From Arthrobacter roseus (GTDB lineage Bacteria; Actinomycetota; Actinomycetes; Actinomycetales; Micrococcaceae), in contig NZ_JAFBCU010000001.1 in NCBI RefSeq assembly GCF_016907875.1, forward strand, positions 2,294,001 to 2,358,000: a DNA stretch of 64,000 nucleotides, written 5' to 3'. Below, one piece after another: positions 1-64,000 of the stretch. The notes under the pieces are model-generated. The model worked only from the letters and a program-made list of their open reading frames with translations, made no database searches and was not told where the DNA came from. The position numbers were made by a program, and so were the translations under genes. How positions within the stretch are numbered: position 1 is the first letter of the stretch; each line of letters begins with the position of its first letter.

Positions 1-183
1 GGCGTCGAGCTGGCAGACGCAGTCTCGAGTGCGACGGCGACGCCCGCCGAAGTCATGGGGCTGGCTGATGAGGTTGGTGCACTGCGTAACGGCCTGCGGG
101 CAGATTGCCTCGTCGTGAATTCCGATCTGGACCTTGTAGCTGTTGTTCGCCGAGGAGAATGGCTGAGAACGAAACGCTGCTGA
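1..183 (+). CDS. nagA: N-acetylglucosamine-6-phosphate deacetylase, C-terminal fragment
   Basis: The reading frame is open from the first base and ends in TGA at 181-183, giving the last 60 residues of a protein cut by the window edge. The fragment has the usual end of the NagA/amidohydrolase fold: a TPAEVMGL helix, then G-x-L-x-x-G-L-R-A-D-C-L-V-V followed by a short strand and R-R-G-E-W-L. NagA removes the acetyl group from GlcNAc-6-phosphate in the cytoplasm, feeding amino sugars to glycolysis and cell-wall precursors. It is convergent with the atp operon. The assignment rests on the tail alone, so another urease-superfamily amidohydrolase remains possible. Confidence 0.72.
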   Translation, partial: GVELADAVSSATATPAEVMGLADEVGALRNGLRADCLVVNSDLDLVAVVRRGEWLRTKRC

Positions 184-230
184 ACAACTGCCGTCCGAAC
201 GCCGTTAAAATGTTCTCCACGTGTCCTCGG

Positions 231-662
231 TCAGCGCCAGGTGCCAATCCCGATTACTGGACCTGCCTCGAGCCACGAAGATAGGCCTGTATAGGCTTCG
301 TACTTCATCACGAGCAGCAGTTCCTTCCCCTCATAGTGAAGGCAAACTACCACCGCACCAGGTTGAATTCTCGGCTTCTCTGCCTCTGTGGGCTGCCGCC
401 ACCCCTGCAGCTCCAGTGAACTACGCAGAAACTTGTACTTCGGTCGGGGACTCAGAGACATCAAGCGCAGCCACTGGAGATGATTGTCCCCATAACGACA
501 AACCCCCATCTGCCAACCGTCAGGCGGAAGGTAAATGGAGGCGTCGAAAGTACCCAGAGCGCGTCGCAGTTGAATGCGACGCACTCCAAAGGCTATGAGA
601 ACCAGAACAAGCAGAACAAAGACTACTGCCAGAACGAGGAACGTATAGCCGATTTCATTCAA
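231..662 (-). CDS. DUF2550 family membrane-anchored protein
   Basis: A 143-residue protein with one N-terminal membrane helix (about residues 5-27) followed by a basic stretch and a small soluble domain rich in aromatic residues. It matches the DUF2550 family that follows atpC in many actinobacteria; its function is unknown. The start is TTG at 662, with GGAA about 13 bases upstream; no in-frame ATG lies at this end. It begins 7 bases after the atpC stop, so it is probably the last gene of the atp transcript. The family call is from length, topology and position. Confidence 0.82.
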   Translation of the reverse strand: MNEIGYTFLVLAVVFVLLVLVLIAFGVRRIQLRRALGTFDASIYLPPDGWQMGVCRYGDNHLQWLRLMSLSPRPKYKFLRSSLELQGWRQPTEAEKPRIQPGAVVVCLHYEGKELLLVMKYEAYTGLSSWLEAGPVIGIGTWR

Positions 663-669
663 TGTTTGA

Positions 670-966
670 TCAGCGAGTTCCTGCGCTCGATGCGGCAGGT
701 GCGCCTTCGGTTACCTTCGCGTTGTCGGCGACAATAACTACACGATCGCCATCAACAGAGAAGAAACCCCCATCGACGGAAACCGTCATTCGTGCACCTT
801 CAACAGGCACAATCCCCAGATCTCCCGCAGCCAAGACTGCCAGAATCGGCGAATGCCCAGGCATAACGCCTATTTCACCATCGCTGGTCCGAGCGCGAAC
901 CAGCGTGGCTGGACCAGACCAGACAAAATGGTCAGCGGCAACAATTTCAACATCAAGTTCAGCCAT
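670..966 (-). CDS. atpC: F1 ATP synthase epsilon subunit (short form)
   Basis: Epsilon belongs to the central stalk of F1 and can restrain ATP hydrolysis. At 98 residues this is the short actinobacterial form: the N-terminal beta-sandwich is complete (ELDVEIVAAD at the start, EIGVMPGHSPILA about residues 32-44), but the usual C-terminal helical hairpin is reduced to a short Ala/Ser tail. Loss of that hairpin limits the autoinhibitory conformations known from the E. coli protein. The ATG at 966 lies 3 bases after the atpD stop, so translation is probably coupled. Confidence 0.95.
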   Translation of the reverse strand: MAELDVEIVAADHFVWSGPATLVRARTSDGEIGVMPGHSPILAVLAAGDLGIVPVEGARMTVSVDGGFFSVDGDRVVIVADNAKVTEGAPAASSAGTR

Positions 967-969
967 GAG

Positions 970-2496
<1,527 letters not shown>

Positions 2497-2511
2497 CTAG
2501 CGAGGCGGCCG

Positions 2512-3405
2512 TCAAGACGCGCTCAGGGAGTCCGCACCCGCAACGATTTCCGAAAGTTCCTGGGTGATTTCAGCCTGCCGAGCCGTATTGGCCAAACGGG
2601 TGAACTTCTTGACCAGGTCGTCTGCGTTGTCACTGGCGGACTTCATTGCCCTCTGACGGGCGGCCAGTTCACTTGCGGCCGCCTGAAGGAGAGCCGCGAA
2701 GATTCTGGACTCGATATACCGCGGCAACAGTGCGTCGAGCACCTGCTCAGTCTCCGGCTCAAACTCGTACAGTGGCAGCAGATCCGATGCAGCGGCGGCC
2801 TCTTCCTCCACTACCTCCAGAGGAAGCAAACGAATGACCGTTGGCACCTGGACCACCATGGTCTGGAAGCTCATATAGACAACGTGGATCTCGTCCACGC
2901 CACCATCTTCGTAGTCCTTGGTGAAGTCCGCGAGCAGGGTGCGACCTATTTCCTGTGCCGTCTCAAACTCGGGAGAGTCAGTATTCCCGAGCCATGAACG
3001 TTCGAACTCTCTCTTCCTAAACTGAAAATACTGTTGGGCCTTGTTGCCTACGAGGTAGGAGCGAACTTCCTTACCTTCCTCGCGTAGCAACTCGTTGAGC
3101 TGCTCGGCCTTCTTGATGACACTGGTTGAATAGGCACCGGCAAGACCGCGGTCTGACGTCATAATGAGAACCGCGGCCCGACGAATCTGTTCCGGCTCCG
3201 TGGTCAGTGGGTGATCGAGTTCAGTCTGTGACGCCACAGCCGAAACCGCGCGGGTAATCGCGTTCGCATGAGGCAGCGACGCCTTAACGCGCGCACGAGC
3301 CTTACTGATCCGCGAAGTAGCGATCAGTTCCATCGCCTTGAAAAGTTTCCCCATGGACTGGGTGGACTTTATTTTTTGGCGGTAGACCCGAAGCTGGGCT
3401 CCCAT
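2512..3405 (-). CDS. atpG: F1 ATP synthase gamma subunit
   Basis: Rotating shaft of F1, 297 residues. The N-terminal helix has the typical opening [14 protein letters not shown] with a [15 protein letters not shown] segment, the part that enters the alpha/beta ring. The middle has [16 protein letters not shown]-type sequence, and the C-terminal helix ends [17 protein letters not shown], the other half of the coiled coil. Length and order between atpA and atpD match the family. The ATG at 3405 is preceded on the minus strand by AAAGGAC, a reasonable ribosome binding site. A 69-base gap separates it from atpA. Confidence 0.96.
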
Positions 3406-3474
3406 ACTTGTCCTTTCATCAATTCAAAGCCCCAGAGTGCCCGCCGTGACGGCGGGCACCTTAGTGCAGGGCTG

Positions 3475-5112
3475 CTAGCGCTTCTGTCTGACGATCTTTT
3501 CCTGGTCCACAGACCCACCATCAAGAGCATCGTGCTCTTCGTGGCCGGAGCTGACGAGACCATCATGGCCTTCGCCGAAGAAGCCCCTTTTGAACTCGCT
3601 GATTTCGGTCGTGAGTTGTTCAACCGTAGAGTCCTCTAGCTTGGACGTCTCGCGCAGAGTCGTCAGCACGCTGGTAGAACGCTTGAGGTGATCAAGGAAC
3701 TCGGACTCAAACCGTGAGATGTCCTCGATAGGCACATCATCCAAGTGGCCCTTGGTACCGGCCCAAATCGACACAACCTGATCCTCGACCGGGAAGGGGC
3801 TGTACTGCCCCTGCTTGAGCAGCTCCATCAAACGCTCACCACGGGTGAGTTGCTGACGGGAGGCAGCGTCGAGATCCGATGCGAACATGGCAAATGCCTG
3901 CATATCGCGGTACTGAGCGAGATCCAGCTTCAAGGTACCCGAGACCTTCTTCATCGACTTCACCTGCGCGGCACCGCCAACTCGGGAAACAGAGACGCCC
4001 ACGTCAACTGCCGGACGCTGATTGGCGTTGAAGAGATCGGACTGAAGGAAAATCTGCCCGTCGGTGATGGAAATGACGTTGGTCGGGATGAACGCGCCGA
4101 CGTCATTAGCCTTCGTCTCGATGATCGGAAGACCCGTCATGGAACCCGCGCCCAACTCATCCGACAGCTTGGCACAGCGCTCGAGAAGACGTGAATGCAA
4201 GTAGAAGACGTCTCCCGGGTAAGCTTCACGTCCCGGCGGACGGCGAAGCAACAGCGATACCGCACGGTACGCCTCGGCCTGCTTTGAGAGGTCATCAAAA
4301 ATGATCAGAACGTGCTTGCCGCCGTACATCCAGTGCTGTCCGATGGCCGAGCCCGCATAAGGTGCGAGGTACTTGAAGCCGGCCGGGTCAGAAGCAGGTG
4401 AAGCAACGATGGTCGTATACTCCAGTGCCCCTCTGTCCTCTAACGTCTGGCGCACCTCGGCGATCGTGGATGCCTTTTGCCCGATGGCTACATAGATGCA
4501 GCGGACCTGCTTCTGGACATCTCCGGACTCCCAGTTAGCTTTCTGGTTCAGGATGGTATCCACGCAGATGGCGGTCTTGCCGGTCTTGCGGTCGCCGATG
4601 ATGAGCTGACGCTGTCCACGACCGATAGGGATCATCGCGTCGATAGCCTTCAGACCAGTCTGCAGCGGTTCGTGCACTGATTTACGCTGCGTTACACCGG
4701 GCGCCTGCAATTCCAGTGCACGGGTAGTTTCGGCCTTGATCTCCCCACGGCCGTCGATGGGCATGCCCAGCGGGTCAACGACCCGTCCCAGAAATTCATC
4801 GCCGACAGGCACGGACAGGATCTCACCGGTTCGGTGCACTTCCTGTCCTTCTTCGATGCCGGTGAAGTCTCCGAGGACAATGACGCCGATTTCGCGAACA
4901 TCCAGGTTCTGGGCAAGGCCCAGAGTTCCGTCTTCGAAGCGCAGCAACTCGTTGGCCATGACCGAGGGAAGACCCTCGACACGGGCAATACCGTCACTGG
5001 CTGTGGTCACACGGCCAACTTCTACGCGCTCGGCGTTCCCGGGCTCGTAGGACGCCGCGAACTCGTTCAACGCGTCGCGGACGTCGTCGGCGTTGATGGT
5101 CAATTCGGCCAT
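3475..5112 (-). CDS. atpA: F1 ATP synthase alpha subunit
   Basis: Regulatory nucleotide-binding subunit of F1, 545 residues. The P-loop GDRKTGKT is at about residues 173-180, followed by the alpha-type sequence [23 protein letters not shown] lies near residue 110. The C-terminal domain ends with an acidic and basic tail of about 30 residues beyond the core fold, as in other actinobacteria. The start is ATG at 5112, and its upstream sequence contains a GGAGAGCAGGGA-like purine stretch that can serve as ribosome binding site. It lies between atpH and atpG. Confidence 0.97.
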
Positions 5113-5210
5113 CTGCAGTCCCTGCTCTCCTGTGTTGTGATCTCCGCCTGAGCGGTGACCGGTGTTTGGTTCAGTCTCGATGTTCCGCGCCGAGGACGGC
5201 CCCGGAACGG

Positions 5211-6025
5211 TTATCCGGCCATTCTCCGGCCGAGTTCATTCAGTCGCGTAATCACGGAGGAGTCAACGACTTCATCTGCAACCTTGACTCGGATGCCTCC
5301 AACGAGTGCAGGATCGACCGCAACGTGAACAGTCAGGTCACGGTTATATAGACCGTTGAGCGCGGATTCAAGCCGGCTCAACTGTATCTGCGACATCGGG
5401 CGGCTCACTGAAACCTCAGCGATCCAACGTTGCTGACGTTCGCCTACAAGTTCAATGAAACGTTCGACGACGCCGCTCGGTTTCAGACCGCGTGGAGCAA
5501 CAACTGCCTGACGGATGAGAAGACGGGCTTCCTCCGATGCTCCAGGCACCAACTTCTTGGCGAGATTGGCCTTGGCCGAGTCATCGGCACGACCATCGGC
5601 AAGCGCCCTCTGCAGCTCGTGATTTGATGCCACTACGCGTTTGAAGGCGTAGAGGTCTGCCTCCAGCGAATCGAGTCCTTCCGATCCGTTTCCCCGACGC
5701 TCAGCAACGGAGATGGCCGTTAGCCCAGCTAACGTCTCCAGCGCGTCGCCGATGTCCCTGGCAGCTGCCCACCGGGCAGAGGCAAGTCCAGCGGTGACTG
5801 CAATTGCGTCCGTGGACACCTGTTGAGCAAAGAGATTCGATACGAGATTCACCTTGCTCTCGCGGTCCCGTGCCGGGTCCGTCAGCGCTCGACGCAGGCC
5901 AGCATTGCTGTCCAGAACGGAAAGAATCGAAAAGAGCTCTTCCGCCAGAGACAACGGAGCGCTTGGCAGACGCGTCTCCAGATCTTCTCTGGCTACTGAC
6001 AACGCTGTAGCCGATATGCCTGCCA

Positions 6026-6026
<1 letters not shown>
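5211..6026 (-). CDS. atpH: F1 ATP synthase delta subunit (long form)
   Basis: Peripheral-stalk protein that ties the b subunits to the top of the alpha/beta ring. At 271 residues it is of the long form usual in actinobacteria; most bacterial delta subunits are near 180. The N-terminal part carries repeated helices with a [11 protein letters not shown] loop at about residues 50-60, and the C-terminal delta domain has [16 protein letters not shown] and [16 protein letters not shown], the conserved end. Its ATG overlaps the atpF stop by one base (TAATG), consistent with coupled translation of the two stalk subunits. Confidence 0.95.
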
Positions 6027-6583
<557 letters not shown>

Positions 6584-6618
6584 CTAAGTGTTAAGAGGTC
6601 TGCGTTCGGGTGATGCTA

Positions 6619-6834
6619 TTAGATAGGCAGAACGAACGCGAAGACCAGACCCAGGATGGCGAGGGCTTCAGTCAGTGCCAAGCCCAAGAACGCGATCGGC
6701 TGGAGAACGCGCTGCGCCTCAGGCTGACGAGCAACACCATTGATGTATGCCGCGAAGACAAGTCCCACGCCGATGCCACCACCGATTGCCGAGAGACCGT
6801 ATCCGATGAGGTTGAGGCTACCCTGTACTTCCAT
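6619..6834 (-). CDS. atpE: F0 ATP synthase c subunit
   Basis: Ring-forming proteolipid of 71 residues with two membrane helices joined by a polar loop. The first helix is glycine-rich ([11 protein letters not shown]), the loop is ARQPEA, and the second helix carries the ion-binding carboxylate in [10 protein letters not shown] at about residue 55. A single Glu in this context without the extra polar ligands of sodium rings suggests proton coupling, which is inference. ATG at 6834 is preceded by a GAAAGGAAC ribosome binding site. Its position between atpB and atpF is standard. Confidence 0.96.
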
Positions 6835-6905
6835 TGTGTTCCTTTCAAGATGCCGCTATGCGCGGCAGGTTGCTTGGGATCATCCCCGGCGGGGAAGTCT
6901 TTACG

Positions 6906-7700
6906 CTAGTGCGAGTCGGCGTTCATTGCGCCTTCAATGTAGATCGCGGTCAGCAGGACGAAGATGTACGCCTGCAAGACCATGATCAGAGCTTCCAGGA
7001 AGTACATTGCAACCGCTCCGGCAAGAACCAGAACGGATGTACCCTGCAGCAGAATGTTCTCCTGGGCAATCAGGAATTCGATACCCGAGCCAGCTACCCC
7101 AACGATCAGGTGCCCGGCAAGCATGGTCGCGAAGAGTCGGAGGCTGTGCGTGACCGGCCTGACGAGGAAATTTGAAATGATCTCGATGGGAATAATCATC
7201 GGCAGCAGGTACCAAGGGACGCCCGAGGGCACCGTGGCAAGTTTCAGGTACCGTATTCCGTACTTCTTGAAACCGAGCCCGATCCAGATGAACCAGACGA
7301 GCGCAGCGAGTACGTAGGCTCCCCCGACGTGCGAGAACGTTGGGAGTTGAAGAATCGGGATGGCACCGTAAATGTTGTTCACCAGGATGAAGAAGAACAG
7401 GGAGAACAGCAACGGCACGTACTTGATGAAGTCCTGACCGCCAAGAACGTCTTTGGCGACGGAATTACGCACGAAGCCATAAGCTGTCTCGCCCAGAAAC
7501 TGTAGTTTCCCTGGTACCATCGAGCCTTTTCGAATGGCGAACATGAAGAAGAAGGCGATGATCACCACCGAAAGCAGAACAAGCAACGAGTGCTTGGTGA
7601 AGTCGAATGAGCCGATCGAAAAGATGGCTGGCAGGTGTTCACCAACACCGGGCGGAGCAAACCCACCCTCTTCAGCGGCGGGGAGCGCAAGCGCGATCAA
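6906..7700 (-). CDS. atpB: F0 ATP synthase a subunit
   Basis: Membrane subunit that forms the two proton half-channels against the c ring; 264 residues, with about six hydrophobic helices. The essential arginine is visible in SLRLFATMLAGHL, and the last helix has the conserved ALIMVLQAYIFVLL. The N-terminal stretch PAAEEGGFAPPG is typical for actinobacterial a subunits and is probably outside the membrane. The start at 7700 follows the AtpZ/AtpI-like gene by 92 bases, the largest gap in the first half of the operon, so a separate ribosome loading site is expected. Confidence 0.95.
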   Translation of the reverse strand: MIALALPAAEEGGFAPPGVGEHLPAIFSIGSFDFTKHSLLVLLSVVIIAFFFMFAIRKGSMVPGKLQFLGETAYGFVRNSVAKDVLGGQDFIKYVPLLFSLFFFILVNNIYGAIPILQLPTFSHVGGAYVLAALVWFIWIGLGFKKYGIRYLKLATVPSGVPWYLLPMIIPIEIISNFLVRPVTHSLRLFATMLAGHLIVGVAGSGIEFLIAQENILLQGTSVLVLAGAVAMYFLEALIMVLQAYIFVLLTAIYIEGAMNADSH

Positions 7701-7792
7701 CGCGTTTCCTCTCTGCAGTGTCCGTCATTGGGCATTAGGTGATCAAGCACAGCAGTGAAGTGCTTGATCAATGGAATTCTCTGGCATTAGTC

Positions 7793-8089
7793 CTACTCCG
7801 TGGCCTTGGGATGTTTCGGCCCGTCGTCCTGATCTCTAGCGCGAAAGAGGTTATGCATGGCTGAAAGATAGAACCCTCCAGCTACTCCCACAAGCGCGCC
7901 GGCCAGAACGATCCAACCTGTTCCGAGCAGACTATCCAATCCCCAGCCTATCAAACTCCAGACCAGGATCCCGCCAACCACATAGCTGAAAACAGCGAGC
8001 CCAGCGTTGTATCCCCCGCTGCTTGTGTCGTTGCTCAACGGGGCATCGATTTCTCCGTTGCGAGGGCGCTGACGTGAAGACTTGCTCAT
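7793..8089 (-). CDS. AtpZ/AtpI-like small membrane protein
   Basis: A 98-residue protein with a polar N-terminus of about 28 residues and two membrane helices (about 30-52 and 57-78) separated by a short GTG turn, ending in a charged tail. Size, topology and position between the larger AtpI-like gene and atpB match the small AtpZ/AtpI proteins of atp operons, which are linked to assembly of the c ring or to magnesium supply in other bacteria. The start ATG overlaps the upstream stop by four bases (ATGA, 8086-8089). Function here is inferred from context. Confidence 0.75.
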   Translation of the reverse strand: MSKSSRQRPRNGEIDAPLSNDTSSGGYNAGLAVFSYVVGGILVWSLIGWGLDSLLGTGWIVLAGALVGVAGGFYLSAMHNLFRARDQDDGPKHPKATE

Positions 8090-8574
8090 CTTTTCTCCTC
8101 CCCCGCCACTGGGCCGGTCACGGGACCGTAGAGAAGGTTACGTGTCTTGGAGAAGGCGAAGACTTCCGCTGTTTGCCACACGATCACGACTACCACTGCG
8201 GCAACGAAGAACCATGTTCGATCCAGCCAGTCTGGTGTTCCCAGTAGGAACAGAACGACGGCAAAACCAACGACTTTGAGCACATACGCAGCCATGAAGA
8301 GCCCAATGGCGCCAGAAGGGTTATTTCTGCCCGCATAATGACCGATCAGAAGACTGATTCCGAAGAACAACACAACAATTCCGGCACCGTAGAGTGCACT
8401 GACCGCTCCGGCAACTCCTCCGCTGACCATCGCAATTGCTGTCATCGTCACCAGAGCCGCTGCGGTGAACTGCAGACAGGTGCCCAAAATCCGCAGCCAC
8501 GGTGATTGCGTGGGTCCTGAAACGCCATCGACGTACCCGGCGGCACGAAAACCATCGGTGGCTGGTGGTGTCAT
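8086..8574 (-). CDS. atpI: AtpI-like membrane protein, first gene of the atp operon
   Basis: A 162-residue protein with four predicted membrane helices (about residues 28-50, 57-78, 90-110 and 120-140) and a short basic C-terminus. It has the size and topology of AtpI, which helps assemble the c ring, and it occupies the atpI position. Sequence similarity to studied AtpI proteins is hard to judge by eye, so the symbol rests partly on context. The gene starts 108 bases downstream of the phosphoglycosyltransferase gene on the same strand; that gap is the likely place for an atp operon promoter, although no clear -35/-10 pair stood out. Confidence 0.7.
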   Translation of the reverse strand: MTPPATDGFRAAGYVDGVSGPTQSPWLRILGTCLQFTAAALVTMTAIAMVSGGVAGAVSALYGAGIVVLFFGISLLIGHYAGRNNPSGAIGLFMAAYVLKVVGFAVVLFLLGTPDWLDRTWFFVAAVVVVIVWQTAEVFAFSKTRNLLYGPVTGPVAGEEKR

Positions 8575-8682
8575 GGAATACCAATCATGGAGGGCTCAAC
8601 CGGATTGACCGGCCGTGTCGGTCAAAATTCTACAACAGATAGAAGTCAGGGGAAGAACCGTGCCTTGACTGAAACCAACGCG

Positions 8683-9705
8683 TCACGATTCAGCAGCCCC
8701 TACCCGACGCCGCGCGAGAATGGACGGGGACTTGAGGTAGAAGGCAAGGATCAGCGCCATAAGGAAAAACAGCGGCACGCTGACGGGGGGCGGCGCAGTC
8801 GCGGCCACAAAACCGCAACCGCTGACGACCACCGTGCATGCGGTGACCAACAGCGCGGCGCCAACATGGTTCAGCCCCGAATCAATCAGGCGTTGATACA
8901 CGTGCTGACGGTGCGAGGTGTACCACGTCTCGCCCGCCCGGATCCTTCGAACAAGCGTCGAGAATGTGTCCACAAGGTAGATCAGGACCGGGAAGAACAG
9001 GTATTCAACGTAAGTGCCGGAGAGGAACGCCGCAGTCGCCGTGGCCGCAATGATCCCTCCGAGGAGGTAACTGCCAACGTCGCCCAGAAAGACGAATCCG
9101 CGACCAACGTTCCAGGGTAGAAAGCCGGCGAACGAGGCCGCGATAACGGCACCCATGATGGTGAGCCACATCTGATCGTCAAGGTATCCCGCAAGAGCGT
9201 AGAACACGCCAACAACGACACCATGGAGCCCGGATATGCCGTTGATACCGTCCATGAAGTTAGCCACGTTAATATAGCCGGCAATGGCCAATGCACCGAC
9301 GGCGACCCAAAGTAGGTTCTGGTCCATAGTCCAGGCGAGGGCAAGCGCCCCTAGTACTCCGATGAGCAGTTGAAACGCCGCGCGCCTCTTGATGGAAAGA
9401 CCCCGGAAGTCCTCTATCCACCCGAGTAGCGCTGCGGAGAGACCGGTGAGGGCGACAATGAGCAGTACCGACCTGTCTACTTCTACGAGACCTGTCAGGA
9501 ACGCAATCCCCAACCCCAGAAGAATAGCTGCAGTTACGGTGAGCCCGACCCCCCTGATGACGTGAGTCTGGTGTGAGGACCGTTCGTTCGGAATATCGAT
9601 GACGCCCAACCGCAGCAGTACCGGTTTAAGGGCAAAAGGCAGCAACAAACTCGCCACCAGGGTCACGCCCAGCACCAGAATGAACAACGGTACTTGTCCG
9701 ATCAT
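8683..9705 (-). CDS. WecA/MraY-family undecaprenyl-phosphate sugar-1-phosphate transferase
   Basis: Polytopic membrane enzyme of 340 residues with about ten helices. It should transfer a HexNAc-1-phosphate from a UDP-sugar to undecaprenyl phosphate, the first membrane step of a surface glycan. Family motifs are visible: ANFMDGINGISG at about residues 148-159, a DVGSY segment after FVFLG near residue 208, and a basic HRQHVYQRL loop near residue 266 in place of the HIHH motif of WecA. That loop form resembles the WbpL branch, so the sugar may differ from GlcNAc. Its start overlaps the CapD-like stop by one base (TGATG), so the two are probably translated together. The location just before the atp operon is common in actinobacteria. 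Confidence 0.88.
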   Translation of the reverse strand: MIGQVPLFILVLGVTLVASLLLPFALKPVLLRLGVIDIPNERSSHQTHVIRGVGLTVTAAILLGLGIAFLTGLVEVDRSVLLIVALTGLSAALLGWIEDFRGLSIKRRAAFQLLIGVLGALALAWTMDQNLLWVAVGALAIAGYINVANFMDGINGISGLHGVVVGVFYALAGYLDDQMWLTIMGAVIAASFAGFLPWNVGRGFVFLGDVGSYLLGGIIAATATAAFLSGTYVEYLFFPVLIYLVDTFSTLVRRIRAGETWYTSHRQHVYQRLIDSGLNHVGAALLVTACTVVVSGCGFVAATAPPPVSVPLFFLMALILAFYLKSPSILARRRVGAAES

Positions 9706-11546
9706 CAGCCAGCCTCCCCATGCTGGTCCTGTCCAACCTTGGATTCACACTGAGCCATCCACGCCTCGATCTGCATCTCATGCGGGTCCAGCGGTTTCAC
9801 CGCAGTGTGCGAAATCTTGGGATGGATTGGGCGGGCATCGTCCTCTCCCTCACCCATCAGTACCTCATGCAGTTTCTCGCCCCGCCGCAGGCCTGTATAG
9901 ACAATTTCTATGTCCTTACCAGACAGGCTGATCATACGTTCGGCAATATCGAGTATGCGCACGGGCTCACCCATATCCAGGATCAGCAATTCGCCTGCAG
10001 CACCGACGCTTCCGGCCTGTATAACCAGCTGGCAAGCCTCCGGGATGGTCATGAAAAAGCGGGTGGCATCTGGGTCGGTAACAGTCACAGGTCCACCCTG
10101 CCGAATCTGTTCGCTGAACAGCGGGAGCATGGAGCCGCGACTACCGATGACATTGCCAAAACGTACCGACACATACGGTCTTTCAGTCTGATTTGCCGCC
10201 CACGCCGTCAATTTCTCCGCCACACGCTTGGAGTGACCCAAGACCGTTGATGGGTCCGCCGCCTTGTCGGTTGAGACATTGATCAGGGAGGGAACTTCGG
10301 CCGCCATGGCGGCATTTAGGACATTGAGCGTTCCCAGGACATTGGTCTTCCACGCTTCTGCCGGGTACTGCTCCAGAAGAGAAACATGCTTGAGTGCAGC
10401 GGCGTGGAAAACGACGTCGGGCTTTCGTTCCTCGAAGATCTTCCGGATCGCTGCAGCATCTCTTATATCTGCCAGGACGGTGTCTGGGCCGTCCAACAGC
10501 CCCCTGCCTGTCAACGAAATCTGTGTTTGCTGGAGTCCCGTCTCGTCGCGGTCCAGCATGATGAGCTCTTCAGGGGCAAACGGCTTTATCTGACGGCAGA
10601 GTTCCGATCCGATGGAGCCCCCAGCTCCGGTGACTAAGACACGCTTCCCCCGCAGGTAGCCAGCAACCTCGCTGACATGGATATCCACCGGGCTCCGACC
10701 AATCAGGTCCTCCACGGCTAGATCGCGAAAATCAGGAATGGCACCCTTATCCCCGCTGGCAAGCATCTCGCGCAGCGGCGGCAGCACAAGCACTCGGATG
10801 TCGAAGCCCTCGACAAGGTCGGAAATGCGCCGCACCTGGGCTGCCTCAACGTTGGCGTAGGCGATGATGAGGACCTTTGCCTCCATGCGCCGGATGACAT
10901 CTGGCAGGTCCTCGGTGCGGCCTAGGACGGGTACCGAGGAAAGCCGCAAGTGCTTTTTAGCCGGATCGTCGTCGATGAGGCCGACTGGGCGATAGGGAGA
11001 CTCTGCATCCTGAACCATCCGCGTCACGAGCGAACTTCCCAAGAAACCAGCACCGTAGATCAGCGTTGCTTGTGCTTCCTCACCGGGGCGGGCTTTGCTC
11101 TCGACATACATGCGCTTCAGGTAGCGGATGGCCGCCATGAAGAGGCAGGCAAAGGGGAAAGCGATGATTCCGGTACTGCGTGGAACGTCTATCAGCAGGC
11201 CAAAGGCTACGGACACGAGCACCAGAATCGCCGTGACGACAACGGTCACCAACACGAGCAACTTCACCTCATGGAAGCTGCCGAAACTGTAGCGTCCTTT
11301 ATACAGGGCGAACCCGAATCCGACGATTCCCTGCGTGACGATGGCCGCCAAGCAATACACCAGCAGGCCCTCAATGTTCATCACGTCATCGGTGAGCTCG
11401 TACCGGAGTATCAGCGCAAGAATGATGGAGACGATCCACGCCAGCGAGTCAAGCAGATATTGAGACCAGAGCCACAGCGCGGGCTTGCTGGTGCGTTGAG
11501 GGTTATCGGGGCTAGTGATTAAAGAGTTCGTGCTCACGGCAGGCAT
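9705..11546 (-). CDS. CapD/WbpM-type nucleotide-sugar 4,6-dehydratase
   Basis: A 613-residue protein with four N-terminal membrane helices (residues about 25-130), a CoA-binding-like Rossmann domain (YGAGFLGSSL near 165) and a C-terminal short-chain dehydrogenase domain. The second Rossmann motif GAGGSIGSELC is near residue 307. The active-site region reads SLINVSTDKA and LGHSKRVAEK, so the usual Ser-Tyr-Lys triad is in the S-M/H-K form known for this family. Such enzymes convert UDP-GlcNAc to 4-keto-6-deoxy sugars for capsule or lipopolysaccharide precursors. It probably supplies the WecA-like partner. It is divergent from the GT2 genes, across a 139-base gap. Confidence 0.9.
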   Translation of the reverse strand: MPAVSTNSLITSPDNPQRTSKPALWLWSQYLLDSLAWIVSIILALILRYELTDDVMNIEGLLVYCLAAIVTQGIVGFGFALYKGRYSFGSFHEVKLLVLVTVVVTAILVLVSVAFGLLIDVPRSTGIIAFPFACLFMAAIRYLKRMYVESKARPGEEAQATLIYGAGFLGSSLVTRMVQDAESPYRPVGLIDDDPAKKHLRLSSVPVLGRTEDLPDVIRRMEAKVLIIAYANVEAAQVRRISDLVEGFDIRVLVLPPLREMLASGDKGAIPDFRDLAVEDLIGRSPVDIHVSEVAGYLRGKRVLVTGAGGSIGSELCRQIKPFAPEELIMLDRDETGLQQTQISLTGRGLLDGPDTVLADIRDAAAIRKIFEERKPDVVFHAAALKHVSLLEQYPAEAWKTNVLGTLNVLNAAMAAEVPSLINVSTDKAADPSTVLGHSKRVAEKLTAWAANQTERPYVSVRFGNVIGSRGSMLPLFSEQIRQGGPVTVTDPDATRFFMTIPEACQLVIQAGSVGAAGELLILDMGEPVRILDIAERMISLSGKDIEIVYTGLRRGEKLHEVLMGEGEDDARPIHPKISHTAVKPLDPHEMQIEAWMAQCESKVGQDQHGEAG

Positions 11547-11685
11547 GGTCCGGATTCGTTGAGAGAATGGTTCCGCGGTCCTGTACTAAACTTGGACCTA
11601 CTGAGAATACTAACCGCACCATGTCCGGCCGCCTCGAACGCACAACGAACCCACCGGCGCGCGGACGGTTCTGGAAAGGACTGAT

Positions 11686-12585
11686 TTGCTGGATTCCGTT
11701 GCCGTCGCGGCAGTAACGTTCGATCGCCCGGACGACGCCCGGACCTTGCTCGAATCTCTGCACACCCAGTCCCACCGGATCTTCTCCGTTTCCCTCGTGG
11801 ACTCTGGCACTAAGGCTGTACGGGCAATCGCGGAGAATGCAGCCGCGCCGGTGCAGTACATCCGCTCGGAAACCAACTTGGGTGGAGCAGGCGGTTTTTG
11901 CCTTGCCATTCTTTCCGCCATGGCATCAGGTGCGCAGTGGATCTGGATCATGGACGACGACGCGCATCCCGAAGATCCGGAGTGCCTCGGCGACCTGCTG
12001 GAGGCTGCAAAATCACGGCAGCTCGACGTCGTGCTGCCACTGGTCGTCGCACCGGAGGACCACACCCGGTTGTCCTTTCCTTTCCGGCTCAACGGGCACC
12101 TAACGCATGACCGCGCGACGGTGGAGAAACAAGCCTTCCTTCCGGACATCGGTCAGTTCTTCAACGGTGCGCTGATCCGCCGAGATGTCTTCTTCCGTGT
12201 CGGCCTGCCAGATTTGAGACTGTTCATCCGCGGGGACGAAACTGACTTCATGCTGCGGCTACGCAAGTCCGGCATACCATTTGGTACCTATACTGGCACG
12301 GCCCTGAGCCACCCTCCGGGGTGGGGCGAAGTCCAGGAGCTACTCGGTGACCGGATGCACGTCCTGGTACCCGAAACCGCGTTCAAACGATTCTTTTACT
12401 TTCGCAACCGGGGGTACCTGTTGCGACGCTACCGCAGACCACGCTCGTTGATCGCGGATCTGACCGGCTATCCGCTGTACTACCTGAAGAAACGAGACTT
12501 GAGCGGTCTGCGCCAATGGTTTGCAGCCTACAGTGCAGGTGTGCGTGGAATCAGATTTGGTCCGCCGACAGACCAGGGCTTCTAA
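11686..12585 (+). CDS. GT2 family glycosyltransferase (GlfT-like), first of a pair
   Basis: Predicted cytoplasmic glycosyltransferase of 299 residues with a GT-A fold. The N-terminus has AVTFDRP and a nucleotide-binding core; NLGGAGGF at about residues 65-72 and the metal-binding acidic run WIWIMDDDAHPED at 85-97 follow. These features, together with a later R-G-D-E-T-D-F, resemble the galactofuranosyltransferases GlfT1/GlfT2 and rhamnosyltransferases. The start is TTG at 11686, supported by GGAAAGGA five bases upstream. The stop is directly followed by the ATG of the second GT2 gene. Donor and acceptor cannot be told from sequence. Confidence 0.85.
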   Translation: MLDSVAVAAVTFDRPDDARTLLESLHTQSHRIFSVSLVDSGTKAVRAIAENAAAPVQYIRSETNLGGAGGFCLAILSAMASGAQWIWIMDDDAHPEDPECLGDLLEAAKSRQLDVVLPLVVAPEDHTRLSFPFRLNGHLTHDRATVEKQAFLPDIGQFFNGALIRRDVFFRVGLPDLRLFIRGDETDFMLRLRKSGIPFGTYTGTALSHPPGWGEVQELLGDRMHVLVPETAFKRFFYFRNRGYLLRRYRRPRSLIADLTGYPLYYLKKRDLSGLRQWFAAYSAGVRGIRFGPPTDQGF

Positions 12586-13545
12586 ATGGAACTGCAATTG
12601 GTCATCACCACCTTCAACAGGTCCGCCTATTTAAAGAACTTGCTGGCTTCGGTCGCCAAGCTTGATCCGGCACCAACCGGCGTCGTCGTTGTGGATAACG
12701 CCAGTTCAGACGACACGACAACGGTTATCCAAGTGGCCGCCAAACAGTTCCCGATCCCCTTGGTGCACCACCGCCTCGAAGAAAATGTTGGTGGCGCCGG
12801 AGGCTTCTCGGCAGGCATCGCGAAGGCTCTTGACCTCGGCGCGGAGTGGATCTGGTTGATGGACGACGACGTCGTGGCTCACCCCGACGCGTTGGAGGCC
12901 TTCAGCGTGTGGATGGATCGTTACCGGTGCATCCATGGACGCCGGTACGACGAACAGGGCAAACCTTTCTTCTGGCAGCACCGCTTCTGTAGCTACTTGG
13001 GCATTCATCTACCCGTCCGTGGAAATGTATTCGCATCGTCCGAGGTCTTCCACACAAATGTTGGCTGTTTTGAGGGGATGCTCGTTCACTCGGACGTTGT
13101 TCGCGCTATCGGGCTTCCTGATCCGCGATTTTTCATCAACGGTGACGACACCACCTACGGGTGGCTGATTTCGCGTAAGTTTCCCGTGGCGTACATCAAC
13201 CATTACGTCTTGTCCAAGGCGCGCCCGCAGAAGCAGATCGACCTCGTGATTCGGCATCTCAACGATTCCAATGATCTGGGGCGGTACTGCGCCATGCGAA
13301 ACCGGGGGCATATTGGTCAGTATCTCCGTCACGAGAACGCTTACAACGGATGGGGATTTGCGCTGGGAACAGTGCTGACTGCTGTCAAAGAGATCTTCCG
13401 GCTCATCGCCGTCGAACATACCTTGCGGGGTATCCCCACTCTGTGGCGGGGTTGGCGGGAAGCCCGCCGAATTCTGGGCGACACCTCCTGGCAACCTATG
13501 AAGCCGCTGAACCACCCTGCGGACTATTCCCAGGACTGCCCGTGA
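12586..13545 (+). CDS. GT2 family glycosyltransferase (GlfT-like), second of a pair
   Basis: A 319-residue GT-A glycosyltransferase, paralogous to its upstream neighbour: VITTFNR at the start, VVDNASSDDT at about residues 36-45, NVGGAGGFSAG near 66 and WIWLMDDDVVAHPDA near 88, then FINGDDTTYGW as the second acidic motif. Both GT2 proteins are probably used one after the other on the same lipid-linked glycan, as in GlfT1/GlfT2, which is inference. The ATG directly abuts the previous stop and the 3' end overlaps the next gene by four bases, so the three plus-strand genes form one translational unit. Confidence 0.87.
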   Translation: MELQLVITTFNRSAYLKNLLASVAKLDPAPTGVVVVDNASSDDTTTVIQVAAKQFPIPLVHHRLEENVGGAGGFSAGIAKALDLGAEWIWLMDDDVVAHPDALEAFSVWMDRYRCIHGRRYDEQGKPFFWQHRFCSYLGIHLPVRGNVFASSEVFHTNVGCFEGMLVHSDVVRAIGLPDPRFFINGDDTTYGWLISRKFPVAYINHYVLSKARPQKQIDLVIRHLNDSNDLGRYCAMRNRGHIGQYLRHENAYNGWGFALGTVLTAVKEIFRLIAVEHTLRGIPTLWRGWREARRILGDTSWQPMKPLNHPADYSQDCP

Positions 13546-14468
13546 TCGCCGCAGTATTGGGAGCTACAGGTTTCGTCGGCAGTGCCGTCACGAATGAGTT
13601 GACCAAGCAGGGTCACACCGTGATGAGAGTGAAGGCACCCCGGCTTGTTTCCACGGCGGTCAGCGTAGGGAAGCTGCTAGCACAGTCCCATTCAATGCAT
13701 GCGGAAATACAGGCTCTCGCGGAATCGATAGCCGCCGCCGACGTCGTCATCAATGCCGCTGGCCTGGCTACCTCTGGCGGTCAGAGCTCACCTGAGCTCA
13801 CAGGAGCCAACGCGCTCCTGGCCGTTCTGGTTGCTCGAGCAGTCACTGTGGCAGATGTTCAGCGATTCATCCACGTGAGTAGTGCGGCCGTTCAGGGGCC
13901 AAGCACGGTTCTCGATGAGTCCACTGACACGACGCCATTTTCGGCATACTCCCGATCGAAGGCCCTCGGCGAGCAGGGGCTGACGGCGCTGGCCAGTAAT
14001 ACGGTCATCCTCCGCGCAACATCGGTGCAGGGTCAAAACCGCCCGACGACGGCGGCGCTGGTTCGCATCGCGTCTTCGCCATTGTCATCAGTGGCGACCC
14101 CCGGAACGGCGCCGACGCCGGTGTCGTCGATCAGTTCCCTAGCAGCGTTCGTGGTCCATGCCGCCACAGTTCAACAGCAACCTGTCGGCATCGTCCTTCA
14201 ACCGTGGGAAGGGGTCACCGTCACATCCGTCCTTCGAGCTGCCGGTGGCCGCGACCCGCTAAGGCTGCCCGCCGGACTGTGTCGGCTGGCTCTGCGAACG
14301 GGTTACGCTGTGTCCACTTTGTTCGGGGAACGTTTGCACGGGCCCATCCGACGCGTTGAACTAATGTGGTTCGGCCAGCGTCAAGAAGCCCTTTGGGCCG
14401 CTCGCTCAGGATTTGTTGTCCGTCCATGCGTTGAACTCACGCTGGAGCGTGCCCGCTCTCATCGGTAG
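13542..14468 (+). CDS. NAD(P)-dependent epimerase/dehydratase family protein
   Basis: A 308-residue short-chain dehydrogenase of the extended type. The Rossmann motif GATGFVGS is at residues 7-14; the catalytic Ser and the YxxxK pair are seen in HVSSAAVQG and AYSRSKALGE at about 140. The start is GTG at 13542, overlapping the preceding stop (GTGA); a longer frame exists upstream but lies inside the GT2 gene. The product probably reduces or epimerises a nucleotide sugar or lipid-linked sugar for the local glycan module. The last 32 bases overlap the end of the convergent threonylcarbamoyl-AMP synthase gene, and the stop TAG lies in an 18-bp repeat. Confidence 0.8.
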   Translation: MIAAVLGATGFVGSAVTNELTKQGHTVMRVKAPRLVSTAVSVGKLLAQSHSMHAEIQALAESIAAADVVINAAGLATSGGQSSPELTGANALLAVLVARAVTVADVQRFIHVSSAAVQGPSTVLDESTDTTPFSAYSRSKALGEQGLTALASNTVILRATSVQGQNRPTTAALVRIASSPLSSVATPGTAPTPVSSISSLAAFVVHAATVQQQPVGIVLQPWEGVTVTSVLRAAGGRDPLRLPAGLCRLALRTGYAVSTLFGERLHGPIRRVELMWFGQRQEALWAARSGFVVRPCVELTLERARSHR

Positions 14469-15168
14469 GGCTCGGCTCATCGGCAGGGCTCGGCTCATCA
14501 TCGGCTGACCCTGCGTGTTCAAGTTCGGGCACAACCTCCCGCAATTGCTCGATACTGATCGATCCTTCCCGTACCACGCGCAGGGTACTGGAGGTAGCGT
14601 CAACGATCGTGGACGGTTGGCGGTCAGCACCCTCCGCTAGAGGCCTTGAACCGCCTTCAAGGTACACCGCGACTGACTCCCCCAATTGTTCCTCCGCCTC
14701 GGCTACCGTGAGCGCTGCCGCGTGGCCGCTGCGGTTGGCGCTGGACACCGCCAGAGGTCCGGTCATGGATAGAAGGTCAAGAGCCACTGGGTCGTTGGGA
14801 ACCCGCAGCGCAACGGTGCCTCTGGTATCTCCCAGGTCCCAGGTCAGTGACGGCTGCGCATGGAAAATCAGTGTCAGTCCACCGGGCCAGAAGGCCTCGG
14901 CCAACTTTCTGGCGTCCACACTGACATCCACTGCCAACCCGTCCATCGTCACGGCACGCGGAATCAGCACAGGTGGAGGCATATTACGCCCCCGACCCTT
15001 AGCGGCCAGCAGCGTCGCGACCGCCTGTGGTGAGAATGCATCCGCTGCAATTCCGTAAACGGTGTCCGTTGGCATGACGACGCACTGCTTGTGTGCGATG
15101 GCCTGCTGGGCAGAGGCAAGCCCCTCGCTCCGGGAGGCCTCATCAGCGCAGTTAAAGGTGGTACTCAC
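14437..15168 (-). CDS. ywlC: L-threonylcarbamoyladenylate synthase (Sua5/YrdC family)
   Basis: Makes threonylcarbamoyl-AMP from threonine, bicarbonate and ATP, the first step of the t6A37 tRNA modification. The 243-residue protein has the YrdC fold: MPTDTVYGIAADA at about residues 32-44, KGRGRNMPPPVLI near 55, WPGGLTLIF near 95 and the SANRSGHAA motif near 145. A C-terminal tail of about 30 acidic and Pro/Ser-rich residues contains the repeat DEPSPA/DEPSPT, encoded by an 18-bp tandem duplication. It is too short to carry the separate Sua5 domain. GTG at 15168 follows prmC by 4 bases. Confidence 0.92.
   Translation of the reverse strand: MSTTFNCADEASRSEGLASAQQAIAHKQCVVMPTDTVYGIAADAFSPQAVATLLAAKGRGRNMPPPVLIPRAVTMDGLAVDVSVDARKLAEAFWPGGLTLIFHAQPSLTWDLGDTRGTVALRVPNDPVALDLLSMTGPLAVSSANRSGHAAALTVAEAEEQLGESVAVYLEGGSRPLAEGADRQPSTIVDATSSTLRVVREGSISIEQLREVVPELEHAGSADDEPSPADEPSPTDESGHAPA
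14458..14493. repeat. 18-bp tandem duplication in a convergent gene overlap
   Basis: Two adjacent 18-bp copies (14458-14475 and 14476-14493), followed by a partial third. They differ at one base, T at 14466 against C at 14484. In copy one this base makes the TAG stop of the plus-strand epimerase gene; on the minus strand it changes a Pro-Ala to a Pro-Thr codon pair in the acidic tail of the threonylcarbamoyl-AMP synthase. Confidence 0.9.
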
Positions 15169-15172
15169 GACA

Positions 15173-16084
15173 TCAGTCTTTCATCTCGATGGTTTGCGCA
15201 ACCCTGCGCACTGCCGACGTAGCCCGCGCTCGGTCGTTGAGGTCAGAGTGTGACCGGATGTCCTCCCACAACGACGTCGATTCCAACTCCGCGACCATGT
15301 CGTGTGCCTGTACTTCGGCGTGCTCCATGACAAAGTAGCCGCCGGACCGTAGCAGACGAGCCGCCGTCGCCATGGTCGCTCGAGGCAGTTCCATGCCGTC
15401 CTCCCCGCCGCCATACAGCGCCATGCGCGGATCGTGGTTGGCTACCTCCGGATCCTGGGGAACGGCGGTTGAGGGAATATAGGGGGGATTACTCACGACG
15501 ACGTCGAAGGTGGCGTTCCGTTCGCCCAGTGCGTCACGTAGATCCCCATGGATCAATTCCACGCTGAGACCGGCAAGGTTACGTTGAGCCCAGGCATGCG
15601 CCAACTCATCGAGTTCAACAGCAACCACCGTAGCCCCGGGAACTTCATGTGCAACCGATGCAGCGATCGCACCGGACCCGGTTCCAAGATCCACCACTGT
15701 GGCATCGCCCGCTTCACGGGCAGCGTCAATCGCTAACTGGGCAACAGTTTCTGTTTCTGGTCTGGGAACGAAGACGCCGGGCCCGACGAGCAGATTTAGA
15801 TAGCGGAAATGGGCTACGCCGGTCAGGTGCTGCAGCGGCACGCGATCCACTCTTTGCGCCACGAGCTCACCGAACCGGGGCGGGAGAAGCGTCTCATTGT
15901 CGTTCATGGCCAAAAGGGCGCGTATACGTCCGCGCTCCGTACCGAGCACATGGGCTGCTAGCGTTTCTGCGTCAACTCTAGGACTTGGAACAGCGGCTGC
16001 ACTCAGGCACGCCACGGCTTCGGCTATTGCCATGACCAGTGGTAAAGCAGATACGGATTCGAAAATCGATGGCGTCGTGTTCAC
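15173..16084 (-). CDS. prmC: Release-factor glutamine methyltransferase
   Basis: Methylates the Gln of the GGQ motif of release factors RF1 and RF2, using S-adenosylmethionine. The 303-residue protein has the N-terminal helical domain with VPLQHLTG near residue 80, a methyltransferase motif VVDLGTGSGAIA near 140, and the catalytic NPPY (VVSNPPYIP near 203). The start GTG at 16084 lies 2 bases after the prfA stop, placing the enzyme directly behind the gene for its substrate, a widely conserved arrangement. Confidence 0.95.
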   Translation of the reverse strand: MNTTPSIFESVSALPLVMAIAEAVACLSAAAVPSPRVDAETLAAHVLGTERGRIRALLAMNDNETLLPPRFGELVAQRVDRVPLQHLTGVAHFRYLNLLVGPGVFVPRPETETVAQLAIDAAREAGDATVVDLGTGSGAIAASVAHEVPGATVVAVELDELAHAWAQRNLAGLSVELIHGDLRDALGERNATFDVVVSNPPYIPSTAVPQDPEVANHDPRMALYGGGEDGMELPRATMATAARLLRSGGYFVMEHAEVQAHDMVAELESTSLWEDIRSHSDLNDRARATSAVRRVAQTIEMKD

Positions 16085-16086
16085 GA

Positions 16087-17169
16087 CTATGGGGTATCGG
16101 CGCCAATGGCATCAAGCCGCGCCTGTTCGTCCATCTCAATGGCGGACTGGACTACCGGTTCCAAATCACCGTTCATGACAGTGTCCAGGTTGTAGGCCTT
16201 GTAGCCCGTGCGGTGGTCAGCGATCCGGTTCTCCGGGTAGTTATAGGTACGGATTCGTTCGGACCGGTCCATGGTGCGGATCTGTGACTTGCGGATGTCA
16301 GAGTTGGCGGCGTCGATCTCCGCCTGCTGATGCGCGAGCAACCGCGAACGCAGCACGCGCATGGCTGCCTCGCGGTTCTGCAGCTGTGACTTCTCGTTCT
16401 GCATGGCTACAACAATCCCTGTGGGGAGGTGCGTGATCCGAACCGCGGAGTCGGTGGTGTTCACAGACTGCCCACCGGGACCCGATGATCGGTAGACATC
16501 AATCTTCAAGTCGTTCTGGTTAAGGTCAACTTCTTCGGGTTCGTCAACTTCGGGCAGGACCAGCACACCGGCTGCAGAGGTGTGAATTCTGCCCTGTGAT
16601 TCTGTGACAGGCACCCGTTGGACCCTGTGAACGCCGCCCTCGAACTTGAGGCGGGCGTAGACGCCCTCAGCCGGATCGCGTGAGGATCCTTTGACCGCCA
16701 TCTGAACGTCTTTGTAACCGCCGAGATCAGATTCCGTGGCAGAAATAATCTCTGTCTTCCAGCCGCGACTGTCGGCATAACGCATGTACATCCGCAGGAG
16801 ATCGCCAGCGAAGAGAGCCGCCTCATCGCCGCCCTCACCGCCTTTGACTTCCAGGATGACATCGCGGCTGTCATTGGGATCGCGAGGGATCAGCAGACGC
16901 CGCAAACGCTCTTGGGCAATCTCTAGTTGGGCTTCCAGCTCCGGAACCTCGGCCGCGAACTCAGGATCCTCGGTGGCCATTTCGCGCGCAGCCGCGAGGT
17001 CCCCCTCCAGACCGTGCCAGGTGTTGTACGAGTCCACGATCCCGTTCAACTGAGCGGACCGGCGTCCCAGTTTGCGAGCCAGTGACTGGTCTGCATACAC
17101 AGCGGGATCGCTGAGCTCCTTCTGCAACGCGGCGTGCTCATCCAGCATGCCCTGCACTGACTCGAACAT
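16087..17169 (-). CDS. prfA: Peptide chain release factor 1
   Basis: Recognises UAG and UAA stop codons and releases the finished chain from the ribosome. The length of 360 residues is typical. Visible are [15 protein letters not shown] near residue 115, the codon-recognition region [15 protein letters not shown] near 190 and the catalytic [16 protein letters not shown] near 231 with the GGQ that PrmC modifies. The product is complete with no internal frameshift. It follows rho on the same strand across a 142-base gap that holds the four-copy repeat. Confidence 0.97.
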
Positions 17170-17208
17170 CTATAACCTCTCTCGACCTAAACTTCCGCCA
17201 CCCCTTCC

Positions 17209-17280
17209 GCGAGATCACCCTTTATCTGCGAGATCACCCTTTGCAAGCGGTGATCTCGCAGTTTGGGGGTGATGTCGCGG
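17209..17280. repeat. Four-copy repeat, two forward and two inverted, between rho and prfA
   Basis: The unit TGCGAGATCACC (or a close form) occurs forward at 17209-17219 and 17227-17238, and inverted at 17249-17260 (exact) and 17268-17278 (one mismatch). The pairs can fold into nested stems with the inner loop near 17243-17248. The forward copies share the extension CCCTTT. It fills the gap between the rho stop and the prfA start. It may act as a terminator or RNA-processing site, but there is no T-run typical of intrinsic termination. Confidence 0.8.
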
Positions 17281-17311
17281 TAAGGGCGACGAAGAGTAGC
17301 GGTCGGAACTG

Positions 17312-19570
17312 CTACTTCTTGTCGTCGTCGGACCTATTACCCAGCGTGGTCTTCTGCACCTGCATGAGAAATTCGACGTTGGACTCTGTGGTCCGGATCT
17401 TGTTAGTGAGCAGCTCAAGTGCCTGCTGCTGTTCAAGACCGGAGAGAACCCTGCGAAGCTTCCACATGATCTTGATCTCGTCCGGAGACAACAGATTCTC
17501 CTCGCGGCGGGTACCGGAAGCATTGACATCCACGGCCGGGAAGATGCGCTTGTCCGCCAGATGACGCGACAACCGCAGTTCCATGTTGCCCGTGCCCTTG
17601 AACTCCTCGAAAATTACCTCGTCCATCTTGGACCCGGTTTCCACTAGAGCAGTCGCGAGGATGGTCAGAGATCCACCGTTCTCGATGTTGCGGGCGGCAC
17701 CGAAGAACCGCTTGGGCGGGTACAGCGCAGCCGAATCCACACCACCGGAGAGGATACGCCCCGACGCTGGAGCGGCCAGGTTGTAGGCCCGGCCAAGACG
17801 TGTCATGGAGTCCAGGAGGACAACAACGTCCATACCCATTTCAACCAGACGCTTGGCACGCTCGATGGAAAGTTCCGCCACCGTGGTGTGGTCATCTGCC
17901 GGTCGGTCGAACGTGGACGCAATGACCTCGCCCTTGACCGTGCGCTGCATGTCTGTTACTTCTTCAGGGCGTTCGTCTACCAGAACCATCATGAGATGGA
18001 CCTCCGGGTTGTTGACGGTGATCGCATTGGCAATAGCCTGCAGAATCAGCGTCTTACCCGCCTTGGGAGGCGAAACGATCAGACCACGCTGGCCTTTGCC
18101 GATGGGCGCCACCAAGTCAATGACACGCGGGCCGATCTTCTTGGGATCAGTTTCCAGGCGCAGGCGCTCCGATGGGTAGAGCGGCACGAGCTTGGCGAAC
18201 TCGATACGATCTTTGTTCTCCTCCACCGGCTTTCCGTTGACCGTCGTCAGCTGGACCAGCGCGTTGTACTTCTGACGTGCGCTTTGCCCGCCGCCAGAAT
18301 TTTCTCCGTCACGCGGTGCACGGATGGCGCCAGCCACCGCGTCGCCTTTGCGCAGGTTGTTCTTCTTGACCTGGTTCAGCGAAACATAGACGTCGTTGGG
18401 ACCAGGCAGGTAACCCGAGGTCCGGACGAACGCGTAGTTCTCCAGGACGTCGAGTATGCCTGCCACCGGCAGCAGAACGTCGTCCTCGGTCAGCTCGGTA
18501 TCATCTACGTCAGGGTTACGGTCATTGCGCCCGCGCCGGCGGTCATTGCGGTCGTTACGGTCACGGAACCTGTCATTGCGGTTGCGACCGCGCCTATTAC
18601 GGCCTCCGCGGTCGTCGTCACGGTCACCGCTGTCGTTGCGGTTATCATTGCGGCCACCGTCACTACGGTTATCATTGCGGCCACCGTCACTACGGTTATC
18701 GTTACGGCCACCGTCACTACGGTTATCGTTACGGCCACCGTCACTACGGTTATCGTTACGGCCACCGTCACTACGGTTATCGTTACGGCCACCGTCATTC
18801 CGATTGCTCTCTTCGCGGCCCTCGTTGCGGTTCCTATTCCGGTTCCGGCGCTCACTGCGGTCGTTGTTGTCGCGGTTGCCCTTGTCTTCACGTGCGTCGG
18901 CGTCATCGGACCGCTGCTTCTGCTGCTGCTTATCGTTGGATGAGCTCTCGTCAGAAGATTTGACCTGGTCGTTGCTCTGGTTGCCCTGACTATCCGGGGC
19001 ACCTTCGGAACGACGGTTGCGTCCGCGACCGCGGCCACGTTCCCGGGTACCTTCGGCGCGCCCTTCCGCCGGCGCAGCCTGGACCGAGTCCTTGCTTTCC
19101 TGGGCGGGGGCAGCAGAGTCTCGAGGAGCTTCCGCCTCTTGCGAAGCGTCCGTCGACGGTGCGACGACGCCGTCGCTTCCGGCTCGACGGCTGCGTCCAC
19201 GTCCTCGTGAGGGACGCTCAGCCGCTGGCTCAGCATTTCCGCCGCCAGCGGTAGCGTCAGTGCCTGTGTCGGCGGCTGGTTTTTCTTCCGCTGAGTCCTG
19301 GCCCTTGGACGAGGCCGATGACTTCTTTGACTGTCCGTTGGACGAGCCGCTTCTGTCAGCGACGGTAGACCCACGCTGGTGATCGGAGATGGCAGAAACG
19401 AGATCACTCTTTCTCATCCGCGATCCACCTGTGATTCCCAACTGCCCTGCAAGTGCCTGCAACTGAGCAAGCTTTAGACCTGCGAGACCTGCACCCTTGG
19501 AGTTAGCGGCGCCGTTGGTATCGGCAGATTTTGTGTCCACACCTGCAGTCAGGTTGGTGGTTTCAGTCAC
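17312..19570 (-). CDS. rho: Transcription termination factor Rho with a long disordered insertion
   Basis: Hexameric RNA-dependent ATPase that ends transcription; at 752 residues it is far longer than the 419 of E. coli Rho. An N-terminal Rho_N helix bundle (residues about 25-68, [15 protein letters not shown]) is followed by roughly 280 residues of low-complexity Ala/Ser/Glu, then Arg/Asn/Asp/Gly sequence with six 9-residue repeats. The primary RNA-binding domain ([14 protein letters not shown]) and the RecA-like core with P-loop SPPKAGKT at about 500-507 and [11 protein letters not shown] come after. Actinobacterial Rho proteins often carry such insertions, which bind RNA in studied cases. 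The start is GTG at 19570 with GAAGGA six bases upstream. Confidence 0.96.
18639..18800. repeat. 27-bp tandem repeat inside rho (six units)
   Basis: Six head-to-tail 27-bp units start at 18639, 18666, 18693, 18720, 18747 and 18774. On the minus strand they encode GGRNDNRSD five times and GGRNDNRND once. Third-position differences (atcattg against atcgtta) are present between outer and inner units, and the inner units are nearly identical, which suggests recent copy-number change. Because 27 is a multiple of three, gain or loss of units keeps the frame. Confidence 0.93.
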
Positions 19571-19883
19571 GAAGGATCCTTCCCCCTCGTCGGGCGGTCC
19601 GACTTTGAGCGAACCGCGTTACTTGGCCCTGCCGTACGCCAGATGTATGGTCAGGGATCGATTTCGTCCGATACGTGAACCGGTCGAAGCCGTGTCTGTC
19701 GGGAGTCATTCAACAAAAACCGTATCTGATACGTCGATTGGATAGTGATCCGGTCCCAGAACGATACTGGGAATCAACGTGGATTTGTGAAGACAAAGCA
19801 CCACTAAGCGCCGTGAATCGACGCTCTATTAGTTGGTAGGCACGGCGCAACTGGTCAAATTTCACCAGTTCTGCACGGGCTGA
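19571..19883. promoter_or_regulatory. rho upstream region with several inverted repeats
   Basis: A 313-base non-coding stretch between thrB and rho. It holds GCGCCGTG at 19808-19815 with its perfect inverse at 19841-19848, directly followed by AACTGGT (19849-19855) with its inverse ACCAGTT (19864-19870), and a perfect CGTATC-T-GATACG palindrome at 19721-19733. On the minus strand a TTGACC hexamer (19858-19853) lies inside the second inverted repeat and could be a -35 element for rho; the matching -10 (TAATAG or CTAATA near 19831-19826) is weak. Rho genes are often autoregulated through long leaders; the link here is inference. No gene is seen. Confidence 0.45.
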
Positions 19884-20837
19884 TTACCTTCGGTGCACTT
19901 CCACTCTAGCACCTTCTAAATCAACTTTTAGACGAAGAACACGCCAGAATTCAGGCGGCACGCCATCAGAGATACCGGCGTGGATTTCGGCTTCAACCCG
20001 GTTGGCCTCCAGGGAGTCGCGAAGGATAACGGCGACGGTGGGGCCAGCTCCTGAGATGACTGCAGCGAAGCCAGCCGAGCGGAGCCTTTTCACCAGCGCG
20101 GAACTATCCGGCATAACCTCTGCTCGATAGGACTGATGTAAGAAATCTTCCGTTGCCGGCACCAGGAGTCCAGGATCCGTCACGAGTGCATGAACCAACA
20201 GGGCCGCCCTGCCCGCATTAGCGGCAGCTGCCCCATGAGGAACGACGTCGGGAAGCAGACCACGAGCCGACGCTGTAGAGAGCTGCCCGGGAGGAATAGC
20301 GACGACGACGCAAATGTCCGGATGAATCGAGACTCGTGCCGCGGCAAATGAAGCCTGGTGGGGCCAGGAGATAGCAAGGGAACCGAGAATGGCCGGGGCC
20401 ACATTATCCGGATGTCCCTCAACCCCGGCACAGAATTGCAGCAACGCTTCATTGCTCAGCCGAGCACTCTCGGGCAGCAACGCATTTGCAGCCACCGCCG
20501 CTGAAACAACGGCCGCCGCTGAAGAACCGAGACCCCGGCCGTGTGGGATACGGTTCTCTGCTGTGAGCCGGAGCGCTGGCGTTGCGAACCCAATGGTCTC
20601 AAAGAAGGTGGACATGACCTCGACACACAGATGAGTGGAGTCCCGAGGCAGATCGTTCTGCCCTTCCCCTTGTACAACGACGGTCGTGTGACCTTCCGCT
20701 GACGTGCTGACGCGAAGAACGTCATAAAGATTTAACGCCAGTCCCAGTGCGTCATAGCCTGGTCCGAGGTTGGCGCTTGTCGCTGGGACCGTCACCGAAA
20801 CGTCCTGCCCGGGTTCCACCCGGTATGGCAGTCTCAT
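19884..20837 (-). CDS. thrB: Homoserine kinase
   Basis: GHMP kinase that phosphorylates homoserine with ATP, the step before threonine synthase. The 317-residue protein has VPATSANLGPGYDALGLAL at about residues 16-34 and the phosphate-binding loop HGRGLGSSAAAVVSAA near 93-108. The third GHMP motif is seen as AAVISGAGPTVAVI near 252. It is the last gene of the argS-lysA-hom-thrC-thrB series; its ATG is one base after the thrC stop. A convergent or terminator structure follows only as the inverted repeat at 19849-19870. Confidence 0.95.
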   Translation of the reverse strand: MRLPYRVEPGQDVSVTVPATSANLGPGYDALGLALNLYDVLRVSTSAEGHTTVVVQGEGQNDLPRDSTHLCVEVMSTFFETIGFATPALRLTAENRIPHGRGLGSSAAAVVSAAVAANALLPESARLSNEALLQFCAGVEGHPDNVAPAILGSLAISWPHQASFAAARVSIHPDICVVVAIPPGQLSTASARGLLPDVVPHGAAAANAGRAALLVHALVTDPGLLVPATEDFLHQSYRAEVMPDSSALVKRLRSAGFAAVISGAGPTVAVILRDSLEANRVEAEIHAGISDGVPPEFWRVLRLKVDLEGARVEVHRR

Positions 20838-21944
20838 CTAGAGCCCTGTCAGGCCGAGCGCGTTGGCAACGCTTACGACGTCGAACTCCACCTTAGTGGG
20901 CTCGATATCCGACCCATCTGCAGTTCGAAGCGCCCACTGTGGGTCCTTTAATCCATGACCGGTCACAGTGATAACCATCGTCTTCTCGGTTGGCACGTTG
21001 CCCGCCGCATGATGTTTCAACAAACCGGCAACGCCAGCAGCAGAAGCCGGCTCGACAAAAACTCCCTCTTTGGAGGACAACCAGCGGTGGGCGGCGAGGA
21101 TCTCCTCGTCCGTCACAGAATCGATGAGGCCACCGGACTCATCCCGGGCGGTCTCGGCCTGTTGCCACGAGGCAGGGTTCCCGATGCGAATGGCGCTCGC
21201 GATGGTGTCAGGCTCCGTGATCGGATGACCTGCCACAATCGGAGCTGAACCGGCCGCCTGGAAACCCCACATGATCGGTGTCTTGGTTGACACGGCGGGT
21301 AACTCCCCCGCCGTCGCCGATATGTAGGATTCCGCGTACTCGCGGTAGCCCTTCCAATAGGCAGTGATGTTGCCAGCGTTACCCACGGGAAGCAGATGGT
21401 AGTCGGGGGCGTCTCCGAGGAAGTCCACGACTTCGAACGCTGCAGTTTTCTGGCCCTCGATCCGTGCAGGGTTAACCGAATTAACGAGGAAGACAGGGTA
21501 ATTTTCACTGAGCTTCCGAGCTACATCGAGACAGTTGTCGAAGTTTCCGTTGACCTGCAGCAGCTCAGCTCCATGGGCAATGGCCTGAGAGAGCTTGCCC
21601 ATGGATATTTTTCCGTCCGGTACCAACACAGCGCATTTGATGCCGGCCTGGGTAGCGTAGGCGGCCGCCGACGCAGACGTATTTCCCGTCGAAGCGCAGA
21701 CCACGGCTTCTGCCCCGGATTCCACAGCGGCTGTGATGGCCATGGTCATGCCCCGGTCCTTGAAGGATCCAGTGGGGTTCATTCCCTCGACCTTCAAATA
21801 CACTTTTGAACCGGTCAGCTCCGATAATGCCGGAGCGAAAACCAGAGGGGTTCCGCCCTCACCGAGCGAGATGATGCGGGTAGCCGGGCCAACTGGCAAG
21901 CGCTGCGCATATTCGCGAATGACCCCGCGCCACTGATGTGCCAT
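20838..21944 (-). CDS. thrC: Threonine synthase
   Basis: PLP enzyme that converts O-phosphohomoserine to threonine; 368 residues. The cofactor lysine is in [14 protein letters not shown] at about residues 57-70, and the phosphate-binding run [15 protein letters not shown] follows near 83. A second glycine-rich segment, [13 protein letters not shown], is at about 188. The length suits the short actinobacterial class of threonine synthase, which lacks the long N-terminal extension of the E. coli/yeast type. It sits directly between hom and thrB with no intergenic bases, so expression of the three is coupled. Confidence 0.96.
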
Positions 21945-23240
21945 TTATTCCCCCTCAACTCGCAGAACAGAGATCACTGTCTTCACTACATCCATATCAG
22001 CCAGATCCCGCACCGTCGCCGCCAGAGCAGATTCTCGCGCACGGTGCGTGACGAAGCGCAATTCAGCCGATCCCTGAGCACTTTGGCCGGTGCTCTGGTG
22101 CATGGACTCGATCGAGACACCTCGTCCGGCAAAGAGGCTTGCAATGCTGGCCAGAACGCCCGATTCGTCCACCACCTCAACGCCGATCGCGTAGCTCGTC
22201 ATGACGGTGTCGATAGGCAGCGGGCGGATCTCCGCAGAGGCGATTTCAGTACGTCCCGGACCTCCAAGGACCAAACGCCTCGCGGCGCTCACCACGTCAC
22301 CCAGCACGGCTGAGGCCGTTGGCACCCCACCGGCACCCTGACCGTAGAACATTAGTTCCCCTGCACCTTCTGCCTCGACAAAGACAGCGTTGAACGCGCC
22401 GTGGACCGCGGCCAAGGGGTGAGTGCGGCGCAGCAATGAGGGATGGACCCGCACACTCACACCCTCGTCGCCGTCGCCCGTGGTTGTCCGTTCCGCTATG
22501 GCCAACAACTTGATGACATATCCGGCGTCCTTCGCTGCCGCAATGTCCTCCGCTGTGATGTGGCGGATACCCTCGCAGAAGACCCGATCGAGCCGGAAAC
22601 GCGTGTGAAAGGACAGCGTGGCCAGGATTGCCGCTTTTGAAGCGGCATCGTGGCCATCAACATCCGCCGTCGGATCCGCTTCCGCGTATCCCAGCTGCTG
22701 TGCGTCCGCGAGCGCATCGTAGAACTTTACTCCTGTGCTGTCCATCTGGTCAAGAATGTAGTTGGTGGTTCCGTTGACGATGCCAAGGACGCGTGTGATC
22801 TTATCTCCCGACAGGCTGTCGCGGATCGGCCGAACAATAGGGACCGCTCCAGCAACAGCGGCTTCGTAGGAGAGCTGCACACCGGCAGCGTCCGCCTTCT
22901 CGTAGAGGGCCGGACCATGCTGTGCAAGGAGCGCCTTGTTTCCCGTCACCACGCTCGCGCCGTTCTCGATGGCCGCAAGAATGAGTGTCTTCGCGGGTTC
23001 AATTCCTCCCATCAGCTCGATGACGATATCCGCATCTTTGACCAGCGCCGTCGCATTGGTGGTAAACAACTCCGGGGGCAGCTCAACATCTCTGATGGCG
23101 TTGGTGTCTCTCACGGCGATCCCGGTCAGTTCCAGCCGGGCACCGATGCGTTCCTCCAGGGAGTCCGCCTCTTCAAGCAAGATGCGGGCTACTTGGGATC
23201 CGACGCTGCCGCATCCCAAGAGAGCTGTCCTGAGTACCAC
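21945..23240 (-). CDS. hom: Homoserine dehydrogenase
   Basis: Reduces aspartate semialdehyde to homoserine with NAD(P)H, at the branch to threonine and methionine. The 431-residue product has the Rossmann motif LGCGSVGSQVA near the N-terminus, GGIEPAKTL and NKALLAQHG near 100, the catalytic region YEAAVAGAVPIVRPIRD near 145, and a C-terminal ACT domain (about 355-431) of the kind that gives threonine feedback inhibition in Corynebacterium. The frame extends upstream, but GTG at 23240 has AAGGGACGG just upstream and starts VVLRTALLG, matching the family start. Confidence 0.95.
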   Translation of the reverse strand: MVLRTALLGCGSVGSQVARILLEEADSLEERIGARLELTGIAVRDTNAIRDVELPPELFTTNATALVKDADIVIELMGGIEPAKTLILAAIENGASVVTGNKALLAQHGPALYEKADAAGVQLSYEAAVAGAVPIVRPIRDSLSGDKITRVLGIVNGTTNYILDQMDSTGVKFYDALADAQQLGYAEADPTADVDGHDAASKAAILATLSFHTRFRLDRVFCEGIRHITAEDIAAAKDAGYVIKLLAIAERTTTGDGDEGVSVRVHPSLLRRTHPLAAVHGAFNAVFVEAEGAGELMFYGQGAGGVPTASAVLGDVVSAARRLVLGGPGRTEIASAEIRPLPIDTVMTSYAIGVEVVDESGVLASIASLFAGRGVSIESMHQSTGQSAQGSAELRFVTHRARESALAATVRDLADMDVVKTVISVLRVEGE

Positions 23241-23284
23241 TGTGTGCCGTCCCTTCTCGTCGTTACTGTCCTCAAGTTTCCGGT

Positions 23285-24730
23285 TCACCGCGGTGCTCCC
23301 ATGTCCCGGGCCAGCAAGTCTTCTTCGGTTTCGCCGCGGATGATCAACCGGGCGCACGTTTCCGTCACGGCAATGACCGGCGGCCGTCCAATGTAGTTGT
23401 AATTGCTGGCGAGTGCCCAGCAGTAGGCTCCGGTTCCGGGCACTGCCAACAGGTCACCGGTGCATATGTCAGCGGGAAGGTACACGTCCCTGACCACGAT
23501 GTCGCCGCTCTCGCAGTGCTTTCCCACTACTCGGCTTAGCTCCGGTTCAGCTTTCGAGGCCCGGTTGGCCAGTACGGCAGAGTAATCCGCGTCGTAGAGC
23601 ACTGGCCTGGCGTTATCGCTCATTCCCCCGTCAACGGAAATATACCGGCGAGGCGCAGTGCCTCCCTCCCCCAGTTCCGTGCTCACGTCCACCTGGACAG
23701 TCTTCAGGGTGCCCACCTCATACAGAGTGAACGTTGTGGGTCCTGCTATAGCGCGGCCCGGCTCAATGGAGATCCGCGGGACCGCCATTGAGAGTTTCCG
23801 GCAGGTTGACCCGACGACGGCGGCCATTGCGTTCGCGATCTCCGCCGGAGGTCTTGGCTCATCCTGTTCGGTATAGGCAATGCCGTAACCGCCACCGAGA
23901 TCGAGTTCTGGCAGCTCGACACCGTGAGTGTCCCTGACGTAGCCGAGGAAGTCCAGCAGACGGGTGGCGGCTAGTTCAAAGCCATCCGGTTCAAAAATCT
24001 GTGACCCAATATGGCAGTGAAGTCCCAACAGCTTGATGTGTGGACTTCTCAGTGCCATGACTACAGCAGTCTCTGCCGGCGAACGGGGGTCATCGCCTCC
24101 GGGTGAGAGGGAGAGACCGAACTTCTGGTCCTCGTGTGCTGTGGCGATGAATTCGTGCGTATGCGCGTGCACGCCGGGCGTCAGCCGCAGCATGACGTTG
24201 GCCACCGCCCGCCGCCCGCCGGCGATTGTGTGGATCCGCTGGAGCTCATGGATGCTGTCCACAATGATCCGACCCACTCCAAGGTCCAGCGCCCGGTTGA
24301 TTTCTGCGTCCGACTTATTATTGCCGTGGAGTCCCAGTTGCGGCCCGGTGAGCCCTGCCCGCTCCGCAACAGCCAGCTCTCCACCGGAGCAGGTGTCCAG
24401 CCGAAGTCCCTCTTCCACGACCCAGCGCGCCACTTCGGTGCACAAGAACGATTTCCCCGCGTAGTAGACGTCCGCGCCACCGCACAGGGGCGCGAAGGCA
24501 TCGTTGAACGCGTCCAGGAATGATCGTGCTCTGAGGCGAAAGTCGGTTTCCGATACGACAAAGACAGGCGTGCCGAAGTCTGCGGCTATTTTTTCCACGC
24601 CAACACCCCCAACGCTCAGTTGACCGTTATCGAGCCTTTCGACGTCGTGCGCCCACTGCTGGACCCACAGGCTATTGCGCTCCGATGGGTACGAAAGCCA
24701 GCCTGGCGCCAGAGGTGAGGCACCCATCAC
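23285..24730 (-). CDS. lysA: Diaminopimelate decarboxylase
   Basis: Removes CO2 from meso-diaminopimelate to give lysine, with PLP on an alanine-racemase-type barrel. In the 481-residue protein the cofactor lysine is in DVYYAGKSFLCTEVARW near residue 90, HCHIGSQIFEP near 237, the glycine loop ELDLGGGYGIAYT near 275 and CESGDIVVRDVYLP near 405. Two starts are possible: GTG at 24730, whose GTGA overlaps the argS stop, and ATG three bases later. Either way the gene is translationally linked to argS, an arrangement also known in Corynebacterium. Confidence 0.96.
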   Translation of the reverse strand: MMGASPLAPGWLSYPSERNSLWVQQWAHDVERLDNGQLSVGGVGVEKIAADFGTPVFVVSETDFRLRARSFLDAFNDAFAPLCGGADVYYAGKSFLCTEVARWVVEEGLRLDTCSGGELAVAERAGLTGPQLGLHGNNKSDAEINRALDLGVGRIIVDSIHELQRIHTIAGGRRAVANVMLRLTPGVHAHTHEFIATAHEDQKFGLSLSPGGDDPRSPAETAVVMALRSPHIKLLGLHCHIGSQIFEPDGFELAATRLLDFLGYVRDTHGVELPELDLGGGYGIAYTEQDEPRPPAEIANAMAAVVGSTCRKLSMAVPRISIEPGRAIAGPTTFTLYEVGTLKTVQVDVSTELGEGGTAPRRYISVDGGMSDNARPVLYDADYSAVLANRASKAEPELSRVVGKHCESGDIVVRDVYLPADICTGDLLAVPGTGAYCWALASNYNYIGRPPVIAVTETCARLIIRGETEEDLLARDMGAPR

Positions 24731-26376
24731 ATGCGCTCCGGCGCCGAGACTCCGAGCAGCCCAAGTCCGTTTCCCAAGACCTGTGTTGTGGCGTTATTCA
24801 GCCAGAGCCTGGTGTGATTCACGGCCGCAGCCTGCTGCTCGCCGATGGGTGTGATGCGGCAAGATGCGTACCACCGGTGATAAGAACCGGCAATGACCTC
24901 GAGATGTCGTGCAACCCGGTGGGGTTCGCGGAACTGTGCGGACTGCGCCACGACCGATGGATACGTGCCCAGATGTGCGAGCAATTCCGTCTCGCTTTCA
25001 TGTGCGAGTGTTCCGGCATCGAACTCCGAGCCATCCACCCCTGCGGCAGCCGCGTTGCGCGCTGCGGCACAGGACCGAGCGTGTGCGTACTGGACGTAGA
25101 ACACAGGATTGTCGTTGGACTTCTTGACCAGCAGATCCAGATCAATGTCGATGTTGGAGTCTGCGGAGTAGCGCGCCAATGCGTAGCGGGCAGCGTCCAC
25201 GCCGACTGCGTCGACCAGGTCCTCCAGGGTAACGACCGTTCCGGCTCGTTTGGACATTCTGACTGCCTTGCCCTCACGCACCAGATTCACCATCTGTCCG
25301 ATGAGCACCTCCACGGAGTCTGCGCTGTGGCCCAGAGCAGCCGCCGCGGCCTTCAACCGGGCAACATAGCCGTGGTGATCAGCGCCGAGCAGATAGAGGT
25401 TGAGGGTGAATCCGCGGTCCAACTTGTTCTGAATGTAGGCGATGTCACCGGCAATGTAGGCCGGATCACCGTCCGATTTGATAACTACACGGTCTTTGTC
25501 GTCACCGAATTCGGTGGAGCGTAGCCACCACGCACCGTCGGCGGAGTAGAGACTGCCAGAACCCTTGAGCTGTTCCAACAGCTTACCGACCGCGCCGTCC
25601 TTGTGCAGCGAATCCTCGTGGAAGTAGACGTCGAAATCCACTCCGAAAGCGTGCAGGGATGCCTTGATATCCCCGAACATGAGGTCCACACCGATGGCAC
25701 GGAACTGTTCCTGGGATGCGTCATCATCCTGGTCAAGGACGGCCGGTGCGATGCTGAGCACCCGGGCTGCGATGTCAGTGATGTACTGACCCGCATAGCC
25801 GTCCTCCGGCGCCGGCTGCTCTTTGGCACTGGCCAGGAGCGAACGGGCGAACTTGTCGATCTGGGAACCGTGATCGTTGAAGTAGTATTCACGGGTCACT
25901 GCAGCTCCCGCAGCTTCAAAGATCCGCGCTAGTGCGTCACCGACGGCTGCCCACCGGGTGCCGCCGAGATGAATGGGACCCGTGGGATTCGCGGAAACGA
26001 ATTCCAAGTTAATCCGCTGATCGGACATAACCTGTGAGGTCCCGTAGCTGGAACCTGTATCTACGATGTTTCTGGCCAGTTCGCCCGCCGCAGACGCGTC
26101 CAGAACAATGTTGAGAAAGCCTGGACCGGCAATGTCCACCGATGCTACGCCGTCGACTTCTTCCAGCCTGCCCTTCAGCAACGAGGCAAAATCGCGAGGG
26201 TTCATCCCTGCACGCTTGGCCACCTGCAAAGCGATGTTAGTGGCCCAATCTCCGTGATCGCGGTTCTTTGGCCGTTCCACCCGCACCTCGGCAGGCGGAT
26301 CAACGTTGATATCGCCGGCGGAAACGGCATCGCGGAGGCAGGAAAGAATGGCGGAACTGAGTTCTTCTGGAGTCAC
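24727..26376 (-). CDS. argS: Arginyl-tRNA synthetase
   Basis: Class I synthetase that charges tRNA-Arg; 549 residues. It has an N-terminal Add1 domain with DHGDWATNIALQ near residue 36, the HIGH-like motif ANPTGPIHLGGTRWAAVGD near 130-148, the KMSKS-like MSKRAGTVVTLEDLV near 373, and the C-terminal DALR anticodon-binding domain with YAHARSCAAARNA near 430. It leads the aspartate-family operon, an association known from Corynebacterium where argS-lysA are co-expressed and respond to lysine and arginine. A tRNA-Arg gene lies 168 bases upstream on the other strand. Confidence 0.96.
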   Translation of the reverse strand: MTPEELSSAILSCLRDAVSAGDINVDPPAEVRVERPKNRDHGDWATNIALQVAKRAGMNPRDFASLLKGRLEEVDGVASVDIAGPGFLNIVLDASAAGELARNIVDTGSSYGTSQVMSDQRINLEFVSANPTGPIHLGGTRWAAVGDALARIFEAAGAAVTREYYFNDHGSQIDKFARSLLASAKEQPAPEDGYAGQYITDIAARVLSIAPAVLDQDDDASQEQFRAIGVDLMFGDIKASLHAFGVDFDVYFHEDSLHKDGAVGKLLEQLKGSGSLYSADGAWWLRSTEFGDDKDRVVIKSDGDPAYIAGDIAYIQNKLDRGFTLNLYLLGADHHGYVARLKAAAAALGHSADSVEVLIGQMVNLVREGKAVRMSKRAGTVVTLEDLVDAVGVDAARYALARYSADSNIDIDLDLLVKKSNDNPVFYVQYAHARSCAAARNAAAAGVDGSEFDAGTLAHESETELLAHLGTYPSVVAQSAQFREPHRVARHLEVIAGSYHRWYASCRITPIGEQQAAAVNHTRLWLNNATTQVLGNGLGLLGVSAPERM

Positions 26377-26544
26377 CGGTCAAGCATACCGGCGGCGGGT
26401 CTACAGCAACGGATCCGGGTAGCCGTGTGACGGCCGCCAAGGGCAGCGGGAACCGTTCGTTTCGGTCTACCCGACCTGCTAAACTTCTTGAGTCCCCGGA
26501 CGGGTTTGGCCAATGAAGTAGATATAGGGGCCGACGTGCGGAAT

Positions 26545-26617
26545 GCCTTCGTAGCTCAGGGGATAGAGCGTCTGCCTCCGGAGCAGAAGGTCGTAGGTTC
26601 GAATCCTATCGAGGGCA
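26545..26617 (+). tRNA. tRNA-Arg (anticodon CCG)
   Basis: The 73-base gene folds as a complete cloverleaf. The acceptor stem pairs GCCTTCG with CGAGGGC, with one G-U pair; the D-arm has GCTC/GAGC; the anticodon arm TCTGC/GCAGA encloses loop CTCCGGA with anticodon CCG for codon CGG; the T-arm GTAGG/CCTAT encloses TTCGAAT. The discriminator is A. The 3' CCA is not encoded (CCG follows), so it must be added by a nucleotidyltransferase. The gene is divergent from argS, whose product charges it. Confidence 0.97.
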
Positions 26618-26702
26618 CCGAAGTAAACACAGTCTCCCTGTGCTGTTCATCACGACTGTTGGTATGTTGTTTAGACCAATCGGCTGACGGAGAGGCAGAT
26701 TT

Positions 26703-27446
26703 GTGGGCACCAGCAACGCCGGAAGCCTGCTCCAGCGCCCGTCAATCTGGTGGACTGCCGCTCTTCTCCTACTCGTCATCCTTGGCGCGGGCTCGTTGGG
26801 TCCGCTGAGCGCGGACCCGCGCATGGACCTTGTCCTCCCCGAACGCTTAATTCCGGACCCTGTGATTGCAGCGACTCCACCGCCAGAACCCGTCGCGGAA
26901 CCAGAGCAGGCACCAGATCCCGGACCGGAACTTGTCTACGCAACCATCGCCGCCGTCATCGTTCTGATTACGGTCGCGACCTACATGCTCATCACCATCC
27001 TCAAGCGCCTTCGCCGGCCGGAACAAGAACCGGGGAACGAGAGCGATGCCGTCGTGGAACTGGACCCCATCCCCGGTGAAACAGAATCGGTGATTCGAGC
27101 GCACCTGTCCAGGGCCACTGAAGTCCTTAGCGGACCCACCGATTCCGCGGACGCAGTCATCGCGTGCTGGCTACAGCTGGAAGCCGCGACAAGTCACGCC
27201 GGCAGATCCCGCAAACCCCACGAAACGCCGTCGGAATATACGGCCGGCATTCTCGAGAGATTCGACGCCGCACCAACAGACACGGCCACGTTGATGACCA
27301 CCTATGAACGCGTACGGTTTGCGGCCTCAGCCCGCGGTCGTGAGGTCTCCGCTGCCGAGCTCAACGCCGTACGGGAGGCCCTGAACGGGGTCACCGCGGC
27401 CGTCCGCACGTTCATGGACAGACAGAGCAGACATGAAAACGCGTAA
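26703..27446 (+). CDS. DUF4129 domain-containing membrane protein
   Basis: A 247-residue protein with two membrane helices (about residues 17-33 and 78-100). Between them lies a Pro/Glu-rich stretch and after them a cytosolic helical DUF4129 domain with ACWLQLEAATSHAG and RKPHETPSEYTAGIL at about 158-183, the recognised core of the family. DUF4129 proteins accompany transglutaminase-like, MoxR and DUF58 genes and are of unknown function. The start is GTG at 26703 with GGAGAGG nearby. The 3' end overlaps the next gene by 14 bases. It is the first of five linked membrane/AAA+ genes. Confidence 0.82.
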   Translation: MGTSNAGSLLQRPSIWWTAALLLLVILGAGSLGPLSADPRMDLVLPERLIPDPVIAATPPPEPVAEPEQAPDPGPELVYATIAAVIVLITVATYMLITILKRLRRPEQEPGNESDAVVELDPIPGETESVIRAHLSRATEVLSGPTDSADAVIACWLQLEAATSHAGRSRKPHETPSEYTAGILERFDAAPTDTATLMTTYERVRFAASARGREVSAAELNAVREALNGVTAAVRTFMDRQSRHENA

Positions 27447-27930
27447 CTGGGTTGCCTGTACGCTTCTCGCCGCGGCCGCCTACGGCTCGTCACACTACCT
27501 GGGCCTTGACGTGCGTCACGCCATCGCGATCACGCTCGCGGCGTTCATGGCGGGGGTCGCGTACGTCCTGCTGGATTCTCTGTCCGGCGACCCCGGTAGG
27601 CTCGAACCGGAAAGAGTCAGGACACCCCGCGGTCTGGATGAGGTGCAGGCGCTTGCGTTCTCACTCTCAGCCAACGGCGGACGGACAGGCAACCGTGCGC
27701 GGCTACTGCTTGTCAAACTCGCAGACCGCACCCTCAGACAGGACGGCTTCCACCCGGCCGACGACGACATTCCGGATGGTCTGGGTAGCTCACTGACCGC
27801 CCTGCTGGACCGGCGTATCCAGGAGACGGATCTGCCCAGAGGCACCGTGCCGGCAGCCGTGAGAGAACTCGAGGCATACCTTTCAGCGGAACATCCGCTA
27901 CAGCCAGCCACAGAACCGGAGCTCACATGA
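27433..27930 (+). CDS. Hypothetical membrane protein in the MoxR/DUF58 cluster
   Basis: I do not recognise a family. The 165-residue product has two close N-terminal hydrophobic segments (about residues 7-20 and 28-47) and a soluble remainder with basic and acidic residues (RTPRGLDEVQALAFSL, LLLVKLADRTLRQDG, LLDRRIQETDLPRG). It overlaps the DUF4129 gene at its 5' end and the moxR gene at its 3' end (4 bases), so it belongs to one translational unit. Helix-rich cytosolic sequence of this kind often sits near AAA+ partners; a role in the same membrane complex is inference. Confidence 0.75.
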   Translation: MKTRNWVACTLLAAAAYGSSHYLGLDVRHAIAITLAAFMAGVAYVLLDSLSGDPGRLEPERVRTPRGLDEVQALAFSLSANGGRTGNRARLLLVKLADRTLRQDGFHPADDDIPDGLGSSLTALLDRRIQETDLPRGTVPAAVRELEAYLSAEHPLQPATEPELT

Positions 27931-28910
27931 GAGACCACGAAAACACAAGCATCGACGTCGTTGCGCAGCAAAGTGACGCCGTCCTCACCGAGCTCGCGAA
28001 CGTTGTGGTGGATATGCGCCAGCCGCTCAGGTTGGCACTCGCGGCTGTCCTGGCCGGCGGGCACGTCTTGTTCGAGGACATGCCCGGCCTCGGCAAGACG
28101 CTAGCCGCAAAGTCGATGGCGCAGACGCTAGGACTACACTTCGACAGGCTGCAATGCACCCCAGACCTTCTGCCCTCTGATATCACTGGGTCCTCCATCT
28201 TTGACCCCTCCACGCGAACATTCGATTTCCGTCCCGGCCCCGTCTTCACCGGCCTGTTCCTCGCTGACGAAATCAACCGCACCTCCCCCAAGACACAATC
28301 GGCCCTACTCGAGGCGATGGCCGAACGCCAGGTGTCGGTGGAAGGCCGAACCCTCGCCCTCGAAGCACCATTTCACGTATTCGCTACAGCGAACCCCATC
28401 GAGTTTGAAGGCACCTATCCCCTGCCCGAAGCCCAGCTGGACCGGTTCCTGATCCGGCTGGCCATCGGCTATCCGGACACCGCGGCAGAAACGGAAATCA
28501 TCTCGCGCCGACTTTTCCGCGGCGAAGAAGCGAGCCACGTACGCAGAATCATCGAGCCCGGACAGTTGCTTGCCATGCAGCAATCCGTCGAGGCGACCGG
28601 CGTCAACCGGGACATCATCGACTATGCCGTCCGCCTGACCGCAGCAACCAGAGAGCATACTGGCCTCGACGCCGGAGCGTCTCCCCGAGGATCGCAGGCA
28701 CTCGTCCTGATGGGACGCGCGCTGGCCGCCATTGATGGACGGGATTATGTCCTTCCGGAGGACATCAAGGCAGTGGCAGTCCCCGTTCTCGCACACCGGC
28801 TGACCCTGACCCCCACATCGTGGGCACGCGGCGTACGGTCTGAAAATGTGGTCCGGGATATTCTGACGACGGTCCAGACCCCGACAACGGCAGCGGCGGA
28901 TGGCAGCTGA
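27927..28910 (+). CDS. MoxR-family AAA+ ATPase
   Basis: A 327-residue cytoplasmic AAA+ ATPase of the MoxR class. Walker A EDMPGLGKTLAAKS is at about residues 49-62, CTPDLLPSDITGSSIF at about 77-92, Walker B LFLADEINRTSPKTQSALLE near 112 and the sensor region FATANPIEFEGTYPLPEAQLDRF near 152. MoxR proteins act as chaperones that insert metal cofactors or mature partner proteins, commonly with a DUF58/VWA partner encoded next door. ATG at 27927 overlaps the preceding stop by four bases (ATGA), and the stop overlaps the DUF58 start by 11 bases. Confidence 0.93.
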   Translation: MRDHENTSIDVVAQQSDAVLTELANVVVDMRQPLRLALAAVLAGGHVLFEDMPGLGKTLAAKSMAQTLGLHFDRLQCTPDLLPSDITGSSIFDPSTRTFDFRPGPVFTGLFLADEINRTSPKTQSALLEAMAERQVSVEGRTLALEAPFHVFATANPIEFEGTYPLPEAQLDRFLIRLAIGYPDTAAETEIISRRLFRGEEASHVRRIIEPGQLLAMQQSVEATGVNRDIIDYAVRLTAATREHTGLDAGASPRGSQALVLMGRALAAIDGRDYVLPEDIKAVAVPVLAHRLTLTPTSWARGVRSENVVRDILTTVQTPTTAAADGS

Positions 28911-30258
28911 ACCGGGACCAAGACGGCTGAATGGCTCGTGGGGAACCGCCGTCATCACCGGGCTTGTCTGCCTGCTGGTGGGTACCGTTTCCGGCCGGCC
29001 CGACGTGGCCGTGCTCGCGGCACCCTTTATCCTGCTGGCCGTGGCCGGGCTCCAAAACCTTTCGCTGTCCACACGCATTGAACCCGAGATCAACAACGCC
29101 TCACCTGAGGGTCAGCAGGCACACGTCCACTTTCATTCACCCTGGTCCGGGACCATCGGCGTCGTGACTGTCGCCGTTCCCGGAACGCGTCCCACTGGAC
29201 TCCTGATCCCAGATTCGGCAAAGCCTCCCGTGGTCGTGGCAGACAGGCCGCTGTCCGGACGATCAACCATCCTGACGTACACCTACTCCGACCTCTGTCC
29301 CCTGGGGCTCACCACGCAGCAGCCACAGGCCGGAGTCCCCCTCACTCAGACTGTCCTGCCGCGCGTGTCACTGCTCGGATCCCTTCCGTTGCCCCCACGG
29401 CTTACGGGACGGACCGGCGCGCACACCTCGCGACTCCCCGGCACCGGCACCGAATTCAGGGGCCTGTACCCGTTCGCGCCGGGTGATGACCTGCGCCGAA
29501 TTGACTGGCGCGCCACGGCGAGACAAGCCGATGATCGTCATCAACTCATTGTTCGCGGCGCCCACGCCGAGTCCGAGGCCATCCTCACTCTAGTGGTGGA
29601 CACCGCTGCCGAGTACCCCATGGAAACCGACCACTGGTTCGGGGGAACGAGCGGTCCGCTGACAGAACCGTCGTCCCTCCACCTGGCACGGTCCGGGGCG
29701 ACTGCCGTGGCCGCCTCCTACCTCGCTCACGGTGACCGCGTAGGGCTCTCAGAGCTCTCCGGCCTGACGAAACCGCTGCGGGCGCTCGCCGGACGGCGTC
29801 AACTGGACCTCCTGAGGGCACGCCTGGCGCAGTACACAGCACGCCCCCGCAGCGAAAGAACAAAGCGCGAACAACAGATACCCTCCGCATCCCTGGTCAT
29901 CGTCTTCTCGCCCTTCATGGATGACGATCCGGCTGACCAGATGCTGCGGTGGCACCGCCTCGGCCATCGCGTTATCGGGATCGACACGCTGCCCCATTTG
30001 AGACACACCACCGCGGACCGGCACGAACAGACAGCCGTCAGACTGAGTCTGCTCCAACGCACCATCTCTATCCGGGAACTTCACCTCGCGGGCATAACTG
30101 TTCTCGGGAACAGGGGCGAAAACAGTTCTACCGGCGCCGTATCAGCTGACCCCGGCCCGGATTCGATACCCGGACAACTTGACCTGGTCACCGGCCTGGC
30201 CATGCTGCGAAAGAACATCGCGAAGGCCCACGGCTCAACAACGTGGAGGACCAGATGA
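28900..30258 (+). CDS. DUF58 domain-containing protein
   Basis: A 452-residue protein with two N-terminal membrane helices (about residues 13-31 and 34-52), a beta-rich middle region, and the DUF58 core: GTEFRGLYPFAPGDDLRRIDW at about 183-203, followed by a VWA-like domain with TLVVDTAAEYP near 226. DUF58 proteins are the regular partners of MoxR ATPases. Gene order and tight overlap with moxR support this here. The last codons overlap the next gene's ATG (ATGA). Function in this organism is unknown; substrate maturation at the cell envelope is inference. Confidence 0.88.
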   Translation: MAAEPGPRRLNGSWGTAVITGLVCLLVGTVSGRPDVAVLAAPFILLAVAGLQNLSLSTRIEPEINNASPEGQQAHVHFHSPWSGTIGVVTVAVPGTRPTGLLIPDSAKPPVVVADRPLSGRSTILTYTYSDLCPLGLTTQQPQAGVPLTQTVLPRVSLLGSLPLPPRLTGRTGAHTSRLPGTGTEFRGLYPFAPGDDLRRIDWRATARQADDRHQLIVRGAHAESEAILTLVVDTAAEYPMETDHWFGGTSGPLTEPSSLHLARSGATAVAASYLAHGDRVGLSELSGLTKPLRALAGRRQLDLLRARLAQYTARPRSERTKREQQIPSASLVIVFSPFMDDDPADQMLRWHRLGHRVIGIDTLPHLRHTTADRHEQTAVRLSLLQRTISIRELHLAGITVLGNRGENSSTGAVSADPGPDSIPGQLDLVTGLAMLRKNIAKAHGSTTWRTR

Positions 30259-30782
30259 ACACCCGCACAAGCCGAGAACCTCTCCCCCGGGCGCGGACCG
30301 AGACAAGCAGTGCCGTCAGCGATGTGACGCTCCGTATCAGCGCTTTCCTCCTCGCACTGATACTGGGGCTTCCCCTATGGCTTTCCACACCATGGGCGCT
30401 GGTCCCCGCTGCGGTTTTTGCGCTCGCCGTCTACTTCGCCGGCGCAGCGGCAACCTTGACGATGCTCCTGACCCTTGCTGTCAGTTACATGGTGGTAGTA
30501 CCGCCAGGATCGCCGGCGCTGTTCCTCTATGTGGCCGGTCTGCACACGCTTTTCCTTGCTATGGCCTTGCTGAGCGCCGTTCCGCACGGAACCGTGATAC
30601 CCGTCGAAGCGCTGAAGATCATGGCTGTCAAGAACATCCCCATACAAGCGCTGCCTCAGGCCCTCGCCGCCGTCGCGCTCCTGGCAGGACGTACGCAGGG
30701 TCCGGTCATCGTCGTCGCCCTCGGTGGTCTGGCACTGTGCGTCCTGGCGCTCTGGCTTGCCAGAGCATATGCGCGAAGGTAG
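30255..30782 (+). CDS. Hypothetical membrane protein ending the MoxR/DUF58 cluster
   Basis: I do not recognise a family. The 175-residue product has a short polar N-terminus and about five or six hydrophobic helices between residues 27 and 168, with little soluble sequence. The ATG at 30255 overlaps the DUF58 stop (ATGA) and has GGAGG upstream; a GTG start four codons earlier is less likely. No transglutaminase Cys-His-Asp residues or other enzyme motifs are visible. It may provide a membrane platform for the upstream proteins. Confidence 0.75.
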   Translation: MNTRTSREPLPRARTETSSAVSDVTLRISAFLLALILGLPLWLSTPWALVPAAVFALAVYFAGAAATLTMLLTLAVSYMVVVPPGSPALFLYVAGLHTLFLAMALLSAVPHGTVIPVEALKIMAVKNIPIQALPQALAAVALLAGRTQGPVIVVALGGLALCVLALWLARAYARR

Positions 30783-30827
30783 CCAAGCAACAACCGGACC
30801 AGAGCGGGCATTAGAATGGGAAGAATT

Positions 30828-33800
30828 ATGGCTGTGAAGATTACCTATCCGCCGGACCTGCCCGTGTCCGCGCGCAGGACCGACATCATGACGACGATTG
30901 CCTCGAACCAGGTCACCATCATCGCCGGAGAAACGGGCTCCGGAAAGACCACTCAGATTCCCAAAATGTGCCTGGAACTGGGGCTAGCGGATCACGGACT
31001 GATCGGTCACACGCAACCGCGACGGTTGGCTGCCCGCTCCGTTGCCGAACGTATTGCCTCCGAACTCGACGTCGAGCTCGGGCAAGAAGTTGGTTTCCAG
31101 GTCCGATTCACCGGCGAAACGGGGCCACAGACCAAGATCAAACTCATGACGGACGGCATACTACTGGCCGAAATTCGTCGCGACCCGCTCCTGAAGAAAT
31201 ACAGCACCCTCATCATCGATGAGGCCCACGAACGCAGTCTGAACATCGACTTCATCCTGGGCTACCTAAAACGCATCCTTCCCCGCCGGCCTGACCTAAA
31301 GGTCATCATCACGTCGGCGACCATCGATACCGAACGCTTCGCAGGCCATTTCGCTGCAGATGAGGCGTTGGCCCAGCCGGAACGTGCACCTGTCATCGAA
31401 GTCTCCGGACGCACCTACCCTGTGGACATCCGTTATCGCCCACTGAATCAGCTTCCAGGGCAGTCCGACGACGCGGACCAGGACGAACTCGAGGAGGACA
31501 GAGACCCGCTCGACGCCGTATGCGACGCCGTCCTCGAACTCGTGAAGGAGCCACCGGGCGACATATTGGTGTTCTTCTCCGGCGAGCGCGAAATCCGCGA
31601 CGCGGCTGATGCCCTTCGCCATCTGGTCCAGCACAACCGCCGTTTGGCCGGCACCGAAATTCTGCCACTTTTTGCCCGCCTTTCACTGGCTGAGCAGCAC
31701 AAGGTGTTCAGCCGCGGATCCACTCGCCGAATCGTGTTGGCAACGAACGTCGCGGAGACATCCCTGACAGTACCCGGGATCAAATATGTGATTGATACCG
31801 GAACCGCACGTATTTCGCGGTATTCGCACCGCACGAAGGTTCAGCGGTTGCCGATCGAGCGGGTTTCGCAGGCCTCAGCCAACCAGCGCTCCGGCCGATG
31901 CGGACGCGTCAGTGACGGCATCGCCATTCGTCTCTACTCCGAGGAGGACTTCGGAGCTCGCCGGGATTTCACGGACCCTGAAATCCTGCGAACCAACCTT
32001 GCTTCGGTCATCCTACAGATGACTGCCATGGGCGTTGCACAGGGCCCAAAGGATGTAGCGAACTTTCCGTTTGTGGAGCCGCCGGAGTCAAAGGCCATCA
32101 ACGACGGTGTGTCCCTGCTTCGTGAACTCGGTGCGCTGCAGAGCGACGGCAGCATCTCGACGGTGGGACGCCAGTTGTCCCAGCTGCCTGTGGACCCCCG
32201 GCTTGGGCGAATGATCGTGGAAGCGGACAAGCGCGGCTGCGTGCGTGAAGTCATGGTGCTCGCTGCTGCTCTGACCATTCAGGATCCCCGTGAGCGCCCG
32301 CAGAAGGACGACGGTTCCAGGCTTCAGCAGGCGACGGAAAAGCATAAACGCTTCGTCGATGAGAATTCTGACTTCACCGGTTTCCTCAATCTATGGAATT
32401 ACCTTCAGCAACAACAGAAAGACCTTTCGTCCACACAGTTCCGGAAAATGTGCCGCACTGACTTCCTGAACTACCTCCGTATCCGGGAGTGGCAGGACCT
32501 CTTCGCCCAGTTGAGACAGATCGCGAAACCTATGGGGATCACGCTGGAGCCAGGCCCAGTAGACCCCGTGGGTCGTGACCAGGCAGTTCACACGAGTCTG
32601 CTGGCGGGGCTGCTGAGCCATATTGGACTCTATGACCAGCGAAAACGCGAATACGCTGGGGCCCGTGGCACCCGGTTCGCCATTTTTCCCGGATCCTCTC
32701 TTTTCAAGAAGAGTCCCGACTGGGTCATGGCCGCTGAGCTCGTGGAGACCTCGCGGCTCTGGGCACGCGTTGCAGCAAAGTTTGACCCGTTGTGGGCAGA
32801 GGATATCGCGCCGCACCTGGTCAAGAGGAGTTATAGCGAGCCGCACTGGTCGCGTGCAACGGGCTCGGTGATGGCTTACGAAAAGGTGCTGCTGTACGGC
32901 GTACCCATTGTTGCCCAGCGCAGGATCAATTATGGGCGGATCGATCCGGAACTGAGCCGGGAAATGTTCATCCGCCATGCACTGGTGGAGGGAGATTGGA
33001 AGACACACCACAAGTTCTTTTCCCGCAACCGTTCTCTTCTAGAGGAAGTGGATGAGCTCGAAAGTCGGATGCGTCGCCGCGATCTGCGCGTGGATGACGA
33101 GGCGCTTTTCGACTTCTATGATCAGCGAATCGGGCAGAAAGTTGTTTCCGAACGCCACTTTGACCAATGGTGGAAGCAAGCCCGTCGCGATGATCCGAAT
33201 CTGCTTGACCTCACAACGGAGGCACTACTCAGCGAGCAGGCTGTCGGTCTCGACGAGGAGTCATTCCCGCGGACCTGGGAACAGACCGGGTTCAGCCTCC
33301 CCTTGAGTTACGAGTTCTCGCCGGCCGGCAACAGCCCTTCTGATGGCGTCACCGTCAGCGTCCCGGTCCTGTTCCTCAATCAGCTCGACGCCGAACCGTT
33401 TCGATGGCAGATCCCTGGGCTTCGCGCGGAGCTCATCACCGCTCTGATCAAGTCATTGCCGAAGCAGGTCCGAAAGAACTTTATTCCGGCCCCCGATGTG
33501 GCACGGACGGCGACGGCGATGCTCGAAACCGATTTCTCCCCCGGTGTGGACCCGCTGGAACCATCGTTGGAGCTGGTCCTACGCCGGCTGAAGGGCCACA
33601 TCATTCCTCCAGCGTCGTGGAACTGGGACTCCGTGCCGGTGCACTTGCGCATGTCTTTCCAGGTTGTCGATGACGAGGGTGGCGTTCTGGGCGAGAGCAT
33701 GGACCTAGCGGCCCTTCAGGATGAACTCGCACCGGCAACGCGCCGTGCGATAGCCGAGTCACTGGGCGCCACTCCTTCCACGGTCAGGAAAAGCTCGAGA

Positions 33801-34712
33801 CCGGGGCGGTCCTCTGGTAAGACGAAGGAACTCACACATACTCCCGGTGTTGCAGAGCAGACCGGTCTGACTTCCTGGCCGGGCCATACCATTGAAACGC
33901 AGGTGGAACGGCTCGTGGGCGGACACACCGTGACCGGCTACCCTGCGCTCGTGGACGAGGGGCAAGATGTTGCACTGCGGGTGTTTCAGACTGCGCAGGA
34001 GCAACAGACCGCCATGCGCGGAGGCGTCATCCGTTTACTGTCCCTGAAGGTGCCCTCGCCCGCCCGGTACGTCATGGATCATCTGAGCAACAAAGAGAAA
34101 CTGACGTTCAGCCAAAACCCCCACGGAAGCATTTCCTCACTCATCGACGACTGTACGCTGGCTGCCATCGACAAGATTGTCCCCCCATCACTGCCGTGGA
34201 CGGATGCCGATTTCGAGAAGTTGTACGAGCACGTACGTGCGGAACTCATTGATACTGTTTTCGTGATCACCAAGCTGGTGGAAGAATCTCTGTCCGTGGC
34301 CCGCGATGTGTCGCGAAGCATCAAGAGCTCCTCGAGCTTGTCCCTGATCACTGCCCTCAACGACGTGCAGAGCCAACTTGAGCAGCTGGTCTACCCCGGA
34401 TTCGTGGCCAGGACAGGCTACGCCCAGTTGAGTCAGCTGCCCCGATACCTTCGCGGCATGGAGAGGCGGCTTGAAAAGCTTCCCACCATGGTCGCTAGAG
34501 ACGCTCAGTCCATGGTCATCGTGCAGAAGCTCGAAGACGAGTACGACGACGCCGTGTCCGCCCTCAAGCCAGGTGGACGGACGCCCGTGTCACTCCTCAG
34601 CGTTCGGTGGATGATCGAAGAACTGCGTATCAGCTTCTTTGCCCAGGACCTGGGAACCGCCTACTCAGTGTCCGAAAAACGAATCCGGAATGCTCTGACC
34701 AGCGCACTGTGA
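30828..34712 (+). CDS. hrpA: ATP-dependent RNA helicase HrpA
   Basis: Large DEAH-box helicase of about 1294 residues, the usual length. Motif I AGETGSGKTTQIPK is near residue 33, DEAHERSLNIDF near 131, SATIDTERFAGHF near 163 and motif VI NQRSGRCGRVSDG near 350, followed by the HA2, OB-fold and DUF3418 regions. In E. coli HrpA acts on mRNA processing and on collided ribosomes. Two ATGs exist, at 30816 and 30828; the second has GGGAAG at a good distance. The gene is separated by about 45 bases from the membrane cluster and convergent with the HIT gene across 7 bases. Confidence 0.95.
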   Translation: MAVKITYPPDLPVSARRTDIMTTIASNQVTIIAGETGSGKTTQIPKMCLELGLADHGLIGHTQPRRLAARSVAERIASELDVELGQEVGFQVRFTGETGPQTKIKLMTDGILLAEIRRDPLLKKYSTLIIDEAHERSLNIDFILGYLKRILPRRPDLKVIITSATIDTERFAGHFAADEALAQPERAPVIEVSGRTYPVDIRYRPLNQLPGQSDDADQDELEEDRDPLDAVCDAVLELVKEPPGDILVFFSGEREIRDAADALRHLVQHNRRLAGTEILPLFARLSLAEQHKVFSRGSTRRIVLATNVAETSLTVPGIKYVIDTGTARISRYSHRTKVQRLPIERVSQASANQRSGRCGRVSDGIAIRLYSEEDFGARRDFTDPEILRTNLASVILQMTAMGVAQGPKDVANFPFVEPPESKAINDGVSLLRELGALQSDGSISTVGRQLSQLPVDPRLGRMIVEADKRGCVREVMVLAAALTIQDPRERPQKDDGSRLQQATEKHKRFVDENSDFTGFLNLWNYLQQQQKDLSSTQFRKMCRTDFLNYLRIREWQDLFAQLRQIAKPMGITLEPGPVDPVGRDQAVHTSLLAGLLSHIGLYDQRKREYAGARGTRFAIFPGSSLFKKSPDWVMAAELVETSRLWARVAAKFDPLWAEDIAPHLVKRSYSEPHWSRATGSVMAYEKVLLYGVPIVAQRRINYGRIDPELSREMFIRHALVEGDWKTHHKFFSRNRSLLEEVDELESRMRRRDLRVDDEALFDFYDQRIGQKVVSERHFDQWWKQARRDDPNLLDLTTEALLSEQAVGLDEESFPRTWEQTGFSLPLSYEFSPAGNSPSDGVTVSVPVLFLNQLDAEPFRWQIPGLRAELITALIKSLPKQVRKNFIPAPDVARTATAMLETDFSPGVDPLEPSLELVLRRLKGHIIPPASWNWDSVPVHLRMSFQVVDDEGGVLGESMDLAALQDELAPATRRAIAESLGATPSTVRKSSRPGRSSGKTKELTHTPGVAEQTGLTSWPGHTIETQVERLVGGHTVTGYPALVDEGQDVALRVFQTAQEQQTAMRGGVIRLLSLKVPSPARYVMDHLSNKEKLTFSQNPHGSISSLIDDCTLAAIDKIVPPSLPWTDADFEKLYEHVRAELIDTVFVITKLVEESLSVARDVSRSIKSSSSLSLITALNDVQSQLEQLVYPGFVARTGYAQLSQLPRYLRGMERRLEKLPTMVARDAQSMVIVQKLEDEYDDAVSALKPGGRTPVSLLSVRWMIEELRISFFAQDLGTAYSVSEKRIRNALTSAL

Positions 34713-34719
34713 CAGCGGG

Positions 34720-35145
34720 TTATTCGGGTACTGACTGCTCGTGACCGGCCTCCCGAAGACCTTTCCGAAGTGTCTCGGCTGCCTCGTCCATAGATTGTGG
34801 ATCGGGGTTCTGATCCACCCTCGTGAAGTCGAAGTCCACCATCGAATTGGCCGGAAAAACATGGAGATGGAGATGATCCACTTCAAAACCGGCAATGACG
34901 AGTCCCGCACGTTTAACGCCAAAGGAGCCCACCTGAACATTGCCGATGGCTTTCGCGACCTCCATCAGATGTTCCATGACCCCCGGGCCTGCGTCTGTCC
35001 ACGCGCTGATCTCATCGCGTGGAACCACCAGAGTGTGACCTGGTGCCAGTGGCGCGATGGTCAGAAACGCGACGACGTCGTCGTCTTTCCAGACAAAGCG
35101 GCCGGGGATCTCTCCATTAATGATCTGGGTGAAAAGAGTACTCAC
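34720..35145 (-). CDS. HIT family nucleotide-binding protein
   Basis: A 141-residue protein of the histidine-triad family, of the Hint/FHIT-like branch. It has the N-terminal INGEIPGRFVWKDDDVVAFL, the HTLVVPRDE strand near residue 38, and the catalytic VDHLHLHVFPA near 92-102 with His at alternating positions. HIT proteins hydrolyse nucleoside phosphoramidates or dinucleoside polyphosphates; the substrate here is unknown. The middle His residue of the triad is present, so activity is expected. It is followed upstream on the same strand by the sulfurtransferase gene (10 bases apart). Confidence 0.92.
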   Translation of the reverse strand: MSTLFTQIINGEIPGRFVWKDDDVVAFLTIAPLAPGHTLVVPRDEISAWTDAGPGVMEHLMEVAKAIGNVQVGSFGVKRAGLVIAGFEVDHLHLHVFPANSMVDFDFTRVDQNPDPQSMDEAAETLRKGLREAGHEQSVPE

Positions 35146-35154
35146 TCTTGCTCC

Positions 35155-36012
35155 TTAAGCGCTTCGCGAATAGGTCGTCGTCCCTGGAGAGGTTTCCACG
35201 GGTAGGTCCACTCTGGCGGACCACTGCGACCAAGATCCTGGGTATAGGGCGGCCTTGAATCCGGCGATTTCCAGAGCAGCAACCTCATGCGCAGCGGTGA
35301 CGCCTGAGCCGCAGTACACCGCAATGTCAGCACTCTCCGTCACGCCCAGTGCTTCAAAACGTCGTCGGAGCTCAGTGGCGGACCGGAACGTCTGGTTCGG
35401 TGCAAGATTCTCCGACGTCGGGGCAGAAACAGCGCCGGGTATGTGCCCCGCTCTGGCATCCACCGGCTCAACTTCACCCCGGTACCGTTCTGCAGCCCGA
35501 GCATCAAGGAGCACCCCGTCGCAGGCAAAATTCGGGACAGCGTCGATATCAGTTACGGACATAGCGCCGGCGCTGAGTGTCACTGTGCCCAGGCAATGCT
35601 GCTCTTCGCCACCCTCGGCAACCAGACCAGCATTCTGCCAAGCGGTCAGGCCGCCGTCGAGCAGGTAGACTTCAGTCAGGCCCGCATGACGCAGCAGCCA
35701 CCACAGGCGTGCGGCTGAAAGGCCCCCGCAATCGTCGTAGGCAACGACGACGTCGCCGTTGCTGATTCCCCACTGCCGTGCGGACTCTTCCAGCTCATCC
35801 AGGTTCGGCAATGGATGTCGCCCCTCAGTAGATGAGGGAGTCGAGGAAAGCTCGCCCGCCAGATCCACATAAACTGCACCGGGAATATGGGCTTCAACGT
35901 AGTGTTCGCGGCCGTGGGGGTCACCCAGGCTCCAGCGGACATCAAGTACAACGGTGTGCACGCCGGAGTTCATCCGGTCCTGCAGCGTCTGTACATCCAT
36001 GAGGGTCTTCAC
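35155..36012 (-). CDS. sseA: Sulfurtransferase (thiosulfate/3-mercaptopyruvate type)
   Basis: Two-rhodanese-domain protein of 285 residues. The N-terminal inactive domain has VVLDVRWSLGDPHGREHY near residue 20 and the C-terminal domain carries the active loop VYCGSGVTAAHEV near 235, where the Cys forms a persulfide. The CGSGVTA loop is the form of mercaptopyruvate sulfurtransferases rather than thiosulfate enzymes (usually CRxGxT/R), so the former is likelier. A longer frame exists upstream, but GTG at 36012 has AAGGAG six bases upstream. The likely partner HIT gene lies 10 bases downstream. Confidence 0.9.
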   Translation of the reverse strand: MKTLMDVQTLQDRMNSGVHTVVLDVRWSLGDPHGREHYVEAHIPGAVYVDLAGELSSTPSSTEGRHPLPNLDELEESARQWGISNGDVVVAYDDCGGLSAARLWWLLRHAGLTEVYLLDGGLTAWQNAGLVAEGGEEQHCLGTVTLSAGAMSVTDIDAVPNFACDGVLLDARAAERYRGEVEPVDARAGHIPGAVSAPTSENLAPNQTFRSATELRRRFEALGVTESADIAVYCGSGVTAAHEVAALEIAGFKAALYPGSWSQWSARVDLPVETSPGTTTYSRSA

Positions 36013-36158
36013 AGAATCTCCTTGTTGACTGTGACCGAATACACATTCGGTCTTTACCACGCAAGTCCACCACATCGCAACGCTGTGCGCCAACGCGCGT
36101 TCAGGAGTCCTCTAGGGTGCAGACGCAGTCTTGGCTGGAGCACTTGTAGGCTGAGTAA

Positions 36159-37253
36159 GTGAACAGCCTTAAAGACCTCACTGGCCGCCGCTGGGCCGCA
36201 GAGGCCATTCGACGGATTGAAACCGAAAACAACCGCTCCGCAGACACCCATCTGCATGCCGTTCCGTTGCCCGAGCACTGGGGCATCGAGTTGTTCCTCA
36301 AAGACGAATCAACGCATCGAACGGGCAGCCTGAAGCATCGACTGGCACGCTCGCTGTTCCTTTTTGGCCTGGTCAACGGTTGGATCTCTGCAGGCACCAC
36401 CATTGTTGAAGCATCCAGTGGCTCCACAGCTGTTTCTGAGGCCTACTTTGCTCAGCTTCTGGACCTGCCATTCGTCGCCGTCATGACCCGTACCACCAGC
36501 CCGGAGAAGATAGCCCTCATTGAGCAATTCGGCGGCTCGTGCCACTTCGTTGACCATGCCTCAGAGGTCTACGCCACAGCTGAGGAACTGGCGAAGAACA
36601 GCGGCGGACACTACATGGACCAATTCACCTACGCCGAACGGGCCACTGACTGGCGAGGCAACAACAACATTGCAGAATCCATTTTTGAGCAGTTGGCGTT
36701 GGAAGCGCATCCCATACCCGAGTGGGTCGTGGTCGGGGCAGGTACGGGCGGAACCAGCGCCACCATCGGCCGCTACCTGCGCTATCACCGCCACCACACG
36801 GCTCTCGCCGTCGTCGACCCTGAAAATTCCGCGTTCTACCCGGGGTGGGCTGACCGCTCCGCCACACCAATTGGGAAACCATCCCGGATTGAGGGAATTG
36901 GACGGCCGCGTCTGGAACCCAGTTTTGTGCCGGACGTCATCGACCACATGATCCAGGTACCCGATGCAGGATCCGTTGCCGCGATGCAGCACTTGCTGAC
37001 ACTGACCGGGTTTCGTGCCGGACCATCAACCGGGACCAACCTCTGGGGTGTGTGGCAACTCATTGCAGAAATGATCGCCGAGGGACGCCAGGGCAGCGTC
37101 GTATCCCTGATGTGCGACGACGGGGATCGCTACGCCTGCACGTACTACAACGACGAATGGCTCGCGTCTCAGAACCTGACGCCAGGGCCTTGCGCACGCG
37201 TCATCGAACAGTTCTTTGCAACGGGAACGTGGGACGACTCCGCGATTGCGTGA
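36159..37253 (+). CDS. PLP-dependent cysteine desulfhydrase-like protein (Cds1 type)
   Basis: A 364-residue fold-type II PLP enzyme. The cofactor lysine is in [15 protein letters not shown] near residue 53, substrate loop [15 protein letters not shown] at 86-100, and the glycine-rich phosphate loop [17 protein letters not shown] near 193. It resembles the mycobacterial Cds1 protein (Rv3684), which breaks cysteine to pyruvate, sulfide and ammonia, rather than CysK or CysM: the N-terminal and C-terminal ([17 protein letters not shown]) sequences are typical. The start is GTG at 36159 with a weak ribosome binding site. It is divergent from sseA, pointing to a shared sulfur-handling role, which is inference. 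Confidence 0.82.
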
Positions 37254-37256
37254 ACA

Positions 37257-37913
37257 TCACACGTTAACGTTTTCTCCGGCCGTCAGGCTTTCAAACGTTG
37301 TCCCATGGGCAGCGCTGATTGACCGCAAAAGGTTCTCCACGAGAGCTCTGCCCGCATCATTGAGCAATGCATCATGAATGGGATATGCCCTCTCCGGTCC
37401 AACGGCAATGACAAAGTCGATGACTTCGGCGGTCTTGGACCACGGAGCGTGCAGTGGTACCAGCAGCGTCTGGATGGCCGCGTTCTCGGGCACGATGAAG
37501 GAATCTCCGGGATGATACAGAGTTTCATCGATCACATAGCCCAGATTGGCCACCACCGGTATCCGCGGGTGGATCAATGCGTGCTGTCCGCCAACAGCAC
37601 GAACCTGAAAACCAACCAGTTCCGCAGACTGACCAGCGTCCAGATGGTGGATCCGAGATTCTATTCCGGGGGCTGCATCCGCAAGCCGAGCAGCGACGCC
37701 GCCTGGTGCGTAGAGCTCAAGAGCCGGGTTGCTGGCCATGAATGCCAGGACGGTCTCCTGATCAATATGATCTGGATGCTCATGAGTGACAAGTATTGCG
37801 TTTGCACCCTCGAGCGCCTCGGGGACCCGAGAGAGTGTGCCTGGATCAAGGACCAAAACGATTCCGTCCTTCTCCAGACGGACGCAGGAATGACCATGCT
37901 TTGTCATCAACAT
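37257..37913 (-). CDS. Metallo-beta-lactamase-fold hydrolase (UlaG-like)
   Basis: A 218-residue protein with MLMTKHGHSCVRLEKDG at the start and the metal-binding motif THEHPDHID near residue 46-54, the HxHxDH signature. A later His is in YHPGDSFIVPEN near 134 and IHDAL near 188, which can complete the binuclear site. This short form resembles UlaG-like hydrolases; the substrate is unknown. The open frame reaches far upstream to 38186, through the zur 5' region, but the family start and gene size fit ATG 37913 or the ATG two codons later. It is convergent with the Cds1-like gene with a 3-base gap. Confidence 0.85.
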   Translation of the reverse strand: MLMTKHGHSCVRLEKDGIVLVLDPGTLSRVPEALEGANAILVTHEHPDHIDQETVLAFMASNPALELYAPGGVAARLADAAPGIESRIHHLDAGQSAELVGFQVRAVGGQHALIHPRIPVVANLGYVIDETLYHPGDSFIVPENAAIQTLLVPLHAPWSKTAEVIDFVIAVGPERAYPIHDALLNDAGRALVENLLRSISAAHGTTFESLTAGENVNV

Positions 37914-37998
37914 GTTGCAAGCGTACTCCTGCCCGGGAAACGGCAAGTTCCGGCTGATAATCTGAGGTAACCCCCGATTCCCGCCCCAGGAGGCTCCC

Positions 37999-38439
37999 AT
38001 CCAGAACGATCCGGCTGCCAAGGACCCACCCCAGCCAGCAAAGACACCCGAACCCCGGATGACAAAGCAGCGGCTCGCCGTCAGCAGAACACTGGACAGT
38101 CTGAAGGACTTCGTGAGCGCCCAAGAGTTGTACCGGCTCATGCATGAGCGCGGAGAGTCAGTATCCCTAGCCACCGTGTATCGCATTCTGCAGTCAATGT
38201 CAGATGATCAGCTCGTAGACGTGCTACGCAGCGGTGATGGTGAGGCCGTGTACCGCCGGTGCGCCATTGAACACCATCATCATCACCTGTTGTGCCGGAA
38301 CTGTGGCAAGGCAGTGGAGATTGAGGCTCCAGCGTTCGAACAGTGGGCTTTAGGTATTGCCGATGAACATGGGTTTACGCAGGTTGCGCATACTGTAGAG
38401 ATTTTCGGGTGGTGCCGTGAATGCTCCGCCGCCAGCTGA
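37999..38439 (+). CDS. zur: Zinc uptake regulator Zur (Fur family)
   Basis: Zinc-dependent repressor. The conserved core starts at MTKQRLAV (ATG 38059) and continues with AQELYRLMHERGESVSLATVYR, the DNA-binding helix, then HHHHHLLCRNCGKAVE with the regulatory His cluster and CxxC, and EIFGWCREC with the second CxxC of the structural zinc site. The ATG at 38059 gives 126 residues but has no ribosome binding site. An in-frame ATC at 37999 has AGGAGG five bases upstream and would add 20 residues (QNDPAAKD... to TPEPR), giving 146, a length nearer other Zur proteins. I list the longer form as a proposal. It is convergent and overlapping with znuB, its likely target. Confidence 0.85.
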   Translation: MQNDPAAKDPPQPAKTPEPRMTKQRLAVSRTLDSLKDFVSAQELYRLMHERGESVSLATVYRILQSMSDDQLVDVLRSGDGEAVYRRCAIEHHHHHLLCRNCGKAVEIEAPAFEQWALGIADEHGFTQVAHTVEIFGWCRECSAAS

Positions 38440-39271
38440 TCAAGCGACAGATTACATAGATTAAAAATGACACAGTGGTCACGTAGGGACTGATCGGTAT
38501 CCGTCCCCCGAGCGCTAGAAGCGTCCCGCCCACCACGGACGTCGTGGCAAAGGCGACGCTCAGTATGACCACCACCAATGGCGAGGACGTGACCCGCAGG
38601 GCCGCGGCAGCTGGCGTGATGAGCAGTGCCAGCACAAGAAGCGCTCCAACAACCTGAATGGACAGGGCAACAGACAGTCCCAGCACAAACATGAAGAGTA
38701 ACGACAGCCCGCGGACGGGAACACCGCGGGCTTCGGCCTGGTCAGGATCCACGCTGGCAAAAGTCAGCGGTCGCCATATTACGGCCAGCGCAACGACGAC
38801 GACGGCGGCGCAACTTGCGAGCAGATTGAGTTGGACGGTGTCGACCGCCACTATCTGTCCTGTCAGCAACCCAAATTTGTTAGCCGACCGCCCCTCGTAG
38901 AGCGCCAGGAATAAGATGCCGAGGCCAAGGCCAAACGGCATGACGACCCCGATGATCGAGTTGCGGTCCCGCGCCCGCAGTCCCATGAAGGCCAGGATCA
39001 GAGCCGCTATCACGGATCCGATCAAGGATCCCATGACTACATTCACGCCTATGAGCAGGGCGAACGCGGCCCCGGCGAAAGACAATTCAGCAATGCCATG
39101 AACCGCGAATGCTAAGTCCCGCATCATCACGAAGGTGCCAACGAGGCCGCCGACGAGACCGAGGATGAGGCCTGCCCAGAGCGAATTCTGCACCAGTGGC
39201 AGCAATTGTGCGTAGTCATCGAAATTAAAAATAGAATGCAGTATGTCTCCGGAGTCCAACAACGACCTCAC
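38375..39271 (-). CDS. znuB: Zinc ABC transporter permease
   Basis: Polytopic membrane protein of 298 residues in the ABC-3 (ZnuB/TroC) family with about eight or nine helices: FVMMRDLAFAVHGIAELSFAG near residue 46 holds the conserved start of the family, and QVVGALLVLALLITPAAAA near 205-223 is the signature of the transporter core. The GTG at 39271 overlaps the znuC stop (GTGA), so the two are coupled. The final 65 bases overlap the end of zur on the opposite strand, so both transcripts are mutually antisense at their 3' ends. Confidence 0.93.
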   Translation of the reverse strand: MRSLLDSGDILHSIFNFDDYAQLLPLVQNSLWAGLILGLVGGLVGTFVMMRDLAFAVHGIAELSFAGAAFALLIGVNVVMGSLIGSVIAALILAFMGLRARDRNSIIGVVMPFGLGLGILFLALYEGRSANKFGLLTGQIVAVDTVQLNLLASCAAVVVVALAVIWRPLTFASVDPDQAEARGVPVRGLSLLFMFVLGLSVALSIQVVGALLVLALLITPAAAALRVTSSPLVVVILSVAFATTSVVGGTLLALGGRIPISPYVTTVSFLIYVICRLISWRRSIHGTTRKSLQYAQPA

Positions 39272-40089
39272 AGGGTCTCGCCTTCATGGTGATCATGGGT
39301 AGTGACGTCCGGGAGCCCAACCACAATGATTCGACCGTTACTATGAATGACTTCGACATGGCTCTGGTAGAGGTCGGAGAGAACTTCAGTGGTCATGACT
39401 TCCTGCGGAGTACCTATGCAGAACTGGCCGCCCGCAAAGTACAACACCCGATCCACGTAGTCGATGATGGGGTTGATCTCATGGGTCACGAAGACTACAG
39501 CGGCACCGCGTTCGAGCCGCTGCCGGTTGATCAGCGCGCTCACGGCCTGCTGATGATGGAGATCCAGAGAAAGTAACGGTTCATCGCACAAGAGCACGTC
39601 GGGGTCCATTGCCAGCGCCTGCGCTGCCCGTAACCGCTGCTGTTCGCCACCGGATAGCTCCCCCACGGGAGCGTTCGCGTATTCACCCGCGCCGACGGTG
39701 TTGAGCAGCTCATCCACCCTGCGCCTGTGCTCGCGCCCTCCCAAGCGGAAACCCCAGCGGTGACCGTCCAGCCCCAGCCCCACGAGGTCTCTCGCCCGCA
39801 GTGGCGTATCTGTGGGAAACGACTTCTGTTGGGGTATATAACCGATATGACGGTTGCCCCGGCTCACGGCACGTCCGCTGACAGCAGCCGTACCGGAGGA
39901 GAGTTGCTGGAGACCGAGCAATACTTTCAGGAAAGTTGTTTTGCCAGAACCGTTTGGACCCAGAACCGCCAAGAACTCACCAGGGCGGACACGGACGCTG
40001 AGATCCGACCAGAGTTTCCTCATACCGAAATTGAGTCCGGCGTCAGTCAGTTCAACAGCTGCCGTCCGAATATCACTTTCCAACGGCAT
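39268..40089 (-). CDS. znuC: Zinc ABC transporter ATP-binding protein
   Basis: A 273-residue ABC ATPase. Walker A LGPNGSGKTTFLKVLLGL is near residue 43, the signature LSGGEQQRLRAAQALAMDP near 143, Walker B VLLCDEPLLSLDLHHQQ near 165 and the switch His in VFVTHEINPI near 199. It energises zinc import with ZnuB and ZnuA. The ATG at 40089 overlaps the znuA stop by 17 bases, and its end overlaps znuB. The gene is the middle of a three-gene minus-strand operon. Confidence 0.94.
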   Translation of the reverse strand: MPLESDIRTAAVELTDAGLNFGMRKLWSDLSVRVRPGEFLAVLGPNGSGKTTFLKVLLGLQQLSSGTAAVSGRAVSRGNRHIGYIPQQKSFPTDTPLRARDLVGLGLDGHRWGFRLGGREHRRRVDELLNTVGAGEYANAPVGELSGGEQQRLRAAQALAMDPDVLLCDEPLLSLDLHHQQAVSALINRQRLERGAAVVFVTHEINPIIDYVDRVLYFAGGQFCIGTPQEVMTTEVLSDLYQSHVEVIHSNGRIIVVGLPDVTTHDHHEGETL

Positions 40090-41047
40090 GCGTCACCGCT
40101 TCCACGTTCTGCTCCATCCATTCCACGTATTCCTGGTCCTCCGGAAGCGTTTCGGTAAAGTTCACTACAGGAACTCCGGCTTTTTCAGCGACATCCCGGA
40201 CAGCTTCGGTCTGCTGACTCTCCGTCTGCTGGTTATAGGCGAGGAATGAAATGTCCTTCTCTGAGACTAGCTGTTCCATGTTTCTCATCGCGACGATGGA
40301 CACATCCGTTCCCTCCTCCAAGGCCTCGGTATAGTCCGCGGGCGTGAGGTTTTCAAAGCCAGCGTCCTCCAACAGGTAGAGCGGAACGGGTTCAGTTACC
40401 GCAATGGAGGCCCCGTCCGTTTTCTGAGCAAGCGCGACCAGATCTTCCTCGAGTGCGTTCAGGGAAGACGTGACGTTCTCAGCATTTCGATCAAACTCAA
40501 CGGCTCCACCGGGGTCGGCTTCACCCAAGACTCGCGCGATTTCGGCGACCAACAGCGTCATGGAGTGCAAGTCATACCAGACGTGTTCATTGACGGTTCC
40601 ATGGTCATGGTGATCCTCCTCCTGCTGCGGCTCCTCACCGCCATGAGCATCTTCACCGGCTTCATGGTTCAACCCCGAAACGTCAACGGCCGAGATGACG
40701 CGATCCGCCGGCATCTCGACGCTATCGGTCAGTTTCTCCATAAAACCGTCATACCCGCCGCCATTGAGCACGACAACGTCCGCCTCGGAGACCGCAAGTT
40801 TGTCCCGTACTGTCGCCTCATAGGAGTGCGGGTCTTGAGTGGGCCCGGAAATGATGGAGGAGACCCTTACCCGGTCTCCTCCGATCTGACGTGCAATGCT
40901 CCCGTAAACATCGGTGGAGGCGACGACGGCGAGTGAGTCCTCCGATTCTGAATTTCCTGCCTCCCCGGAAGGAGCGCCGCAAGCGCTGAGTGCAAGACCC
41001 GCTCCAGCAAGGCAGGTGAGGAAACGGAATCCAGATGAAATACGCAT
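40073..41047 (-). CDS. znuA: Zinc ABC transporter substrate-binding lipoprotein
   Basis: Metal-binding protein of 324 residues of cluster A-I. It begins with a lipoprotein signal with lipobox LSAC (Cys23). Metal ligand candidates are His in TQDPHSYEAT near 74, the His-rich loop DAHGGEEPQQEEDHHDHG near 140 (zinc-loop type), and HVWYDLHSM near 155. The C-terminal half has SIAVTEPVPLYLLEDAGFEN and a NQQTESQQTE segment, typical of the actinobacterial zinc proteins. The acidic/His loop is characteristic of zinc rather than manganese proteins. A palindromic operator candidate lies 54-70 bases upstream. Confidence 0.92.
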   Translation of the reverse strand: MRISSGFRFLTCLAGAGLALSACGAPSGEAGNSESEDSLAVVASTDVYGSIARQIGGDRVRVSSIISGPTQDPHSYEATVRDKLAVSEADVVVLNGGGYDGFMEKLTDSVEMPADRVISAVDVSGLNHEAGEDAHGGEEPQQEEDHHDHGTVNEHVWYDLHSMTLLVAEIARVLGEADPGGAVEFDRNAENVTSSLNALEEDLVALAQKTDGASIAVTEPVPLYLLEDAGFENLTPADYTEALEEGTDVSIVAMRNMEQLVSEKDISFLAYNQQTESQQTEAVRDVAEKAGVPVVNFTETLPEDQEYVEWMEQNVEAVTHAVGK

Positions 41048-41100
41048 CGGCCTTCAATCATTCGACAGCAGGTGGGGACTACCTCACCAGCTTAGCGCTA

Positions 41101-41117
41101 ATGCGAACCATTCGCAT
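41101..41117. promoter_or_regulatory. Putative Zur operator upstream of znuA
   Basis: A perfect inverted repeat ATGCGAA-CCA-TTCGCAT lies 54 bases before the znuA start. It is embedded in a larger imperfect palindrome reaching AGCG on one side and AACGCT on the other. Length and symmetry fit a Fur-family dimer site, but the arms are not the AT-rich TGAAAAT type of Streptomyces and mycobacterial Zur boxes, so the match is by structure only. A TANNNT -10 candidate (TAAGCT, minus strand) lies between it and the gene. Confidence 0.6.
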
Positions 41118-41135
41118 AACGCTTAGTCTCTAGAG

Positions 41136-42194
41136 TCATCCGTCTATACGTCGTAGTCCCTGAGACTGCGTAACATCATGAATTTCACCGATCAGCTGCT
41201 CGATGACGTCTTCCAGGAATAGCACGCCCTGAGTAGCGCCATCGGCTCCCAGTACACGCGCAAGGTGAGACCCTGTGCGCTGCATCACTGCCATCCCATC
41301 CTCTATCTCGTCATCCAGCGCCAAGTTCGCCAGGGAGCGGACCGTTGTTTCCGTGAAGGGCTGATAAAACTGCTCCTGTGGGATGGACATGATGTCCTTC
41401 AGATGCATATATCCTGTGAGGCGTCCTTCTCCATCAACGAGCACGAATCGCGAGAATCCGGTGCGGCTCACGGCACGCTCAAAGTCCGCCGGGGTTGAAT
41501 CGGTGCCCAGTGTGACCAGCTCATCGAGCGGGACCATAGTGCTTCGCGCCGTCTGCCCCGAGAACTCGAGCGCTCCGTGGATGATCCCAGACTCATCGGC
41601 CACAAGACCATGCCTCGTTGATTCCTGAACGATAGATTGCATTTCCTCGAGGGTAAATGTTGAGGAAACCTCGTCCTTGGGTTGGATGCCCATGGCGCGC
41701 AACGCGTGGTTTGCAACCCAGTTCAGGCTCACAATGACTGGTTTCACGGCCCTGGAAATCAGCACCAGAGGAGTAGCAAGAAACAGCGCTGCTTTGTCTG
41801 CCACGGATACAGAAATGTTTTTCGGTACCATCTCCCCGAACGTGACGTGCAAAAACGTCACCAGAAGCAGTGCCACCGCAAATGCAGCGGTTCCGGCGAT
41901 GGGTTCGGGAATACCGATGGCGGTGAAGGGCACCAGAAGCAGGTGATGAATCGCGGGCTCGGCAACGATGAGGATCAACAGGGAGCAGACGGTGATTCCC
42001 AATTGGGCACAGGCCAGCATCAACGAAACATGTTCCATCGCCCACAGGGCAGTTTTTGCTCGCTTTGACCCTGCTTCTGCCAGCGGCTCGATCTGGCTTC
42101 TTCTGGCCGACATGACAGCAAACTCGGCACCGACGAAAAACGCATTGCCCAGCAGGAGGACGAACAGCCAGAGGATACCTGTCCAATCACTCAT
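41136..42194 (-). CDS. CNNM/CorC-type membrane protein with CBS domains (short)
   Basis: A 352-residue protein of the CNNM family: an N-terminal DUF21 membrane domain with four helices (ILWLFVLLLGNAFFVGAEFA at about 7-26 and ACAQLGITVCSLL near 60), then two CBS-type segments (STMVPLDELVTLGTDSTPADF near 222 and VLVDGEGRLTGYMHLKDI near 255). The protein ends ATQGVLFLEDVIEQLIGEI without the CorC/HlyC C-terminal domain of its neighbour. Members carry magnesium or support metal export. I start at ATG 42194; the frame reaches 42239. The start overlaps the previous stop by 8 bases. The order (short CNNM, long CNNM, guaB1) matches Rv1841c-Rv1843c. Confidence 0.87.
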   Translation of the reverse strand: MSDWTGILWLFVLLLGNAFFVGAEFAVMSARRSQIEPLAEAGSKRAKTALWAMEHVSLMLACAQLGITVCSLLILIVAEPAIHHLLLVPFTAIGIPEPIAGTAAFAVALLLVTFLHVTFGEMVPKNISVSVADKAALFLATPLVLISRAVKPVIVSLNWVANHALRAMGIQPKDEVSSTFTLEEMQSIVQESTRHGLVADESGIIHGALEFSGQTARSTMVPLDELVTLGTDSTPADFERAVSRTGFSRFVLVDGEGRLTGYMHLKDIMSIPQEQFYQPFTETTVRSLANLALDDEIEDGMAVMQRTGSHLARVLGADGATQGVLFLEDVIEQLIGEIHDVTQSQGLRRIDG

Positions 42195-43545
42195 GATTCG
42201 CTCCCCTGTCGGAATCCACGTGCCCGGGACCATCCCCAATTGCTGCCGACTCTGTTGTGGCCACGAACCGGATCCGATCGATGCGACGTCCGTCCATCCG
42301 CTCCACCTCGAGATTCCCGTCAGGAATGGCTACAATGTCCCCCGCCTCGGCGATACGACCCAACTCGCACATCATGAACCCGCCTACGGTCTCGTAGCCA
42401 GCCTCATCGGGTACGGTCAGCTGCGGGACAAGCTCGCTGACCTCATCGGGTCGCATGATGCCCGGGAAATACCAATCCCCGGAGGCACTTTGTAGTACCC
42501 CAGGTTTGACGCGGTCGTGTTCGTCCGAAACCTCGCCCACGATCTCCTCGACCAGGTCCTCCAGCGTCGCAACACCCGCAGTGCCACCGTACTCGTCCAG
42601 CACGACGGCCAATTGGAGATTCCCCTCCCTGAGCTCGGAAAGCAGGGAGTCCAGATGAACCGTTTCGGGCACACGCAGCACTTCGGTCATAATCGCTCCA
42701 GCCGCAACCCCTGCCCGCTTCTCCCGCGGAACCGACACCGCCTTCTTGACGTGAACCACTCCCCGAATGTCATCGGGTGAGTCTCCGATGATAGGGAACC
42801 TCGAATACCCCGTACGTCGCGCGGCTTCGACGACGTCCGCCACGCTCTGATCCGCATCGATGGTTTCAAGCCTGATTCGCGGCGTCATGACGTCGGCTGC
42901 GATGCGCTCGGAAAAGTTTAGGGTCCGTGAAACAAAATTCGCTGTGCCCACATCCAGCGTGCCCATTTTGGCTGAACGGCGAACCATTGACGAGAGTTCG
43001 GCAGGTGTCCGCGCACCAGATATCTCTTCTTTGGCCTCGAGACCAAAGATATTCAGCACCTTATTGGAAAAACCATTGAGTAGCGTAACAGCGGGACGGA
43101 ACACAGCTGTGAAGATCAATTGTGGCCGGGCCAGCGCCCTCCCGATGCGAAACGGAAGCGCAATGGACATGTTCTTAGGTATCAGTTCGCCAATCAGCAT
43201 GGACAAAAGGGTTGCCAGAACAATAGAAACGGAAAAGGCTATGATGCCCTGCCAGTTTTCCGCCAACCCAGACCTGTCAAGAACCGGAGCGAGCAACCGC
43301 GAAATGGCTGGATCCATGACGTAGCCGGTCAGCAGAGTGGTCAGCGTGATTCCGACCTGACAACTGGAGAGCTGGGTGGATAAAGATTTGAGGCATCTCA
43401 GGAGTGGCTCGGCCTTGCGATCACCATTGTCTACTGCTCTCTGCACGGTGGTTTGGTCAAGAGCGACGAGCGAGAACTCGACGGCCACAAAAAAACCGGT
43501 CCCGAGGATCAGCAGCAACCCGCCGCCGAGGAGTAACCATTCCAT
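42187..43545 (-). CDS. CNNM/CorC-type membrane protein with CBS and CorC domains (long)
   Basis: A 452-residue paralogue of the preceding gene. The N-terminal DUF21 domain has [19 protein letters not shown] near residue 16 and [16 protein letters not shown] near 60; the paired CBS segments ([20 protein letters not shown] near 230, [20 protein letters not shown] near 298) are followed by a CorC_HlyC domain with [15 protein letters not shown] near 365. The protein thus keeps all three domains of magnesium/cobalt efflux-type CNNM proteins. The two are probably co-transcribed and may form a complex. Confidence 0.88.
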
Positions 43546-43764
43546 CTACAGGGCCACCGACCTTGGTGCCGCGGCCCAGACTTCATCTGGGACTTGAGGC
43601 AAGCCGGGTCTAGAAGGCTCCGATGGCTCAGAGGGTGAACGAAGGGCGCGGTGGCTGGGGCTGCCGACGCTGGGTGACGCTGGTATACAGGTCACTGGCC
43701 GGCCCCTAGAAAAGCTGTCCATGGTCCGCTTAGTTTACAGCAAGTACTGTGTTGGCATAGTGCC

Positions 43765-45327
<1,563 letters not shown>

Positions 45328-45473
45328 CTACTTTGTAGCAAGTGTCACTAGACTGATGGAAGATCCCGAACAGCGGCACTGCTGGATCCTGACCGGTTGG
45401 ATCCGCCCTGCCGCTTCAGGCCGAGCCCGTGGCGCTACGGGCGAAGGCAACTCATGGAAGAGGCGTATAACCA

Positions 45474-48400
45474 GTGCCAGAACAAGCCGACCACCGTCTA
45501 CCCGAGGAATTTGGCGGAAACGAGTGGCTCGTCGACGAGCTCTATCAAAAGTTTCTGAAGGACAAGAACTCGGTCGACAAAAAGTGGTGGGGTATCTTCG
45601 ACGCCTACGGCGAAGACAGTCAACCGCAGTCAAACGCACAGACTGCGCGCCCCCTTGATGAGGGCTCCAACCCACATCCCGCGACGCGTCAGCTTCCTGT
45701 AGTTAATTCCGAAAAAAACGCGCCGAAGTCCTCCGGTGAGTCCCCCGCTATGACACAAGCGTCCGGGAAGCCACCGGTGAAAAAAGAAACACCGGCAGGT
45801 CAAAGCAGCGATGCAAACGAAAATGCTCCTGCTACAAGCCCCTCAAAAGTGCAGAGCAAATCTGGCGAGAAGAGCCAGGACAAACAGCCAGCCGAAAAAA
45901 AGCCAACTCCCATCCCGGCACAGTTGCCTGAGTCCTCGGCTGCCACCGTGACCGAAGAAGACAAGGTCACCCCGCTCAGAGGCCCCGCAAAAGCAATCGC
46001 CACGAACATGGACGCAAGCCTCAGCGTTCCCACCGCCACAAGCGTCCGCGCTGTTCCTGCCAAGCTGTTGATTGATAATCGTGTGGTTATCAACAACCAT
46101 CTCCAGCGGTCTCGTGGCGGCAAAGTCTCCTTCACGCATTTGATCGGATACGCCATCATTCGCGCGTTGGCCCAATTCCCGTCTCAGAACGTCATCTACG
46201 ATGTCGTCGACGGAAAACCGGTCTCGGTACAACCAGCGCACGTCAACTTCGGTCTCGCCATCGACATGCCTAAACCGGATGGATCACGCATTCTTGTGGT
46301 GCCGAACATCAAGAAGGCAGAGACCATGAACTTTTCGGAGTTCTGGCAGGCCTATGAGGACTTGGTCAAGCGCGCGCGAGGTGGCAAACTCGGAGCAGAC
46401 GACTACTCCGGCACCACTATTTCGCTGACGAACCCCGGTGGAATCGGAACCGTACATTCGGTTCCACGCCTTTCCAAGGGGCAGGCCTGCATCATTGGTG
46501 CGGGGGCTCTTGAATATCCCGCTGAATACCAGGGCGCATCTCCCAAGACGCTCGCCCGGCTGGGAATAAGCAAAACAATCACGCTGACATCCACCTACGA
46601 TCATCGTGTCATTCAGGGTGCGGGCAGCGGCGAATTTCTTCGAATCGTTCATCAGCTTCTCCTCGGAGAGCAGGATTTCTACGACGACATTTTCGAAGCA
46701 CTGCGCATTCCTTACGAGCCGGTCCGCTGGAGTGCAGACATTCAGGTGGATCCGCAAGACCAGATCAACAAGGTTGCCCGCATCCAGCAGCTGATCCATG
46801 CATATCGTGTCCGCGGTCACCTGATGGCGGACACCAACCCCCTCGAGTACGTTCAGCGTAAGCACGCCGACCTGGACATTCGCAGTCACGGACTGACGTT
46901 GTGGGACCTGGACCGGGAATGGCCAACGGGTGGCTTCGGTGGCAAATCTAACCTCGCATTCCGTACCATGCTTGGCGTACTACGGGACGCGTACTGCCGC
47001 ACCACTGGCATTGAGTACATGCACATTCAGGATCCTGAGGAGCGCAGGTGGTTCCAGGGTGAACTGGAGCATCCCTATTCCAAGCCAAGCCGTGAAGAAC
47101 AGCTTCGGATTCTGCAAAAACTTAATTCTGCCGAGGCGTTCGAGACGTTCCTGCAGACCAAATTCGTGGGTCAGAAACGGTTCTCTCTGGAGGGCGGAGA
47201 ATCACTGATCCCTCTTCTTGATTCGGTCATCTCGGACGCTGCCGACGACGGCATGGATGAAGTCACGATCGGTATGGCCCACCGCGGTCGACTCAACGTG
47301 CTGACCAACATTGCCGGCAAGACGTATGCCCAGGTCTTCCGCGAGTTCGAAGGCACACAAGACCCCCGAAGCGTTCAGGGGTCCGGTGACGTCAAGTATC
47401 ACCTCGGTACCGAAGGCCGGTTCACGTCGGACAAGGGTAACGAAACCAAGGTCTATCTGGCGGCAAACCCTTCCCACCTAGAGGCGGGCGACTCAGTACT
47501 TGAGGGCATTGCGCGAGCCAAGCAGGACCGGCTCAATCAGGGCGAGGGCGCCTATCCCGTCCTACCGATACTGATCCATGGCGATGCGGCATTTGCGGGT
47601 CAGGGCGTCGTCGCGGAGACACTGAACCTTTCCCAGCTCCGTGGCTACCGCACTGGCGGTACTGTTCACATCATTGTGAACAATCAGGTGGGTTTCACCA
47701 CGGCACCGACCTCGTATCGTTCAACGGTCTACTCGACTGACGTGGCAAAGATGGTACAGGCACCCATTTTCCATGTAAATGGCGATGACCCCGAAGCTGT
47801 GGTGCGGGTTGCTCAGCTCGCCTACCAGTTCCGGCAGAAGTTCAACAAAGACGTTGTCATCGACATGATCTGCTACCGCCGTCGCGGCCACAATGAGGGA
47901 GACGATCCCTCGATGACGCAACCGCTGATGTACAACCTCATTGATGCCAAGCGCTCCGTACGAAAGCTGTACACAGAGGGGCTCATTGGTCGCGGCGACA
48001 TTAGCGAGGATGAAGCCGCACAGGCACTGCGAGATTACCAAGAGCGGCTGGAACGGGTTTTCGCAGAGACGCACGCAGCGCAAACGTCGCCGGTACCCGT
48101 AGTGACCAAGGACAACGCCGCTGTCTCAGATATCGAGAGGCCATTTGCCCAGCAGGACGACAACGGAGCGGGCGCACCCGCGTCAACCGCGATCACCGTT
48201 GAGACCCTCGCCCACATCGGCAAGGCCCATATGGACGTTCCTGAAGGCTTCACCGTTCACACCAAGCTCAAGGCATTGCTAGAGAAACGCGAGCAGATGT
48301 CCCGTGAGGGCAACATTGACTGGGGCTTTGGCGAACTGGCTGCCTTCGGTTCCCTACTCATGGAAGGTGTACCGGTTCGGTTAGCGGGCCAGGACACACG

Positions 48401-49337
48401 CCGCGGAACATTCACTCAGCGCCACGCTGTTTTCCACGACCGGGCGACAGGGACTGAGTGGACGCCGTTGGCTGAACTCAGCGATAACCAGGCCAAGTTC
48501 TTCATCTATGACTCGCTGCTTTCCGAGTTCGCAGCCATGGGCTTCGAATACGGTTACTCCGTCGAGCGTCCGGACGTCCTGGTGCTGTGGGAGGCCCAGT
48601 TCGGTGATTTCGTCAATGGCGCACAAACCATCATCGATGAATTCATCTCCTCTGCCGAGCAGAAGTGGGGCCAGCGTTCCTCACTCGTGTTGCTGTTGCC
48701 TCACGGTTACGAAGGGCAAGGGCCTGATCACTCCTCGGCACGAATTGAGCGCTTCCTTCTGATGTGTGCGGAAGACAACATGGTGGTTGCCAATCCAACC
48801 TCTGCTGCTTCCCACTTCCATCTGCTTCGCCGCCACGCTTACAGCAGGCCGCGTAAACCGCTCATTGTTTTCACACCGAAGCAACTGTTGAGGCTCAAGG
48901 CTGCAGCCTGCTCCGTGGAAGACTTCACCGAAGGTTCGTTCCAACCCGTTATCCCAGATGTACAGGAACTGGACGCCGACGCAGTAGACCGGATTGTACT
49001 GGTATCCGGTCGCCTGTATTACGATCTTCTCGCCGCCCGGCAAAAAACGGAAGACACACGTACAGCGCTCATCCGGGTTGAACAGCTCTACCCGCTGCCA
49101 CTGGACGACATCAAGGCGATCGTCGCCAAGTACCCGAACGCAGAAGTGGTTTGGGCCCAGGATGAGCCAGCGAATCAGGGGCCGTGGCCGTTCATGGGAC
49201 TACATCTCCCGCAGCAGCTTGAGAAGCACGTACGCTTGTTGTCCCGGCCCGCTTCAGCGGCCACCGCAACCGGCTCCGCCAAGCGCCACGCTGTCGAACA
49301 GGACATTCTGGTCAAATCCGTCTTTGAGCGAAACTGA
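45474..49337 (+). CDS. kgd: Multifunctional 2-oxoglutarate decarboxylase/dehydrogenase (Kgd/OdhA)
   Basis: A 1287-residue fusion typical of actinobacteria. The N-terminal peptide LVDELYQKFLKDKNSVDKKWW is the E1o interaction segment, followed by about 90 residues of Pro/Lys/Glu linker. An E2 succinyltransferase core (about 185-410) has AVPAKLLIDNRVVINNHLQRS, GTISLTNPGGIG and TYDHRVIQGAGSG, and the E1 part (430-1287) has MAHRGRLNVLTNIAGK, GDAAFAGQGV and RTGGTVHIIVNNQVGF for thiamine diphosphate. Its partners, the E3 and a GarA/OdhI phosphoprotein, are elsewhere. The GTG at 45474 has GGAAGAGG about 11 bases upstream. An SGNH-like gene overlaps its end by one base. Confidence 0.96.
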   Translation: MPEQADHRLPEEFGGNEWLVDELYQKFLKDKNSVDKKWWGIFDAYGEDSQPQSNAQTARPLDEGSNPHPATRQLPVVNSEKNAPKSSGESPAMTQASGKPPVKKETPAGQSSDANENAPATSPSKVQSKSGEKSQDKQPAEKKPTPIPAQLPESSAATVTEEDKVTPLRGPAKAIATNMDASLSVPTATSVRAVPAKLLIDNRVVINNHLQRSRGGKVSFTHLIGYAIIRALAQFPSQNVIYDVVDGKPVSVQPAHVNFGLAIDMPKPDGSRILVVPNIKKAETMNFSEFWQAYEDLVKRARGGKLGADDYSGTTISLTNPGGIGTVHSVPRLSKGQACIIGAGALEYPAEYQGASPKTLARLGISKTITLTSTYDHRVIQGAGSGEFLRIVHQLLLGEQDFYDDIFEALRIPYEPVRWSADIQVDPQDQINKVARIQQLIHAYRVRGHLMADTNPLEYVQRKHADLDIRSHGLTLWDLDREWPTGGFGGKSNLAFRTMLGVLRDAYCRTTGIEYMHIQDPEERRWFQGELEHPYSKPSREEQLRILQKLNSAEAFETFLQTKFVGQKRFSLEGGESLIPLLDSVISDAADDGMDEVTIGMAHRGRLNVLTNIAGKTYAQVFREFEGTQDPRSVQGSGDVKYHLGTEGRFTSDKGNETKVYLAANPSHLEAGDSVLEGIARAKQDRLNQGEGAYPVLPILIHGDAAFAGQGVVAETLNLSQLRGYRTGGTVHIIVNNQVGFTTAPTSYRSTVYSTDVAKMVQAPIFHVNGDDPEAVVRVAQLAYQFRQKFNKDVVIDMICYRRRGHNEGDDPSMTQPLMYNLIDAKRSVRKLYTEGLIGRGDISEDEAAQALRDYQERLERVFAETHAAQTSPVPVVTKDNAAVSDIERPFAQQDDNGAGAPASTAITVETLAHIGKAHMDVPEGFTVHTKLKALLEKREQMSREGNIDWGFGELAAFGSLLMEGVPVRLAGQDTRRGTFTQRHAVFHDRATGTEWTPLAELSDNQAKFFIYDSLLSEFAAMGFEYGYSVERPDVLVLWEAQFGDFVNGAQTIIDEFISSAEQKWGQRSSLVLLLPHGYEGQGPDHSSARIERFLLMCAEDNMVVANPTSAASHFHLLRRHAYSRPRKPLIVFTPKQLLRLKAAACSVEDFTEGSFQPVIPDVQELDADAVDRIVLVSGRLYYDLLAARQKTEDTRTALIRVEQLYPLPLDDIKAIVAKYPNAEVVWAQDEPANQGPWPFMGLHLPQQLEKHVRLLSRPASAATATGSAKRHAVEQDILVKSVFERN

Positions 49338-49936
49338 TGGAAGAGCGCAGAATCCGCGTGGCTGCGGTCGGAGACGAATTGCTCGCCGGTCATGGTGATC
49401 CGCGAGCACTCGGCTGGCTCGGCCGTGTCCTTGCCCGGACCAGTCCCGAAGATGCGTCCCTGGAAGCGTATAGCCTTCCCGCGCCGCGGGAAGGCACAGA
49501 AGCTCTGGCCAACCGCTGGCTGCAGGAAGCCGGCAGACGCTTCGATGATGACTGTGAAAACCGGCTCGTCATCGGGCTGTCGGACCGCGATCTGGATCTC
49601 GAGTTGTCAACCGCCAGGAGCCGCCTGAATCTAGCGAACGTCCTCGACGGAGCTGCACAAATGAATGTCAAGGTGTTCGTTGTGGGCCCCCCTCCCGGTC
49701 TCGATGCTGAACGAAATCGACGTCTGGCAGATTTGTCCGCAGCGTTTGGCGATGTGACCACCCGGCGAAAACACGTTTATGTGGACACATTTACACCGCT
49801 CCTTAACCATGAGCAGTGGCGCTCGGATCTGGCGTCCAACGGCGGCAGGCCTGGCCAGGCAGCCTACGGGCTGCTAGCCTGGCTGGTCCTTCACCGTGGA
49901 TGGTACGCGTGGTTAGGTATGCCTCAGCCGGGATAG
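49337..49936 (+). CDS. SGNH/GDSL-hydrolase-like protein lacking catalytic residues
   Basis: A 199-residue protein with the SGNH fold outline: the first strand VAAVGDELLAGHGDPRALGW (residues 8-27), the LVIGLSDRDLDL region near 77 and a long C-terminal helix. In active enzymes block I reads GDSL and the last block DxxH. Here block I reads GDEL and the last reads NGGRPGQ (near 177), so both the Ser and the His/Asp are missing. It may be a binding protein or use a different chemistry. It shares one base with the kgd stop (TGATG), and would be made in step with Kgd. Confidence 0.78.
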   Translation: MEERRIRVAAVGDELLAGHGDPRALGWLGRVLARTSPEDASLEAYSLPAPREGTEALANRWLQEAGRRFDDDCENRLVIGLSDRDLDLELSTARSRLNLANVLDGAAQMNVKVFVVGPPPGLDAERNRRLADLSAAFGDVTTRRKHVYVDTFTPLLNHEQWRSDLASNGGRPGQAAYGLLAWLVLHRGWYAWLGMPQPG

Positions 49937-49951
49937 GAAGACAGCGCCGCG

Positions 49952-50923
49952 CTACGCCTGGTGAGTGAAAACTACTTTGCCAAAGACGCTGCCATCGAGC
50001 ATTCGACGGAAGCCCTCGTGGGCGTCCTCGAGCGGCCATACTGAATCGATACGCGGGCGGACCCCTGTCCCGACCAGGAATTGTGCAAGTCTGCCAAGCT
50101 CTTGGCGCGTGCCCATGGTGGAACCAAGCACCTTCAGCTGCAGAAAGAACACACGGTTCAACTCTGCTGAAGGTGCTGGCCCACTGGTGGCTCCGCACGT
50201 AACCACCGCGCCACCAGGCCGCAACGATTTCAGAGAATGCGACCACGTCGCCTCGCCCACCGAATCGAAGACAACATCGACACGCTCTGGCAACCGTTCG
50301 CCGTCGTCGAAAACTTGTGACGCCCCGAGCTCTACAGCGAGCTTTTGCTTGTCGGCGCTGCGGCTGGTGACCCAGACCCTGTAGCCACTGGCGCTCGCAA
50401 GAGAAATCAGCGCCGTCGCCACGCCGCCTCCTGCGCCCTGCACCAGGACAGTGGAACCCGGCGCGGCCGGAGCTACCGAGAACAGCATCCGGTAGGCCGT
50501 CAACCATGATGTAGGCAGGCAAGCAGCTTCCTCGAAGCTCAGTTCCGGGGGCTTGGGCACCAGGTTGCGCTCAGGCACCCACACGACATCGGCCATTGTC
50601 CCAGGAAGAGACTCAGACAGGAGGGACCGCCGCGGGTCCAGAGTTTCGTCCCCCCGCCATTGGTCCGTTGATATGACGGAATGAACGATTACTTCGTTTC
50701 CGTCGTCGTCCACTCCCGCTGCATCGCAGCCCAGAATCATGGGTAAGGAGTCTTCTTTCAGCCCTATTCCGCGAAGGGAGAAGAGATCATGATGGTTAAG
50801 GGCTGAAGCCCGTACCCGCACCCTTCGAAGCCCGGACCGTGGAGCCGATTCAGGCTGAGTTCCCACTGTCAGGCCCGCAAGCGGATCCTCGGTGTTGAAG
50901 TGCTCGGCGTACACAGCGCGCAT
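49952..50923 (-). CDS. Quinone oxidoreductase/medium-chain dehydrogenase
   Basis: A 323-residue NAD(P)-dependent medium-chain reductase. The N-terminal GroES-like domain has RASALNHHDLFSLRGIG near residue 37 and MILGCDAAGVD near 60; the Rossmann part has VLVQGAGGGVATALISLA near 160. The zinc-ligand residues of alcohol dehydrogenases are not seen, so the zinc-independent quinone-reductase branch is likelier. The frame extends 16 codons further; ATG 50923 has GGAAGGAACGAC upstream. It is convergent with the SGNH-like gene and divergent from the bL37 gene. Confidence 0.87.
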   Translation of the reverse strand: MRAVYAEHFNTEDPLAGLTVGTQPESAPRSGLRRVRVRASALNHHDLFSLRGIGLKEDSLPMILGCDAAGVDDDGNEVIVHSVISTDQWRGDETLDPRRSLLSESLPGTMADVVWVPERNLVPKPPELSFEEAACLPTSWLTAYRMLFSVAPAAPGSTVLVQGAGGGVATALISLASASGYRVWVTSRSADKQKLAVELGASQVFDDGERLPERVDVVFDSVGEATWSHSLKSLRPGGAVVTCGATSGPAPSAELNRVFFLQLKVLGSTMGTRQELGRLAQFLVGTGVRPRIDSVWPLEDAHEGFRRMLDGSVFGKVVFTHQA

Positions 50924-51063
50924 GTCGTTCCTTCCAGGGTGGTTTACTTTGATCCAGTGTAGGCACGCCACAACCTCTCAGGAGGGTCCGTTAGGAGCTT
51001 CGCATCAAATGTGGGAAACTTGGGACAGTTCTTTTAGGACCATTTCATTGAAGGAGGCCAGCC

Positions 51064-51138
51064 ATGAGCAAACGAGCACGCAAGCGCCGTGACCGTAAGC
51101 GAGGCGGCGCTAATCACGGTAAGCGTCCCAACACCTGA
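51064..51138 (+). CDS. Ribosomal protein bL37 (24 residues)
   Basis: A 24-residue, highly basic protein that begins MSKRARKRRDRKRG and ends ANHGKRPNT. It closely matches mycobacterial bL37, a small protein of the large ribosomal subunit (AURKAIP1/COX24-like), which lies deep in the 23S rRNA. It is far too short for ordinary gene callers. The start at 51064 has AAGGAGG seven bases upstream. A strong hairpin terminator follows 22 bases after the stop, so it is a single-gene transcript. Confidence 0.93.
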   Translation: MSKRARKRRDRKRGGANHGKRPNT

Positions 51139-51160
51139 TAGACGGCTCTCAAGCCAAGAG

Positions 51161-51197
51161 AAAACCCCCGGTAGCACCGCTTCCGGGGGTTTTCTTT
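51161..51197. terminator. Bidirectional intrinsic terminator between bL37 and rsrA
   Basis: AAAACCCCCGG at 51161-51171 pairs perfectly with CCGGGGGTTTT at 51183-51193 around an 11-base loop, and a CTTTT run follows. The A-run at the left arm provides a U-run in the other direction, so the hairpin can end both the bL37 and the rsrA transcripts, which converge here. Confidence 0.92.
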
Positions 51198-51223
51198 TCC
51201 CAAAACAATGGGCTCCACCGCTC

Positions 51224-51490
51224 TCAGGCTGTGTGCTCGGCAGACTTGATGGCTGTGATACGCGAGAGAATACTTGCTTTGAGGGCATCCGGCGCAACTT
51301 CAGTGCAGGATCGTTTGACCACGGTGCGGATGAGACACTCCAGGTCATATTCTTCAGCACATTCCCGGCATCCGTCGAGGTGATCCCTGATTTCTTCTAG
51401 ATCTGCGCGAGACAACGCACCGTCGAGGTATTCGTAAAGACGTTCAATTCTGGAATCCTCGCAATCACCGAGGTCACGGCAATCGCTCAT
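51224..51490 (-). CDS. rsrA: Mycothiol-system anti-sigma factor RsrA
   Basis: An 88-residue zinc-binding anti-sigma factor. The ZAS motif is seen in the run [18 protein letters not shown] (residues about 35-52) with H-x3-C-x2-C, plus Cys residues at 4, 10, 53 and 62. In Streptomyces RsrA and mycobacterial RshA, thiol oxidation breaks the zinc site and frees the sigma factor. The start overlaps the sigR stop by four bases (ATGA), the conserved arrangement of this pair. Confidence 0.94.
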
Positions 51491-52182
51491 GATCCACTCA
51501 CCTTTTTCTTTCCTGGTTGTCCTGCGGCGGAAAGGCCGCGGTCGTGCGCATAGTCCGCCAGCTCTTCCCGAAGCAGCTTTCGTCCACGGTGAAGCCTGGA
51601 CATCACAGTGCCGATCGGCGTATTCATGATTTCGGAAATTTCCTTGTACGCAAATCCTTCAACATCCGAGAAATAAACCGCTAGGCGAAAATCCTCGGGA
51701 ATAGACTGCAGGGCCTTCTTGACATCGGAATCTGGAAGGTGATCAAGGGCTTCCACCTCCGCCGAGCGGAGACCACTTGAGGTGTGCTCCGCGGCTTTCG
51801 CCAATTGCCAGTCCTCTATAGTGTCCGAATGTGACTGGAGCGGTTCACGCTGTCTTTTTCGGTAGAGGTTGATATAGGTGTTCGTGAGGATCCGGTACAG
51901 CCACGCCTTCAAGTTTGTTCCAGGCTTGTACTGATGGAACGCTGAGTAGGCTTTGGTGTAAGCCTCCTGGACAAGATCCTCGGCATCTGAGGGGTTTCGC
52001 GCCATTCGCATGGCAGCCGAGTACAGCTGATCCACGTATTGCATGGCGTCGCGTTCAAAGCGCGCCCGGCGCTCTATGTCGGTTTCGGTCGAAACGTCTA
52101 GGCCGTAGTCCGCTGCGTCGGGACGTGCCGTCTGCGGTGCGCCCGGACTCTTTTCACGTGTTCCGCTGTCTGAAGTGCTCAT
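51487..52182 (-). CDS. sigR: RNA polymerase sigma factor SigR/SigH (thiol-stress sigma factor)
   Basis: ECF sigma factor, 231 residues from ATG 52182. Region 2 reads [20 protein letters not shown] and [20 protein letters not shown], and region 4 reads [21 protein letters not shown] and [14 protein letters not shown]. It would direct transcription of mycothiol, thioredoxin and protease genes. The frame is open further upstream; ATG 52266 would add 28 residues. The SigR-type promoter at 52344-52317 lies just above ATG 52266, so a stress-induced longer form is possible, as known for sigma-R prime in Streptomyces. Frame sequence before 52266 is upstream of that promoter and is not expected to be translated from it. 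Confidence 0.92.
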
Positions 52183-52316
52183 CGAGCTCAAGTCTACGCG
52201 GACGGGCCGGGTTATACGGGATGGACTAACATCGAGCTGGAGCTCGGTGTCGGGCTGCTGTGTCATGGCGACAGGCAAGGGTCTTGTTGTCCTTTCCACT
52301 GGCTTCTTTGACCTAC

Positions 52317-52344
52317 ACAACAGCCACCTTGACGAAGATATTCC
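52317..52344 (-). promoter_or_regulatory. SigR-type promoter upstream of sigR
   Basis: On the minus strand GGAAT (52344-52340) is followed after exactly 18 bases by GTTGT (52321-52317). This fits the sigma-R/sigma-H consensus GGGAAT-N18-GTT except for the first G. The predicted start site is near 52310, about 45 bases ahead of ATG 52266 and 130 ahead of ATG 52182. It implies positive autoregulation. Confidence 0.72.
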
Positions 52345-52509
52345 AGTGGTTCCGGAACAACCGTCCCGATGACGTGTCTGCGGAGAATGAGTGGTGTGAG
52401 GTGTGGCGCGGGTCAAAAAGTGCCAAACTAGAGAGAACCTGCCCGCGGACCGTTGGTTCCGCGGATCGATTTGTTCCGGCCCCGAAAAGGGATCGGAGGA
52501 GGAGGCATC

Positions 52510-53058
52510 ATGTCAGTAGTCCGTTTTGTAGCCCGCCCACTGCTTGCCACCGGCTTCATAGCATCGGGAGTGGATCGCCTGCGCAATGCCAATGACACGG
52601 CTGCCCAGTTGCGACCAACCCTTGAGCGCGCCCGTGGACTGGTTCCATCAGCAGCTCCGGTCTTCTCCAACGAGTTGCTCGTGGCCAGAGTCATGGGGGC
52701 CACCCAAGTGGGTGCCGGTGTTCTGCTCGGGTTAGGAAAGTTCTCACGGATCGCCGCCCTCGCCCTCGCTGTGACATCCGCGCTGAACGCGGTGGTTGAG
52801 TACAAGGAGGCCGATGCTTCCAGTCCCGAGGCAAAAAAAGCCCGACGCAACCAATTACTCAAGAACCTCTCACTCATGGGCGCCGTTCTCCTCGCTTCTG
52901 TGGACACGGCGGGTAAGCCAGGACTGGCTTGGCGCGCCGAGCACCTTGCAACGGACACCCGTAAGAGTGCCAAGGCCATGACCAAGGATGCACGCAAGAG
53001 GATGAAGAAGGCCGACAAGGCAGTCCGGAACGCAGCGTCCGACGTCGTCGGTTCATAG
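52510..53058 (+). CDS. DoxX-family membrane protein
   Basis: A 182-residue protein with a short N-terminus, four membrane helices (about 5-20, 58-78, 80-98, 115-133) and a basic C-terminal tail of about 45 residues. [20 protein letters not shown] is typical of the start of DoxX proteins, and [20 protein letters not shown] of the second helix. The tail ([21 protein letters not shown]) is strongly basic and could bind nucleic acid or lipid head groups. The ATG at 52510 has GGAGGAGG upstream. It is divergent from sigR, so it may share stress control, which is inference. Confidence 0.85.
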
Positions 53059-53064
53059 TTCCCC

Positions 53065-54372
53065 GTGCAGCATTGGCCGGCGCCGCACCCAGCGCACCCA
53101 GTTGAGGGTTCTCTCCGTCTTCCGGGATCCAAATCGCTGACCAACAGGTACCTGGTTCTTGCTGCACTGGCTAACGGTCCGTCCACCCTGCGAGAACCAC
53201 TGAAGTCGCGGGACACGGACCTGATGATCGGCGCCCTGAGAAGTCTCGGTGCGGTTATAGAAGAAGTACCAGGTGAGGGCAGCTTCGGTCCGGATCTGCT
53301 CGTTAGACCTACACCCAGGGCAGCCAGTGGGGATACCGAGGTGGACTGTGGCCTTGCGGGAACCGTCATGCGGTTTGTTCCCGTCCTAGCAGCGTTGCGG
53401 TCCGGAAGAACTCGTTTCATTGGCGATGCCCAAGCGCGGGTGCGGCCGATGAACCCGGTTCTGGATTCGCTACGGGCCATGGGCGTGAGGCTGGAGTCCT
53501 CCGAGGACAGCACACTTCCGTTCAGCATACTTGGCACTGGAAACGTCACGGGCGGACCGGTGACGATCAATGCCGGAGCCTCCTCTCAATTCGTCTCGGC
53601 CATGTTGCTGGCAGGCGCCCGCTTCGACGACGGGCTGACCCTCGAGCATGACGGAGATACCGTCCCGAGCCCGGAACACATAGCCATGACGGTGGATGTC
53701 CTTCGCTCGGTTGGGGTTGACATTGATGACTCAGTGTCCGGACGCTGGAAGGTCTTCCCTGGCGCCATCCAGGCATTCGACATCCATATTGAACAGGACC
53801 TGTCGAATGCAGCACCGTTCCTCGCTGCGGCAGTGGCAACACGCGGACGGGTCCAGATCCCGGACTGGCCGGTAGTGACAACGCAGATCGGGGACCGGTT
53901 AAGGCATCTGTTGGTGCAGCTCGGATCCTCCGTTGAATTCGACGGGGGCACTGTGACCGTCACAGGTGGCGCGGAAATTCAGGGCGGCACCTTTGCCGCC
54001 ACTGGTGAGCTCGCTCCGGTCATTGCGGCCCTGTGCGCTCTGGCGGACACACCGTCAACGCTTACCGGCATAGCCCACCTGCGCGGTCATGAGACGAACC
54101 GCCTTGCCGCTCTGACCACGGAGATTAATGGCCTTGGTGGCGACGTCGAAGAAACAGCGGATGGGCTGTTCATCCGGCCAAAACGCCTGCACGGCGGCGT
54201 TTTTCATACGTACAACGACCACAGGATGGCTATGGCCGGAGCGGTCCTGGGGCTAGCCATTGCGGACATCGACATCGAGAACATCGCCACCACCTCCAAG
54301 ACCATCCCCGGATTCGCCGACCTGTGGAGCGAACTCGCAGCACAGGCCTCAACCACCGCTGGCGAGCGTTAG
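53065..54372 (+). CDS. aroA: 3-Phosphoshikimate 1-carboxyvinyltransferase (EPSP synthase)
   Basis: Makes 5-enolpyruvylshikimate-3-phosphate in the shikimate pathway. The 435-residue protein has the motif LPGSKSLTNRYLVLAALANG near residue 19-38, the loop DCGLAGTVMRFVPVLAAL near 95, GASSQFVSAMLLAGARF near 172 and the end motif YNDHRMAMAGAVLG near 387. The sequence is of the class I (glyphosate-sensitive) kind by the LAGTVMR loop. The start GTG at 53065 has no clear ribosome binding site; it lies 6 bases after the DoxX gene, so coupled translation is likely. Confidence 0.95.
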   Translation: MQHWPAPHPAHPVEGSLRLPGSKSLTNRYLVLAALANGPSTLREPLKSRDTDLMIGALRSLGAVIEEVPGEGSFGPDLLVRPTPRAASGDTEVDCGLAGTVMRFVPVLAALRSGRTRFIGDAQARVRPMNPVLDSLRAMGVRLESSEDSTLPFSILGTGNVTGGPVTINAGASSQFVSAMLLAGARFDDGLTLEHDGDTVPSPEHIAMTVDVLRSVGVDIDDSVSGRWKVFPGAIQAFDIHIEQDLSNAAPFLAAAVATRGRVQIPDWPVVTTQIGDRLRHLLVQLGSSVEFDGGTVTVTGGAEIQGGTFAATGELAPVIAALCALADTPSTLTGIAHLRGHETNRLAALTTEINGLGGDVEETADGLFIRPKRLHGGVFHTYNDHRMAMAGAVLGLAIADIDIENIATTSKTIPGFADLWSELAAQASTTAGER

Positions 54373-54375
54373 AGC

Positions 54376-55479
54376 ATGGGCAGGGATTTTCGAAACTGGG
54401 ATGAATCAGATGTCAGGATACGTCCCAACAAGAAGGGCTCCAGGCCCAGGACCAAGGAACGGCCGTCGCATGATGATGCGATCATGGGCAGAATTGTGAC
54501 GGTGGACCGTGGCCGCTACCGCGCAGTTGTCGACGAAGATACTGAACAGGAACGGGTGGTCATCGCTGCCAGAGCCCGTGAACTACGGCGTCATCCCGTG
54601 GTCGCAGGAGACATGGTGTTTCTGGTTGGCGACGTCAGTGGAAAGCCAGACACCCTCGCTCGCCTTGTCCGCGTGGACGAGCGACGGACCGTTCTTCGAC
54701 GGAGCGCCGATGATACAGACCCGGTGGAAAGAGTGGTTGTAGCCAACGCCGACCAGCTCGTTGTCGTGGTTGCTGCCACTAATCCCGAACCACGAACGGG
54801 ATTCATCGACCGCGCAGTTGTCGCCGCCTACGATGCCGGTATCAGCCCGCTTCTCTGCGTTACCAAGGCCGATCTGAAGGATCCTTCGGATCTTTTGGAT
54901 AACTACCGGCATCTTGATCTGACGGTCATCACCAGTCGCACAGCCGACGCCGACGCCGACGCGGTGGATGCTCTCTCCGAAGACGGGCTCTCAGCCCGGT
55001 TGGAGGGCGGCGCCGTCGAGGAGCTGAGAGGGCATCTGGAGGGAAAGGTCAGCGTCATGCTCGGCCACTCCGGGGTCGGCAAATCCACCATGGTCAACGC
55101 GCTGACGGGAGCAAACCGCGCGACAGGTGGCGTGAACGCAGTAACGGGCAGGGGCCGGCACACGTCGTCGTCGGCCCTGGCGCTCAAACTCGCAAACGCG
55201 CCCACCGGTAGCTGGATCATTGACACTCCTGGCATCCGGTCCTTCGGACTCGCTCATGTGAATCCTGACCGCATACTGAACTCATTTCCAGATCTCCAGC
55301 CCGGCACGGATATGTGCGAGCGCGGCTGCCTCCACGATTTCAGGGCCGTTAACTGCGGGCTCGATTCGTGGGTTGCAGCCGGTGATGCCGGAGCAGCAGG
55401 GCCTGCACGACTTGTCTCACTACGCAGGCTCCTCGGTTCGGATGTCCGGACAGAGGCCAAGGAACTGGGCCAATACTAA
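54376..55479 (+). CDS. rsgA: Ribosome small subunit-dependent GTPase A
   Basis: Circularly permuted GTPase that checks late 30S maturation. The 367-residue protein has an OB-fold N-terminal part ([13 protein letters not shown] near 50), the G4-like TKAD ([10 protein letters not shown] near 161), P-loop [16 protein letters not shown] near 232, G2 TTS region ([10 protein letters not shown] near 259), G3 DTPG ([11 protein letters not shown] near 281) and the C-terminal zinc knuckle with [16 protein letters not shown] near 314. Start ATG 54376 lies 4 bases after the aroA stop. A basic N-terminal extension is present. aroA-rsgA-hisN order is common in actinobacteria. Confidence 0.94.
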
Positions 55480-55546
55480 CGGGACCCAAACGGTGTCGCT
55501 AGTGGGTGTACACGCTCCAGCACTGATCAACGATAGGTTATTGGGT

Positions 55547-56356
55547 ATGCCTTTAGTTCAGAGCTACAACGATGACCTGCGTTTGGCGCACGTCATGGCC
55601 GATTCAGTCGACTCCCAAACCATGGCACGGTACAAGGCCCTGGATTTGAAGATCGAAACCAAACCAGATCTAACTCCCGTCACCGATGCCGACAAGGCGG
55701 CTGAAGAAGCGATTCGCGGACAACTTTCGCGGGCACGGCCACGGGACGCGGTACTTGGAGAGGAGTTTGGCAGCGCAGGCTCCGGCTCACGTCGCTGGGT
55801 CATTGATCCTATCGACGGAACAAAGAACTTCATTCGTGGTGTCCCCGTCTGGGCCACACTCATTGCGCTGGTGGACAACGGAGTGCCGGTTGTTGGGCTC
55901 GTCAGCGCCCCGGCGCTGGGAAAACGGTGGTGGGCGGCAACGGGAACTGGAGCATACATGGGCCGTTCGCTCGCTTCAGCCACCCGGCTGCACGTCTCGG
56001 ATGTCTCGCGGTTAGCGGATGCCTCCCTGTCCTATTCGAGCCTCACCGGCTGGAAGGAACGGGGATCCCTCCCAGAGTTCATGTCGTTGGCCGATTCTGT
56101 CTGGAGAACTCGTGCCTACGGAGACTTCTGGTCCTACTGCCTCGTCGCCGAGGGAGCCGTCGACATTGCCTGCGAACCCGAGCTGAACGTCTATGACATG
56201 GCCGCACTGGTGCCAATTGTCACCGAGGCCGGTGGGCGCTTTACATCCCTCGAGGGCGTAGACGGCCCTTTGGGGGGTAATGCTCTGGCCACAAACAGCA
56301 TTCTGCACAGCGACGTACTGAGGCGGCTCAATCCGGCCGTAAACCCGTTCCACTAA
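55547..56356 (+). CDS. hisN: Histidinol-phosphatase (inositol-monophosphatase family)
   Basis: A 269-residue phosphatase of the IMPase fold. The metal-binding motifs are [16 protein letters not shown] near 44, GEEFG near 70 and [12 protein letters not shown] near 83-94, with the C-terminal [25 protein letters not shown] near 201-225. This type is the histidinol-phosphatase HisN of actinobacteria, named by its closeness to rsgA and by sequence. Substrate is uncertain because inositol monophosphatases share these motifs. The frame opens upstream at 55373 inside rsgA; ATG 55547 fits the family start [15 protein letters not shown]. Confidence 0.86.
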
Positions 56357-56364
56357 CGCCCGGC

Positions 56365-57126
56365 ATGGCAGGTACCGGACCAAAGATTGAAGCAAACCGT
56401 CGCCGCGAGCTTTCGGAGGCCTTTCAGACGGGCGCAGACCACTACGATCGAGTGCGACCGGGGTATCCACCAGATGCGGTGGTCGGACTGATACCAGCAG
56501 GTGCCCAAGACGCAGTCGACGTCGGTGCAGGTACCGGCAAGCTGACAACCATGTTGGTGGACCTCGGACTCAACGTCAAGGCGGTTGATCCGTCCTCGAA
56601 GATGTTGGAGCAACTCTCGAGGCGGCTTCCGGACGTCGCTGTCATCGCGGGTACTGCCGAGGAGACCTCGCTGCCGGACTCCTGTTCGGATGTGGTGACC
56701 GTTGCACAGGCTTGGCACTGGTGCGACCCCTTGATGGCGAGCGCCGAAGCGGCTCGTATTCTGCGTCGCGGTGGAACGCTGGCCCTGATCTGGAACCAGT
56801 TGGATACCAGCGTCCCCTGGGTCCACCGGTTCTCCCGCATCATCCACGCTGGAGACGTACTGAAGCCCAACTTCTCCCCGACTGTGGGACCTGACTTTTC
56901 GCAGCCTGAGCGGCAACTGACACCGTGGGCTCTTCCCATGACCATAGATGAGCTCATCGGGCTCGCACAGTCCCGCAGCTTCTATCTGGCTGCCGGTCAA
57001 GAAGCCCGTACCCGGTTGTTGGCCAACCTCAACTGGTATCTCCTCGATCACCTGGGCCATGAGCGTCATGATGTGCTCGAACTGCCGTATTTAGCGTTCG
57101 GATTCCGCTCACTTCGGCTCAGATGA
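56365..57126 (+). CDS. Class I SAM-dependent methyltransferase
   Basis: A 253-residue methyltransferase. Motif I VDVGAGTGKLTTMLVDLG is near residue 52, an acidic AVDPSSKMLEQLSRR near 74 and VVTVAQAWHWCDP near 111 follow, matching the Methyltransf_11/UbiE-like family. The HWC segment and the following helices are like many uncharacterised actinobacterial members; substrate cannot be told. The ATG at 56365 is 9 bases after the hisN stop. The following mntA gene starts 34 bases downstream but has its own operator, so the methyltransferase is probably a different unit. Confidence 0.87.
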   Translation: MAGTGPKIEANRRRELSEAFQTGADHYDRVRPGYPPDAVVGLIPAGAQDAVDVGAGTGKLTTMLVDLGLNVKAVDPSSKMLEQLSRRLPDVAVIAGTAEETSLPDSCSDVVTVAQAWHWCDPLMASAEAARILRRGGTLALIWNQLDTSVPWVHRFSRIIHAGDVLKPNFSPTVGPDFSQPERQLTPWALPMTIDELIGLAQSRSFYLAAGQEARTRLLANLNWYLLDHLGHERHDVLELPYLAFGFRSLRLR

Positions 57127-57153
57127 CCGAATTTCTCATCGGAGGCGCTAATG

Positions 57154-57169
57154 TTTAGGAATGCCTAAA
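57154..57169. promoter_or_regulatory. MntR/DtxR-type operator overlapping the mntA start codon
   Basis: A perfect palindrome TTTAGG-AATG-CCTAAA with four spacer bases fits the DtxR/MntR-family box. The ATG of mntA (57161-57163) lies inside it. A GGAGG motif (57141-57145) precedes an ATG at 57151 five bases downstream; that ATG opens a five-codon ORF (57151-57168) in another frame. The closely matching regulator gene mntR lies in the same cluster. Confidence 0.7.
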
Positions 57170-58081
57170 GATTCATCTTCGCCCCACCTTCAGTGGGCGG
57201 GTATCGTTCCCCTGATCCTAGGCCTTATCCTCAGCGGGTGCGGCGCCCCTACGACCGCGCACGAACCCGACGACCGCCCCATGGTCATGACCACTTTCAC
57301 GGTCTTGGCGGACCTTGTGCAAACAGTGGGCGGTGAACACGTCCGGGTGGAATCGATCACGAAGATCGGTGCGGAGATCCACGGATATGAGCCCACCCCC
57401 TCAGATCTGGTCAACGCTCAAGACGCGGATCTAATCCTTGACAACGGCTTGGGACTGGAACGGTGGTTTCAGCGCTTCGTGCAACACGTCGATGCACCGC
57501 GTGTTGTCTTGTCCGACGGCGTGTCCCCCCTTCCCATCACGAACGGCCGTTACGATGGCGAACCCAACCCGCATGCCTGGATGTCACCCATTGCGGCAAA
57601 AGTTTACGTGGACAACGCCGTCGTCGCCCTGTCCAACCTCGATCAAGAGCACAGCGCCGACTTCCGGCGCAATGGCGATCGGCTCAACGCCGAACTCGAT
57701 GCGCTGATGCAGGATTTCCGCACAGCTTTCACCGGTAAGGACGCCACCATCTTGGCAACCTGCGAAGGGGCATTCTCCTACCTCGCCCGGGATGCGGGCC
57801 TGACAGAGGTGTATCTCTGGCCAGTGAACGCAGAGGCGCAGGGGACCCCGCGCCAGACGCAAAAAGTCATCCAGACCGTCCGAGAGCACAACGTACCTGC
57901 AGTGTTCTGCGAATCGACTGTCAACCAAGAAGCGCAGAAGAGGGTTGCCGCAGAATCCGGTGCGCAGCTCACCGGCCCCCTCTACGTCGATTCCCTCTCA
58001 GGGCCGCAAGGACCTGTTCCCAGCTTCCTAGCATTGCTGAGGCACGATCTCACCGTCATCAAAGAAGGACTCACGGAATGA
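57161..58081 (+). CDS. mntA: Manganese ABC transporter substrate-binding lipoprotein
   Basis: A 306-residue cluster A-I binding protein with a lipoprotein signal ending LSGC (Cys27). The predicted metal ligands are His in EIHGYEPTPSDL near 72, His in NPHAWMSP near 132, Glu in TCEGAFSYLARDAG near 199 and Asp in YVDSLSGPQG near 278. His-His-Glu-Asp is the arrangement of manganese binding proteins such as PsaA and MntC, whereas zinc proteins have a third His. No His-rich loop is present, unlike the zinc protein at 40073-41047. Its ATG lies inside the operator palindrome. Confidence 0.88.
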   Translation: MPKDSSSPHLQWAGIVPLILGLILSGCGAPTTAHEPDDRPMVMTTFTVLADLVQTVGGEHVRVESITKIGAEIHGYEPTPSDLVNAQDADLILDNGLGLERWFQRFVQHVDAPRVVLSDGVSPLPITNGRYDGEPNPHAWMSPIAAKVYVDNAVVALSNLDQEHSADFRRNGDRLNAELDALMQDFRTAFTGKDATILATCEGAFSYLARDAGLTEVYLWPVNAEAQGTPRQTQKVIQTVREHNVPAVFCESTVNQEAQKRVAAESGAQLTGPLYVDSLSGPQGPVPSFLALLRHDLTVIKEGLTE

Positions 58082-58845
58082 GAAGATACCCGGTCTCAAC
58101 AAGCATCGAGCCATCGATCCACGTTGAGAATCTCAGCGTCCGCTACCAGGAAACCCTTGCGCTGTCCGACGTGGAACTCCGTATTGAGCCCGGACGTATT
58201 TGCGGACTCATCGGCATGAACGGGTCCGGAAAATCGACCCTGTTCAAGGCCCTCATGGGCTTGGTCCAGCCAGACACGGGCAGAATCATTTTGAACGGCA
58301 TGAGCATTCGGGCTGCGCGCCGGCATAACGCCGTCACCTACGTGCCCCAGTCCGAGGACGTCGACTGGTCCTTCCCACTCTCAGTTCGCGACGTCGTCAT
58401 GATGGGACGTTATGGGCGGATGGGACCAACCCGCAGGCCGAGAATAGCAGATCGCGCTGCCGTCGAGCATGCCCTGGAGAGAGTTCAGCTCACCACACTG
58501 GCTCACCGTCAGATCGGCCAATTATCCGGCGGCCAGAAAAAACGGGTTTTTGTGGCACGCGGAATTGCCCAAGAGGCGTCCCTTCTGCTCCTTGATGAGC
58601 CGTTCGCCGGCGTCGACCGCACGTCCGAAGCTAACATCACCGGCCTGCTCAAGGAGCTCAAGGCGGAGAACCGCACCATCCTCGTCTCCACCCACGATCT
58701 GGCGGGCGTCCCCGAACTCTGCGACGAAGCCGTCCTACTTCACCAGAGGGTGCTGGCGCACGGAACCCCCACGGACGTGCTCACAAATGAAAACCTCGCT
58801 CGAGCCTTCGGCGCCGCGGCGACACCGGCCGAAGGACAGAGCTGA
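58078..58845 (+). CDS. mntB: Manganese ABC transporter ATP-binding protein
   Basis: A 255-residue ABC ATPase. Walker A GMNGSGKSTLFKALMGL is near residue 43, the Q-loop in VTYVPQSEDVDWSFPLSVRDVVMMGRYGR near 87 has the VDWSFP run typical of manganese/zinc cluster C-I ATPases, signature LSGGQKKRVFVARGIA near 146 and Walker B LLLLDEPFAGVDRTS near 168. The ATG overlaps the mntA stop by four bases (ATGA). The gene drives metal import with its neighbours. Confidence 0.93.
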   Translation: MRRYPVSTSIEPSIHVENLSVRYQETLALSDVELRIEPGRICGLIGMNGSGKSTLFKALMGLVQPDTGRIILNGMSIRAARRHNAVTYVPQSEDVDWSFPLSVRDVVMMGRYGRMGPTRRPRIADRAAVEHALERVQLTTLAHRQIGQLSGGQKKRVFVARGIAQEASLLLLDEPFAGVDRTSEANITGLLKELKAENRTILVSTHDLAGVPELCDEAVLLHQRVLAHGTPTDVLTNENLARAFGAAATPAEGQS

Positions 58846-58847
58846 CC

Positions 58848-59702
58848 ATGGACGTTCTCGCCTGGCTCACTGAGCCCTTCCACTACGGGTTTCTCACTCG
58901 CGCGCTCATTGTCACCCTGGCGGCTGCGCTTGTCTCCGCCGTGCTCTCCTGCTGGCTCATTCTCATGGGCTGGTCACTGATGGGGGACGCCGTGTCGCAC
59001 GCAGTTCTGCCAGGGGTTGCCCTGGCCTATATTGTCGGCGCACCATTCTCCCTCGGCGCTTTCGTCTTCGGGGCCGGCGCCGTCTCCCTGATAGGCCTGG
59101 TCCGTTCCACCACCAGACTCAAGTCCGACACCGTGATCGGCGTCGTCTTCACATCCCTCTTTGCCGTCGGATTAATCATTGTCTCCGCAACGCCAAGCCA
59201 AGTGGATCTCGGGCATATCCTCTTCGGGAACGTCCTCGGAGTCAACGACGCCGAACTATGGCAGGTAATCATCCTAGGAGCGCTGACGCTGGCTGCGCTC
59301 CTCTTCAAACGTCGGGACCTGACGCTCTATGCGTTCGACCAGGTACACGCGCACGCTATTGGGCTCAGCACACGCCTGCTCTCCGCCCTGCTGCTGGGCC
59401 TGCTTGCCCTCACCGTCGTCGTCGGGCTTCAGGCTGTGGGAATCATTCTGGTGGTGGCCATGCTCATCACACCCGGGGCAACAGCCTTCCTGCTCACACG
59501 AAAGTTCACCACCATGCTAATCATTGCGGCTGGCCTCGCCGTCGGGTCCTCCGTAGCGGGGATCTACGCAAGCTACTATTTCGATGTATCCACCGGCGCA
59601 TCCGTTGTCGTGGCCCAGTCAGTATTGTTCTTTTGTGCTTATCTTTTTGCACCACGAACCGGAGTGCTGACGAACATCAGACGCGCAACGGCAACACAGT
59701 GA
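58848..59702 (+). CDS. mntC: Manganese ABC transporter permease
   Basis: Polytopic ABC-3 family permease of 284 residues, with about eight or nine helices. MGWSLMGDAVSHAVLPGVALAY near residue 42-63 is the conserved first motif, and AVGIILVVAMLITPGATAFLL near 200 is the signature of the family. It pairs with the ATPase 2 bases upstream; the stop TGA overlaps a GAAGGAGG that precedes mntR. Naming of individual subunits as mntA, mntB and mntC differs between species; I use order of genes. Confidence 0.91.
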   Translation: MDVLAWLTEPFHYGFLTRALIVTLAAALVSAVLSCWLILMGWSLMGDAVSHAVLPGVALAYIVGAPFSLGAFVFGAGAVSLIGLVRSTTRLKSDTVIGVVFTSLFAVGLIIVSATPSQVDLGHILFGNVLGVNDAELWQVIILGALTLAALLFKRRDLTLYAFDQVHAHAIGLSTRLLSALLLGLLALTVVVGLQAVGIILVVAMLITPGATAFLLTRKFTTMLIIAAGLAVGSSVAGIYASYYFDVSTGASVVVAQSVLFFCAYLFAPRTGVLTNIRRATATQ

Positions 59703-59719
59703 AGGAGGCGGGAAAGGAC

Positions 59720-60448
59720 ATGGCAGGAACAGACGACGGCCAGTCCGCCGATGCGCACAGTGCCAGTGTGCAGGACTATGTGAAGGTGATTTACGGGCTG
59801 ACTGAGTGGAGGTGCGCGCCAGTGACTCCCGTCCGGATCGCGAAACGACTCTCGGTCGCGAACTCCTCCGTGACAGGGATGCTGACAAAACTTGTCCGGC
59901 TGGGGCTCGTGGACTACGTTGCCTACAAGCCCGTCCTGTTGACCCCGGAAGGACGCACCCTCGCCCTGACCATGGTGCGCAGGCACCGTCTTCTCGAAAC
60001 CTTCCTCGTCCAAGATCTTGGTTACACCTGGGATGAAGTCCATGCCGAGGCGGAAATGCTAGAACACACCGTCTCGGACCGATTCATTGAGGAGCTGGAC
60101 AAGAGGCTCCACCGTCCGCGTCGAGACCCACACGGTGATCCGATTCCCTCCCACGACGGCACCATCGTACTCCCCCAGGCCCATCCTCTTTCCGAGCTCG
60201 ACGACGGCCATCCGGGGCACTTAGTGCGTGTCAGCGATGAAAATCCGGCTCTGCTAAGATTCCTGACCACCGAGGGAGTTTCCCTCGATACCCCCGTAAA
60301 GGTCCTCGAGCGCAACCAGTTCGGTGGATCGATGCGTGTTGGTTTCGGAGAGAGCCCCAACGTCACAGTCCTCAACGCCGGAGACGAGATGGCGGACGCA
60401 CTCTGGATCCATTCCACCGACACTCACATTGGGTGCAACCTTGTCTAA
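59720..60448 (+). CDS. mntR: Manganese-dependent DtxR-family regulator MntR
   Basis: A 242-residue regulator with an N-terminal winged helix (IAKRLSVANSSVTGMLTKLVRLG, about 40-62), a dimerisation domain and a C-terminal SH3-like FeoA domain (about 165-242). The metal ligands point to Mn2+: Asp19 stands at the place of MntR Asp8, and Glu112 replaces the Cys102 of iron-responsive DtxR/IdeR, with Glu115 and His116 nearby and His89. The FeoA domain is typical for IdeR-like forms, so it mixes both types. The ATG at 59720 has GAAAGGACA close upstream. It probably controls mntABC through the TTTAGG palindrome. Confidence 0.88.
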   Translation: MAGTDDGQSADAHSASVQDYVKVIYGLTEWRCAPVTPVRIAKRLSVANSSVTGMLTKLVRLGLVDYVAYKPVLLTPEGRTLALTMVRRHRLLETFLVQDLGYTWDEVHAEAEMLEHTVSDRFIEELDKRLHRPRRDPHGDPIPSHDGTIVLPQAHPLSELDDGHPGHLVRVSDENPALLRFLTTEGVSLDTPVKVLERNQFGGSMRVGFGESPNVTVLNAGDEMADALWIHSTDTHIGCNLV

Positions 60449-60848
60449 TACCCACACCTGGAAAGTTTGGACCGGCGTCGGATGCGGTGCATTCCTGGGA
60501 ACCGAGGCACGGTACCTCATAGGCCTGGCGGTCCCCGAAACATCGGGAAGCGTCCCATGGACAACGCTGGCCGTCAATATTACCGGCAGTTTCATCCTCG
60601 GTTACCTGACCTCGAGGTGGATGGCGCGCCCCGCACCGTTCTGGTTGCGGGCCGCCGTTGGGCCGGGAATCCTCGGTTCGTTCACCACGTTCTCTTCGGT
60701 CATGCTCACCCTGACCATACTGAGCACCGACGGTTCAACCGGCTGGGCCGCGACCTACCTTGCGCTCTCTGTGGTTTTAGGGCTAGGGGCAGCGGTCGCC
60801 GGATTATCGCTCGGTAGGCGGACCCGGCGGGAAGCGAGCAACGAATGA
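60441..60848 (+). CDS. crcB: Fluoride channel subunit CrcB/Fluc, first of a pair
   Basis: A 135-residue membrane protein with four helices. GAFLGTEARYLIG near residue 16 is the family opening, VNITGSFILGYL near 46-57 holds the conserved Asn, and GSFTTFSSVML near 80-90 is the signature with the phenylalanine box. Fluc proteins export fluoride as dual-topology dimers. TTG at 60441 overlaps the mntR stop by 8 bases, the only reasonable start because upstream in-frame sequence belongs to mntR. The second subunit overlaps the end by four bases, so a heterodimer is expected. Confidence 0.88.
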   Translation: MSNTHTWKVWTGVGCGAFLGTEARYLIGLAVPETSGSVPWTTLAVNITGSFILGYLTSRWMARPAPFWLRAAVGPGILGSFTTFSSVMLTLTILSTDGSTGWAATYLALSVVLGLGAAVAGLSLGRRTRREASNE

Positions 60849-61243
60849 CCGGCTTCTGGCTCGCCCTGACCATCGGATCGGCAGGCGCCGTCGGAGGACT
60901 CTTACGCTTCGGCCTAGACAGCTTCTTCGCTGCCCGGCAGGCTCACGACGGTGGCCTCCCGCACTGGCCCTGGGCCACATTCGTCGTCAACGCCGTGGGT
61001 AGCACGCTCATCGGGCTCGTCTTCGGATGGTACTCACAGCGTGAGGCAGCCAATGCTGGCTACGAAGTCGTGGGGATCGGCTTAGCGGGAGGACTGACAA
61101 CCTTCAGCTCATGGACTGTTGCGACAGTGAAATTGTGGATGGAAGGACGCCAACGAGCCGCGCTAGGAAATGTGCTGGCTAACATCATTGTTGGTTGGGG
61201 TTGCGCAGTCTTCGGCATCTGGGTCACGAGCAGCCTCGTCTAA
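60845..61243 (+). CDS. crcB: Fluoride channel subunit CrcB/Fluc, second of a pair
   Basis: A 132-residue partner of the preceding protein. It has SAGAVGGLLRFGLD near residue 12, VVNAVGSTLIGLVFG near 48-62 and GLTTFSSWTVATVK near 82-95. The ATGA overlap with the first gene signals coupled, near-equal synthesis. Antiparallel heterodimers need subunits of fixed opposite orientation; positive residues flanking the first helices differ between the two, as expected. The pair ends about 35 bases before the convergent 74-residue gene. Confidence 0.9.
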   Translation: MTGFWLALTIGSAGAVGGLLRFGLDSFFAARQAHDGGLPHWPWATFVVNAVGSTLIGLVFGWYSQREAANAGYEVVGIGLAGGLTTFSSWTVATVKLWMEGRQRAALGNVLANIIVGWGCAVFGIWVTSSLV

Positions 61244-61279
61244 CCGCGAGAAACCCGAAACTCTTGATTTTGGTTGCGG

Positions 61280-61504
61280 TCAACGTCCCTCTTCACGCCG
61301 CAAAAATCCCCACACCAGAAAAAGAATCCCCAACGCAAAAGGCCACAATGTGTAGAGATTGTGGCTCCCCCCAATGTACGCCATGGTCACGATGAAGATC
61401 ACGGTACCCAGAACGAGTATGAGCCCAAACACAATGAGAGCACGGCCACGATTCGGAGGTGGTATCGGTGGCAACCAAGACGGCCGCTCGTCCAACGGAG
61501 TCAT
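61280..61504 (-). CDS. Hypothetical small membrane protein
   Basis: I do not recognise a family. The 74-residue product has a Pro-rich N-terminus (about 20 residues), two membrane helices (about 22-44 and 51-68) and a basic tail. It is in the same strand as the tmRNA gene and follows it by 47 bases beyond the hairpin. No clear ribosome binding site precedes the ATG at 61504, so translation may be weak or leaderless. Small membrane proteins with this topology are common in Micrococcaceae. Confidence 0.6.
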   Translation of the reverse strand: MTPLDERPSWLPPIPPPNRGRALIVFGLILVLGTVIFIVTMAYIGGSHNLYTLWPFALGILFLVWGFLRREEGR

Positions 61505-61552
61505 TTCATCAGCATACTGCTGTTCTTGACCGCTTTGCGACTAGGCACAGAA

Positions 61553-61583
61553 GAGCCCCACAATCACAAGGATTGCGGGGCTC
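61553..61583. terminator. Hairpin after the tmRNA gene
   Basis: GAGCCCC-A-CAATC at 61553-61565 pairs with GATTG-C-GGGGCTC at 61571-61583 around a 5-base loop, 12 pairs with one mismatch. It begins 7 bases past the tmRNA 3' end. The T-run after it on the minus strand is short (TTCTG), so it may act as an RNA-processing stop rather than a strong terminator. Confidence 0.7.
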
Positions 61584-61590
61584 GCTTCAG

Positions 61591-61956
61591 TGGAGATGGG
61601 GGGAATCGAACCCCCGTCCGATGTTGCTTTGCCAGTACTTCTCCGGGCGCAGTTTGCCTCGAGATTTCTCGGCCTCAACCATCACGCAAACAAGTGGTTG
61701 ACTCAGGCCCAGCCGTCTAAGTATGCCCGAAGCGCCGACGGCGAACGCTTCAAGCAGTGGCTATCTAAGCGACGCCAGTATCAGGGGTGATAGCAACCTC
61801 TGGCTGACGGACTGTCTGGCTGCTTACGCAGCGAGAGCGAAGTCAGTGCGTTTTGAATCGGCACTTATTGTTTTGCAGAGAGCGTTTACGAGATAGCCCT
61901 GCATCCTCGGCCCGCTTCTCCTGGCGCGACGAACATCGTCGAAACCTGTCATCCCC
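61591..61956 (-). ncRNA. ssrA: tmRNA (transfer-messenger RNA)
   Basis: A 366-base one-piece tmRNA that rescues stalled ribosomes. The 5' GGGGATG pairs with the 3' CATCTCC to form the acceptor stem, and GACGGGGGTTCGATTCCCCCC is the T-arm region. The reading frame at 61862-61824 gives the tag ADSKRTDFALAA followed by TAA; the tail DFALAA resembles other actinobacterial tags and serves as the protease signal. The discriminator is A, and the CCA end is not encoded. The smpB gene lies about 450 bases upstream on the same strand, so both rescue parts are local. Confidence 0.96.
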
Positions 61957-61963
61957 ATGTTGA

Positions 61964-61991
61964 GTTATCAAATGCCGGTCACCCGACACAA
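61964..61991 (-). promoter_or_regulatory. Promoter for tmRNA
   Basis: On the minus strand TTGTGT (61991-61986) and GATAAC (61969-61964) are 16 bases apart. The tmRNA 5' end at 61956 is 7 bases after the -10 element. The fit to a housekeeping sigma-factor promoter is good in spacing and moderate in sequence. Confidence 0.5.
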
Positions 61992-62039
61992 TCCCGTAGG
62001 ACTTAACAGTCTAGCGCATCCGGAACTGAGATGTCTCGC

Positions 62040-62405
62040 CTACCCGAAGTTGACGCCGAGAATAACAATGGGAGCTTGCCAGAGCAGCACGACAATAACC
62101 GAGACCCCGGTGAAGGCGATGGCGAGTGCCGTCAGCGCCGTCACAGCAGCACGCTTACGCCGGAAGCCCCATAGGAAAGCCAGAAGGTTCGGAACGATGA
62201 GGACCGGCGACAACCAGACCAAGATCTGCGCCAGGTAGATATAAATCAAGAACGCAAAGGGAAAGAGCGACAACATCCCTGCCGGGATAATCAGCAGAAG
62301 CAGTAAAAGGTCCACCGCCACCATGATCGTCACACCCAACGGGCGAACCGGCGGCACGTCCTCGATTTCCTCGTCGGGGCTAACTTCCCAAAAAACGCTA
62401 CTCAC
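62040..62405 (-). CDS. Hypothetical membrane protein behind smpB
   Basis: I do not recognise a family. The 121-residue protein has an acidic N-terminus ([12 protein letters not shown]) and three or four hydrophobic helices (about 25-45, 48-68, 72-80, 88-110). The GTG at 62405 overlaps the smpB stop by four bases (GTGA), so it is translated in step with smpB. Between its end and the tmRNA 5' end lie about 80 bases that hold the tmRNA promoter. A membrane role in the same region cannot be deduced. Confidence 0.7.
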
Positions 62406-62875
62406 GCTTGCCTGTTTTTCTCCCGCATTGCCCGCAGAGCTTCGCGATTATCCTGCTTCTCGCGAAGCGTTTGACGCTTGTCGTAATCCTTTTTTCCTCG
62501 CGCTACGGCGATTTCCACTTTCGCTTTGCCGTCCACAAAGTACAACTGCAAAGGCACAAGGGTAAAGCCCGACTCACGAATCTTGTGGGAGATCTTGTCG
62601 AGTTCTTCACGATGTAGCAGCAGCTTCCGCCGCCGACGCGCCGAATGGTTGGTCCAGCTGCCTTGCGTGTACTCAGGAATATGAATACCTTCGAGCCACA
62701 GCTCGTCTCGATAGAAAACAGCGAACCCGTCTGTCAACGACGCTCTGCCTTCCCTGAGCGACTTCACTTCAGTACCCATCAGGGCAAGGCCTGCCTCATA
62801 GGTATCAAGCACAGCGTAGTCGTGCCGGGCCTTTCTGTTCGTGGCCACAACTTTACGACCACTCTCTTTAGGCAC
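62402..62875 (-). CDS. smpB: SsrA-binding protein SmpB
   Basis: Binds tmRNA and guides it into stalled ribosomes. The 157-residue protein has the beta-barrel core with [21 protein letters not shown] near residue 31-51 and [20 protein letters not shown] near 57-76, and the C-terminal tail [14 protein letters not shown] near 125-138 that enters the A site. The frame extends 11 codons upstream to 62908; the GTG at 62875 is preferred because AAGGAG lies seven bases upstream. The peptidase gene lies 75 bases upstream, consistent with the common ftsE-ftsX-peptidase-smpB order. Confidence 0.95.
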
Positions 62876-62950
62876 AGCACAACTCCTTCGGCGATAATGG
62901 ACGCACACCGCGTCAATTCAGCAGTGAACAATGCGGTCTACTCTACACGT

Positions 62951-64000
62951 CTACATGAGGCTCATCGGGTTCACGAGCTCCCCGTTCAACATCGTCTCGA
63001 AATGAAGATGGCACCCAGAGGAGTTGCCCGTATTGCCCACCCGACCAATGAGTTGGCCAGCGCTCACACGTTGCCCTGAATAAACGTTCATGCTCTGAAG
63101 ATGGTAAAAATTGGTTGCTAAGACGTTGCCCCGAACAATTCCATGATTGAGCACAATACGGTTTCCTGTGCCAATCATCTGACCGCCACCCTGATCCGCG
63201 AACCAGACTTCCCCGCTCGCCGGGGCGTAAACCGGTGTGCCACAAGGCGGTGCGAAATCAATTCCGCTATGCAGATAACCACCGATGCCGCCAAAGTCGA
63301 TAGTGCCCGACGGCGTCGGCCGCCATCCGAAACCGGATGAGATAGGAGCGTTGACGGGATACTTCAAACCGAACGCGGACGGATTACCAGGGGCGACAGG
63401 CGCCGGTGCTGGTGCCGGCGCCGGCTTTATCGGAGGCGGCGGAGGCGGTTCCGGGCGGTTATTCTTGGCCGCTTCACGGCGATCACGTTCGATCTGCTCC
63501 TGACGTGCCTTCTCTGCAGCCGCAGCCGCCGCCTCTGCAGCTGCGGCCTCCGCAGCCGCAGCCTGACGCCGTTGCTCCTCGGCCTTGCGCCGAGCTTCTT
63601 CCAACAATTTGCGCTGACGTTCGGCTATCTGCTCCTGAACAGCCTCCTGAGCAGCTCTAGTCTGCTCCAGCTTCTTCTGAACGACTGGTCGCTGTGCCTC
63701 GAGTTTCGCGGACAGAGAGGACGTGTCTGCAATGAGTTTATCGACGTGCTCCTTCTTTGCCGCAGCATCATCGCGGGCGTCCTGCTCACGCGCGAGTGCC
63801 TCATCTGCCTGCACTTTGAGATCGCGGATTTCCTCCTCAACAGAAGTAAGACGCGCCTCGGAATTGGCGTTCGTAGCATTCTGCTGAGCCAAGCGGTCCA
63901 TGGCCGCACCTTGGCTTCGCATAGCTTGATCGGCAAGGTTTATGGAACTGGTCAGGTTATCTGCGCCGTCTGCTCCGAGAATCAGCGAAATACTTGAAGG
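62951..64000 (-). CDS. M23-family peptidoglycan endopeptidase with coiled coil, 5' end cut
   Basis: The frame is open to the window edge, so the N-terminus (signal peptide) is missing; 349 residues are seen. The first half is a long Ala/Glu/Arg/Gln coiled coil (runs such as LEEARRKAEEQRRQAAAAEAA), then a Pro-rich hinge PEPPPPPPIKPAPAPAP, then the LytM domain: YLHSGIDFAPPCGTPVYAP gives the first His and Asp, and SGCHLHFETM the HxH pair of the zinc site. All four zinc residues appear present, so it is active rather than a dummy LytM. Coiled-coil LytM proteins partner FtsEX, and ftsEX usually lies just upstream. Confidence 0.9.
   Translation of the reverse strand, partial: PSSISLILGADGADNLTSSINLADQAMRSQGAAMDRLAQQNATNANSEARLTSVEEEIRDLKVQADEALAREQDARDDAAAKKEHVDKLIADTSSLSAKLEAQRPVVQKKLEQTRAAQEAVQEQIAERQRKLLEEARRKAEEQRRQAAAAEAAAAEAAAAAAEKARQEQIERDRREAAKNNRPEPPPPPPIKPAPAPAPAPVAPGNPSAFGLKYPVNAPISSGFGWRPTPSGTIDFGGIGGYLHSGIDFAPPCGTPVYAPASGEVWFADQGGGQMIGTGNRIVLNHGIVRGNVLATNFYHLQSMNVYSGQRVSAGQLIGRVGNTGNSSGCHLHFETMLNGELVNPMSLM

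Follow-up and report, generated by a model that had tools for sequence, protein, structure and literature searches.

In Arthrobacter roseus, positions 57149-57169 of the window (the whole 64,000-nucleotide stretch analysed) very probably hold a leaderless promoter fused to an operator of the regulator MntR, with a five-codon open reading frame as a by-product. RNA polymerase would recognise the hexamer TAATGT (-12 to -7) and start at the A of the mntA ATG at 57161. A transcript starting there would be leaderless and free of the mini-ORF; it would begin with a bare 5′ AUG and be translated without a Shine-Dalgarno sequence. When manganese is plentiful, MntR would bind TTTAGG-AATG-CCTAAA, which is predicted to span -7 to +9, and block RNA polymerase. 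DtxR acts in this way at the promoters that it represses, through sites that overlap the -10 or fall downstream of the start site (PMC5784534).

Table 1. Features of the mntA promoter region and the downstream gene cluster (positions in the window).
Feature	Position	Strand	Remarks
GGAGG, Shine-Dalgarno-like	57141..57145	+	not conserved
TAATGT, predicted -10 box (TANNNT) of the mntA promoter	57149..57154	+	ends 6 nt before the mntA ATG
five-codon ATG ORF, MFRNA-stop	57151..57168	+	judged a by-product of -10 box and operator, not a gene
predicted MntR operator, TTTAGG-AATG-CCTAAA	57154..57169	+	exact palindrome; on the mntA start in relatives; mntR nearby
predicted transcription start (+1), A of the mntA ATG	57161	+	placed by its distance to the -10 box
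mntA, Mn(/Zn/Fe) ABC transporter substrate-binding lipoprotein, 306 aa	57161..58081	+	Pfam ZnuA 6.4e-73
mntB-type ATP-binding protein	58078..58845	+	best NCBIfam match manganese/iron ABC ATP-binding protein, 3.1e-85, under cut-off
mntC-type permease	58848..59702	+	Pfam ABC-3 2.2e-78
mntR, DtxR/MntR-family metalloregulator with FeoA/SH3-like domain	59720..60448	+	Pfam Fe_dep_repress, Fe_dep_repr_C

The predicted operator palindrome and its probable regulator

The 16-bp palindrome has no mismatches between its arms. Its exact sequence occurs once in the window and once in the 3.08-Mb genome, and 100 dinucleotide shuffles of the window contained no exact copy of it. Elsewhere in the window, a palindrome-like site at position 49912 carries three mismatches. 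A genome site that differs from the palindrome at one position (L032) lies within an apparent membrane-transporter coding stretch; as we saw no connection to manganese, we rejected it as a second MntR target. The letters at 57154-57169 bear out the original observation that the palindrome includes the ATG of mntA. This ATG is the sole usable start of the gene, because an in-frame TAA at 57149 excludes any start further upstream.

The regulator gene mntR is the last gene of a cluster that also comprises mntA, an ATPase and an ABC-3 permease. The best NCBIfam match of mntA was an EfaA-type Mn/Fe binding lipoprotein (1.2e-54, under the curated cut-off). For mntR, whose start is preceded by a GGAGG-type ribosome binding site, the nearest NCBIfam model was MntR (8.1e-48, under the cut-off) and the best solved relative was PDB 5zr4 (5.6e-60). 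The minus strand of the window also encodes a distant second ZnuA-family binding protein (40340-41002; ~31% identity to mntA), of which a similar copy is found in a genome of the same genus (L148).

DtxR and IdeR half-sites resemble TTTAGG/CCTAAA, so the operator might be read by another DtxR-family regulator, of the iron-responsive DtxR/IdeR type, instead of the mntR product of the cluster. We consider this very unlikely. The mntR product comes from the same cluster and resembles MntR-type models and 5zr4 more closely than DtxR/IdeR. An iron regulator should have numerous sites, whereas the genome contains a single exact copy of the palindrome. An operator of the MntR/DtxR type is marked by a conserved palindrome at promoters of manganese-uptake genes and by a cognate regulator in the genome; manganese-dependent binding and repression would be its third trait. 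Here the palindrome recurs on the start codon in 63 of the 108 non-redundant loci, and mntR completes the same cluster. The earlier assignment of the palindrome as an MntR box is therefore well supported by the comparison across relatives, as a predicted binding site.

Conservation of the box on the mntA start codon

We gathered mntA loci from relatives and from named genomes (the latter chiefly actinobacterial, with a handful of cyanobacterial ones) and compared the 108 non-redundant ones, the window (L001) included. In 63 loci, the palindrome overlies the mntA start codon in frame and in the same register; it was found elsewhere in 20 loci and was absent from 25. The in-frame test demanded an ATG or GTG at the box; ATG was the start codon in 48 of these loci and GTG in 15. 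A family-wide search with a strict box pattern matched 48 of 298 genomes, compared with two matches for the reversed control pattern. In most of the loci read from this search, the ATG of the box opens an MntA-like protein.

In loci L066-L145, every box with an NATG spacer near mntA was in frame with the gene, and off-start boxes had other spacers. Since the off-start boxes in these loci are never NATG, we rejected protein preference alone as the reason for the ATG in the spacer. A few NATG boxes that do not open mntA were found in other loci, namely the upstream copy of L007 and L028, L149, L151 and L152. The last three are free of mismatches, have an ATG spacer and open no mntA-like gene; they possibly represent other MntR targets. 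As a separate observation, Nocardiopsis and related loci (L072, L084, L088, L092, L121, L124 and L132) carry the variant box GTTMGGNRTGCCGAAC on the mntA start. There the start is mostly GTG, and a TANAAA-like motif takes the place of TANNNT upstream.

A TANNNT motif ended 5-7 nt before the mntA start in 46 of the 63 box-on-start loci and was missing at these distances in the other 17. In 1000 shuffles of the upstream 40 bases, the mean count was 5.3 and the maximum 13, although p-values overstate the significance of such counts because the loci are phylogenetically related. Twelve relatives have the motif at 5 nt, a spacing that is not enriched in this genome. Shine-Dalgarno-like words at the usual distances were found in four of the 63 loci only.

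Leaderless geometry and the probable origin of the mini-ORF

The motif TANNNT about 12 bp upstream of the start is a mark of leaderless genes, which make up more than 20% of actinobacterial genes (PMC3160421). For translation in mycobacteria, a 5′-terminal ATG or GTG is both necessary and sufficient (PMC4633059). We counted spacings in 464 kb of this genome (G+C ~60%), covering 409 long ORFs and 986 candidate early ATG or GTG codons. TANNNT stood 6 nt before 38 of these candidates, compared with about four at other spacings (~10-fold enrichment) and 16 at 7 nt. Among internal in-frame ATG or GTG codons, which served as a control, 11 of 4420 had the motif at 6 nt (Fisher p ~2e-19 for early versus internal codons). 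Leaderless promoters of this geometry therefore appear to precede roughly a tenth of the genome's long ORFs.

The mntA promoter has this modal spacing of 6 nt. It also lacks a Shine-Dalgarno sequence at a working distance, as the GGAGG is 15 nt away and not conserved. No good match to a -35 element was found before mntA and a sigma-70 scan gave no promoter, although actinobacterial promoters conserve this element only weakly (PMC3898074). A leaderless mntA transcript had been offered as one of two alternatives. The comparison supports it well, with a start at 57161 predicted from the promoter geometry.

The other alternative was that the operator DNA also encodes a leader peptide, with mntA translated by termination-reinitiation on a leadered transcript. 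Its starting point is sound: GGAGG is properly spaced for the ATG at 57151 (5 nt), and the mntA ATG lies 15 nt away. A five-codon frame does open at 57151, although the TAA that had been placed at 57168 spans 57166-57168, with 57168 as its last base. The end of the frame overlaps the mntA start, and the same five-codon ORF occurs in L139 and in L002, which comes from the one further genome of this genus in the comparison. Still, we regard a translated leader peptide as extremely unlikely. A leader peptide gene should be conserved together with its own ribosome binding site, but the mini-ORF is absent from 60 of the 63 box-on-start loci. Intact MntR boxes without it were found many times, including a perfect one in L003. 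Among the three loci that have the mini-ORF, GGAGG precedes it in the window only; it is missing from L002, as from nearly all other relatives. The encoded peptide, moreover, changes wherever the spacer of the box changes.

Both ends of the mini-ORF have another source. Its ATG lies inside a TANNNT hexamer each time (TAATGT in the window, TATGTT in L002 and L139), and its stop codon is part of the right arm of the palindrome, CCTAAA. An ATG directly before the palindrome thus yields a five-codon ORF automatically, which makes the frame a single coincidence and not two. With an ATG that belongs to the -10 hexamer and a frame that is not conserved, termination-reinitiation at mntA also finds no support.

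A mixed arrangement was also weighed: most mntA mRNA would be leaderless, while GGAGG and the mini-ORF would be present on a minor transcript that reads through from the methyltransferase gene upstream, resulting in low basal translation of mntA or in a block. The methyltransferase gene points the same way as mntA, with 34 nt between its end and the mntA start, and we found no terminator between the two. In such a longer RNA, the arms of the palindrome could pair over six bases and leave the AUG in the loop. However, the predicted fold is no more stable than that of shuffles (z -0.40) and the arrangement is not conserved, so we judge this very improbable. GGAGG is probably fortuitous and at most used by read-through transcripts.

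In the favoured leaderless transcript, a hairpin of the palindrome is impossible because only its right half is transcribed. RNA-level control by the palindrome is therefore not expected. As the fold is no better than shuffles and leaderless RNA lacks the left arm, we rejected control by an RNA hairpin. A single element governing both transcription and translation, as originally proposed, is not needed.

The predicted operator as coding sequence and its relation to known systems

The predicted operator extends into the gene and thereby sets the first codons of mntA: ATG-CCK-AAA encodes Met-Pro-Lys, and the N-terminal MPK in the window is encoded by operator DNA. Where codon 3 encodes lysine, it was AAA in 44 of 45 cases compared with a 26% share of AAA over the remainder of these genes, a contrast that is favoured somewhat by the choice of boxes through similarity to an AAA-containing pattern (up to two mismatches). 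This bias indicates that the operator, and not codon preference, sets these codons.

Second MntR-like boxes were found at several fixed offsets in the tandem-box analysis, which covered 62 loci as the 63 start-codon loci contain one duplicate pair. In eight Arthrobacter-type loci (L027, L125, L129, L133, L134, L136, L141 and L143), mntA contains a second box within the gene, 22 bp downstream of the start-codon box, where it encodes a conserved FRCAK or FRRAK at codons 6-10. Upstream copies were found at two preferred spacings, in bp: at -23/-24 (L005, L007, L066, L067, L068, L071, L080 and L098) and at -27/-28 (L077, L079, L094, L099, L103 and L113). By chance, about 0.03 loci per offset would be expected. 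The window itself has no second box at the mntA locus at the threshold used. From these sequence comparisons, we favour the reading, which we hold to be reasonably likely, that the MntR operator of actinobacteria is part of the mntA coding sequence and fixes its start and Met-Pro-Lys. The copy at +22 bp in Arthrobacter-type loci would likewise fix codons 6-10 (FRCAK), so that the demands of a DNA-binding protein would determine residues of the signal peptide. The boxes in the coding region are putative binding sites.

In a leaderless gene, repressor site, promoter and start codon can share a stretch of about 20 bp, and an operator can constrain the N-terminus of a protein. The mini-ORF also serves as a warning, as ATG-opened mini-ORFs upstream of leaderless genes can be -10 boxes. 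The literature searched, which did not include key primary papers, gave no description of a conserved fusion of an operator to a start codon, of N-terminal residues set by an operator or of tandem boxes in a coding region.

The ingredients, a leaderless promoter and an MntR-type operator, are known. Like the leaderless genes of Actinobacteria with an upstream TANNNT (PMC3160421, PMC3898074, PMC4633059), mntA has this motif about 6 nt before its ATG or GTG and lacks a Shine-Dalgarno sequence; here, in contrast, a repressor operator is fused to the junction of -10 box and start codon and supplies the first codons. As cited in PMC3022926 and PMC13001254, the mntABCD system of Corynebacterium diphtheriae likewise has a DtxR-family MntR that represses a manganese ABC transporter in response to metal. 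The Deinococcus DR2539-mntH system (PMC3327659) shares a manganese-responsive DtxR-family repressor with an SH3-like domain and an inverted repeat in the promoter of a manganese transporter, but its target is mntH and a figure legend marks a ribosome binding site there. In the DtxR-repressed promoters of C. diphtheriae (PMC5784534), operators are placed as predicted here, but the detailed example has leaders of 38-43 nt, which keep the operator clear of the coding sequence. The mntA promoter-operator is a conserved variant of known elements.
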